Assembly: GCA_001314905.1 (NCBI GenBank) | Contig: LJZT01000035.1 | Span: 1 to 39,223, forward strand | Source of the DNA: Phormidium sp. OSCR | GTDB taxonomy: Bacteria > Cyanobacteriota > Cyanobacteriia > Cyanobacteriales > Geitlerinemataceae | Reading direction: 5' to 3' | DNA length: 39,223 nucleotides | In this document: piece after piece, positions 1 through 39,223 of the stretch | Layout of the letters: every line of letters begins with the position of its first letter | How positions within the stretch are numbered: position 1 is the stretch's first letter | Translations under genes and position numbers: made by a program | The notes under the pieces: generated by a model | Databases searched by the model: none | Told to the model about the DNA's origin: nothing | The model's input: the letters and a program-made list of their open reading frames with translations, nothing else

Positions 1-98
1 CCAGACCAGCCGACAAACACGAAGCGATCGCGTTTGAGCCAGTCGTCAAGTACGTCGAACCAGCTTCTTTCTGGTCCGCGGCTTACAGCAATGGTCAT
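1..98 (-). CDS. psbD: Photosystem II D2 protein, N-terminal fragment (runs off window)
   Basis: Read on the minus strand from ATG at 98-96, the 32 visible codons begin [19 protein letters not shown] and continue with [13 protein letters not shown], the conserved cytoplasmic N-terminus of cyanobacterial D2. D2 is the reaction-centre subunit that pairs with D1 and binds P680, pheophytin and quinone QA in the thylakoid membrane. A GGAG element lies nine bases upstream of the ATG on the minus strand. Only the first tenth of the gene is in the window; psbC, which usually overlaps the psbD 3' end, would lie outside to the left. Identification is confident because this N-terminus is nearly invariant. 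Confidence 0.95.
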
Positions 99-366
99 AG
101 AGTTAAACTCCGAATGAATGCTTCAGAATCGTTGGGGGACTTCCTGGGAAGGCATCGTTTGAAAGAATGATAACAAGTTTTCCGCAGAAAGTTTACGATT
201 CTTTACCATTGTACTCATTTTTCTTAAAAAGATCCAGTCTGGGGGAGAGCGATCGCCTCAGGGGGTAAGATTTCCCAGCTAATTGCGGCGCAATCCCCCG
301 ACATCCGATACAGTGGGTAACAGTCACAGTTTTAACGTTCATTGCGACGGTACGCTTCATTGCCCT

Positions 367-636
367 ATGTTTACGATTGACCTGATCCTGAAATACACTC
401 CTATGCCGTTGTCGGTGCAACGGAAAGATGAGGAAGGCGCTGAGTCCCTCTATCGAGAGATCTGTGAGGCCATGAACTCTGGGAATCCCAAGGTTCTCGA
501 ACTCACCTGTGAGGGCAAAGTCGAGAAACGTCTGAGTATCGCCACGAGCGAGTTGGTGGCGGCGCAGATGTCTCAGAAAGGACCCGCTGGGGGCGATCGC
601 CAACCCGGATTTTTCGTGGCTACGGCTGATTCGTAA
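367..636 (+). CDS. UPF0367 family small cyanobacterial protein
   Basis: An 89-residue protein beginning MFTIDLILKYTPMPLSVQRK. It contains the LTCEGKVEKR and SELVAAQ segments typical, from memory, of the UPF0367 family found in cyanobacteria and plastid-related lineages; function unknown. A longer frame opens at 283, but its extra 28 residues do not resemble the family, so the ATG at 367 is chosen; no strong Shine-Dalgarno is visible before it. The stop codon shares one base with the start of the ABC ATPase (TAATG), indicating translational coupling. Sure of the family, not of a role. Confidence 0.85.
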   Translation: MFTIDLILKYTPMPLSVQRKDEEGAESLYREICEAMNSGNPKVLELTCEGKVEKRLSIATSELVAAQMSQKGPAGGDRQPGFFVATADS

Positions 637-1313
637 TGACCTCTGCATCCACACATCCCGCCATTGCAGTGCGGGATGTTTCGTTTCAATGGACCTCGGG
701 TAATGTCGTCCTCAATCACTGTAGCCTCGATGTTCCACCGGGGGAGTTTTGGATGTTGCTGGGAACCAATGGTAGCGGTAAATCAACGCTGCTAAGGATT
801 TTGGCGGATTTACTACCTCGAACTGGTGGCACGGTGGAGATGAACGGCCAGGTGGGGTTTGTGTTCCAGAATCCGGATCATCAGTTGGTCATGCCAACGG
901 TGGGAGCCGATGTGGCCTTTGGACTCGTGGAAGAACGGTTGACGGTTCCACAAGTGCGGCAACGAGTTACCGAAGCCCTAACCTTGGTCAATTTGCAAGC
1001 TTTCCAACAACGTCCCATCTATGCCCTCAGTGGGGGGCAAAAACAGCGGGTAGCGATTGCTGGGGCGATCGCCCGCCATTGTGATATTCTGCTGCTTGAT
1101 GAACCCACCGCCCTCCTCGATCCTGAGAGTCAGACGGATTTAGTGCAGCAGGTGAGTGAGTTAGTCCGCCAACGACAGATGACGGCGTTGTGGGTAACGC
1201 ATCGTTTGGATGAATTGGATTATTGTGATGGAGCCTTTCTGCTCGAAGGGGGGCGTGTGGTGGACTCTGGCGATCCTGAACGCCTCAAACAACGCTTGAT
1301 GTTGCCAGGCTGA
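636..1313 (+). CDS. ECF/CbiO-type ABC transporter ATP-binding protein
   Basis: A 225-residue single ABC ATPase. Walker A is GTNGSGKST (43-51), the Q-loop FQNPDHQ starts near 77, the signature LSGGQ is at 131-135 followed by KQRVAIAGA, and Walker B/D-loop is LLLDEPTALLD (152-162). The FQNPDHQ Q-loop and short length are typical of energy-coupling-factor ATPases (CbiO/EcfA) that drive cobalt, nickel or vitamin uptake. No membrane T component or S component lies beside it, so the substrate cannot be inferred; cyanobacteria often scatter these subunits. It overlaps the upstream UPF0367 gene by one base, so the two are probably one transcript and translated together. Confidence 0.88.
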   Translation: MTSASTHPAIAVRDVSFQWTSGNVVLNHCSLDVPPGEFWMLLGTNGSGKSTLLRILADLLPRTGGTVEMNGQVGFVFQNPDHQLVMPTVGADVAFGLVEERLTVPQVRQRVTEALTLVNLQAFQQRPIYALSGGQKQRVAIAGAIARHCDILLLDEPTALLDPESQTDLVQQVSELVRQRQMTALWVTHRLDELDYCDGAFLLEGGRVVDSGDPERLKQRLMLPG

Positions 1314-1336
1314 AGTGTCCCTGATACCTAGATGAG

Positions 1337-1372
1337 ACCCTCTCGGAAAGAATGAGGGTCGCCTGAGAGGGT
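1337..1372 (+). terminator. Inverted repeat downstream of ABC ATPase
   Basis: ACCCTCTC at 1337-1344 and its perfect complement GAGAGGGT at 1365-1372 form an 8-bp stem with a 20-base loop, 24 bases after the ATPase stop. There is no T-run after it, so it is a weak intrinsic terminator or only an mRNA 3'-end stabiliser. Confidence 0.3.
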
Positions 1373-1465
1373 GGCACAAAACTCAACAATGGGCAATGAT
1401 GTTAAGCAAAGATGTCGTTACAGTTAGTCATCTTTGACCCCATACGTTTTTCTGAGTTTGTTAAA

Positions 1466-2014
1466 ATGCCACGTTCTTCAACCCCCGTAACCCTCCTTGT
1501 TGATGGGTATAACATCATTGGTATCTGGTCAGCTCTGCGCGATGTCCGCGATCGCGATGGCTTAGAAGCCGCCCGCAGAGAGCTGATTGAGTCGTTAGTC
1601 AACTACAGTGCGTATCATGGCTATGAGGCACAAGTGGTTTTTGATTCTCAATATCGCAATTCCCGAGGGATGCGAGAGGTGATTTCTCGTAACCTAGCGG
1701 TGCAATACACAGATTTTAATCAAACCGCCGATACCTATATTGAGAAACTCTGTGCGGTGCGGGCTAGACAACGAGCGCCGTTTGCCTCCCGCACCATTGT
1801 CGCCACGAGCGATCGCGCTCAACAATTAACGGTTGTCGGCTACGGTGCTGAGTGGATGTCCGCCGATCAACTCCATTTAGATGTGAAGGCCACTCAGCAA
1901 CGGATGCGCCGTCGTCAACGCAGTAAACCCAAACGCGCCAGTCGTCCTTTTCTGGGAACTCGCCTCGATCCTATTGCCCAGCAACGACTGGCTCAGTTAC
2001 GCCGGGGCTATTAA
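1466..2014 (+). CDS. NYN domain protein, YacP/Rae1-like putative RNase
   Basis: A 182-residue protein from the ATG at 1466, beginning MPRSSTPVTLLVDGYNIIG. The motif LLVDGYN, then VVFDSQYRNS, YTDFNQTADTYIEK and IVATSDRAQQ follow the NYN (PIN-like) nuclease pattern, with acidic residues at the DGYN, NQTADTYIE and TSD positions. In Bacillus the relative YacP/Rae1 is a ribosome-associated endoribonuclease. The C-terminus (from about residue 140) is very basic (RMRRRQRSKPKRASR), consistent with RNA or ribosome binding. The open frame extends back to 1412, but homologues start just before the LLVDGYN strand. Family moderately sure; substrate unknown. Confidence 0.85.
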   Translation: MPRSSTPVTLLVDGYNIIGIWSALRDVRDRDGLEAARRELIESLVNYSAYHGYEAQVVFDSQYRNSRGMREVISRNLAVQYTDFNQTADTYIEKLCAVRARQRAPFASRTIVATSDRAQQLTVVGYGAEWMSADQLHLDVKATQQRMRRRQRSKPKRASRPFLGTRLDPIAQQRLAQLRRGY

Positions 2015-2027
2015 CCCCCCTCGGGCT

Positions 2028-2058
2028 GGCAGTTTCAGCCTCTGCCTCCAGATTTTTT
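2028..2058 (+). terminator. Possible weak terminator after NYN gene
   Basis: GGCAG (2028-2032) pairs with CTGCC (2042-2046) over a 9-base loop and is followed, six bases later, by six T residues (2053-2058). It lies 14 bases after the NYN gene stop. The gap between stem and T-run makes it a poor terminator by the usual model. Confidence 0.35.
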
Positions 2059-2078
2059 AAAAAAAGTCCTAAAACCCC

Positions 2079-2107
2079 TTGCCAAAACCAAATCCCTGAG
2101 CTAAGAT
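2079..2107 (+). promoter_or_regulatory. Sigma-70-type promoter of tRNA-Asn
   Basis: TTGCCA at 2079-2084 and TAAGAT at 2102-2107 are separated by exactly 17 bases and lie 32 bases before the tRNA 5' end. This is a good match to the consensus -35/-10 arrangement, giving a short 5' leader to be removed by RNase P. Confidence 0.55.
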
Positions 2108-2139
2108 TGATAATGCGTTGGGAAAAAACGCGCCGACAA

Positions 2140-2211
<72 letters not shown>

Positions 2212-2221
2212 TTTTAAAAAG

Positions 2222-2258
2222 AAGGGAAGTTTAGTCTTCAGACGGACTTCCCTTTTTT
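2222..2258 (+). terminator. Rho-independent terminator of tRNA-Asn
   Basis: AAGGGAAGT (2222-2230) pairs perfectly with ACTTCCCTT (2246-2254) over a 15-base loop and runs into a T6 tract (2253-2258), 11 bases after the tRNA 3' end. Confidence 0.9.
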
Positions 2259-2320
2259 GCTGTCTAAGCTAAAATGATGGGAAGCATGGGGCTAACCGGC
2301 CCGACTACCCGACGCTTCTT

Positions 2321-2563
2321 ATGATTGATCCGAATTACGACCAGCTTTTAGAATCGGCTTTGGTTCTCTCTCCTAATTTGCGATCAATGTTGGTTGAACA
2401 GCTTGTTGCCAGCTTGGATGATGAGTGTCAAGCTGAAGTGGATTCAGCCTGGGGAGAGGAGGTTGAACGTCGCCTGATGGAGGTTGAGAGTGGTCAAGTT
2501 TCAACGGAGTCAAGCGAAGCTGTCCTGAATCGAATAATAACGATGCAAAGACCAATCAAATAA
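2321..2563 (+). CDS. Orphan addiction-module antitoxin-like protein (TIGR02574-like)
   Basis: An 80-residue acidic, helical protein. Its first half (LLESALVLSPNLRSMLVEQL, then ASLDDE) and following AWGEEVERRLMEVESGQV match, from memory, the unstable antitoxin family TIGR02574/Unstab_antitox, which partners RelE/ParE-type RNase toxins. The normal toxin gene, usually overlapping or a few bases downstream, is absent: the next coding region starts 78 bases later and is an ATPase. The C-terminal residues (IITMQRPIK) do not look like the usual family tail, so the toxin-contact end may be altered. It may be a solitary remnant of a toxin-antitoxin pair, or may act with an unlinked toxin. Confidence 0.7.
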   Translation: MIDPNYDQLLESALVLSPNLRSMLVEQLVASLDDECQAEVDSAWGEEVERRLMEVESGQVSTESSEAVLNRIITMQRPIK

Positions 2564-2641
2564 TTCGAACGTTGTTTGTACATATTTTCTATCAACAGTG
2601 TTTATTAGTATTGGCTATTTCTGCTTCTGCACTATAAACTT

Positions 2642-4186
2642 ATGAGTCAAAAAGAAGTCCCAACGCAACAATTTTTACACAGAATAAGAATTGATCAGCT
2701 TAAATCTTTGACAAATCTTGACATCTCTTTTGACGATATTTCTGAAACCTCGACTGACAGAAAGTATGTTACTGCCATTTTAGGAGTAAATGGCCATGGT
2801 AAATCAACAATTCTTCATGCTTTAGCATCCTGCTTCAAGCCGGTTACTTCTGGGGGAGAAGACTATAGGTTTAACAACTTTTTTCCTTCTTACAAAAATC
2901 AAAGCTGGCCTGAAATGAAATTAATATTGACCCATTCATATCGTACTGGTCCAAGAGAGGTAAGAAAAGAACAAAAAGAACTAGAACGCGGAGCAAGATG
3001 GCCCATTGCCAATCGACGTCCTGCTAGAGATGTCACGTATTTTGGTATTGATGACTGCATTCCACTAATAGAATTTGAAAAAAAGAAAAATCCATCACTA
3101 AAGGATTGGGAATCTTCAAGGAGTCCAGACCGAATTCACGACGATGTCTTGAAACGTGCATCAAATTGTCTCAATAGAAACTATGAATCATACCTAGTAT
3201 ACAAAAATAAGAAAAAGGGTGGAAAATCCGCTGTTGGAGTTAAGTACGATGATACAAGTTACTCCGCCTTAACAATGAGTGCCGGAGAACAAAAAGTATT
3301 CTTATTGCTAGAAAAAATACTTAAAGCTGAAAAAAATAGCTTAATCTTAATAGACGAATTGGATTTACTTTTACATGAAAAAGCTTTTAGATCGATTGTA
3401 AGATTTCTTATTCAAGAATCAAAACAAAAAAGATTTCAAGTGATTTTTACAACTCATCGAGAATCAATAACACAGTTTGAAGAACAAATAAATATAAGAC
3501 ATATCGTAAGAATCGATAAAAAAACTGAGTGTTTTTGTGAGACAAGACCTGAGTTGATAGAAAGATTAACGGGTAATAAAGAATATCAAATTGAAATATT
3601 TGTCGAAGATCAGCTAGCAAAGGAGATATGCAAAAATGTGGCTAAAACACTTGGAATATCAAAATACGTCAAACCAGTAATTGTTGGAGGGGTGACTAAT
3701 ATTTACACAACAGTTTGTGGGTTAACATTAAAGGGTGAAAATCAAGTGAATAGTTTGTTTTTACTTGATGGGGATGTTGACAGAAGCAAAGAAGAGAAGG
3801 AAAAGCAGATACAAAAGCATATTAGTGGTGATACAGAAATTGCCAAAGGACTAAGAAAAAAAATAATGGAACACGACAATTTAATCCAACTAAAATTACC
3901 TCAAAATATTAATCCAGAAAAGTATATTCACAGCATGTTAGTTCATATGGATCCAAAAAATGATGAGCAAAAAGAAATTATTGAGATTGCAAAACGTATA
4001 GAATCGACAGATAACTCGCATGATTATATAAATCATATATCATCAGAGATCGAACTTCCTGAAGATAAAGATCGGGCTCTTGCGCGTATTATTGACGTAG
4101 TGTCAGATTCACAAGACTGGGAGAAGTATACAAAAGACTTGCGAGTATGGCTGAAAAACCGTAAAGATACCTTGAGGCTAGGCTAA
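2642..4186 (+). CDS. OLD-like fused AAA ATPase and TOPRIM protein, putative anti-phage effector
   Basis: A 514-residue protein with two modules. The ABC/SMC-type ATPase has Walker A GVNGHGKST (48-56), signature LTMSAGEQ (210-217), Walker B LILIDELDL (234-242) and switch TTHRES (270-275). After about 310 comes a TOPRIM-like part with FVED (320-323) in the glutamate position and LLDGDVD (374-380) in the DxD position. This ATPase-TOPRIM order is that of overcoming-lysogenization-defect (OLD) nucleases; a fused PARIS-like AriA-AriB arrangement is the main alternative. No UvrD-like partner (as in Gabija) lies beside it. The gene is strikingly AT-rich, with many AGA, ATA and AAA codons unlike its neighbours, so it was probably acquired horizontally. 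It ends seven bases from the convergent reductase gene. Confidence 0.8.
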   Translation: MSQKEVPTQQFLHRIRIDQLKSLTNLDISFDDISETSTDRKYVTAILGVNGHGKSTILHALASCFKPVTSGGEDYRFNNFFPSYKNQSWPEMKLILTHSYRTGPREVRKEQKELERGARWPIANRRPARDVTYFGIDDCIPLIEFEKKKNPSLKDWESSRSPDRIHDDVLKRASNCLNRNYESYLVYKNKKKGGKSAVGVKYDDTSYSALTMSAGEQKVFLLLEKILKAEKNSLILIDELDLLLHEKAFRSIVRFLIQESKQKRFQVIFTTHRESITQFEEQINIRHIVRIDKKTECFCETRPELIERLTGNKEYQIEIFVEDQLAKEICKNVAKTLGISKYVKPVIVGGVTNIYTTVCGLTLKGENQVNSLFLLDGDVDRSKEEKEKQIQKHISGDTEIAKGLRKKIMEHDNLIQLKLPQNINPEKYIHSMLVHMDPKNDEQKEIIEIAKRIESTDNSHDYINHISSEIELPEDKDRALARIIDVVSDSQDWEKYTKDLRVWLKNRKDTLRLG

Positions 4187-4193
4187 CGATAGT

Positions 4194-5375
4194 CTAACTT
4201 TGAGACAGACGCTTAACCTCCTGTCCCCCCAAGAGTTGATGAGTCTCCTGCAACAGATCCGGGATAATCTGAGCGTGGGGGCTGTTTCGTAATACCTGTA
4301 ACAGCGATCGCCGGTTGACATCCTTGGCCGGCTTACCGGGGAACCAGTGACCGCCATTTCCCAGCAAGTTATAGCGCATTTTGCCATAGTCAATCATATC
4401 GTAGGCGATCGCCAAATTCCGTAACCAGAGAATCACTGGGATATTCACCTCACCCGGCGTTTGATGATACTCCGGTAGGCCCTTAAACCAAGACGAATAC
4501 CAATGTTTACCCAAACGGGCGATCGCCGCCGTTTGCAAACGCTCTAAAATTGGCGGTAGAATCTCATCGGCGCGTTCTAACAAGGGTAAGGTTTTGAGAT
4601 GTTCCTCAAAATCCCCCGGGCGGGCCGCCCCCAAACTCAACGTATGAACTTGCGGGTGACTCAGACAAAAGAGATTGTTAAACACCAGCGGCGAAAGGGG
4701 TTGACATAACTCCACCAAGCGAGGCGAGGGTTGATATAACAATCCCCCCTTATTAGAAGGACTGATAATAAACACCCCCATATCATGGCGTCGCGCCGCT
4801 TCAATGGCGGACCAATTGGCTTGGTTAATATAGTACCAATGTAGATTCACATAATCGAATTGATCCGAGGCGATCGCCGTCTCAATCAACTCCGTCGCGC
4901 CATGAGTCGAAAAGCCAATATAGCGAACCTTCCCCTCTTGCTGTAACCGTTGGGCCTCGCGCAAACAGCCCCCAGGCCGTAACGTCTCCTCTAGTAGTTG
5001 CGGCGTATTCAGTCCGTGAATCCCCAACAAATCCACATAGTCCAACTTGAGGTTAGCCAGGGATTGATGGAACGTCTCGCGAAACTCCTGGGGGTTCGCT
5101 GTGGGAACCACTTTGGTTTGTACAATCAACTCATCACGGGGAAACTGAGGCAAAATCCGCCCTAACTGAATCTCTGAGGTTCCATAGCCTCGGGCCGTTT
5201 CAATATGGTTAATGCCGAGATCGAGCGATCGCCGAATCACCGCCTCTAGGTTACGCTGATTCTCCTCGGGAATCTCTCCCGGCGGGACATCTTTCCAAGA
5301 ATGTTGATAGCGCATTCCCCCACAGGAGAAGACGGGCATTTGTAACTCGGTGCGTCCAAAACGTCGGTATTTCAC
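4194..5375 (-). CDS. Aldo/keto reductase family oxidoreductase
   Basis: A 393-residue protein from GTG at 5375 (VKYRRFGRTEL...), where family members start; the frame is open back to a GTG at 5462, but those 29 residues are not family-like. The TIM-barrel core shows YRRFGRTELQMPVFSCGG, HIETARGYGTSE with Tyr64, VQTKV with Lys88, LLGIHGLN with the His, and the strand KVRYIGFSTHG. The first tetrad residue is Glu (HIETARGYG) where classical enzymes have Asp (DTAxxYG). The roughly 100-residue C-terminal extension is typical of the larger cyanobacterial AKRs. Likely NADPH-dependent carbonyl reductase; substrate unknown. It stands alone, convergent with the OLD-like gene. Confidence 0.9.
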   Translation of the reverse strand: MKYRRFGRTELQMPVFSCGGMRYQHSWKDVPPGEIPEENQRNLEAVIRRSLDLGINHIETARGYGTSEIQLGRILPQFPRDELIVQTKVVPTANPQEFRETFHQSLANLKLDYVDLLGIHGLNTPQLLEETLRPGGCLREAQRLQQEGKVRYIGFSTHGATELIETAIASDQFDYVNLHWYYINQANWSAIEAARRHDMGVFIISPSNKGGLLYQPSPRLVELCQPLSPLVFNNLFCLSHPQVHTLSLGAARPGDFEEHLKTLPLLERADEILPPILERLQTAAIARLGKHWYSSWFKGLPEYHQTPGEVNIPVILWLRNLAIAYDMIDYGKMRYNLLGNGGHWFPGKPAKDVNRRSLLQVLRNSPHAQIIPDLLQETHQLLGGQEVKRLSQS

Positions 5376-5503
5376 AGTGGAGACTGGAGTTGAAATTGGG
5401 GCTAAGCTGACAAACACTGGGGGCTTTACCACTTTATTGTAGAATTTCCCCGAAAGTTTCACGTAATTTCACATTTTACTCAATTTGGCGAATCGAGACC
5501 AAG

Positions 5504-6415
5504 TTAACGGCCCAGCAGAAGTCGCCAACAGCGTTTGAGGCTATAACGCAAACTCGTTCGGTTGAGATGAGGACTGAGAAACCTCCAGCCAACCGTCTGA
5601 AAGCGACGCCAATAAAACCCCAGCGTATAGATTGCATCCCGCCAACGTCGTCCCCAGGAATTGACCTGAATCCCTCCTGGATCGAGTCGTATCCCATGGG
5701 GGTTGTAGTTTGAGGCGTTGAGAGGATTCAGACGAGTAAGACGATCGCGTTGGGCCAGGGTTTCATAGGACAATCCCGGCCGGTTCTCGGGCTTGGCTAC
5801 CTCGTCAATCCATTCCCACAGCATCCAGGTGAGGCCGGCGGCTTGAAATTGAGCGATATTCTGGCGAACTCCCTGCGATCGCAGATACAAGCCAATCGGA
5901 ATTTCAGCCCAGGTCCCATGTTGCCAAACCCATTGCGGATCAAAACAGGCCTTGAACGCCCAAGATCGTTCCCCCAACTCCGAGGAGGTCGAACCAGAGG
6001 CTTCTAAGAGCGACAGCTTAACAACACGCCCGACGAGACCACTGCCAGCATAGGTCACCCGTAAGCGCAATCGATCGCCATCCCTGGACTGGAGATGGTA
6101 AGTCGTCGAGATTGGAGGAGAGAGAGACTGTCCAACGCTGATGGCTAGGGCATCGAAAAACCGCTGCAATTCCCCAGTTGGAAACACCCTCGCTAGGGCC
6201 AGGGGAAGCTGACCAAAATAGAGGCGATCGCAACCCCAGTCCTGACAAGTCTGTTGACAGAGGCGGTAGAACTGCCAGGGAGACAGGAGTTGACGGGCGG
6301 CGATGGCTTCAATTAAGGCTTCGGGGCGAGCGGCGAGTGCCTTAAGATTGCGCGAAGTATTGCTGGGTTCCTTTGGCTTCAATGGCGGCGGCGAGACGTT
6401 TAAGAGCATGGACAT
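5504..6415 (-). CDS. Conserved-looking cyanobacterial protein of unknown function
   Basis: A 303-residue protein I do not recognise. After a Pro-rich start it has a helical segment (ALIEAIAARQLLSPWQFYRL), a middle part with SRDGDRLRLRVTYAGSGLVG, then a Trp-rich part (WAFKACFDPQWVWQHGTWAEI, WMLWEWIDEVAKP). The C-terminus is basic (FYWRRFQTVGWRFLSP, SLKRCWRLLLGR). There is no signal peptide or clear membrane segment. It starts 74 bases before the gdhA stop on the same strand, and no usable start codon lies between that stop and residue 70 or so, so the overlap seems real and the pair is likely co-transcribed. A link to glutamate metabolism is only suggested by position. Confidence 0.7.
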   Translation of the reverse strand: MSMLLNVSPPPLKPKEPSNTSRNLKALAARPEALIEAIAARQLLSPWQFYRLCQQTCQDWGCDRLYFGQLPLALARVFPTGELQRFFDALAISVGQSLSPPISTTYHLQSRDGDRLRLRVTYAGSGLVGRVVKLSLLEASGSTSSELGERSWAFKACFDPQWVWQHGTWAEIPIGLYLRSQGVRQNIAQFQAAGLTWMLWEWIDEVAKPENRPGLSYETLAQRDRLTRLNPLNASNYNPHGIRLDPGGIQVNSWGRRWRDAIYTLGFYWRRFQTVGWRFLSPHLNRTSLRYSLKRCWRLLLGR

Positions 6416-7628
6416 AGGCGGCGGTTCGTAGCGAGAGATTCAAGTCTTGAGCAAGATTGACAATCTGCGACGTTTCCGCCTCCATTTTTTCTTGTAGGCG
6501 TTGGTTGACATCGTCGAGACTCCAATAGAGTCCACTGCGGTTCTGGAGCCACTCAAAGTAACTCACCGTCACCCCTCCGGAGTTCACGAGGATATCGGGA
6601 ACAACACAAACTCCGTTTTGCTGCAAAATCAAATCAGCGGCAGAATTAACCGGGCCATTGGCCACCTCAAAGATAAACTGCGCTTTAACCTCATGGGCAT
6701 TGGCCAGGGTAATTTGATTTTCCAACGCTGCCGGAATTAGCACATCGACATCCAGTGTCAACAGTTCGCTATTGGTTAGGAGTTTGCGATCGCCGATGTT
6801 ACAGACACTCTCTTTACAATAGACGGCTTCGATGCCCTTGTGGGCCTGCTGATAGGCGCGCACACTGGGGATATCTAACCCTTGAGGGTTATAAATCGCC
6901 CCTTTCGAGTCACTCACGGCGACAACCTTGTACCCTGCTTCGTACAATAACTGTGCTAGAACAGCGCCCGCATTGCCAAACCCTTGAATGGCCACCGTTG
7001 TCACTTGGGGAAGTTTTTGGTGCTTGGTCATGAGGCTACGAATGACAAAATAGGCCCCCATGGCGGTGGCGGTTTCTCGTCCGAGGCTTCCCCCAATGGC
7101 GGTGGGTTTCCCCGTCACCACCGCCGGAGAAAAGCGGCGACTGATAATACTATATTGATCCATCATCCAGCCCATGATGGTGGCGTTGGTATAGACGTCG
7201 GGGGCGGGAATATCGGTATCGGGGCCAATGAAATCGGCGATCGCGTCAATATAGCCCCGGCTTAATCGCTCCAACTCCATACGTGACAACGCTTTCGGGT
7301 TCACGGCAATTCCCCCTTTTGCGCCACCAAAAGGAATACCAATGGCAGCACATTTGAACGTCATCCAGAAGGCCAAGGATTGCACTTCATCGAGACTGAC
7401 ATTGGGGTGATAACGGATGCCTCCCTTCGTCGGGCCTCGGGTATCATCGTAGCGGACACGATAGCCCTGAAACACTTTCAACTCGCCACTATCGAGGCGG
7501 ACTGGGACTGACACGGATAGACTCGCTTTCGGATACCGTAACCGTTCAATGGCTTCGGGGGCGATCGAGACATGCTGCAAGGCTTTATCGAGCCGAGTCA
7601 TGGCATCAGCAAAGAGGGATTGAGACAT
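6342..7628 (-). CDS. gdhA: Glu/Leu/Phe/Val dehydrogenase, likely glutamate dehydrogenase
   Basis: A 428-residue enzyme interconverting glutamate and 2-oxoglutarate plus ammonia. N-terminal catalytic domain: GYRVRYDDTRGPTKGGIRYH, then FKCAAIGIPFGGAKGGI with the substrate Lys residues, and DIPAPDVYTN. The C-terminal Rossmann domain has VAIQGFGNAGAVLAQ as the dinucleotide site. Length is normal for the hexameric family. The start at 7628 gives MSQSLFADAMTRLDKAL, in line with homologues; no clear Shine-Dalgarno precedes it. In cyanobacteria this enzyme is secondary to GS-GOGAT in ammonia assimilation. The downstream unknown gene overlaps its 3' end. Cofactor preference cannot be fixed from what is visible. 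Confidence 0.93.
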   Translation of the reverse strand: MSQSLFADAMTRLDKALQHVSIAPEAIERLRYPKASLSVSVPVRLDSGELKVFQGYRVRYDDTRGPTKGGIRYHPNVSLDEVQSLAFWMTFKCAAIGIPFGGAKGGIAVNPKALSRMELERLSRGYIDAIADFIGPDTDIPAPDVYTNATIMGWMMDQYSIISRRFSPAVVTGKPTAIGGSLGRETATAMGAYFVIRSLMTKHQKLPQVTTVAIQGFGNAGAVLAQLLYEAGYKVVAVSDSKGAIYNPQGLDIPSVRAYQQAHKGIEAVYCKESVCNIGDRKLLTNSELLTLDVDVLIPAALENQITLANAHEVKAQFIFEVANGPVNSAADLILQQNGVCVVPDILVNSGGVTVSYFEWLQNRSGLYWSLDDVNQRLQEKMEAETSQIVNLAQDLNLSLRTAAYVHALKRLAAAIEAKGTQQYFAQS

Positions 7629-7782
7629 AATCGGACAATGTTAGCAACAATCATCGGTCAACAAGCGCTCTTGAGGATTAACCCTCGGGTCAATGATTAC
7701 CGAAGTCTTGCAGCCGTTCTCTTTATAGTCCCATATTCTTTGGGCCAATGTTTAACGCTTAATTATTGCAAATAATTATGGC

Positions 7783-7814
7783 AAAAAAAGCAGACATACC
7801 GAAGTAAGCCTGCT
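7783..7814 (-). terminator. Rho-independent terminator of clpP with UUCG tetraloop
   Basis: On the minus strand AGCAGGCTTAC pairs with GTATGTCTGCT (11 positions with one mismatch and one G-U) around a C(TTCG)G tetraloop, followed by seven T residues. It lies about 45 bases after the clpP stop, before gdhA. One of the clearest terminators in the window. Confidence 0.92.
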
Positions 7815-7858
7815 ATAATATTAGCGTTTTTTTGCGAGTTTTACTGAGTTTCCCAAAT

Positions 7859-8467
7859 TTAGGATTCCACAGAAACCGGACGACTCGCCGAGGGTCCTCG
7901 TTCGATGACACGGTCAATCAGACCATAGTTTTTCGCTTCTTCGGCGGACATAAAAAAGTCTCGCTCGGTGTCTTCTTGCAGTTTTTCTAAAGGCTGCCCT
8001 GTTTGTTGCGCCAGATAGTGATTGAGACGGTTTTTGATATAGAGAATTTCTTTGGCTCGAATCTCAATATCACTGGCCTGTCCCTGGGCACCGCCAAGGG
8101 GCTGGTGAATCATGATGCGGGAATGGGGTAGGCTCATGCGCTTTCCGGGTTGGCCCGAACTGAGCAAAAATGCCCCCATACTGGCGGCTAAACCGAGGCA
8201 AATCGTGCAGACATCGGGGCGTACATGATTCATGGTGTCGAAGATCCCCATCCCAGCCGACACCGCGCCACCGGGGGAATTGATATAGAGGTAGATGTCT
8301 TGTTCGGGATCTTCGGCTTCGAGAACCAGCAGTTGGGCCACAATGCGATTGGCAAGCTCGGGAGTCACTTGTTCTCCCAGGAAAATGATACGCTCACGTA
8401 AAAGTCGTGAGTAGATGTCAAAGTAGCGTTCGCCGCGCCCGGACTGTTCGATTACGGTGGGTATCAT
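7859..8467 (-). CDS. clpP: ATP-dependent Clp protease proteolytic subunit
   Basis: A 202-residue serine protease subunit that forms the barrel of the Clp machine with ClpC/ClpX-type unfoldases. The catalytic triad is present: Ser96 in GLAASMGAF, His121 in [14 protein letters not shown] and Asp170 in [10 protein letters not shown], so it is an active ClpP rather than a ClpR paralogue. YINSPGG (61-67) forms the oxyanion region. Cyanobacteria carry several clpP copies; which one this is cannot be decided here. The ATG at 8467 gives [14 protein letters not shown], the usual start. It is followed by its own strong terminator, so it is monocistronic or last in its unit; the 440-base region upstream has hairpins. 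Confidence 0.95.
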
Positions 8468-8566
8468 TGAGTTTCTTACTGTGCGTAGTCTGGTCTTGAC
8501 TCTAGTTTGAACTACCGAACGCGCTCATCAGAGACACCAGCGTCGGCTTCCTACCCAACAAATTGC

Positions 8567-8600
8567 GAGATAGTAGATTTCTTTCGTCCTCTATTATCTC
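8567..8600 (-). promoter_or_regulatory. Long hairpin in the clpP upstream region
   Basis: GAGATAGTAGA (8567-8577) and TCTATTATCTC (8590-8600) form an 11-bp stem with one G-U pair over a 12-base loop, 100 bases upstream of clpP. It could be a 5'-UTR structure or an operator. The rest of 8468-8908 shows no convincing gene. Confidence 0.35.
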
Positions 8601-8739
8601 GGCAACCATTTGGGCGATAGGTTAACTCCCCAGTCCCTGAGGATAAAATATGCGGTCTGTCATGATTCTTGGCTACTCGATTTTCGGCCACTATGACTTG
8701 GTTTTCGTCAACTATCCTGCATGATAGCTTTTGGGGAAA

Positions 8740-8760
8740 ATCTTACCTTGACGGTAAGAT
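8740..8760 (-). terminator. Hairpin downstream of sds, possible terminator
   Basis: ATCTTACC (8740-8747) and GGTAAGAT (8753-8760) are perfect complements over five bases. On the minus strand the stem is followed by a short TTTTCCCC run. It lies 150 bases after the sds stop, far for a terminator but with no gene between. Confidence 0.4.
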
Positions 8761-8908
8761 CCTAGCATGGCCGTCGGTGGAATCGTCAATTTTCAGAGCA
8801 TCGAACCCTTCAATTGACTTTATGATTCCATTTCGGCTCGAACTTATCGCCCCTCCAACTCCCCAGTCGTTGGGGCGATCGCCTTGAGGCCCTCTTCGGC
8901 TGGCCGCG

Positions 8909-9880
8909 TTAGTAACACCGGCTTAGAAGATAGTCAGCTAAACGGCTAAGACATTGACGCGTCTGAGAGGGAGGCAGATGATTGAGATGCTCAATGGCAA
9001 CTCGGGTATGTTCGGCTGCTAGTTCTCGGGATTGGCTGATGGCGTCGCTCTCTTGAATCAAGCTGATGGCCTCGTCGATATCGCCGTCTTCGGCAAATTC
9101 TCGACTGATGAGGGTCACCAGTTGCGGCAGTTGTTGCATCGCATAGAGAGCGGGGGCTGTTAAGTTGCCGCTGCGCAAGTCTGACACCGCTGGTTTGCCC
9201 AGGGTTTCACTCGATTCGGTAAAATCGAGAATATCATCGACAATTTGAAACGCCAGACCGATGTTGCGCCCAAACTGGTAGATATGTTCAGCCAAATCCG
9301 AGCTGACGCCACTGAGCAGGCCCGCCGCTTTACTGCTGTTGGCAATTAGGGAACCGGTTTTATAGTAGCTTTTGTGCAAATAATCTTCTAGGGAGAGGTC
9401 GGTGTCAAAGTGACTGAGGCCTTGCTGAATTTCGCCTTCGGCTAAATCCATGATCACTTGAGAGAGTAGCTTCACCACTTCTAAGTGATCGAGGTTGGCT
9501 AGGTACCAGGAGGATTGAGCAAAGAGAAAGTCTCCGGCTAAGACGGCGATGCGGTTCCCGAAACTGCTGTGGACGGTGGGAATCCCCCGCCGCACGTCAG
9601 ATTCGTCGAGAACGTCGTCATGGATCAAACTGGCGGTGTGGATCATTTCAGCGATTTCTGCCAGCCGCCGATGTCGTGGGGTGATATCCCCATCGCCAAC
9701 GGTGGCGCGTGAAACCAGGAGGACGATCGCGGGTCTCAGTTGCTTTCCTCCCGCCTGAAATAAACGATCAGCAGCCGCAGATAAGATGGGATGACGCGCT
9801 CCGACGAGCTGTCTCAGGTTTTGGTTGAGAACGCGCAAGTCGTCTTCAACGGGAGAAAAAAGGGCTGTAACTGAGGTCAT
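8909..9880 (-). CDS. sds: Solanesyl diphosphate synthase (long-chain trans-polyprenyl synthase)
   Basis: A 323-residue trans-isoprenyl diphosphate synthase making the C45 side chain of plastoquinone. GGKQLRP (44-50) precedes the first aspartate-rich motif LIHDDVLDESD and the second, QIVDDILDF. The residues just before the first DDxxD are small (EMIHTASLIHDD), as in long-chain synthases, not the bulky ones of FPP/GGPP enzymes. The N-terminus MTSVTALFSPVEDDLRVLNQNL is typical of the cyanobacterial Sds/PreA group. It is a separate unit: divergent or distant from its neighbours, with a hairpin downstream. Confidence 0.93.
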   Translation of the reverse strand: MTSVTALFSPVEDDLRVLNQNLRQLVGARHPILSAAADRLFQAGGKQLRPAIVLLVSRATVGDGDITPRHRRLAEIAEMIHTASLIHDDVLDESDVRRGIPTVHSSFGNRIAVLAGDFLFAQSSWYLANLDHLEVVKLLSQVIMDLAEGEIQQGLSHFDTDLSLEDYLHKSYYKTGSLIANSSKAAGLLSGVSSDLAEHIYQFGRNIGLAFQIVDDILDFTESSETLGKPAVSDLRSGNLTAPALYAMQQLPQLVTLISREFAEDGDIDEAISLIQESDAISQSRELAAEHTRVAIEHLNHLPPSQTRQCLSRLADYLLSRCY

Positions 9881-10107
9881 GGATCGGCTGACTCAGGGGC
9901 TAAGTTACGAAAGTTTACATATCCTGCTTTCTATTCTAAGGCAAGCTTTCCCTTGTAGGAAAGTTTCTTGGCCCAGTTGGTTAACATTATCAGAATCTCC
10001 CTGTCAATCGGCCCTGGGTGCGGGTGCGGAAGACCGGCCGGGAGTCAATTCCTGAATCCCTTATTCCATCAGGTTTTCGCTCATCGCTCGCAACAATGAC
10101 GTTTTGT

Positions 10108-10144
10108 AAAAAAAATCCCCAAGCCGGCTCCTCAAATCGGGGAT
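10108..10144 (-). terminator. Minus-strand intrinsic terminator in a gene-poor stretch
   Basis: On the minus strand ATCCCC (10144-10139) pairs with GGGGAT (10120-10115) and runs into eight T residues (10115-10108). It lies upstream of sds, so it would end a minus-strand transcript starting somewhere in 10145-10870, where no minus-strand protein gene was recognised; a small RNA or read-through from ftsW are options. Confidence 0.5.
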
Positions 10145-10264
10145 CGTATGTTACATTAATAGGTAAGGATTGTTGTAACTCCAAAACCATCAACACGCAG
10201 ATAAGGTTGTGGGGAGTCTATTGGAGAGACCAGCTCATTAGTGCCTGTTCTTGCCTGTGGTTTC

Positions 10265-10306
10265 GACTGGCGGCGGAAGGACAGTCAGATTGGACTTAGT
10301 CCATCT
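10265..10306. other. Consecutive hairpins in the 9881-10575 intergenic region
   Basis: GACTG (10265-10269)/CAGTC (10282-10286) is followed immediately by AGA-T-TGGAC (10287-10295) pairing with GTCCA-TCT (10299-10306) over a three-base loop. The remaining bases from 9881 to 10575 hold HIP1-like GCGATCGC sites but no coding region I can support; frames there are short and lack family resemblance. Confidence 0.3.
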
Positions 10307-10575
10307 GTGTCGCGAAGGTCTCGAAGATAACCTCAAATCCGTGGCTACCCGATTGTTATCGGCTAGGACGGTGTTTTGTGCTGCGGAGTTACTTGGAATT
10401 TAACGGGACTCGTCTGTGTCTAGCAGGCGATCGCTCCATCCTATCCCCAATCGCACCAAGCCGCCTATTGACAGGGTTGCTTGGGACGTTGCGGAATCTG
10501 CGCCATTTTGGTTGCGGATTCACCGCTGATTTCTTGATCGTGTTTGTCCTCCGCTTCTCACTTTCTGGCTGCCCT

Positions 10576-10692
10576 ATGACTTTTGACGACCTTCCACTAA
10601 CGATTCTACTCTTAGCAACCGGCTACCTCATTTCGGTGCATCTCCTTCTCCGTTTTTTTAGTCGCAACGCGGGAGAGTCCCGAAGTTCCTAG
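10576..10692 (+). CDS. Possible 38-residue single-span membrane protein
   Basis: From ATG at 10576 the frame reads a short acidic head (MTFDDLP), one hydrophobic helix (LTILLLATGYLISVHLLL) and a basic tail (RFFSRNAGESRSS). That layout is the positive-inside pattern of the tiny membrane subunits common in cyanobacterial photosynthetic and NDH complexes, but I cannot match it to a named one. The frame is open further upstream to 10378 without family-like sequence. A strong hairpin with a T-run lies 40 bases downstream, which supports a plus-strand transcript. No clear ribosome site; moderate to low confidence. Confidence 0.4.
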   Translation: MTFDDLPLTILLLATGYLISVHLLLRFFSRNAGESRSS

Positions 10693-10731
10693 CCCGCCCG
10701 AGGGGTCTGCGATCGCATCACCTCAGGACAG

Positions 10732-10765
10732 AAACTTCCCAGGGGTTGACTCTGGGAAGTTTTCT
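10732..10765 (+). terminator. Strong terminator hairpin, probably bidirectional
   Basis: AAACTTCCCAG (10732-10742) and CTGGGAAGTTT (10752-10762) form an 11-bp perfect stem with a nine-base loop, followed by TTTTCT on the plus strand. It sits between the 38-residue plus-strand ORF and the 3' end of ftsW on the minus strand, so it can serve both. Confidence 0.7.
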
Positions 10766-10878
10766 ATAAGCTTTACTGAATCGCCTCCCTGAAGCGGTGA
10801 TAGAGCCACTGGGACACCGTTCTGGGCAACCCTGCCCAGCCATCATTTGGGCTGCTAACGTACCATTCTAACATAGTC

Positions 10879-12093
10879 TCAGGAGGTTCCTGGAGACGGT
10901 CTTGATTTGTTAGGTTTCTTCACAGACCGCAGCGATCGCGGCGGGGATGAGAAGGAAATCACTTGAGCTTGACTCCCCTCTCGGGCGACTCGAACCAACA
11001 ACCCCGCTGCCATCAAGCTGGCAATAGCGGAACTGCCCCCATAACTAAACAGAGGTAGGGGAAGTCCCGTGGTGGGCAAGGTTCCCGTGGCGACGGCAAT
11101 ATTAATAAACGATTGGCCAATCAGGGCTACCATCACCCCAATAGCAACCAATTGGGAGATAATACTGCGGGCGTTCATGGCAACTCGCAAGGCTAAGGTT
11201 CCATAGGTGATGAGAAAACCAATGAGTAACACACTGCCAACAAAGCCAAACTCCTCAGCAAAGACCGCAAAAATAAAGTCACTATCTTGAATAGGGAGAT
11301 AAAACAATTTTTGTTGCGACAAACCAAAGCCATTACCCCAGACTCCCCCAGAACCAACAGCCAGCAAACTTTGAACTAATTGGTAGCCATCGCCACTCAT
11401 GGCCCCCCAAGGATCGAGAAATGAGAGAATGCGTCGCCGTTGATAGGCTTTAAAGGTGAGACTCAACCCCGCCAAGAGCAATCCACCGCCAGCGGTTCCT
11501 AAAAGGATGCGATAGGGAATTCCGGCGGCGAGAGCCATTAACCAGAGCATCATGCCACACATGGCGGTGGTACTTAGGTTCGGCTGCAAGATAATACAGC
11601 CTAAAATCAAGACCAGAACCCCTAACCAAAAGAGCCGTTTGCCTACGGAGAGGTAATTCCAACGGCCAAAAACGATCGCTCCTTGCAAAATCAGGAAGGG
11701 TTTGATCAGTTCCGAGGGTTGAATGGGAATAGACCCAATGGAAATCCAACGAGTCGCTCCGTTGACGGTGGTTCCTAATCCCGGAACTAATACCAATAGC
11801 AGTAATCCGAGCAAAGCCAAAACCCCCCAACGGGCGATCGCCAAACAGCGATGCAGGGGGGTATGGACAACAGCGTTAAAAACCACCAACCCCACTAGAA
11901 GCCAGAGGAGTTGACGTTTAAAGTAGTAGGTTCCATCTCCAAGTTCTGAGACTGCATTAGCATAGGAGGCGGAAAACAAGACAAGTAAGCCAACCCCCAA
12001 CCAAACCAGGGTTAGCCAACGCAACAGTCGAGCTTCCCAACTCCATTGGCTAACGGAGGCGTCGTATAGAGGAATCAAAGACCACAACTTCAC
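10879..12093 (-). CDS. ftsW: FtsW/SEDS-family peptidoglycan glycosyltransferase
   Basis: A 404-residue polytopic membrane protein with about ten hydrophobic segments. Signature stretches of SEDS proteins are present: GATRWISIGSIPIQPSE, then LQPNLSTTAM, LLAVGSGGVWGNGFGLSQQK, PIQDSDFIFAVFAEEFGFVG and GLPLPLFSYGGSS near the C-terminus. FtsW polymerises lipid II at the division septum with its cognate PBP. The start is GTG at 12093. The upstream minus-strand gene ends 24 bases before it, so both are likely in one transcript. RodA is the alternative SEDS protein, but the TTGLPLPLFSYGGSS tail and overall look favour FtsW. Confidence 0.93.
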   Translation of the reverse strand: MKLWSLIPLYDASVSQWSWEARLLRWLTLVWLGVGLLVLFSASYANAVSELGDGTYYFKRQLLWLLVGLVVFNAVVHTPLHRCLAIARWGVLALLGLLLLVLVPGLGTTVNGATRWISIGSIPIQPSELIKPFLILQGAIVFGRWNYLSVGKRLFWLGVLVLILGCIILQPNLSTTAMCGMMLWLMALAAGIPYRILLGTAGGGLLLAGLSLTFKAYQRRRILSFLDPWGAMSGDGYQLVQSLLAVGSGGVWGNGFGLSQQKLFYLPIQDSDFIFAVFAEEFGFVGSVLLIGFLITYGTLALRVAMNARSIISQLVAIGVMVALIGQSFINIAVATGTLPTTGLPLPLFSYGGSSAIASLMAAGLLVRVAREGSQAQVISFSSPPRSLRSVKKPNKSRPSPGTS

Positions 12094-12117
12094 AGGCAGA
12101 GAAAGGGTAAACGTAGG

Positions 12118-12537
12118 TTAGGCAGCATTCTCTAGCATATCGTCTCCTTTGTGGGCTAGGTTCGTTTCTTTGACTAAGAGGGCTTGGGTAGATTGCATCG
12201 CCAACCGACAACGTCGCGCGATCGCCCAAAACATACGACGCAGACGAGTTAAAATGTCTCCAAATTCAGTGATCAACTTATCTCCGTCAGACAAATCCTG
12301 TAAGGTTTTCATCGGCTGTGTCACCAGCGACTCCTCAGTTGCGGTGGGAATCGAAAAGGTCAACAGAGGGGGATGGCCCACTGGCGTTGACATGACCCAA
12401 CTCGATACTGGAACCCGGTGAACACCACCCAACCGATTTGATAATGAACAGGATTGGGGTAGGACGGAAAAAATTGCAATAAGCAGACAAACCGAGACGA
12501 CCGCCAAATACCTCAATGGCGATAAATGAACGTTCAC
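12118..12537 (-). CDS. Unknown protein with N-terminal signal anchor, upstream of ftsW
   Basis: A 139-residue frame from GTG at 12537. A GGAGG sits about 13 bases upstream on the minus strand, a rather long spacing. It begins with a hydrophobic stretch (YLAVVSVCLLIAIFSVLPQ) followed by a Cys, so the product may be membrane-anchored or a lipoprotein, although LPQSC is not a good lipobox. The rest has a helical tail (ILTRLRRMFWAIARRCRLAM) with no family I recognise. Its stop lies 24 bases before ftsW on the same strand, which suggests co-transcription and a possible envelope role. Moderate confidence that it is real. Confidence 0.6.
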   Translation of the reverse strand: MNVHLSPLRYLAVVSVCLLIAIFSVLPQSCSLSNRLGGVHRVPVSSWVMSTPVGHPPLLTFSIPTATEESLVTQPMKTLQDLSDGDKLITEFGDILTRLRRMFWAIARRCRLAMQSTQALLVKETNLAHKGDDMLENAA

Positions 12538-12612
12538 AAGACCGAATAATCCTCCAATAACAACATAAACCGCATCCGGAGGTTCAGCACTCTAAGGCGT
12601 GAAGGATTCAAT

Positions 12613-12774
12613 ATGTTCAACAGCCAACCCCAGGGGGAACCCGCCCGACATCGGTCGCCGCGAGCCTCCTGCTTGGCGTTGTTGTCCAGTCCCACCTGCA
12701 TCCGTTGCGTTGCACAACACCGAGGCGATCGCTCTCTGACGAGAGTAGTTTCGTCTCAACCCAACGACAGCTGA
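12613..12774 (+). CDS. Small ORF (53 aa) with good Shine-Dalgarno, unknown
   Basis: ATG at 12613 has AAGGA six bases upstream. The frame encodes a 53-residue basic peptide beginning MFNSQPQGEPARHRSPRA and ending at TGA (12772-12774). Base composition is GC-rich at third positions in the first half. No family recognised. It is divergent from the 12118-12537 gene and lies in the same frame as the next small ORF, separated only by this TGA. It may be a real small protein, an ancestral longer gene broken by a stop, or a chance frame over a structured RNA. Confidence 0.3.
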   Translation: MFNSQPQGEPARHRSPRASCLALLSSPTCIRCVAQHRGDRSLTRVVSSQPNDS

Positions 12775-12783
12775 CGGAGTGGG

Positions 12784-12894
12784 ATGGCGTACAGTCTAGC
12801 GTTAGCCCCTAACCGCGTCCCTAGTTCAAAAGACTTGAGACTAGAGAGTTTAGCTAACCTCAACGGGTCTTATACCGCAAGGGCCGTACCCTAG
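12784..12894 (+). CDS. Small ORF (36 aa) in frame after a TGA, unknown
   Basis: ATG at 12784 is preceded by GGAG with four-base spacing. The peptide begins MAYSLALAPNRVPSSKD and ends at TAG (12892-12894). It continues the frame of the 53-residue ORF after one TGA and three codons. Function unknown. The following stretch 12895-13165 holds one HIP1 octamer and AT-rich sequence; no gene, terminator or repeat could be supported there. Confidence 0.3.
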   Translation: MAYSLALAPNRVPSSKDLRLESLANLNGSYTARAVP

Positions 12895-13165
12895 AACGCC
12901 TACATCTCGAATGATTGATTTCTAATTTCTAGTATAGCAATCTTTGCGGCAGTTGTGGGGCGATTTACAAGGTTTTTGCAATTTTTTTTTGAGGGGATTG
13001 GGCGATCGCCACTCAAGATTAACCTCGACGGTGATCTCGTGTCTTGCCAACTCCCCAGGAACACCCCGAGACTAGCTGCAAATCGCCCAAAATGGCCCGC
13101 TTGTGCCAAGGGGTCTTCCGCGTCAAAGATCCCCGAGTTAAATATTCTTAATTAATCAAGCATTT

Positions 13166-13372
13166 TTAGGAGTGAAGGGCCTGAATCGACGCTCCCTCAT
13201 CCTCGACCTCAGACTTGGCTGAGTGCGACGGTAGATCCAAGGAATCCTGAGCTGTCGAAACCGAGACAACCCCTCCCCAATCCAGGGACAGCAGTCGCGG
13301 CAACACCAAACAAATCAGCCCGTTGAACAGCACCAACAACGTTAAACCGAACCAAGTCCCTAGAATTGCCAT
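13166..13372 (-). CDS. Small single-span membrane protein, unknown
   Basis: From ATG at 13372 the protein has 68 residues. An N-terminal hydrophobic helix (ILGTWFGLTLLVLFNGLICLVLP) is followed by an acidic, Ser-rich soluble tail (SAKSEVEDEGASIQ). The frame is open ten codons further upstream (13402), but those residues are hydrophilic and the ATG at 13372 starts the membrane helix naturally. It could be a small thylakoid or plasma-membrane protein; I cannot name the family. It stands alone, 200 bases downstream of the recombinase-like gene's 3' end on the same strand. Confidence 0.55.
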   Translation of the reverse strand: MAILGTWFGLTLLVLFNGLICLVLPRLLSLDWGGVVSVSTAQDSLDLPSHSAKSEVEDEGASIQALHS

Positions 13373-13604
13373 AACAGTCTCTCTACTCTCAAGTTGGCCC
13401 ATTATGCCCAGTCTTTGTTGTTTAAGTAAAGAGGGAATTGGTCAGAATTTCTGTTGATTTAGATAAGCAATAAAAATATTACAAATTGTGAATTAAAATG
13501 AGCCATTTTAGAAGTCCCTAAAATCCTTAAAAACACGGAAAATCCACCTTTAAACTATAACCCGACAAGATATAAATTGTCAATACAATTCTCAACCTTT
13601 GGGG

Positions 13605-14906
13605 TTAACGACTGAAACTGAAATCGATCCGAAGTTGCCAGTCATCACCTTCAGAGACAATATAAATCTGTTGCACAAACTCGCGGAAATAAAAGCGGCG
13701 TTCCGTTTCCGTCAAATCCCACCAAAATTGGGGTAACGACACGGTTTTCGCCGTTTCCTGCAAGTTCACCGGAGTCAGGGCCGCCAACTGGGACTGACAT
13801 TGAGAAATTTCCGCCTCAAGATGATACCGTCGTAAGGCCAAGGTTTCCGGGTCGAGAATACCGCGATCGAGAAGTTGGGGTAACTCCCTGAGCAGCTCTT
13901 GTTTACGACCAATTTGTTCTTGCAGAGTCTGTTTGCGGCCATCATCTCCGAGAGCCGGTAACTGGGTGGCCAACCGTTGCAAATCTCGACAGACTTGTTC
14001 AACCGTACGCCGTAACACCGCGTCATAGGAGAGTCCCTTACATTTGGGAGTTTGAGGACAGGCCTTGGGACGCAGATAAAGATACTCACCGGCGTGATGA
14101 CGGCGTGTCACCCGGCTGACTGTGAAGCCACACCCACAGTGGTGACAGGAGACTAACCCCGCCAACGATCGCGGCGCACTCGCACTACGAGGAGGAACCC
14201 GGCGATTGCGTCGTAGCAGGCGATCGACCTGCGCCGCTTCAGCGCGGGAGAGAATCGCCACATGGGTATTGGAGAGAACCCGTCCATCGTTGTAGGCCAA
14301 ATCGCCACGATACACCGCACTGGTTAACCAACGCCGTCCCGTGGTCACAGAAATACGTTTTCCGTAGCGTTGCGCCAGATGACGAACAGCCCCCCGCAGA
14401 GAGCCATAGAGAAGAAAATGCTCAAAAAAGGCTTTGACAACTGGGGCAGTGCTACGATCGAGGCGATAGCGATCGCCGCCGCGTCGATAACCATACGGGG
14501 CCTTTCCCGGCGGCGGATGACCATGAAGTCGTTGCTGCTGATGACCCCGGCGCAACCGTTGGCGATGGGTTTCCCGATGCAGATGTTGCAACATCTCCCA
14601 CAAATCTAAGGGGTCTTCCGGGAGAGTCTGCATCGCCGTATCTCCCGTGGCGACCACCTTCACCCCGAGATCCTGAAACGCTCGTAGATACTCAACAATC
14701 GCCTCAACCGTATCTCCTAAATCCTGCAACTGATGCAGCAGGAGATAATCTACGGGACTTTGACGACAATCTTGCAAGAGTTGCTGGAGTTGCGATCGCC
14801 CCCTAATATCACAATAGCGCCGCTGAACCCGTCCAAACTCAGGGGTTTCTATCTCCGCAAGCGGCTCATCAGGACTGAGGCGATAGGAATAGACAACAAC
14901 CTTCAT
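13605..14906 (-). CDS. Serine-recombinase-like protein with altered catalytic domain
   Basis: A 433-residue protein with the layout of large serine recombinases: a resolvase-like N-terminus (1-110), a recombinase domain (PPPGKAPYGYRRGGDRY, then VTTGRRWLTSAVYRGDLAY), a zinc ribbon (LVSCHHCGCGF ... CPQTPKC), a coiled coil (about 330-385) and a C-terminal strand. YSYRLS places Ser11 where the catalytic serine should be. However, the LDRLGR motif that carries two essential arginines reads LQDLGDT (60-66), with Asp at both sites. It may therefore be an inactive or repurposed relative. XisF-type excision recombinases share the layout. It overlaps the VOC gene by four bases (ATGA), so it is translationally coupled to it, which is odd for a mobile-element enzyme. 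Confidence 0.75.
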   Translation of the reverse strand: MKVVVYSYRLSPDEPLAEIETPEFGRVQRRYCDIRGRSQLQQLLQDCRQSPVDYLLLHQLQDLGDTVEAIVEYLRAFQDLGVKVVATGDTAMQTLPEDPLDLWEMLQHLHRETHRQRLRRGHQQQRLHGHPPPGKAPYGYRRGGDRYRLDRSTAPVVKAFFEHFLLYGSLRGAVRHLAQRYGKRISVTTGRRWLTSAVYRGDLAYNDGRVLSNTHVAILSRAEAAQVDRLLRRNRRVPPRSASAPRSLAGLVSCHHCGCGFTVSRVTRRHHAGEYLYLRPKACPQTPKCKGLSYDAVLRRTVEQVCRDLQRLATQLPALGDDGRKQTLQEQIGRKQELLRELPQLLDRGILDPETLALRRYHLEAEISQCQSQLAALTPVNLQETAKTVSLPQFWWDLTETERRFYFREFVQQIYIVSEGDDWQLRIDFSFSR

Positions 14907-15262
14907 TCAGCACTGAGTTCGATGATATTGCCATCAGGGTCTTGAGTAAACAGGGCCGGTCGTCCCGACGCACTCCGTTGCAGCGGACAGCCAGCGGCTT
15001 GCAAACGGTCTAGGGTGCGATCGAGGTCATCAATCGCAAAAGCCACATGAGGATTACGGCCCCATTTCTGGGAGGCTAAGTCCGTCGAAGGGGAATCCGA
15101 GACAATCAGATGCAATTGTATGGCCCCAATTTGATACCAAGTTCCCGGAAAGGACAAGGGCCGTTCCACCGGCGTTAATCCCAACACCTCACCATAGAAC
15201 CGTTCCGCGCGGCTGAGGTCAGAAACGAGAATTGCAGTATGTCGATATCCAGTAATGGTCAT
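14903..15262 (-). CDS. VOC (glyoxalase/bleomycin-resistance-like) family protein
   Basis: A 119-residue protein with the two beta-alpha-beta-beta-beta units of the vicinal oxygen chelate fold. GYRHTAILVSDLSRAERFYGEVLGL opens the first and NPHVAFAIDDLDRTLDRLQAAG the second, and the end is LFTQDPDGNIIELSAE, where the Glu is a metal ligand in the family. His8 and His73 (in NPHVAF) and Glu116 are candidate metal residues. Members include glyoxalase I, dioxygenases and resistance proteins; the substrate is unknown. It is the first gene of a two-gene unit with the recombinase-like gene. Confidence 0.9.
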   Translation of the reverse strand: MTITGYRHTAILVSDLSRAERFYGEVLGLTPVERPLSFPGTWYQIGAIQLHLIVSDSPSTDLASQKWGRNPHVAFAIDDLDRTLDRLQAAGCPLQRSASGRPALFTQDPDGNIIELSAE

Positions 15263-15360
15263 GGGAGCGATCGCTAATCCTAAACAAGAGAGTCAGTCCC
15301 AACAGCAAGGGAACACAATCAACCCTAGCCAAAAGTATACCAACAGCTCCAACCCATCTC

Positions 15361-15507
15361 CCCCCATTCCCCATTCCCCATTCCCTATTCCCCATTCCCC
15401 ATTCCCCATTCCCTATTCCCCATTCCCTATTCCCCATTCCCCATTCCCCATTCACTGTTCCCTGTTCCCTGTTCCCTGTTCCCTATTCCCTATTCACTAT
15501 TCACCGT
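15361..15507. repeat. Heptanucleotide STRR array (CCCCATT type)
   Basis: About 20 back-to-back 7-base units, mostly CCCCATT with variants CCCTATT and CCCTGTT. This matches, from memory, the short tandemly repeated repetitive (STRR) heptamers described in filamentous cyanobacteria. It lies between the divergent VOC and gshB genes, in the gshB upstream region. A long Pro/Ser/Phe/Ile frame crossing it is a product of the repeat and is not a gene. Copy number is likely variable through slippage. Confidence 0.9.
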
Positions 15508-15561
15508 TCCGCCCAAAATAAGGCAAAATACCAGGAGTCAGATCTCAAACCAAATGCCGCC

Positions 15562-16545
15562 GTGAAATTTGCCTTCATCCTCGACCCCCTAGATAGCCTC
15601 GACCCCGGTCACGATACCACCGTCGCCTTCATGGAAGCCGTCCAACATCTCGGCCATGAAGTCTGGACCACCCAAGCCAATCAATTAGGTGTCGTGGATG
15701 GAGTGGCCTATAGTTGGCTATCTCCGGCTACCCTAACCCCCGTCGAAAACCATGACGGTCATTGGCAGGCGGCCAACCCCTGGTATGAGGTCGAATCCCC
15801 CATCTGGCAGCCCCTAGAAACCATGGATGCGGTGTTAATGCGAACGGACCCGCCAGTGAATGTTCCTTACCTTTATGCTACCTATATCCTGGACTATGTG
15901 AATCCGGCTAAGACCTTAGTTCTTAACCATCCCCGAGGCCTACGAACCGCCAACGAGAAGATGTACGCCTTGCAGTTTCCTGAGGCCATTCCCGAAACCA
16001 TCGTCACTCGGGATAAAGCGGTGATTCGTGGCTTTGTGCAACGCCGCCAAAAGGCTATCCTCAAACCCTTGGGAGGGAAAGCTGGGGAAGGGATTTTCAT
16101 GATTCAGGTGGGGGACTTTAACCTCAACTCCCTAGTCGAACTGAGTACCATCAACGGCCAGGTTCCGGTGATGGTGCAACAATATCTCCCGGAAGCCAAG
16201 CAAGGAGATAAACGGATTATCCTTTTAGACGGCGAACCCATTGGTGCGGTTAATCGGATTCCCACTGGGGAGGAGTTTCGGGGAAATATGGCTGTCGGGG
16301 GACGGGTGGCGAAAGCTGAGATTACCGAACGAGAACGGGACATTTGTCGGCAAGTTGCGCCCCAGTTGCGGCAAGATGGATTGTACTTTGTGGGGATTGA
16401 TGTCATTGGCGGCTATCTGACAGAGGTGAATGTCACCAGTCCCACGGGGGTACGGGAGATTGACTTACTTGATAATGTGCGCTTAGGGGAGACGGTGGTG
16501 AATTGGATCTGCGATCGCATCGAACAGTTGCGTCAGGGGAACTAG
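15562..16545 (+). CDS. gshB: Glutathione synthetase
   Basis: A 327-residue ATP-grasp enzyme joining gamma-glutamylcysteine and glycine. The GshB N-terminus KFAFILDPLDSLDPGHDTT is followed by VLMRTDPPVN, then LKPLGGKAGEGIF (ATP-binding Lys and glycine loop), VQQYLPEAKQGDKRI, GNMAVGGRV and EVNVTSPTG (metal and ATP ligands). Length is normal. The start is GTG at 15562; the ATG just before is out of frame. It lies 55 bases after the STRR array and 50 bases before the oxidoreductase gene, a likely operon partner. Glutathione protects against oxidative stress generated by photosynthesis. Confidence 0.95.
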   Translation: MKFAFILDPLDSLDPGHDTTVAFMEAVQHLGHEVWTTQANQLGVVDGVAYSWLSPATLTPVENHDGHWQAANPWYEVESPIWQPLETMDAVLMRTDPPVNVPYLYATYILDYVNPAKTLVLNHPRGLRTANEKMYALQFPEAIPETIVTRDKAVIRGFVQRRQKAILKPLGGKAGEGIFMIQVGDFNLNSLVELSTINGQVPVMVQQYLPEAKQGDKRIILLDGEPIGAVNRIPTGEEFRGNMAVGGRVAKAEITERERDICRQVAPQLRQDGLYFVGIDVIGGYLTEVNVTSPTGVREIDLLDNVRLGETVVNWICDRIEQLRQGN

Positions 16546-16595
16546 CCGCCCGGCCGTCTGCCTGTCACCATAGAGTATTGAAACATTAGCGAGAT

Positions 16596-17705
16596 ATGAT
16601 GAACGGAGATATTAAAGTTGCAGTCATCGGTACAGGATTTGGGCAAAAAGTCCATATTCCCGGGTTTCAGATTCACCATCGCACTAAGGTGCAAGGGGTC
16701 TATCATCGCGATGCGGCCAAGGCCCAAGCGGTAGCCGATGAGTTCAACATTCCCCAGGCCTATAGTTCCCTAGAGGAGTTGTTCAAGTCCCCGGATATTG
16801 ATGCGGTGAGTATCGCAACGCCGCCGTTTCTTCATGCGGAAATGGCCCAACAGGCCATCGCCGCCGGGAAACATCTCCTCCTGGAAAAGCCGATGACGCT
16901 CAACGTCTCGGAAGCCAAAACCCTCTATCATTTGGCCCAAGACAAGGGAATTGTGGCGGCCATGGATTTTGAATATCGCGGCGTTCCCACCTGGATGCGT
17001 TTGGCGGAACTTCTCGAAGCAGGCTATGTGGGCCAGAAACGACTGATCAAAATTGACTGGTTAATGTCGAGTCGCGCCAATCCGCAACGGGATTGGAACT
17101 GGTACGCGCAAAAGGACAAAGGAGGCGGGGCCTTGGGAGCGTTAGGGTCTCATACCTTTGATTATATTGCCTGGTTGTTTGGTCCGGTGCAACGGCTCTT
17201 TGCCCAAGTGACGACGGCGATTGCTGAACGTCCGGACCCCAATGAGGGGGGTATCCTCAAACCCGTCGATGCTGATGATACGGCCCTGTTAACGTTGGAG
17301 TTAGCCGATGGAACTCCCTGTCAGGTGAGTATCAGTTCCGTCACCTACGCCGGACGAGGCCATTGGCTAGAAGTTTATGGGGATGCGGGAACGTTGATTC
17401 TGGGAAGTCATAATCAGAAGGATTATGTGCATGGTTTTAAGTTATTGGGGTCTCAAGGAGGAAAACCACCCTTGGAATTGGATATTCCTGAAAATTTAAC
17501 CTTTCCTCGTAGTTATCCTGATGGACGATTGGCTCCGTTTCTACGAACCATTGATCGTTGGGTTCAAGGGATTGATAGTGGGGTGGCGATCGCCCCCTCA
17601 TTTCGAGAAGGGGTTTATTCCCAGTTATTGATGGATTTAACTCATGAATCGAGTCAACATCAAGGTTGGGTGAATGTTCCTCATTTAGATGATGTCCTGC
17701 GTTAA
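16596..17705 (+). CDS. Gfo/Idh/MocA family NAD(P)-dependent oxidoreductase
   Basis: A 369-residue protein. The N-terminal Rossmann fold starts KVAVIGTGFGQKVHIPGF, and the conserved catalytic-region Lys occurs in LLLEKPMTLNVSEA. The C-terminal alpha/beta domain begins after MDFEYRGVPTW and contains the SHTFDYIAWLFG helix, usual in this family. Substrates of the family are sugars, inositol or biliverdin; nothing here fixes one. It differs from biliverdin reductase in length. GAG lies just before the double ATG at 16596. It is 50 bases after gshB, so co-transcription is likely. Confidence 0.88.
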   Translation: MMNGDIKVAVIGTGFGQKVHIPGFQIHHRTKVQGVYHRDAAKAQAVADEFNIPQAYSSLEELFKSPDIDAVSIATPPFLHAEMAQQAIAAGKHLLLEKPMTLNVSEAKTLYHLAQDKGIVAAMDFEYRGVPTWMRLAELLEAGYVGQKRLIKIDWLMSSRANPQRDWNWYAQKDKGGGALGALGSHTFDYIAWLFGPVQRLFAQVTTAIAERPDPNEGGILKPVDADDTALLTLELADGTPCQVSISSVTYAGRGHWLEVYGDAGTLILGSHNQKDYVHGFKLLGSQGGKPPLELDIPENLTFPRSYPDGRLAPFLRTIDRWVQGIDSGVAIAPSFREGVYSQLLMDLTHESSQHQGWVNVPHLDDVLR

Positions 17706-17737
17706 TATTTTGACGGCGGCTCATGTCTAAAACCCAA

Positions 17738-17767
17738 GGTAAAATCTCCCGCCATGGGGGTTTTACC
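17738..17767 (+). other. Inverted repeat between oxidoreductase and shc
   Basis: GGTAAAA (17738-17744) and TTTTACC (17761-17767) flank an inner CCC/GGG pairing. No T-run follows, so it may be an operator or mRNA structure ahead of shc rather than a terminator. Confidence 0.3.
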
Positions 17768-17806
17768 CAGTCTTAATGGCTGCGATCGCATTTTTTTTGA
17801 TAACTC

Positions 17807-19741
17807 ATGGATACTAATACGCTTCAACAAAGCATTCGTGCAACTCAAACTTATCTCCTCAATCAGCAACATTCCCAGGGCTATTGGTGGGCAAATCTCG
17901 AATCCAATGTCACCATGTTAGCGGAGGTGATTCTGCTGCATAAAATTTGGGGAGTCGAAGACCGTTTCCCCTGGAGAAAAGCCGAACAATTTTTGCGAGA
18001 TGAACAACGAGAACATGGCGGTTGGGAACTGTTCCGAGGCGATGGCGGCGAACTGAGTACCTCTGTCGAAGCCTATTTGGGATTACGGCTGCTGGGGGTT
18101 CCTCCAGATGACCCGGCCTTAGTCACGGCCAAACAGTTTATCTTGGCGAAAGGGGGAATTAGCAAAACTCGCATCTTTACCAAGATGCACCTGGCCTTGA
18201 TGGGGGCCTACGATTGGCGTGGGATTCCCTCGATTCCAGCTTGGATTATGCTTCTTCCAGGTGAAGCACCGTTTAGCATCTATGAGATGTCGAGTTGGGC
18301 GCGGGGAAGTACGGTTCCTTTGTTGATTGTCTTTGACCAAAAACCGGTGTATCGCCTCAATCCCTCGGTGTCTCTCGATGAACTCTATGCTGAGGGGGTT
18401 CATGCGGCCCGGTTTGAGTTACCTCGTCAGGGTGACTGGAGTGATGGCTTTGTCGAACTCGACAATCTCTTTAAACTAGGAGAAACCCTCAACCTGGTTC
18501 CGTTCCGGGAACAGGGTTTGAAAGCCGCCGAACAATGGGTGATTGAACGCCAGGAAGCCAGCGGCGACTGGGGGGGAATTATTCCGGCGATGCTCAACTC
18601 GATGTTGGCGTTGCGCAGTTTAAATTATGACTTGGCGGACCCAGTTGTGCAACGAGGGTTTGAGGCGATCGCCCGTTTTGGGGTAGAAACAGACCAGCAC
18701 TATTGGGTTCAGCCTTGTGTCTCGCCAGTTTGGGATACGGCCTGGGTGCTGCGATCGCTGGTAGAATCAGGACTTGATCCAGATGATGCCCGTATTGTCA
18801 AGGGAGCAACCTGGCTTCTCGAACAACAAATCCTCGATTACGGCGATTGGTCCGTGAAAAACCCCACCGCTGAACCCGGAGGCTGGGCTTTTGAGTTCGA
18901 TAATCGCTTCTACCCCGACTTAGACGACTCAGCGGTGGTGGTGATGGCCTTAAACCAAAGCCAACTCCCCAATGAAGCCCAAAAACAGGCCGCCTTGACA
19001 CGAGGGATTCGTTGGATGCTCTCGATGCAATGTTCCAATGGCGGCTGGGCGGCGTTCGATATCGATAATGACCAAGACTGGCTCAACGCCCTTCCCTACA
19101 GTGACCTAAAAGCCACCATTGACCCTCCCACCGCCGATGTAACGGCGCGATTATTAGAAATGGCGGCTGAGTTAGACCCCGAGGGAACAGATGGCCCGTT
19201 ACAGGAATACTCGCAGCAGTTTGAACGGGCCTTAGCCTATCTGTTAGGGGAACAAGAGCCGGATGGGTCGTGGTTTGGCCGCTGGGGAGTCAACTACATT
19301 TATGGAACCAGTGGCGCGTTATCGGCCTTAGCCCTAATTACCCCCCAACGCCACCGTTCGGCTTTAGAACGAGGGGCCAATTGGCTGCTGGCGGTGCAAA
19401 ATGCTGATGGCGGTTGGGGAGAAACCTGTCTGAGTTATGACCATCCTCGCTTTAAGGGAAATGGAGACAGTACCGCCTCGCAAACGGCCTGGGCCTTACT
19501 GGGGTTGATGGCTGTTGTCAAAGGGTTGCAGGTCGACTCGTCTCACCCCTGGCGAGAGTCGATTCAACGCGGTGTGGCCTATTTAATCGAGACGCAACAG
19601 CCCGATGGAACTTGGCAAGAATCCTGGTTTACGGGAACGGGGTTTCCCAGTCATTTCTATCTGCGTTATGACTATTATCGGCTTTACTTCCCGTTGTTGG
19701 CGTTGGGACGATTTGCAGCTGAGGGGACTCTCCATGACTAA
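17807..19741 (+). CDS. shc: Squalene-hopene cyclase
   Basis: A 644-residue class II terpene cyclase that folds squalene to hopene/hopanol for membrane hopanoids. The catalytic acid motif reads DLDDSA, a conservative Ser-for-Thr variant of DxDDTA. Repeated QW motifs run through the protein: QREHGGWELF, QEASGDWGG, QCSNGGWAAF, QEPDGSWFGRWG, QNADGGWGE and QQPDGTWQES. The monotopic membrane channel region lies around IPSIPAWIMLLPGEAPFSIYEMSSWARG. ATG at 17807 matches family length. It follows the oxidoreductase by 101 bases and ends 100 bases before a convergent glycosyltransferase. Confidence 0.96.
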   Translation: MDTNTLQQSIRATQTYLLNQQHSQGYWWANLESNVTMLAEVILLHKIWGVEDRFPWRKAEQFLRDEQREHGGWELFRGDGGELSTSVEAYLGLRLLGVPPDDPALVTAKQFILAKGGISKTRIFTKMHLALMGAYDWRGIPSIPAWIMLLPGEAPFSIYEMSSWARGSTVPLLIVFDQKPVYRLNPSVSLDELYAEGVHAARFELPRQGDWSDGFVELDNLFKLGETLNLVPFREQGLKAAEQWVIERQEASGDWGGIIPAMLNSMLALRSLNYDLADPVVQRGFEAIARFGVETDQHYWVQPCVSPVWDTAWVLRSLVESGLDPDDARIVKGATWLLEQQILDYGDWSVKNPTAEPGGWAFEFDNRFYPDLDDSAVVVMALNQSQLPNEAQKQAALTRGIRWMLSMQCSNGGWAAFDIDNDQDWLNALPYSDLKATIDPPTADVTARLLEMAAELDPEGTDGPLQEYSQQFERALAYLLGEQEPDGSWFGRWGVNYIYGTSGALSALALITPQRHRSALERGANWLLAVQNADGGWGETCLSYDHPRFKGNGDSTASQTAWALLGLMAVVKGLQVDSSHPWRESIQRGVAYLIETQQPDGTWQESWFTGTGFPSHFYLRYDYYRLYFPLLALGRFAAEGTLHD

Positions 19742-19841
19742 TAAAAAGCTGTCGTTAGGGGCTTGTTTTTTTCGCCAGTCATGCACTCCCCGATTTATTG
19801 ATGAAAATTGGCAAACCTGGCTAATTCTGAAAACCTCGTGT

Positions 19842-20834
19842 TTATAAGTTTTTCAGAATGGTTAGAAGGCGCTGCTGGAAGCCTCGGCGACGGTCTTCGT
19901 AATAGGCTCGTCCCTGTTCTCCCCAGGCTCGGCGAGTCTGAGTCGTGCTTCCCCAAAGGGTTTCAAGGGTTTTCGTTAAGCCTTTGGCGTTAACATGATA
20001 GCGAGTGCCCCAATTTTGGGGTTTGGTTGTGCTGTAGGGAATGAGTAAGCCTCGTTCGGGAGTGACTAACTCATTCATCGGGGGACCATTCGTGGTAACG
20101 GTGGCCGCACTCGCACTCATGGCTTCCATGATACGATGACCAAAACCTTCAATACGGGTGGCATAAATATGCACGCCATGTTGGTTTTGTAGATGGATAA
20201 GATGGGATTCCGGGACAAACTCATTGATGATATTAATGTTTTTAGCCCCTGCTGTTTTCGGGGACAAATTGTCGGAAATGAGTGTGAGTGGAGGAAAGTC
20301 GGGGTGCTGTTGCCAAACCTTTAAGAGTAGGTTTGTTCCGAGACGGACGCGATCGCTGCCGAGATGAAAGGCCAAGTCATAGTTGGGGGTAATTTGCCAA
20401 TCGCGGCGATCGCAGCTCGTAAAGCCCATATAGTAGGTTCGTCCCCAAGGGCTGAATAGTCTCTCTGCGAGGTGGGTTTTACAGAGAATATAATCAAAAT
20501 GCTTAAGATAGGGTTGCCAATAGTCATGAAACCAGTCTTGATTGGGAATCAAGAGGTTAAAGCGGGCAAAGGGAAACCACCAGGGAACCACCCCTTCAAC
20601 AAAAATATTGACATCATAGCGGGGCTGTTGATGGCGGGCTCGATAGACCATTTGTTCGAGGCGAGCCATCATTTGTCGGGGGAACTGATGGCGCAAGCCG
20701 GGGCGACAGGCGGAACACCAAGACAGCTCAAAGTCTGGAGAGTCTAAGGCCTCCATAATAATCCGGACATCACGGGTGAGTCCTGAAGCATTATCCTGAG
20801 CAACAATATTGACCGACAAAGGTGTAGTTGACAT
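19842..20834 (-). CDS. GT4-like glycosyltransferase
   Basis: A 330-residue protein with a GT-B layout. The acceptor half begins LSVNIVAQDNASGLTRDVRIIMEAL, and the donor half contains IEGFGHRIMEAMSASAATVTTNGPPMNEL, the E-x7-E nucleotide-sugar motif of family GT4. The middle contains FNLLIPNQDWFHDYW and FDYILCKTHLAERLF. There is no signal peptide or membrane segment, so it probably acts at the cytoplasmic face. No polysaccharide cluster surrounds it, so the sugar and acceptor are unknown. Start ATG at 20834 (MSTTPLSVNI). The 280-base upstream gap also contains the small RNA candidate on the other strand. Confidence 0.82.
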   Translation of the reverse strand: MSTTPLSVNIVAQDNASGLTRDVRIIMEALDSPDFELSWCSACRPGLRHQFPRQMMARLEQMVYRARHQQPRYDVNIFVEGVVPWWFPFARFNLLIPNQDWFHDYWQPYLKHFDYILCKTHLAERLFSPWGRTYYMGFTSCDRRDWQITPNYDLAFHLGSDRVRLGTNLLLKVWQQHPDFPPLTLISDNLSPKTAGAKNINIINEFVPESHLIHLQNQHGVHIYATRIEGFGHRIMEAMSASAATVTTNGPPMNELVTPERGLLIPYSTTKPQNWGTRYHVNAKGLTKTLETLWGSTTQTRRAWGEQGRAYYEDRRRGFQQRLLTILKNL

Positions 20835-21029
20835 AAAAATTCACGAAAACCCTGAGTTCAACGTACTGTGGGCCAAGGCTTAGCCCCAAGGAGAGGTGAG
20901 TTGGGACAAGGGTCGGGGTCATCTGATACGGTTCGGCCAACCCGCCATCGGCCGCTGATCCTTGATGATGTCTGAGATCTATACCTTAAGATAGACCACG
21001 ATTGTTTTCCCATCGTCTATGATTGGCTT

Positions 21030-21109
21030 ATACAGTCGGAACGCAAAACGACTCGGGACATATCTAGAACAATCTGTGAGGGGGAATCCCCTTCACAGGT
21101 TTTATTTTT
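21030..21109 (+). ncRNA. Candidate small RNA with intrinsic terminator
   Basis: The plus strand has no protein gene here, yet carries a full terminator (21074-21109). A -10-like TATGAT lies at 21018-21023, though the matching -35 is poor. A first hairpin AGTCG (21034-21038)/CGACT (21048-21052) precedes the terminator stem. The 3' end lies just beyond the kinase stop, so it would not be antisense to the kinase coding region. The 5' end is a guess. Confidence 0.4.
21074..21109 (+). terminator. Rho-independent terminator on plus strand
   Basis: CTGTGA (21074-21079) pairs with TCACAG (21093-21098), stacked on GGGG (21081-21084)/CCCC (21088-21091) with a three-base loop, followed by GTTTTATTTTT. 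On the minus strand the stem is followed by ATTGTTC, so the plus orientation is clearly favoured, although it may also help end the kinase transcript. Confidence 0.65.
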
Positions 21110-21114
21110 GGCTG

Positions 21115-23304
21115 TTAATTTTGAGAACTCCCCTGATCAGAGAGCAGTTCCGGAAACGTCCAACGTTTAATTGTGCCGTCGGGGGACCCTGTAATCATTT
21201 GCTGACCATCGGGAGTGAGCAGCAAACTGCTAATGTCCTGATTGTGGCCGCGCAAAACATAGGGGCGATCGCCCGTTTCCAAGTCCCAAATATAGATCGG
21301 CTGCCCCGCCCCAATCAAATAGGCACCATCCGGGGAAAAGGCCAACTCATGCACCGACACCTCTGTCTCTTGCAGACGAAAGATCTCGGCACCGGGAAAG
21401 ACATTCCATAAACGCACCGAGTCCCCCTCGGCAGCACTAGCAATCAAGGTATCATCAGGGGACAATGCGACCCCCTCAATGGCTCCCTCATGACCCGTTA
21501 GGGAGCGAATTTGTACCCCCTGTTGCACGTCCCAAATACGCAGAGTCTGGTCATCTCCTCCGCTAACAAGGGTTCGTCCATCAGAGGACAGGGCTAGGGC
21601 ATTCACCGCACCGCTATGTCCTGACAAGACGTGCTCAACCCGGCCCCGGGCCACATCCCAAATGCGGACTGTTCCATCTTCCCCGGCACTGACGAGTTGA
21701 TCACCACTCGGTGAGAGGGCCAGGGCATTGATGGGGCCATCATGGCCACTGAGGGTAAAGCGGCGAATCGCGGTGCGCAAATCCCAAATGCGAATGCTGG
21801 CATCGTCACTGGCCGTAATGAGGCTATTCCCGTCTGGGGTGATGAGAATGGCCCGAATCCAAGACTCGTGAACGGAACGGGTTTGCAGGACGATATTGTT
21901 GCGCGTAGCAATCAGATCGAGGTCTTGGTAATGACCGCTCGTGAGCAAGGTTCCGTCGGGTGAAAGGGCCAGGGCTTGAACCTCTCCGGCGTGACGAGAC
22001 ATGACCGTATCGAGAAATGAGGCACTGGGAAGGGTTAAAATGAGTTGCCAGGGATTGGCGGGGAAGAATCCATAGCGCCAATAGCCATAGCCCTGACTGA
22101 TGGCGATGAGAGTGACGAGCAGGGCAACGAGGGGCTGCCAACTCAGATGTAGTTGAATCTGGGGGAGTCGGGGGAGTCGTCGAGTTTTGGCTGACGAGGT
22201 TGGGTGATGAGTGCGGCCACTTTGACTCTGGGAAGAGGAGGTTTGTGAGGGGGAGTTAGTGTTGCGGGAGTTGCGGCCCCCAGACTGACCGGGCGAGAGG
22301 GCAGAATTGCCTCCCCGTTGGCGAGTTGTCCCGTTGCCATTGCCCGATGGGGTTTTGGGTTTGCGTTGAAACGAGAGGGTGAGGGTGGATTTCGTCGAGG
22401 CGATCGCCGGTTCGGCTTCGGCCAGACAATTGAGAATCATCTGGGCGTGTTGGGGCCGATTACCGGGAAACGGGGCCATCAGGTAGTCGATGACATCTCC
22501 GAGGGCTTCAGGAATTTGTGGGGCACCTTCACGCCAGAGAAGTTTGCCAGTCCGGGGATTTTCGGGAAATTCTGTGGGCTTTTTGCCGGTCATGAGATAG
22601 ACAAAGGTACGCCCCAAGGCGTAGAAGTCAGACTGGGGGACGGCTTTACCGTTAATTTGCTCGGGCGGACTATAGCCGGCGGAGATGATTTCTGTGACGT
22701 TTTGGCCGCCACCGACTTTGTTGAGGTAGGTTCCGGTGACTTCCCGGGCGGTGCCAAAGTCGATTAACACCAATTGCCCGCTGGGCCGGCGCATGATGTT
22801 TTGAGGTTTGATGTCCCGGTGGAAGTAGTGCTGTTGGTGGACCTGTTCGAGGATCTCGACGAGTTGTTCGAGCCATTCGACGGTCTGTTTTTTGTCGATG
22901 GGCTTGTTGTTGCGTTGTTCGAGCCATTCGACGAGGTTCAAGCCCTCAATTTTTTCCATCACCAGACAATGGACGGGATCGTCGCTGTCGGGTGGGGTGT
23001 AGGTAAAGTAGCCGTCGGGATCGACTTTGGGAATCCCAGGGTGTTCGAGACGACTGAGAACTTTAGCTTCCTGTTGAAAGAGGGTGACCGCTTTGGGATG
23101 GTTTTTGAAGAGAACCTTGATCACCTTTAGCTCTCTCCTGTCAAGGGCTTCGAAGGTTTTGCCAAATCCCCCAGTCCCTAGGAGTCGGTTAATGCGATAG
23201 CGATTCTGAAAGACTAAGTCTGACCCGCAGTGAGGACAAACGGTGTCTTTGGGATCGATCCCGTCTTCGGGGCTAGGGCATTGGGGGTTAATGCAATAAC
23301 TCAC
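21115..23304 (-). CDS. Membrane Ser/Thr protein kinase with C-terminal WD40 repeats
   Basis: A 729-residue protein. An N-terminal zinc ribbon (CINPQCPSP ... CPHCGSD) is followed by a Hanks-type kinase: glycine loop LLGTGGFGKT, catalytic Lys in KVIKVLF, HRDIKPQN, LIDFGTARE and the activation-segment end GYSPPEQ. Next come a low-complexity Ser/Gln/Thr linker (about 310-370), one membrane helix (PLVALLVTLIAISQGYGYW), and about seven WD40 repeats (for example GNSLITASDDASIRIWDLRT). Active-site residues are intact. This is a typical cyanobacterial SpkC/E-like arrangement, with the propeller outside the membrane or in the periplasm. The minus-strand start ATG at 23304 gives MSYCINPQCPSPEDG. Substrates unknown. 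Confidence 0.92.
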   Translation of the reverse strand: MSYCINPQCPSPEDGIDPKDTVCPHCGSDLVFQNRYRINRLLGTGGFGKTFEALDRRELKVIKVLFKNHPKAVTLFQQEAKVLSRLEHPGIPKVDPDGYFTYTPPDSDDPVHCLVMEKIEGLNLVEWLEQRNNKPIDKKQTVEWLEQLVEILEQVHQQHYFHRDIKPQNIMRRPSGQLVLIDFGTAREVTGTYLNKVGGGQNVTEIISAGYSPPEQINGKAVPQSDFYALGRTFVYLMTGKKPTEFPENPRTGKLLWREGAPQIPEALGDVIDYLMAPFPGNRPQHAQMILNCLAEAEPAIASTKSTLTLSFQRKPKTPSGNGNGTTRQRGGNSALSPGQSGGRNSRNTNSPSQTSSSQSQSGRTHHPTSSAKTRRLPRLPQIQLHLSWQPLVALLVTLIAISQGYGYWRYGFFPANPWQLILTLPSASFLDTVMSRHAGEVQALALSPDGTLLTSGHYQDLDLIATRNNIVLQTRSVHESWIRAILITPDGNSLITASDDASIRIWDLRTAIRRFTLSGHDGPINALALSPSGDQLVSAGEDGTVRIWDVARGRVEHVLSGHSGAVNALALSSDGRTLVSGGDDQTLRIWDVQQGVQIRSLTGHEGAIEGVALSPDDTLIASAAEGDSVRLWNVFPGAEIFRLQETEVSVHELAFSPDGAYLIGAGQPIYIWDLETGDRPYVLRGHNQDISSLLLTPDGQQMITGSPDGTIKRWTFPELLSDQGSSQN

Positions 23305-23395
23305 AGATAATTGCTGACCCGGCAGGTTTGGTTAAGCGGTTGTCTTCACTATAACTTGTGGCGATAACTTACGACGATCTCAGGTCAGATATGGC

Positions 23396-23431
23396 AAAAC
23401 CCGAAGTGGGTCGCAAGAACATCTTCGGGTT
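23396..23431 (-). terminator. Terminator of the 57-residue gene
   Basis: On the minus strand AACCCGAAG (23431-23423) pairs perfectly with CTTCGGGTT (23406-23398) over 16 bases, followed by two more Ts and then GCC. It lies 60 bases after the small gene's stop, upstream of the kinase start. Confidence 0.65.
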
Positions 23432-23490
23432 GGTTGATTAACCTGTGATCCATCCCCAGGAGGTTACAGAAAAACTCGATATAGAGGACG

Positions 23491-23664
23491 TTATTGGCGA
23501 TGGGGCAGGTAAATGGTGATCGATTCACCATCATCGTTGATTAAATTACGTTCTTCAAAGCCAAGTCGATCGCTGCGGCGAGAGCGGACTTGATGGCTTT
23601 TGCTGGCGCGGTGGTATTCAAGGGAAGGATAGGGACGGTCGAGGGGAGATGTGGAGCGTGCCAT
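23491..23664 (-). CDS. 57-residue basic protein of unknown function
   Basis: ATG at 23664 has AGAGGA about ten bases upstream on the minus strand and starts MARSTSPLDRPYPSLEYHRA. The N-terminal half is basic (SKSHQVRSRRSDR) and the end is NDDGESITIYLPHRQ. The frame opens 32 codons further upstream, but that part is unlike a protein start. The good ribosome site and a matching terminator downstream support a real monocistronic gene. Family not recognised. The 423 bases upstream (23665-24087) carry AT-rich sequence with a GGTTAACC palindrome near 23845, possibly its promoter region, and no further gene. Confidence 0.6.
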   Translation of the reverse strand: MARSTSPLDRPYPSLEYHRASKSHQVRSRRSDRLGFEERNLINDDGESITIYLPHRQ

Positions 23665-24087
23665 AGTAACAAGTCCTCTGGATAGGTGGGTAATGGGTGG
23701 TCGGGAGCGCCCCTTGACACAAGCTGAGTTGTGTTTTAAGGAATGACGGCCCCGAAACAATTGAGATGAATCACAGACACATTAGAGATGGGAGATATGA
23801 CTAAGGTCAGGAGACTCAAGGGAGGTAAATTGATGTTAACGTTAGGTTAACCTGTGGGTTATTTACTCTAATTATATCTTATTCGCCTGACCGAGTTCCG
23901 GGTAACGAGTTAAAACTTTACAAACTTGTGGCAAGGCCGTAACTAATTTTACTTCAATTTGTCAAGGGTGATTTGCGGCTATGACGTCTCAGGAATGCCT
24001 GTGATTCTGCTGAGTTAGAGACTATTATTTCTGTAGAAACACGGAGCTTCCAGTCTTGAAACGGGTCACTTTTCCTTGATCCCCGCT

Positions 24088-24870
24088 TTAGTCTGGGGAG
24101 GATTGAGAGGGCGATCGCACGTCACAACTATAGTTTTGAATAGCCTGTTGAATGGTCTCTCGTAAATTGGCATAAACTTTGGCAAAGGGAGGTTGGCGAT
24201 CGGACCATCCCAGGAGATCATGGGTCACTAAAATCTGACCATCACAGCCCTCTCCGGCCCCAATACCAATGGTGGGAATGCTGAGCTTTTCGGTGACGGT
24301 TTGGGCTAACTGACTTTCGATATGTTCTAAGACAACGGCGAAGGCTCCGGCGGCTTCTAAGGCTAGGGCTTCTGAGAGAATTCGTGCTCCTTCGATGTCG
24401 GTGGTGCCTTGTTTGCGATAGCCGAGCTGATGGACCGATTGCGGGGTAAGTCCGACATGGCCCATCACGGGAATCCCGGCTCGGACTAATTTGCTGACAA
24501 TCTCAGCCATTTCAGGATGCCCCCCTTCTAATTTAACGGCGGCGGCTCCGGTCTCTTTGAGAACTCGGCCGGCTGAGTGCAAGGCCTGCTGGGGACTTTC
24601 CTGATAGGTTAGGAAGGGCAAGTCTACGACCAGCAAGGCCTGTTTCACGCCTCGGCGAACGGCTTTGGCATGATGCAACATCTCGTCTAAGGTTAGGGGT
24701 AAGGTGGTCTCGTACCCGAGGGCAACCATGGCGAGAGAGTCTCCCACCAGAACCACATCGACGCCGGCCTGGTCGAGGATTTTGGCGATCGCATAGTCCC
24801 AAGCCGTCAAAGCGACGATAGGACGGTTGTCCTGTTTCCAGCGTCCTAAGGTTCGAGGAGTAACAGCCAT
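24088..24870 (-). CDS. panB: 3-methyl-2-oxobutanoate hydroxymethyltransferase
   Basis: A 260-residue enzyme that makes ketopantoate from 2-oxoisovalerate and methylene-tetrahydrofolate, the first step of pantothenate and coenzyme A synthesis. Family signatures: [30 protein letters not shown] (metal-binding Asp), AAAVKLEGG (Lys and Glu), [21 protein letters not shown] (catalytic Glu) and [18 protein letters not shown]. The length and start ([13 protein letters not shown]) fit the family. It is divergently arranged with the sensor-kinase-like gene across about 220 bases and appears to be a single-gene unit. Confidence 0.95.
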
Positions 24871-25093
24871 AACATCCGACTCAATGGGGAGATCCCCTGA
24901 AGGGTTAACATCACCAGTGTATCGAAATTGGTGGATTTCCCTGACTGTTGCTCAATGGTGGGGTGTACTCGCGATATCCTAGTCAGTAGTGGAACCTTTC
25001 AGCAAACTACCTCTCAACGGGTCGGGTCGATTGGGGTGACGTCTCATCTCTTTGACACTGTGTGGTCTGCTCCTCCTATCCTCCTCAAAACTT

Positions 25094-27124
25094 GTGTTTT
25101 TTCCTTCAACTCCTAATCGTCTGTCTCAGAGAGTGTCATTGCGTACAGCTGTGACAACTCCCATTGTTTTACTGGTATTCCTGTTGACAGTGGCGATGAG
25201 TTGGTCCTCCTATCGTTCGGGCCAACGAACGGTGGACGATTTTGCAACTCAGTTACAAAATGAGGTCAGCCGTCATATTCTTCAGTATTTGAGTCACTAT
25301 CTGGCCACCCCCCGCCAACTGGCTCAGACGAATGCCGCTGCTTTGAGCTTGGACAGCTTTAGTTTGCAGGATTGGCAGGTGACGGGGGCCTATTTTTGGG
25401 AGCAGATGCAAGCCTTTCAGGTTCAAGGTTTGTTTTACAGTGAGGCGCTGAAGGGACAATTGCTACTATCCCGTGGGGATGATGGGATGGCTGAGCTTTA
25501 TCGTCATCGTGAGAATACTGCTGAGGACAATGGTGAAGAAACGCCTCCCTGGGCCGGGGTGACAATTAGTCGTCAAGGACGATTTCGAGACCCGTCGAGG
25601 GACTCCCCCCAAGGCTTGACGGAGGTTCTCGATCGCCTGGCCAGTCCGCCTGTTTCTGGACCGGTTTGGCATTACTTATCGTCGGGGAATTTGTTGGCGA
25701 TCGCCCCTCTGTACGGTACGACTGGGGAGTTACGCGGAACCTTGGCTGTGGAAACGGAGTTGGCTGCACTTGAGTCGTTTTTACGAGAATTGCCCCTGAT
25801 GCAAGGCGGCCAGGCCTTCATTGTCGATCGCCAAGGACGGCTCATTGCCAGTTCAGCCCCCCAATCGTTTAGCCAAACGTCTAGGACTCGTCTTGAGGAT
25901 GAGGATTCCCTGACGGTTTTCAATAGTTCCAATGCCACGATTCGCACGGCGGCGAATACGCTTGTTAACCGTTTTGACAGTTTGGAGAAGATTCAGGGGA
26001 CGCAAATTTTTCAGTTTACTCGCAGACGTGGTCGCTATTTTCTACAAGTGACCCCTTTTAATGATGATTGGGGTCTCGATTGGTTGGTGGTGGTGACGGT
26101 TCCTAATACTGAGTTGATGACCCCGATCTGGCTCAACGTAGGGATTATCGCAATCTTAGGGGGCATGGCGACGGTGGCGGCGGCGATTGTGGGTTGGCAA
26201 TTGGCCGCTTGGTTGGCCGATCCGTTGCGCCGTTTGAGTAAGTCCATGGCGCAGTTAGGACGGCAACAATGGTCGCCAACGCTGCCGGTGGTGTTTGAGG
26301 ATTCGTCGCGGGAAGTGGGGCTATTGGGTAAAAGCTTTAACCGTTTGGCCCTACGGTTACAAACATTGATAACCCGTTTGGAAGACGAGAATGCGGCGTT
26401 GCAGGAAACGGATCGTCTGAAGGATTTGTATTTGCATAATTTGGCTGAGGAGTTCCGGAAACCGATTGAGGATGCGATCGCCCAGGTTGAGATGTTGAGC
26501 GATCGCCCCCATGAGTATTCCCAGCAGGATCTTGAAGATTTACACAAGTTACGCAAACTCGGAACTCTGCTTCTGGAGTTGATGGAGGATATCTCGGATT
26601 TGACTCAGATTCACTCAGGCCAAATGACGCCTGAGTTGGAGGCGGTGGATTTACAGCGGCTCTTAGATGAAGTCGTTGACGAGCATCAGGCGGCGTTGCA
26701 AGAGGCCAATCTCAGCCTGGAACGGCGAGACTTCCCGCCACCGCTGTGTGTGACGGCGGATCGGCAGATGCTGAAACAGGTTTTGGCGATTGTGTTTGAG
26801 AACGCGATTCAGTTCACGGAACAGGGGCTAATTCGCCTCTCAACGGCCATCAGCGGTCCGATGGGGAAGACAAGCTATCATGAGCTTCCTGAGGCGATTA
26901 TCACGGTGTCAGACAGCGGTATTGGTATTGCACCGGAGCAACAGGAGAAACTGTTTCAACCCTTTACGAAAATTGAGGGTTGTCCAGAGGAGCGTCGTGG
27001 TCCTGGGTTGGGGTTGACGATCGCCGCCAATCTGGTTTCTTTAATGAAGGGTAAAATTTTTATCAACAGTGAAGGCTGTGGTAAAGGTACGACGGTAACG
27101 ATTATTCTCCCGGTGAGCAGTTAA
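25094..27124 (+). CDS. Histidine-kinase-like sensor lacking the phospho-acceptor His
   Basis: About 676 residues from GTG at 25094 (TTG 25052 and GTG 25133 are alternatives; no ribosome site decides). Layout: a first membrane helix (TTPIVLLVFLLTVAMSW), an extracellular Cache-type sensory domain (QGLFYSEALKGQLLLSRG, IVDRQGRLIASS, FQFTRRRGRYF), a second helix (GIIAILGGMATVAAAIV), HAMP, a coiled coil and a dimerisation helix. There the usual H-box SHELRTP reads AEEFRKP, so Glu (codon 26447-26449) replaces the His. The ATPase domain is intact: N-box IVFENAIQF, DSGIGIAPEQQ and GPGLGLTIAANL. It might act as a ligand-sensing pseudokinase or regulator of another kinase. No response regulator is adjacent. 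Confidence 0.85.
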   Translation: MFFPSTPNRLSQRVSLRTAVTTPIVLLVFLLTVAMSWSSYRSGQRTVDDFATQLQNEVSRHILQYLSHYLATPRQLAQTNAAALSLDSFSLQDWQVTGAYFWEQMQAFQVQGLFYSEALKGQLLLSRGDDGMAELYRHRENTAEDNGEETPPWAGVTISRQGRFRDPSRDSPQGLTEVLDRLASPPVSGPVWHYLSSGNLLAIAPLYGTTGELRGTLAVETELAALESFLRELPLMQGGQAFIVDRQGRLIASSAPQSFSQTSRTRLEDEDSLTVFNSSNATIRTAANTLVNRFDSLEKIQGTQIFQFTRRRGRYFLQVTPFNDDWGLDWLVVVTVPNTELMTPIWLNVGIIAILGGMATVAAAIVGWQLAAWLADPLRRLSKSMAQLGRQQWSPTLPVVFEDSSREVGLLGKSFNRLALRLQTLITRLEDENAALQETDRLKDLYLHNLAEEFRKPIEDAIAQVEMLSDRPHEYSQQDLEDLHKLRKLGTLLLELMEDISDLTQIHSGQMTPELEAVDLQRLLDEVVDEHQAALQEANLSLERRDFPPPLCVTADRQMLKQVLAIVFENAIQFTEQGLIRLSTAISGPMGKTSYHELPEAIITVSDSGIGIAPEQQEKLFQPFTKIEGCPEERRGPGLGLTIAANLVSLMKGKIFINSEGCGKGTTVTIILPVSS

Positions 27125-27150
27125 ATGAGGCTGTTACATGGGTGTGCGGG

Positions 27151-27888
27151 TTATTCGGTGATAGCATCGAGGAGGACTTCGGAGAGGGTGGCCCGGTTGA
27201 TCGTGTCGAAGGTCACGGTGTCGCAAATGTCAAATTTTGCTCCCAGGCTTTCTAATTCGTCGTCTAGGCTAATCAGAAAGGCTTGGAGTTCAAGATTGGT
27301 GCCGACTTGTAGGAGTAAAATACCCAGTTCTTCTTCGCGATTGAGACGTTTTGAGGCAGAAATAATGGTCTGTTTCACATTTTCTGTATCTGTGGGAAGA
27401 GTGCCAATCAACACAAAAATGATTTCACCGTTTTGTTTGCTTTCTCCGTAGCGACGATGGTGGAAATAGCGATTCACAGCATCTTGGAGAACGGGGGCTA
27501 ATTGGGAGTCTCCGGCGGGAGGATGTTGGCGAAATAAGGCAGGAAGGCGGCTGGATGTGACGCGATCGCAGTATTGGAAGCTGTTGTTATAAAAGTAGAG
27601 GTCGATTCCTTTGAGATCTAGCCGTTCGCAATGGGTGGCTACGGCTAGGGTGGCATCTTCGAGGATGGCTTGCAGGGTAATATCATGGGTGGGATCGACC
27701 ACAATCATGTTGGCACTGCGATCGACAATCAGGGTATAGTTTCGACGTTGGATTAAGTCGCCGCCATCGGTGAGAATATCGGGATGACTGGTGTCGTCCT
27801 CAAGATGAGAGAAATTCGAGAGACCTTCATCGTGGCTAACGCCAAACATTGTTGTTGGATTGAAGTCACCAGGATTTATATTTGCCAT
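27151..27888 (-). CDS. von Willebrand factor A-like domain protein
   Basis: A 245-residue protein. The first strand, YTLIVDRSANM (51-61), is followed by alternating helices and strands (LEDATLAVATHCERL, GIDLYFYNN, IIFVLIGTLPTDTE, LGILLLQVGTN), the order of a vWA fold. The MIDAS motif DxSxS reads D56-R-S58-A-N60, with Asn in the last position, and TGT-type Thr may be in GTLPTD. No signal peptide, so it is cytoplasmic. It lies 53 bases after manC on the same strand and may be its operon partner; it converges with the sensor gene with 26 bases between. Partner unknown. Confidence 0.75.
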   Translation of the reverse strand: MANINPGDFNPTTMFGVSHDEGLSNFSHLEDDTSHPDILTDGGDLIQRRNYTLIVDRSANMIVVDPTHDITLQAILEDATLAVATHCERLDLKGIDLYFYNNSFQYCDRVTSSRLPALFRQHPPAGDSQLAPVLQDAVNRYFHHRRYGESKQNGEIIFVLIGTLPTDTENVKQTIISASKRLNREEELGILLLQVGTNLELQAFLISLDDELESLGAKFDICDTVTFDTINRATLSEVLLDAITE

Positions 27889-27941
27889 TGTTTTATTACT
27901 CCCGAGAGGATTGTTTTAAATTGAAAGGTATCTAAATTGAG

Positions 27942-29009
27942 TTAGAGGAATTGTTGTAAGTCGGAGTCCTCTTTTAAGGTTTTTAGAACCGATTTAATGT
28001 CTTGAGTGCGGTCTTTCTTGACAATGAGGGTGGCATCGCCATCGCGAACGACGACCACATCCTCTAGGCCAATGGTGACAATAAGTTCGTCGGGATTGCT
28101 GTTATAAAAAATACTATTTTGGCTATCTTGCCCAATATGGCGGCCGAGTTCGACGTTGCTGGAGTTGGGGCTGGTGTTTTCTGATCGCAGGCGATCGAGG
28201 GCGTTCCAATCGCCGAGATCGTCCCAGCCAAAGGAGACAGGAAGGACGGCGGCCCGTTGGGTTTTCTCCATCAGGGCATAGTCGATACTGATTTTGGTCA
28301 GGTTGGGATAGGCGTTAACGCCTTCTTGCTGAAGCTGTTGCATCAGTTCTGGGGCATATTGTTTGAGTTCTTCTAAGGCGACTCCTGCTTGGAAGATGAA
28401 AATGCCACTATTCCAGCTAAAGCGTCCGCTGGCCAGGAAGTTTTCGGCGGTGGGGCGATCGGGTTTTTCGGTGAAGCGGGCCACTTGGAAGGCGGCTAAG
28501 TCTTTGACGGTTCCCTGGGGTTCCCCTTGTTCAATGTAGCCGTAGCCGGTGGAGGGATAGGTGGGTTTAACCCCTAGGGTGACGATCGCCCCTTGTTTTT
28601 GGGCCACGTCAATGGCGGCGTGGAGGGTGTGGTGGAAGGCTTCGGGGGGATCAATCCAGTGATCGGCGGGGAAAAAGCCCACAACTGCGTCAGGGCCATG
28701 GCGTTGGCTAATTTCTAGAGTCGTCCAAGCCACGGCGGGGGCGGTGTCTCGGCCTTCGGGTTCGATGAGGAGATTGGCTTCGGGGAGTTCGGGTAACTGT
28801 TGACGAACTCCGTCGGCTAGATGGCTGGCGGTAATCACCCAGAGGTTCTCCCAGCCGTTAGCTAGGGGGAGTAGGCGATCGGCGGTGGCTTGCAAGAGGC
28901 TGCGATCGCTCCCATCGAGGCAGAGAAATTGTTTGGGGCGTTCCAGGCGACTCAGGGGCCAGAAGCGTTCGCCTTTACCACCGGCGAGAATCACAGGGGT
29001 GAAAACCAT
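27942..29009 (-). CDS. manC: Mannose-1-phosphate guanylyltransferase
   Basis: A 355-residue enzyme from ATG at 29009 (MVFTPVILAGGKGERFWP); the frame is open nine codons further upstream. It makes GDP-mannose for polysaccharides and glycolipids. Motifs: the nucleotide-binding loop ILAGGKGERFWPLSR, PKQFL, EPEGRDTAPAVAW, FPADHWI, FTEKPDRP and WNSGIF. It lacks the C-terminal isomerase domain of bifunctional ManC/AlgA, so it is the short guanylyltransferase. An STRR array starts 40 bases upstream of the start codon, in its leader or promoter. The vWA gene follows on the same strand. Confidence 0.92.
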   Translation of the reverse strand: MVFTPVILAGGKGERFWPLSRLERPKQFLCLDGSDRSLLQATADRLLPLANGWENLWVITASHLADGVRQQLPELPEANLLIEPEGRDTAPAVAWTTLEISQRHGPDAVVGFFPADHWIDPPEAFHHTLHAAIDVAQKQGAIVTLGVKPTYPSTGYGYIEQGEPQGTVKDLAAFQVARFTEKPDRPTAENFLASGRFSWNSGIFIFQAGVALEELKQYAPELMQQLQQEGVNAYPNLTKISIDYALMEKTQRAAVLPVSFGWDDLGDWNALDRLRSENTSPNSSNVELGRHIGQDSQNSIFYNSNPDELIVTIGLEDVVVVRDGDATLIVKKDRTQDIKSVLKTLKEDSDLQQFL

Positions 29010-29050
29010 AGGGGGCCTATTCGTGAATGAATGCACCTATGTTATAGCAA

Positions 29051-29249
29051 GAGGGAACAGGGAACAGGGAACAGGGGGAAGAAGGCAAGGGGCAAGAGGG
29101 GGAAGAAGGGAACAGGGAACAGGGGCAAGAGGCAAGAGGCAAGGGGCAAGAGGCAAGAGGGAGAAGAAGGGAACAGGGAACAGGGAACAGGGGCAAGAGG
29201 CAAGAGGCAAGGGGCAAGGGGCAAGGGGCAAGGGGCAAGGGGCAAGAGG
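29051..29249. repeat. Second heptanucleotide array (GGGAACA/GGCAAGA type)
   Basis: About 28 near-perfect 7-base units in blocks: GGGAACA repeats, then GGCAAGA and GGCAAGG repeats, interrupted by GAAGAA pieces. Both strands have long open frames through it only because seven is not a multiple of three and stops are absent from the unit. It separates divergent manC and the antenna gene. Same STRR class as the array at 15.4 kb but a different unit. The following 29250-29465 holds AT-rich upstream sequence with no gene. Confidence 0.9.
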
Positions 29250-29465
29250 GGGACTCGTTCGACCCATTTTTTAGCTTGTGTAATAAGACTTACTTGCAAT
29301 AAGTAGTCCAGATTACCACTGTTATCTGCTGGACTTGGGTGGGGAAAATTGCTTAATTTCATCACTCGATAAGGGTTTCAACCCCCTGAACTCCCCCAAA
29401 CCTTGCAAATCTTTACAAAAGTTAATAGCTTTTTATTGAGAAGGATTCTAATCTAGGGGTCAGTT

Positions 29466-29492
29466 GCTTATTGACGAGCTTTAGCAATAAGC
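29466..29492 (+). promoter_or_regulatory. Inverted repeat in the antenna-gene leader
   Basis: GCTTATTG (29466-29473) and CAATAAGC (29485-29492) are perfect complements with an 11-base loop, ending 31 bases before the start codon. Just upstream, 29434-29452 has a loosely palindromic AT-rich element (TTGAGAAGGATTCTAA) that could be a diverged Fur-type box. Regulation by iron is inference from the locus content. Confidence 0.4.
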
Positions 29493-29523
29493 CCTGCAAA
29501 CCACGAACTTGTGAGTCGAGCCT

Positions 29524-30552
29524 ATGCAAACCTACGATAATCCCAAAGTCACCTATGACTGGTGGGCGGGAAATGCCCGATTTACCGATATGTCGGGCTT
29601 GTTTATCGCCGCTCATGTCGCCCAGGCGGCCCTGATTACCTTCTGGGCTGGAGCCTTTACCCTCTTTGAAATCTCTTGGTTTGACCCAACTCTCTCCATG
29701 GGAGAACAGGGGTTAATCCTTCTCCCCCACCTAGCCACCCTTGGCTGGGGTGTCGGCGACGGTGGACAGATTGTGGATACCTATCCCTACTTCGTCGTGG
29801 GGGCGATTCACCTGATTTCCTCCGCCGTCTTAGGAGCCGGGGCCTTGTTCCATACCTTCAAAGCCCCAGAAGACCTCAAAACCGCCTCAGGCCGTGCCAA
29901 ACGCTTCCATTTTGAATGGGATGACCCCAAACAGTTGGGTCTCATTTTGGGACATCATCTGCTCTTTTTAGGCGCAGGGGCCTTGCTGCTGGTGGGGAAA
30001 GCCATGTACTGGGGTGGACTCTATGATGCAGCGAGTCAAACCGTTCGCGTCGTCAGCGAACCCACCTTGAATCCCTTTGTGATTTATGGCTATCAAACCC
30101 ATTTCGCCAGTGTTAATAATTTGGAAGACCTGGTGGGGGGTCATGTTTATGTGGGCGTGATGCTGATTGCTGGGGGAATTTGGCATATCCTAGTTCCGCC
30201 GCTGAATTGGGCGAAAAAGGTGCTGATTTTTTCCGGGGAAGCGATTTTGTCCTACTCCTTGGGCGGGATTGCGTTAGCTGGATTTGTCGCCTCCTATTTC
30301 TGTGCCGTGAATACCTTGGCCTATCCGGTGGAGTTTTATGGCCCCGCCTTAGAGGTCAAACTTGGAATTACGCCTTACTTTGCCGATACCGCTGACTTAC
30401 CCTTCGGCACTCATACCGCTCGTTGCTGGTTAGCCAATGCCCATTTCTTCCTGTCCTTCTTCTTCCTACAAGGACATTTATGGCACGCCTTACGAGCCAT
30501 GGGTTTCGATTTTCGTCGGGTTGACAAGGCATTAAATTCCTTGGAAACCTAA
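29524..30552 (+). CDS. CP43-like chlorophyll-binding antenna protein (IsiA/Pcb family)
   Basis: A 342-residue, six-helix thylakoid protein. The start [20 protein letters not shown] and end [17 protein letters not shown] are those of the IsiA/Pcb family, which lacks the large lumenal loop of CP43. Chlorophyll-ligand histidines are visible ([41 protein letters not shown]). The middle ([26 protein letters not shown]) looks closer to Pcb-type members than to classical IsiA, so I leave the symbol open. Under iron limitation such proteins ring photosystem I or accompany photosystem II. Flavodoxin follows 450 bases downstream, as in isiAB operons, which supports an iron-stress role. Confidence 0.93.
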
Positions 30553-30602
30553 TCTCATTTCTCTCCTCTCTCTCCTCTCTCTCTCCTATCTCTCTACTCT
30601 GT
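30553..30602 (+). repeat. CT-rich polypyrimidine tract after the antenna gene
   Basis: A 50-base tract of nearly pure TC dinucleotides (TCTCTCC units) directly follows the antenna stop. It could be a slippage-prone spacer or a protein or RNA binding tract in the polycistronic mRNA. Confidence 0.6.
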
Positions 30603-30625
30603 TATCGCTCTTCACACATTGACTT

Positions 30626-30781
30626 ATGAACTGTCCTTGTTGTTCAGGAAAATTGCTGCGTCAGGTGAGTCGCCGTGAACTGACCTGGTTTTGTCCGAGT
30701 TGTCGGTCGGTGTTTCCGAGTTCAACGATGAGCTGGGAGACGGTTAAGCCGGTGGAAATGCTGGCGGCTTCGCGGCGTTAA
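30626..30781 (+). CDS. 51-residue zinc-ribbon protein in the antenna-flavodoxin locus
   Basis: ATG at 30626 opens a 51-residue frame starting MNCPCCSGKLLRQVSRREL. It has two Cys pairs (CPCC and CPSC) 18 residues apart, a small rubredoxin- or zinc-ribbon-like knuckle, and ends in basic AASRR. No Shine-Dalgarno is obvious. It lies 73 bases after the antenna gene in the same orientation and is followed by a hairpin/terminator repeat. It may be a metal-responsive or assembly protein of the iron-stress locus; the role is inferred only from position. Confidence 0.7.
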   Translation: MNCPCCSGKLLRQVSRRELTWFCPSCRSVFPSSTMSWETVKPVEMLAASRR

Positions 30782-30853
30782 TTCGAGAAAATTGAGTTCT
30801 TTGTTATGGGGAGGTAGAGTCTATGGTGTAATTCGTTACCTTGGATATCAAAC

Positions 30854-30897
30854 TGTAGGGGGACTCACCCCTAACCCCTCCCAGGAGGGGATTTTTT
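30854..30897 (+). repeat. Dispersed palindromic repeat, copy 1 (terminator-like)
   Basis: TGTAGGGGGACTCACCCC, then TAA, then CCCCTCC-CA-GGAGGGG and ATTTTTT. Copy 2 lies at 31985-32026 with nearly the same sequence. The CCCCTCC/GGAGGGG stem followed by a T6 run makes it a plausible intrinsic terminator. It lies between the zinc-ribbon and flavodoxin genes, so flavodoxin may need its own promoter. Confidence 0.75.
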
Positions 30898-31000
30898 ACC
30901 CCTAGAACCGGGGGTTTTATTGGGGCTGTGTTTTGCGTATTATCTTAAATATTGCAGACCCCATTTTCCTGAAATTTATTGCAATTAAATCTCTGTCATC

Positions 31001-31513
31001 ATGTCAAAAATTGGTCTTTTCTTCGGAACACAAACTGGAAATACAGAATCAGCGGCTGAGATGATTCAGTCGGCGTTAGGGGGCGATAGTGTTGTCATCC
31101 TTCATGATGTGGCTGAGGCGGATTTGGACGATTTCAGTGAGTATGACTGTTTGATTATTGGTTGTCCGACTTGGAATATTGGTGAGCTACAAAGTGATTG
31201 GGAGGGACTCTATGATGAGTTGGATGCCCTTGACTTTAGTGGTAAAAAGGTTGCCTATTTTGGCGTGGGAGACCAGATTGGTTATGCGGAAAACTTCCAA
31301 GATGCGATGGGAATGTTAGAGGATAAAATTTCTCAATTAGGGGGGGTCACTGTTGGTCATTGGCCGACGGATGGGTATGAGTTTGAGGAGTCGAAAGCGT
31401 TGCGGGATGGTAAGTTTGTTGGCTTAGCCCTCGATGAGGATAATCAGCCGGAGATGACGGAAGAGCGGGTTCAGGCTTGGGCTACTCAGTTGAAGGGGGC
31501 CTTTGGGCTATAG
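31001..31513 (+). CDS. isiB: Flavodoxin
   Basis: A 170-residue long-chain flavodoxin that replaces ferredoxin as photosystem I electron acceptor when iron is scarce. The FMN phosphate loop is TQTGNTES (10-17). The aromatic FMN-stacking residues are in CPTWNIGELQSDW (Trp57) and GVGDQIGYAENF (Tyr94). The acidic segment ADLDDFSEYD is typical. Length and start (MSKIGLFFGTQTGNTES) match cyanobacterial IsiB. It has its own 5' region of about 100 bases after repeat copy 1, and a very strong hairpin follows its stop. Position after the antenna gene resembles isiAB. Confidence 0.96.
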   Translation: MSKIGLFFGTQTGNTESAAEMIQSALGGDSVVILHDVAEADLDDFSEYDCLIIGCPTWNIGELQSDWEGLYDELDALDFSGKKVAYFGVGDQIGYAENFQDAMGMLEDKISQLGGVTVGHWPTDGYEFEESKALRDGKFVGLALDEDNQPEMTEERVQAWATQLKGAFGL

Positions 31514-31523
31514 TCGTTAATCT

Positions 31524-31573
31524 CAATCCCCAGGGTGATTCGCGTTGCAGGTGTTTCATCGCCCTGGGGATTG
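31524..31573 (+). other. 16-bp hairpin between flavodoxin and the Cys-rich gene
   Basis: CAATCCCCAGGGTGAT (31524-31539) pairs with ATCGCCCTGGGGATTG (31558-31573), all Watson-Crick except one T-G, with an 18-base loop. It starts 11 bases after the flavodoxin stop. No T-run follows, so it more likely stabilises the flavodoxin mRNA end or gates translation of the next gene than terminates. Confidence 0.7.
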
Positions 31574-31606
31574 GGGGTTGGGCAAGATTTTAAGGAAATG
31601 TTATCA

Positions 31607-31969
31607 ATGGCTGATTTTTCCGTGTGCGGCTGGTATCTTCTGGCTCTTTGGATGGTGATGGTTCTATTCGGGTTTGCAGTCTGTTGGGCGTTTCAAGATG
31701 GATTGGCCCGTCTGAGACGATTGCATCAGGTTCCCTGTGCGGGTTGTGCCTTTTTTACGGGGGATTGTCGCCTCAAATGTACGGTTCATCCGTATCGAGC
31801 CTTGTCTGAGGAGGCGATCGCCTGTCGGGATTTTGAGCCACAAGTGAGGGATAATGGGTGCTATGGTGTGGTGCATTCTCCGAAAACGTCTCCTGTTAAG
31901 GAAATTTTTGCGAAGGGGAGGCTTTTGGGCAAGAAAAGGCGTTTAGCGTTTCAGGAGCGAACCCGATAG
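31607..31969 (+). CDS. Single-span membrane protein with Cys cluster
   Basis: A 120-residue protein from ATG at 31607, chosen because AAGGA (31592-31596) sits ten bases upstream; an ATG at 31598 is too close to it, and the frame back to 31535 runs through the hairpin. One N-terminal membrane helix (CGWYLLALWMVMVLFGFAVCW) is followed by a Cys-rich part, CAGCAFFTGDCRLKC plus Cys in IACRDF, then a basic tail (KGRLLGKKRRLAF). The cluster C-x2-C-x7-C-x3-C could hold iron-sulphur or zinc. Its place in the flavodoxin locus suggests an iron-related or redox role. Family not named. Confidence 0.75.
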   Translation: MADFSVCGWYLLALWMVMVLFGFAVCWAFQDGLARLRRLHQVPCAGCAFFTGDCRLKCTVHPYRALSEEAIACRDFEPQVRDNGCYGVVHSPKTSPVKEIFAKGRLLGKKRRLAFQERTR

Positions 31970-31984
31970 ATGGGGGGATAATAT

Positions 31985-32026
31985 TGTAGGGGAACCCACC
32001 CCTAACCCCTCCCAGGAGGGGATTTT
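31985..32026 (+). repeat. Dispersed palindromic repeat, copy 2 (terminator-like)
   Basis: Same element as at 30854: TGTAGGGGAACCCACCCC, TAA, CCCCTCC-CA-GGAGGGG, then ATTTT. It lies 16 bases after the Cys-rich gene stop and marks the boundary between the iron-stress-like locus and the restriction-modification block. Such elements are widespread between cyanobacterial genes. Confidence 0.75.
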
Positions 32027-32119
32027 CGCCTCTATGGCAAGGAGCATAACCTGCCATAAATTTTTATTATGAGGATGTCTGGATACTGGCAGACCAACCG
32101 GCAGAGTTTTAGCAACAAT

Positions 32120-32193
32120 GCTACTTATAGTCTGTTGATTAACAGAATTGCGCTACTTATAGTCATCAAAAGGCAGAAAGTGATTTTATAAGT
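32120..32193 (+). promoter_or_regulatory. C-box operators of the restriction controller gene
   Basis: GCTACTTATAGTC occurs twice as an exact 13-base direct repeat (32120-32132 and 32152-32164), 32 bases apart, about three helical turns. An inverted half-site TATAAGT lies at 32187-32193. ACTTATAGTC is the known core of C-boxes bound by restriction-modification controller (C) proteins. They lie immediately upstream of the HTH gene at 32203, which has no ribosome site and may be translated from a leaderless message, as is common for C genes. Confidence 0.8.
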
Positions 32194-32202
32194 GCAATAT
32201 TT

Positions 32203-32415
32203 ATGCAAATTGCTGCGCGGTTTGGTCATAGAGTTCGCTCAGTTCGTAAACTGAGAGGATTCTCTCAGGAGCAACTTGCAGAACATTGCGGATTACATCG
32301 CACTTATATTGGTTCTGTGGAACGGGGGGAACGAAATATCACGTTGGTGAATGCACAAAAAATTGCTGAGGCCCTTTCTGTCTCATTATGTGACTTAGTT
32401 CAAGAGAATGAATGA
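32203..32415 (+). CDS. XRE-family controller (C) protein of the R-M system
   Basis: A 70-residue, all-helical DNA-binding protein. The helix-turn-helix spans SQEQLAEHCGLHRTYIGSVERG, and GERNITLVNAQKIAEALSV continues the five-helix fold. Size and sequence fit C proteins, which bind C-boxes to activate and later repress their own gene and the endonuclease gene, delaying restriction until the host DNA is methylated. Its stop overlaps the endonuclease start by eight bases (32408-32415), so the two are one transcription unit with translational coupling. The C-boxes upstream make the assignment firm. Confidence 0.92.
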   Translation: MQIAARFGHRVRSVRKLRGFSQEQLAEHCGLHRTYIGSVERGERNITLVNAQKIAEALSVSLCDLVQENE

Positions 32416-32956
32416 GGAGTTGTTGGATGGAATTTTAACCAATTATCAAAATTCCTTTATTGACAAGGTGTATGCAGAAGAAAATGATGAGCATGACCTT
32501 CTGATGGATGTCTTTAATCTATCACCTGACCTTAAGCGAGAAAATCGACAATATTGGGGTCGAGAATTGGGGATGTGTTGGCAGTTGCTGGTGACTGAAA
32601 TCTGTAAAATGAACTGTGATGACTTTGAGCCTGCTCTGAAATTTGGAAAAGATGAACCTTGTGATTTAGTAGTTGGACGTTATGCAATTGACACAAAATA
32701 TCGCATGGGTTCTGGGGATTCCGGGACGTTGAAAAAGTTTAAGCGTTATGGAGTTCAGCTCAAAAAGCAAGGCTATACCCCCATTTTGTTGATTTTGAGA
32801 GCCGATAATCTAAAGTCGGCGATTCAGGCTTGTCAAAAGGGGGGCTGGCAGTTGCATATCGGTGATGATTCGTTGAGTTTTTTGCAGGAGTTAACTGGAT
32901 TTGACCTCAGGAATTTCCTGGAGAGAAAAGTGGGAGCTTACCCTGTAAACCGCTAG
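32408..32956 (+). CDS. Type II restriction endonuclease (ApaLI-like)
   Basis: A 182-residue protein with a PD-(D/E)xK-type centre: CDLVVGRYAIDTKYR gives Asp followed by D-T-K on the next strand, then GDSGTLKKFKRYGVQLKKQGYTPILL. That segment resembles, from memory, ApaLI-type enzymes (EIKWRDATTDGDH, GYKPIRVM), including the fixed-spacing helix after the active site; the recognition site cannot be predicted. The N-terminal half (ENRQYWGRELGMCWQLL) is helical. It overlaps the controller gene at its start and the methyltransferase gene by 50 bases at its end in the convergent direction, so strong transcription of one may interfere with the other. Confidence 0.82.
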   Translation: MNEELLDGILTNYQNSFIDKVYAEENDEHDLLMDVFNLSPDLKRENRQYWGRELGMCWQLLVTEICKMNCDDFEPALKFGKDEPCDLVVGRYAIDTKYRMGSGDSGTLKKFKRYGVQLKKQGYTPILLILRADNLKSAIQACQKGGWQLHIGDDSLSFLQELTGFDLRNFLERKVGAYPVNR

Positions 32957-33860
32957 TGTTGTCTAGCCGCTTCTTGATGATTTCAATATAGTCAGGGACA
33001 ATCTCAATGCCAATAGAATGAATGCCGAACTCCTTGGCAGCAACAAGGGTTGTTCCTGACCCAGCGAAGGGGTCTAAAAGAACAGAGTCTGGGGTTCGGG
33101 GGGCGAAGATTTCTACTAATTTCCTCATTAGGGCAAGGGGTTTGACGGTACAGTGAATGTTAAAATTTTCACTTTTATCTCGGGGGATATTTTCTAAGAT
33201 GTTGGATTGAAACCCGCCCCATTCGTCTTGGGTGTAGAATAAGCCAGTTCCATACTCCATTAGGGTTTCTAGATAGTTGTTGACTAAGGGTTTTTGCAGG
33301 ACACAAATGGCTTCCCACTCGTTTCTTAGGCAACTATGCCAGCCTTGCCACTCCTCGGGATGGTCATAGCCTTTTTTCTGAAGCTGTTTTTGGATGTTGA
33401 CACCTTTGGGAATGCCACTAGAGCGTCGATATACGAGAATATCTCGGGCGTAAAATCCGGCTGACTCTAATGCGACTTGAACATGAGCGACGGTTCGGGT
33501 GCTATTAAAAACCAGCACAGTGGCACCGGGTTTGCAGATACGAAATAGCTCCGTTCCCCAGTCTAAACACCATTGTTGGTAATCGAGAATGTTTTGGCGA
33601 TTGCGCTCATACCAACGGCGATTGCGAACTCCTCCGGCTAAGCCACTCCCATAGGGAATGTTTTTGACTAAGGTTTTACTCTTTTTTTGCTTGGCTTTCT
33701 GGACTCGTCTTTGGATTTCTGTGTTGTCCCATTGATGTCCGATAAATTCGTAGTTATAGGGAGGGTCTGTGATACAGACTGAGATGGAGTCAGGTTCAAG
33801 CTGACTCATAACGTCGCAACAATCCCCTTGTCGGATTTGCTGGGTTGGTCGTTGGCTCAT
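32907..33860 (-). CDS. Beta-class DNA N6-adenine/N4-cytosine methyltransferase
   Basis: A 317-residue enzyme protecting the host against the adjacent endonuclease. Catalytic motif IV TDPPYN (31-36) precedes the S-adenosylmethionine motif LLDPFAGSGTT (261-271), the beta-class permutation. IPYGSGLAGG and IHCTVKPLALMRKLVEIF (motif X region) also fit. Start ATG at 33860. It lies 77 bases downstream of the STAND gene on the same strand, so its expression may depend on that promoter. Whether it makes m6A or m4C is not decidable from sequence alone. Confidence 0.92.
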   Translation of the reverse strand: MSQRPTQQIRQGDCCDVMSQLEPDSISVCITDPPYNYEFIGHQWDNTEIQRRVQKAKQKKSKTLVKNIPYGSGLAGGVRNRRWYERNRQNILDYQQWCLDWGTELFRICKPGATVLVFNSTRTVAHVQVALESAGFYARDILVYRRSSGIPKGVNIQKQLQKKGYDHPEEWQGWHSCLRNEWEAICVLQKPLVNNYLETLMEYGTGLFYTQDEWGGFQSNILENIPRDKSENFNIHCTVKPLALMRKLVEIFAPRTPDSVLLDPFAGSGTTLVAAKEFGIHSIGIEIVPDYIEIIKKRLDNTSGLQGKLPLFSPGNS

Positions 33861-33937
33861 GGCGGAGGTTTGGGCGCTGTCTGGGGTGCAGTATAGGCTG
33901 AAGTGCGGTGCTTGTCGATGATTCTGGGATGGCTGGG

Positions 33938-36900
33938 TTAGTCGCTGGGGGAGGTTTCTGGTGGGGGGATGTTGCAGAGGGCTTGGTCGCCCTCGGTGAC
34001 GTTAGGATTAGAGGTGAGGTAGGGTCGCAACCAGTCACAGGCGCGATGGAGGAGTTCATCTAAAGTTTCCACTTTCCAAATTTTCACCGTTCCGTCCGAT
34101 GAAGCCGAGACCACCCTCGTTCCATCTCTATTAAACTCCGCACTATTGACCGGACCCGAATGAGCCTCAAAGGAGTGGAGAAGGTCTCCAGTGTCCACAT
34201 CCCATAGCTTCACGACTCCGTCCGATGAAGCCGAGACTACCTGAGTGCCATCCCCATTAAACTCCACACTATTGACCCCATGCGAGTGAGCCTCGATAGA
34301 GTAGAGGAGTTCCCCAGTGACCACATCCCACAGCTTCACCGTTCCGTCCATTGAAGCTGAGACCACCTGGGTGTCATCCCCGTTAAACTTGGCACTGAAG
34401 ACCCAATGAGCCTCCCATGTGTTGCGAAGACGGATATCTCGCAGAACCCTACTGAGGCTTTCAATGGGTCGCATCGTCCGATAGTTCCGGTTAGACGGGG
34501 TTGTCTGCTGCAACTCCCGAGCCGTTCGCGTTGCTGTTAACAGACCCTGTAACTCGTTATGCTCAAACTGTTGCAAGGCTGAACGACTATGACGCTCCAA
34601 TCGCGTAATTAACCGTGCCGTGTTCAACTCCCGATTTCCCCAAACCACAGCACCCAACGACACCGCTATAACGACGACCCCAACCGCGCTCAGCCAACGA
34701 GTCCGCCGCTTCACCTGAGTTTGCCGCTGTTCCAACTCCTCTAAGGTTCGCTCCGCCGCCAGCCGTTTACGCTGTTCCTCATGCAAACTGGCAATTAACT
34801 CCGACTGGCGGGATTCATAAATCAACTCCGCCAGATAATCATGCACCAACTGATAGCGTTGCGGTTCCCCCGGAATCACCACCACCAACCCCGAGGCCGT
34901 GAAAATTTCCAGGACTAAATCCAAAGCGTCCTGTAACGCCTGACCCTGGGGAGCCTGGGGAATCGGCTGTAAGTCCTGCCAGAGTTCCTCATAAGACCGT
35001 AGAGGTCGCCGGCGCCGTTCATCGGTGAGGAGGTACAAAACCCCATTGGCCAGGCGCTCTTGCTCGGCACCACAGGCTCGGACGATATCATCAAGATATC
35101 CCTGGACTAACTGCTGTTTGGGATGCTCTCCCAATGCCTCATAGGCAGACATCTCGCGAATCTGCTGAGACTCCAACTGAAAGCCGACGAGCTGAAGTTC
35201 GATGGGACGGACGGCTCCCGTCTCCTGGCTCAAATCCGCCACCAGGCGCGTTCTCAACTCTGCCTCTAAATGGGGAGCCAGTTTTGCTAATACCTGACTC
35301 GTCCGTTGCGGCGAGAGATTCCCCAATTTGTGCAACACCTGGCGGCTGAGAATATCCCGACCGATGCAGTCCATGGAGTCTAAGTCATTGCAGAGCAGCA
35401 ATTGACCGACATAATCCGTTCGCAGGGAAAACACCACTTTCAAGGCTCCCAACTGCTGGATATTGCTGCACAACCCACCGATAAACTCGAAAAACTCCTC
35501 ATGGTCTGGCTGGTTGGGGTTGGCGAAGAAAAACTCCTCAAACTGGTCAAAGACCAAAATCACCTGACAATGCTGCTTCTCCAAGGCCTGCAATTTGGCT
35601 GCAATCCGTTGCTGAGGTGACTCCTGGGATATCCCCGCCAGAGACTTTTTATGGCGTTGGCTGGTTTGGTCAATGGCGGCCTCTAGGGTCTCAGTCCAGG
35701 GTTGATAGAGTCGTACCAAAATGGGAACCCCCTCCAGTCCGCCGCTGAAGGTCTTTTCACGCAAGACGGGAAGTAAGCCAGCGTTGATGAGGGAGCTTTT
35801 GCCAACTCCAGACTGTCCGTGAATGACGAGAATCTTGTTCTGGGTTCCCGAGAGGCGGCCTTGCAAGTTGCGGACATCCTCTTCTCGTCCCGATTCTTGG
35901 ATTTCTGGGGGGAGATTGTCCAGGGAACAGCGTTGATAGAGAATCCCTTGCAGGCGACTGGCTCCCACAAAGGCTCGCTGACCGCCGTAGCGTTGCACTT
36001 GCCATTGCTGTTGCTGAATGGAGAAGGCGCGGCGATAGTCTTGGCGGTCGTGAAAATAAAACTGATGCAGCTGCTCTAAGGCGTTCAGCCAGAGGTTAGG
36101 GAAGGGGAAACTCTCTTGTTGGCACAGTTGCTCGTTCACTGCCGCCAGATGGTCGAAGCGTGCCGGGTTTGGGGAGGTTTCGGGATGGGTGATTTCGCGG
36201 GTGATTTCGCTTAAGCTACTGACCAGTTGCACCACGGCGGCGTTGGCGACGAGGTGGGCCAGGTCTGGCTCGGCGGCGGCTTGGAAGTGCTGCTGACTCT
36301 CTTGGAACTGGCGGTTTAGGGGGTGCAGGTCTGGATAATGGAGGTGGCTTTGCTCCTGTTCACTGCGCCAGAGAGGGAGGATGGCCTGCTGAAAGGCTAA
36401 CCAGCCGAGGCGTTTCTGACTGGTGGGGGTTGGAGGTGAGATGGTTTGCCAAAGGTTGGCTCCTTGGTTGAGCTGTTGTTCGGCTTGGGATAACTCTTGC
36501 TGGAGGAGATGCTGGTGACTTTGGATGATGGCCAGGTCGGCTTGGAGGCTGGGGGAGAGGTCGCGGTTGAGTTCGGTTTGAGCCAGGTCGAGTTCTCGCT
36601 GTTCGCTCTGGGAGAGGAGGGGTTGACTCCCTAGCCATTGTTCTGGAGAGGCTTGGGGAAGACGTTGGAAGAAGAGGTCTAAGAGATGGCGCAGTTCTTG
36701 CTCTAAGTCGTCTGGGGTGGGGTAGAAGCGTTTACTGGTGGCCCAACTGTGGAGGTCGTTGGCAAGGTTCAGCATCTCGGTGAGGCTGTTGTCGTCGAGC
36801 CAGATGGCCATGGGGAGGGGACAATCCCGGCGCAGGCGATCGCGGATTTGGTTACTATTGGCTAGAAACTGGCGTACGTCGGCCAGTTGGTTGAGTCCCA

Positions 36901-37168
36901 AGATTTGCACGCCTTCGGGGGAGGATGGCTCGATGGCTTGGACGGCTTGAGCCAGGTTTTGTGCATTTGGGGGGAGATGAACGGCTGTGAGTGAGAAGTG
37001 ATACTGGTCTTGGCAAATCTGGGTCAGGTCCTTAGACCAGCGTTCGCAGGCTTGGCCATAGTTACACCGCACCAGAATCAGTTTAAAGTGACCCCGCGAC
37101 AGGGCCATGGCCTGAGCGAGTTGTTGCAAGGTCTTCTGATTTTTGGCGGCGACATCAGCAGTCATCAT
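33938..37168 (-). CDS. iSTAND/nSTAND ATPase with three WD40 repeats
   Basis: A 1076-residue protein. Residues 1-145 (GHFKLILVRCNYGQACERW, PLPMAIWLDDNSL) look like an inactive P-loop (iSTAND-like) domain without Walker A; 180-330 is helical and coiled-coil. The STAND ATPase follows, with Walker A GQSGVGKSS (451-459) and Walker B VILVFDQFEEFF (536-547), then a winged-helix region ending ELIYESRQ, a coiled coil (LHEEQRKRLAAERTLEELEQ), one membrane helix (WLSAVGVVVIAVSLGAVVWG) and three WD40 blades, then a family-typical tail (LLHRACDWLRPYL). Related proteins sense invaders and oligomerise (Avs-like); here that is inference. The repeat part is short. It faces the AAA/DUF4276 pair divergently and lies upstream of the methyltransferase. 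Confidence 0.9.
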   Translation of the reverse strand: MMTADVAAKNQKTLQQLAQAMALSRGHFKLILVRCNYGQACERWSKDLTQICQDQYHFSLTAVHLPPNAQNLAQAVQAIEPSSPEGVQILGLNQLADVRQFLANSNQIRDRLRRDCPLPMAIWLDDNSLTEMLNLANDLHSWATSKRFYPTPDDLEQELRHLLDLFFQRLPQASPEQWLGSQPLLSQSEQRELDLAQTELNRDLSPSLQADLAIIQSHQHLLQQELSQAEQQLNQGANLWQTISPPTPTSQKRLGWLAFQQAILPLWRSEQEQSHLHYPDLHPLNRQFQESQQHFQAAAEPDLAHLVANAAVVQLVSSLSEITREITHPETSPNPARFDHLAAVNEQLCQQESFPFPNLWLNALEQLHQFYFHDRQDYRRAFSIQQQQWQVQRYGGQRAFVGASRLQGILYQRCSLDNLPPEIQESGREEDVRNLQGRLSGTQNKILVIHGQSGVGKSSLINAGLLPVLREKTFSGGLEGVPILVRLYQPWTETLEAAIDQTSQRHKKSLAGISQESPQQRIAAKLQALEKQHCQVILVFDQFEEFFFANPNQPDHEEFFEFIGGLCSNIQQLGALKVVFSLRTDYVGQLLLCNDLDSMDCIGRDILSRQVLHKLGNLSPQRTSQVLAKLAPHLEAELRTRLVADLSQETGAVRPIELQLVGFQLESQQIREMSAYEALGEHPKQQLVQGYLDDIVRACGAEQERLANGVLYLLTDERRRRPLRSYEELWQDLQPIPQAPQGQALQDALDLVLEIFTASGLVVVIPGEPQRYQLVHDYLAELIYESRQSELIASLHEEQRKRLAAERTLEELEQRQTQVKRRTRWLSAVGVVVIAVSLGAVVWGNRELNTARLITRLERHSRSALQQFEHNELQGLLTATRTARELQQTTPSNRNYRTMRPIESLSRVLRDIRLRNTWEAHWVFSAKFNGDDTQVVSASMDGTVKLWDVVTGELLYSIEAHSHGVNSVEFNGDGTQVVSASSDGVVKLWDVDTGDLLHSFEAHSGPVNSAEFNRDGTRVVSASSDGTVKIWKVETLDELLHRACDWLRPYLTSNPNVTEGDQALCNIPPPETSPSD
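34070..34400 (-). repeat. Three near-identical 126-base WD40 units
   Basis: Inside the STAND gene, units of 42 residues share VVSASxDGxVKxWxV and similar blade sequences, with long runs of identical DNA among copies. A closed propeller needs about seven blades, so the array is short and looks freshly duplicated or contracted. Confidence 0.85.
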
Positions 37169-37334
37169 CCATCCCGGCTATGGCAATCATGAGATGTAGC
37201 TTGGGTTATCATCTTAGTTTATCCCACACTAAAGGGGCTTTCAGGGTTTTTGTCTAAGATGTTAACGTGTCGGCTTGACCGGGACAGAGATTTACAGCAC
37301 CATATAGAAATTAGAATAATTAAATTCGATAGAA

Positions 37335-38531
37335 ATGTCTCAACAGTCGGTTCCTCGAATTGAATACCTCAGAGTTCAGAACTATCGTGCTTTACATGAC
37401 CTTGAACTGAAAAACATCACGCCCCTTACCGCTTTTCTAGGAGCCAACGGAAGCGGAAAATCGACAATATTTGATGTTTTTGCGTTCCTCTCAGAATGCT
37501 TTACGGAAAGTCTCAGAAAAGCTTGGGATAAACGAGGTAGATTTCGAGAACTTCGCACCCGAGGGCAAGAGGGATGTATTGTCATCGAACTCAAATATCG
37601 AGAAACATCTGAATCTCCCCTAATCACCTATCATCTCTCTATTGATGAAGAAAATAATCGTCCCTACGTAGCAAAAGAATGGTTACATTGGCGACGAGGA
37701 CGAACAGGCGCACCCTTCCGCTTTCTCGACTTTAAAAATGGTGCAGGAGACGTCATTAGCGGGGAAATGCCTGATGAAGAAGACGAACGCATCACCGAAG
37801 AATTAGAATCCCCTGAACTTTTGGCTGTGAATACCCTAGGGCAATTTGCGAAACATCCCCGTGTTAGTGCTTTACGTCGCTTTATCACGGGTTGGTATCT
37901 CTCTTACCTCACGGCAGACCATGCCCGCACTATCCCAGAAGCCGGGGTACAAGAACGACTTTCACCAACCGGAGATAATTTACCAAATGTTATGCAATAT
38001 CTTAAGGAAGAACATCCTGATAGATTGGATAGCATCTTAAGAACTTTGTCAAGACGAATCCCGAAACTTGAGAAAGTAGAAGCTTCAATTATGCAAGATG
38101 GTAGGCTATTACTACAGATAAAAGATGCTCCATTTAATCAGCCCATTTTGGCTAAATTTGCCTCAGATGGAACATTAAAAATGTTGGCTTACTTAACCGT
38201 GTTATATGACCCAGACCCACCTCAACTGATTGGGGTGGAAGAACCTGAAAATCATTTACATCCTCGCTTACTTCCTGAACTGGCTGAAGAATGCCGTGCT
38301 GCTTCGACTCACACTCAGCTGATGGTCACAACCCACTCTCCCTTTTTTGTTGATGGGTTAAGGCCAGAAGAACTCTGGGTTTTATATCGAGATCAAAATG
38401 GATTTACGCAAGCAAAACGAACTGCTGATATGCAAGGGGTTAAAGAATTTATGGAACATGGCGCATTGCTGGGGTCTTTATGGATGGAAGATTTCTTTGA
38501 GGCCGGAAACCCCCTAAAAGAAAACCATTAA
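37335..38531 (+). CDS. AAA_21-type SMC/ABC-like ATPase
   Basis: A 398-residue ATPase starting [20 protein letters not shown]. Walker [10 protein letters not shown] (36-44); signature region [13 protein letters not shown]; Walker [14 protein letters not shown]; switch TTHSPFF. This is the AAA_21/AAA_15 layout of OLD-like ATPases, RloA and PARIS AriA, but the TOPRIM part is encoded separately by the next gene, 16 bases after the stop. No membrane segment. Codon use is more AT-rich than the housekeeping genes, though less than the OLD-like gene at 2.6 kb. It is divergent from the STAND gene across 166 bases, which should hold both promoters. Confidence 0.9.
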
Positions 38532-38547
38532 ACTATAAACTTGGTTG

Positions 38548-39162
38548 ATGAGCGATTCTTTTTTACATCTTGAATTTTTACTTGAAGAACCCTCTTTAGA
38601 AGAAGCTTTGAGCTATATTCTTCCCAAGATATTGAGAAATAAAGCAACATTTAGAACTCATGCGTTTAGAGGTAAAACAGACTTAATTAGAAAATTACCT
38701 GGTCGCTTAAAAGGTTATTCAGCATGGCTACCTGAAAACTATAAAATCATTGTCCTGATTGATGAAGATAGAGAAGATTGTCAACAGTTAAAGCAGCAAC
38801 TTGAAGCTATAGCCCAATCAGCCGGATTGACCACAAAATCATCTAGTCCTTCTGACAAGGGTTATCAAGTTATTAATCGCATTGTTATTGAAGAACTTGA
38901 GGCGTGGTTTTTTGGGGACGTAGATGCAATTTGTCAGGCTTATCCAAAAGTATCTCCGAACCTAGCGAATCAAGCTAGATATCGAGACCCTGACGAAATC
39001 CAAGGCGGAACGTGGGAAGCTTTAGAACGGGTACTAAAAAGAGCCGGTTATCATAGCGGAGGCTTAGAAAAATTTAGAGCAGCAAGGGAAATTGCTCCCT
39101 ACATGAACCCCTCTATGAACCGTTCTAGTACAGCTTGGCAGAAATCAACCAAGTATTTATGA
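38548..39162 (+). CDS. DUF4276 family protein (TOPRIM-like), partner of the ATPase
   Basis: A 204-residue protein from ATG at 38548. Residues LEFLLEEPSLEEAL supply an N-terminal Glu, IIVLIDEDREDC a DxD-like strand end, and NRIVIEELEAWFFGD is the hallmark of DUF4276. The fold is thought to be TOPRIM-like, so the pair would be a split version of the ATPase-TOPRIM arrangement. The C-terminus (NRSSTAWQKSTKYL) differs from the SFQVF-type ending usual in the family, as far as I remember, so a small frameshift near 39120 cannot be excluded. Start and reading frame otherwise fit. It is co-transcribed with the ATPase. Confidence 0.82.
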   Translation: MSDSFLHLEFLLEEPSLEEALSYILPKILRNKATFRTHAFRGKTDLIRKLPGRLKGYSAWLPENYKIIVLIDEDREDCQQLKQQLEAIAQSAGLTTKSSSPSDKGYQVINRIVIEELEAWFFGDVDAICQAYPKVSPNLANQARYRDPDEIQGGTWEALERVLKRAGYHSGGLEKFRAAREIAPYMNPSMNRSSTAWQKSTKYL

Positions 39163-39223
39163 GGTCAGAGGCTTACCGGTGTAATTCCACTTAAAGGGCT
39201 TAGCCATAGTGCGATTGAAGTAC

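Follow-up and report, generated by a model that had tools for sequence, protein, structure and literature searches.

The rlo genes are linked to type I restriction–modification (R–M) loci. PrrC, a single protein of a different type, is likewise an effector linked to a type I R–M enzyme. That enzyme keeps it silent, and a phage anti-restriction factor turns it on (PMC2610378). In PARIS, genes for an OLD-type ABC ATPase (AriA) and a TOPRIM protein (AriB) lie side by side, and the TOPRIM protein AriB is described as cleaving tRNA (PMC12409363). ABC ATPase and TOPRIM are also combined in OLD proteins of classes 1 and 2 (Gabija GajA), and those of class 2 are described as DNA nucleases (PMC10568477). 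WonAB joins an OLD-ABC ATPase to a nuclease of another fold and shuts translation down, the ATPase being needed for toxicity (PMC12137116). Pairing of OLD-ABC ATPases with varied nucleases is also reported in a survey of BREX (PMC12839542).

A further candidate of this kind, HEC-01 ('Hma-embedded candidate'), is catalogued in PADLOC-DB 2.0. The available parts of the PADLOC 2021 paper describe Hma and do not describe HEC. HEC-01 is named among the systems predicted in Desulfovibrio piger (PMC12724379), and an available section of PMC12988326 credits the preprint defining the HECs with antiviral activity for several of them, including HEC-06, HEC-01 not being specified there. A literature search found no experiment on HEC-01 itself.

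The locus analysed here belongs to this family. The window, that is the whole stretch of 39,223 bases under study, is an entire contig (C53) of a genome of 4.69 Mb in 187 contigs; hence sequence downstream of the second gene of the pair is out of view. The relevant features are as follows.

32408..32956, + strand: possible type II restriction enzyme, overlapping the methylase gene and convergent with it (PADLOC REase_II, 1.6e-6, weak)
32907..33860, - strand: N6/N4 DNA methylase, neighbour (Pfam, PADLOC)
33938..37168, - strand: nSTAND1 ATPase with WD40 repeats, 1076 aa, divergent neighbour (ORF, Pfam)
37335..38531, + strand: gene A, OLD/Rad50-type ABC ATPase, 398 aa, complete (Pfam, PADLOC, alignments, model)
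38548..39128, + strand: gene B, surviving part, DUF4276 with a predicted TOPRIM-type fold (Pfam, PADLOC, alignments, fold of a relative)
39125..39223, strand not assigned: end of a presumed element of IS630 type (DDE_3 transposase) that interrupts B at a CTAG (repeats, homology break)

The earlier note had described A and B as two genes 16 bases apart, and this holds: the ORFs 37335-38531 and 38548-39162 are adjacent on the + strand, with Pfam AAA_21 and DUF4276 matches. The B ORF runs from the ATG at 38548 to 39162 (204 residues), with a possible alternative start at a TTG 3 bases before this ATG. Protein A matches AAA_21 at 2e-29, as well as AAA_15 and RecF/SMC-type families, and DUF4276 is the sole Pfam match of B (7.9e-31). 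As AAA_21 and DUF4276 score far over the Pfam cut-offs, chance is excluded. Among PADLOC profiles, A is best matched by HEC-01A (PDLC04182; 1.8e-176, residues 7-392 of 398), and B by HEC-01B (PDLC04202; 3.1e-88), in both cases by a wide margin. The match to B covers profile positions 1-188 of 204 and ends there because the gene end is gone. In another PADLOC profile pair, PDLC04143/04144, the A and B labels are swapped. On these profile matches, the window pair is a member of the catalogued HEC-01 candidate family. The pairing is thus not new, and the description of a little-characterised defence pair stands as to the reality of the pair but must be amended, since PADLOC already lists it. DUF4276 is matched at four sites in the window genome, of which three exceed the Pfam cut-off and the fourth is weak; at each of them (L007-L010) an A-like gene lies directly upstream.

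Protein A has the motifs of its class. The alignment places them at residues 36-44, 277-280 (SDGT), 302-303 (EE) and 332-335 (TTHS), which are the Walker motif, the signature, Walker B and the H-loop, respectively, and their key residues are invariant or almost so among relatives. Among the folds nearest to the A model (pLDDT 84.1) are the heads of SMC and Rad50 proteins as well as PtuA, known from Septu and retrons (Z 18-20, PtuA up to 19.8). Between the window and an intact relative in Geitlerinema sp. P-1104 (locus L083), dN/dS by the Nei-Gojobori method (own script) is 0.062 at dS 0.51 for A and 0.172 at dS 0.58 for B. Both genes are therefore under strong purifying selection.

For B, the fold was modelled on the intact L083 protein, which is 82% identical to the window protein. 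The AlphaFold2 model (61 sequences; pLDDT 88.2, pTM 0.84) is built as strand-helix-strand-helix-strand-helix followed by a helical part. Seven residues, E13, D72, D74, E116, E118, W120 and D124, are invariant in the 61 sequences, and E13, D72 and D74 have identical numbers in the window and L083 proteins. TOPRIM domains have conserved acidic residues just past their first and third strands; in the model, E13 directly follows strand 7-12 and the DxD motif (D72, D74) follows strand 66-71, which are strands 1 and 3. When the best 1000 Foldseek chains were realigned with VIA-align, the top match was 6njx (Z 10.0, 4.2 A, 170 residues aligned), which together with 6njw and 6njv represents one OLD C-terminal region (Z 9.6-10.0). 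A second OLD protein (6nk8, Z 9.9) and the uncharacterised entry 2p62 (Z 9.8) score similarly. PARIS 8ux9_A, read as AriB because chain B is AriA, follows at Z 8.5, and the next row is at 6.6. The top matches align 166-177 residues.

Z values of 7-8 can be background level in VIA-align, so the TOPRIM reading is based on the agreement of fold, coverage and motif position. Foldseek alone gave no match in the PDB at E <= 0.001 for this model, and TMq never exceeded 0.32 among the 50 matches listed. A search of PDB sequences with the B profile gave a designed protein as best match (E 0.014), and comparison with the DUF4435 and RloB profiles gave alignments that are in register at E 0.007-0.0085 and a probability of ~5%, which is not significant. 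Collectively, the model supports a TOPRIM-type fold for B with its acidic residues in place. The structural comparison that the earlier note had suggested, run on the 82%-identical relative, thus points to OLD and AriB, and the idea of a split ATPase–TOPRIM module is borne out by these matches and by the near-constant adjacency of A and B.

Resemblance to the described systems is graded. The likeness to PARIS lies in the adjacent genes of an OLD-type ABC ATPase and a TOPRIM protein and in the match of the L083 B model to AriB, but window B is a DUF4276 protein with no DUF4435 match at E <= 0.001, and the match of A to HEC-01A far exceeds that to AriA (1.4e-28). Triggering by Ocr-type proteins is a further hallmark of PARIS. 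Like AbiL and RloA–RloB, the pair has an ATPase (AbiLi profile, 3e-25) followed by a small effector, but window B lacks a match to RloB (PF13707) at E <= 0.001. The parallel to PARIS and AbiL with another second subunit, as proposed before, is thereby supported. OLD proteins of class 2 provide in their TOPRIM domains the best structural matches of the L083 B model, but classes 1-3 hold in one chain what the window has in two separate ORFs. A UvrD-like helicase, as in Gabija, is absent among the matches listed for the eight window proteins scanned, the region downstream of B being out of view. The MADS system differs too, as window A reaches 113 bits against an NCBIfam MAD3 cut-off of 420. Elsewhere in the window genome, on contig C45 (15467-15979; L254), lies a divergent gene with VEG, DAD and ETW motifs. 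Its DUF4276 and RloB scores are weak and below both cut-offs; it may be a link between the two families.

We favour, with moderate confidence, the view that A–B is an ATPase-gated TOPRIM nuclease module of the HEC-01 family that aborts infection. For this module we infer nuclease activity, target, trigger and defence function alike. The OLD/Rad50-type ABC ATPase A would act as sensor and gate, and B as a metal-dependent nuclease effector. A phage-derived signal would reach A, probably a dimer with ATP bound, which would activate or release B. B would then cut a nucleic acid needed by the cell, more likely tRNA than DNA, and infection would abort. It is somewhat unlikely that B instead nicks or degrades phage or damaged DNA rather than RNA, in the manner of OLD or Gabija, with A gating by ATP or DNA ends. 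Such a role would suit the best structural matches of B, the TOPRIM domains of class 2 OLD proteins, which are described as DNA nucleases (PMC10568477), as well as the fold of A, which is close to the DNA-acting heads of Rad50 and SMC proteins. Yet the nearest relative split into two genes is PARIS, where AriB cleaves tRNA (PMC12409363).

The window copy itself is counted against the defence model, as it is possibly dead. An intact second gene of 204 residues, as first described, does not survive scrutiny: from ~39125 the end of B is replaced by that of a mobile element. Compared with the copy in another genome of the genus (G038), DNA identity is 97.5% over 37396-39128 and stops abruptly at 39128. 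The segment 39125-39223, which starts with CTAG and reaches the contig end, recurs at 100% identity over 98-99 bases elsewhere in this genome, where contigs C12 and C177 both carry it at their right-hand ends. Three further genomes of the genus have related element ends, at 78-82% identity. One of these related ends, in G080 (L265), adjoins an ORF with a DDE_3 transposase domain, and a similar ORF was seen by eye beside the element end at L264. An element with this transposase we take to be of the IS630-type family. The final ~10 codons of the 204-aa ORF and its stop (39160-39162) are part of this element.

Window B thereby lacks the C-terminal helix (residues 194-210 in the intact L083 protein), which bears an NxSxxF motif. 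Among the relatives listed, all 78 whose B ORF is 195 aa or longer have this motif; by pattern, 62 show N.S.SFQ, and the remaining 16, read at their C-termini, keep N.S..F. Since the element took this conserved helix, the window copy is, to judge from its sequence, probably inactive. That the 204-aa protein still works with its new tail, the truncation being harmless, is unlikely: the reading frame does continue for ~10 codons past the junction, and the E/DxD region is whole, but the missing helix bears the motif kept by every full-length relative listed and is included in the alignment to OLD TOPRIM domains, which extends to residue 211 of the model.

Damage takes another form in G038, where B is whole and two tandem duplications of ~70 bases each disrupt the reading frame of A close to its 5′ end, leaving a long ORF that begins at an internal TTG (364 aa). 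In L083 the pair is intact. Another genome of the genus, G148, appears to be this same P-1104 record, as the A, B and following ORFs listed from the two agree in length and in the 90 N-terminal residues shown. A copy at 82-100% identity occurs in three of the seven genomes of the genus, and two of the three are damaged, in different genes. Copies of B or of A–B that are split, shortened or separated were also seen at L103, L105, L158, L099, L033 and L024. Damage to the module may be common, as for costly systems.

The association of A with B extends far beyond these genomes. A scan of genome contigs found at least 451 relatives; the best 80, many of them metagenome-assembled, were analysed together with two viral-contig loci with a B match, which makes 82 loci. 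A directly precedes B, in the same orientation, in 80 of them, with a spacing from ORF overlap to 218 bases, and the two remaining matches start <140 bases from a contig end. Seventeen phylum names, one of them archaeal, stand on the tree rows of this same set (best 80 of at least 451, plus the two viral loci). In a broader Pfam DUF4276 set, searched with an A profile to which five A-type genes of those same genomes had been added, an A-like ORF is found directly upstream in 31 of 33 loci, four of them from the window genome. The two unpaired loci are L024, with only a distant A-like piece, and L033, where B is broken and A missing. With window B as query at 1e-5, 10 of 72,556 plasmid records matched; phage records gave no match at this threshold, which distant subfamilies would escape. 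A homologous A–B pair (SGL_RS00110-00115) is carried by plasmid pSYSM of Synechocystis PCC 6803.

Plasmid carriage invites a different account, in which A–B would be a toxin–antitoxin or selfish stabilisation module of plasmids and R–M operons without dedicated phage sensing. The pair is indeed close to toxin–antitoxin genes on pSYSM, and beside DUF4433 and macro-domain genes in a Meiothermus R–M operon. Such an account is nevertheless very unlikely, as A is a 400-residue ATPase with conserved motifs and not a small antitoxin, and the comparable ATPase of WonAB is required for toxicity instead of neutralising it (PMC12137116).

In the window itself, the surroundings only partly resemble the R–M system plus STAND ATPase proposed earlier. 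The nSTAND1-WD40 gene and the methylase are confirmed, but the restriction enzyme amounts to a weak PADLOC hit, ORF 32408-32956 having no Pfam or NCBIfam match. The nSTAND1-WD40 gene also neighbours the pair in G038, there as two ORFs. In the window this gene has a 126-base tandem repeat in its WD40 part (34083-34408, 2.6 copies). The methylase and the weakly matching ORF are located between this gene and a flavodoxin gene in the window. At G038 (L065) the flavodoxin gene is close to the STAND gene, with the methylase and the candidate restriction enzyme absent between them; thus, the methylase region may be a recent insertion here, or was lost in G038. The region upstream of the L083 pair, partly masked, contains an antisense ORF like one within the window STAND gene. 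Downstream of B, G038 and L083 have in common a 449-aa protein with no Pfam match and, by eye, an AroQ-like gene. Farther away in the window, dense short tandem repeats of the AGGGAAC/AGGGGCA type (29052-29249; periods of 7, 14, 21, 33 and 61 bases) are flanked by genes for a mannose-1-phosphate guanylyltransferase-like protein (27942-29036, identified by eye) and for an IsiA-like protein of the PSII family (29524-30552).

Enrichment near defence genes, suggested earlier as a check, gave a divided answer. In cyanobacteria, 30 DUF4276 loci were compared with a control of 133 ORFs, drawn from 34 random positions across 17 contigs. The set covered 114 of 116 neighbour ORFs (L066:6230-6679 and L167:6673-7950, an A homologue, were left out) and included L057 and L077, whose genomes are without control. 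The Pfam and PADLOC results, 25 families listed and none per protein, did not separate neighbours from random loci: R–M genes occur near the pairs, and the controls show type I-D CRISPR genes, AriA/HEC-01A-like ATPases and candidate systems. A wider comparison of near and far genes, made on 30 loci of at least 20 kb with exclusion of ORFs that have masked residues or at least 1500 aa, is more telling. HSDR_N and Methylase_S head the list of near genes (5/120 each), and the REase_I and Specificity_I profiles match 5/120 near genes each. Among the 99 far genes, PbeC and DndD account for two genes each, and no REase_I is found among the 25 of 69 families listed. In the wider set, some pairs lie inside type I R–M loci, whereas the cyanobacterial listings gave no clear sign of enrichment.

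This embedding was followed with an HsdR profile (five seeds) and an HsdS profile (four seeds) run over all 82 loci. In 13 of the 82 (best 80 of at least 451 relatives plus two viral loci), an HsdR gene follows B in the same orientation and starts <1 kb away. Five of the 13 gave seeds and eight were found with them. HsdR starts within 74 bases of B in 12 of the 13, overlapping B in two; in L150 it lies 990 bases past B, with one ORF in between. HsdS is found upstream in 12 of the 13, on the same strand at 1 to 3,069 bases, and one further locus has HsdS only. The sole HsdR match elsewhere in the 82 loci is a fragment 3.7 kb upstream (L148). Since contigs are short, the number is to be read as at least 13. 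HsdR in L131 and HsdS in L115, L126, L131 and L150 were verified with Pfam, and the annotation of a Meiothermus taiwanensis plasmid gives, in order, subunit S, DUF4433, macro domain, AAA ATPase, DUF4276 and type I subunit R. In some distant relatives, therefore, the pair is located inside type I R–M operons, between hsdS and hsdR. At four loci (L131, L150, L153 and L269), extra effectors are seen between hsdS and the pair, namely TIR/SEFIR, Schlafen AlbA_2 and DUF4433 with a macro domain; it is as if the hsdS–hsdR gap were a slot for exchangeable modules.

On a quick A tree (81 rows, 8 unscored), the embedded state requires seven changes and is found in six separate parts of the tree (Elusimicrobiota, Caldifarciminota, Methanobacteriota, Thermodesulfobacteriota, Poribacteria and Cyanobacteriota), many deep branches being weak. 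The order of genes suggests that A–B may be regulated by HsdRMS, and the hsd-embedded versions may sense that the type I restriction enzyme is being interfered with. The window left out, 59 of 72 scored loci have no hsdR downstream, so that guarding of restriction is not the full account. The window genome has one HSDR_N match, on another contig (31.8 bits, over the cut-off). It is tempting to propose, although on balance this is doubtful, that PrrC and PARIS are joined by a third kind of restriction guard, the TOPRIM-based DUF4276 pairs. In the order hsdS-A-B-hsdR, the ATPase would monitor the type I enzyme and phage anti-restriction would free the nuclease; entry into such operons would have occurred about six times, in bacteria and an archaeon, and solitary copies like that of the window, repeatedly disabled, would watch another signal.

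DUF4276 (PF14103) is widespread: 75 of 148 genomes from this order have a match, which in 67 of them exceeds the Pfam cut-off. Yet the term is absent from the main texts of the literature searched, and the papers listed on hsdR-linked effectors do not name it in their titles or opening abstract lines. The recurring placement in type I R–M operons is the part most worth following. With DUF4276 as a probable TOPRIM protein, tied to an ATPase and in part found in R–M operons, the question becomes whether the pair senses the loss of restriction, and the homologous pair on pSYSM would make this question testable in a model strain, Synechocystis PCC 6803.
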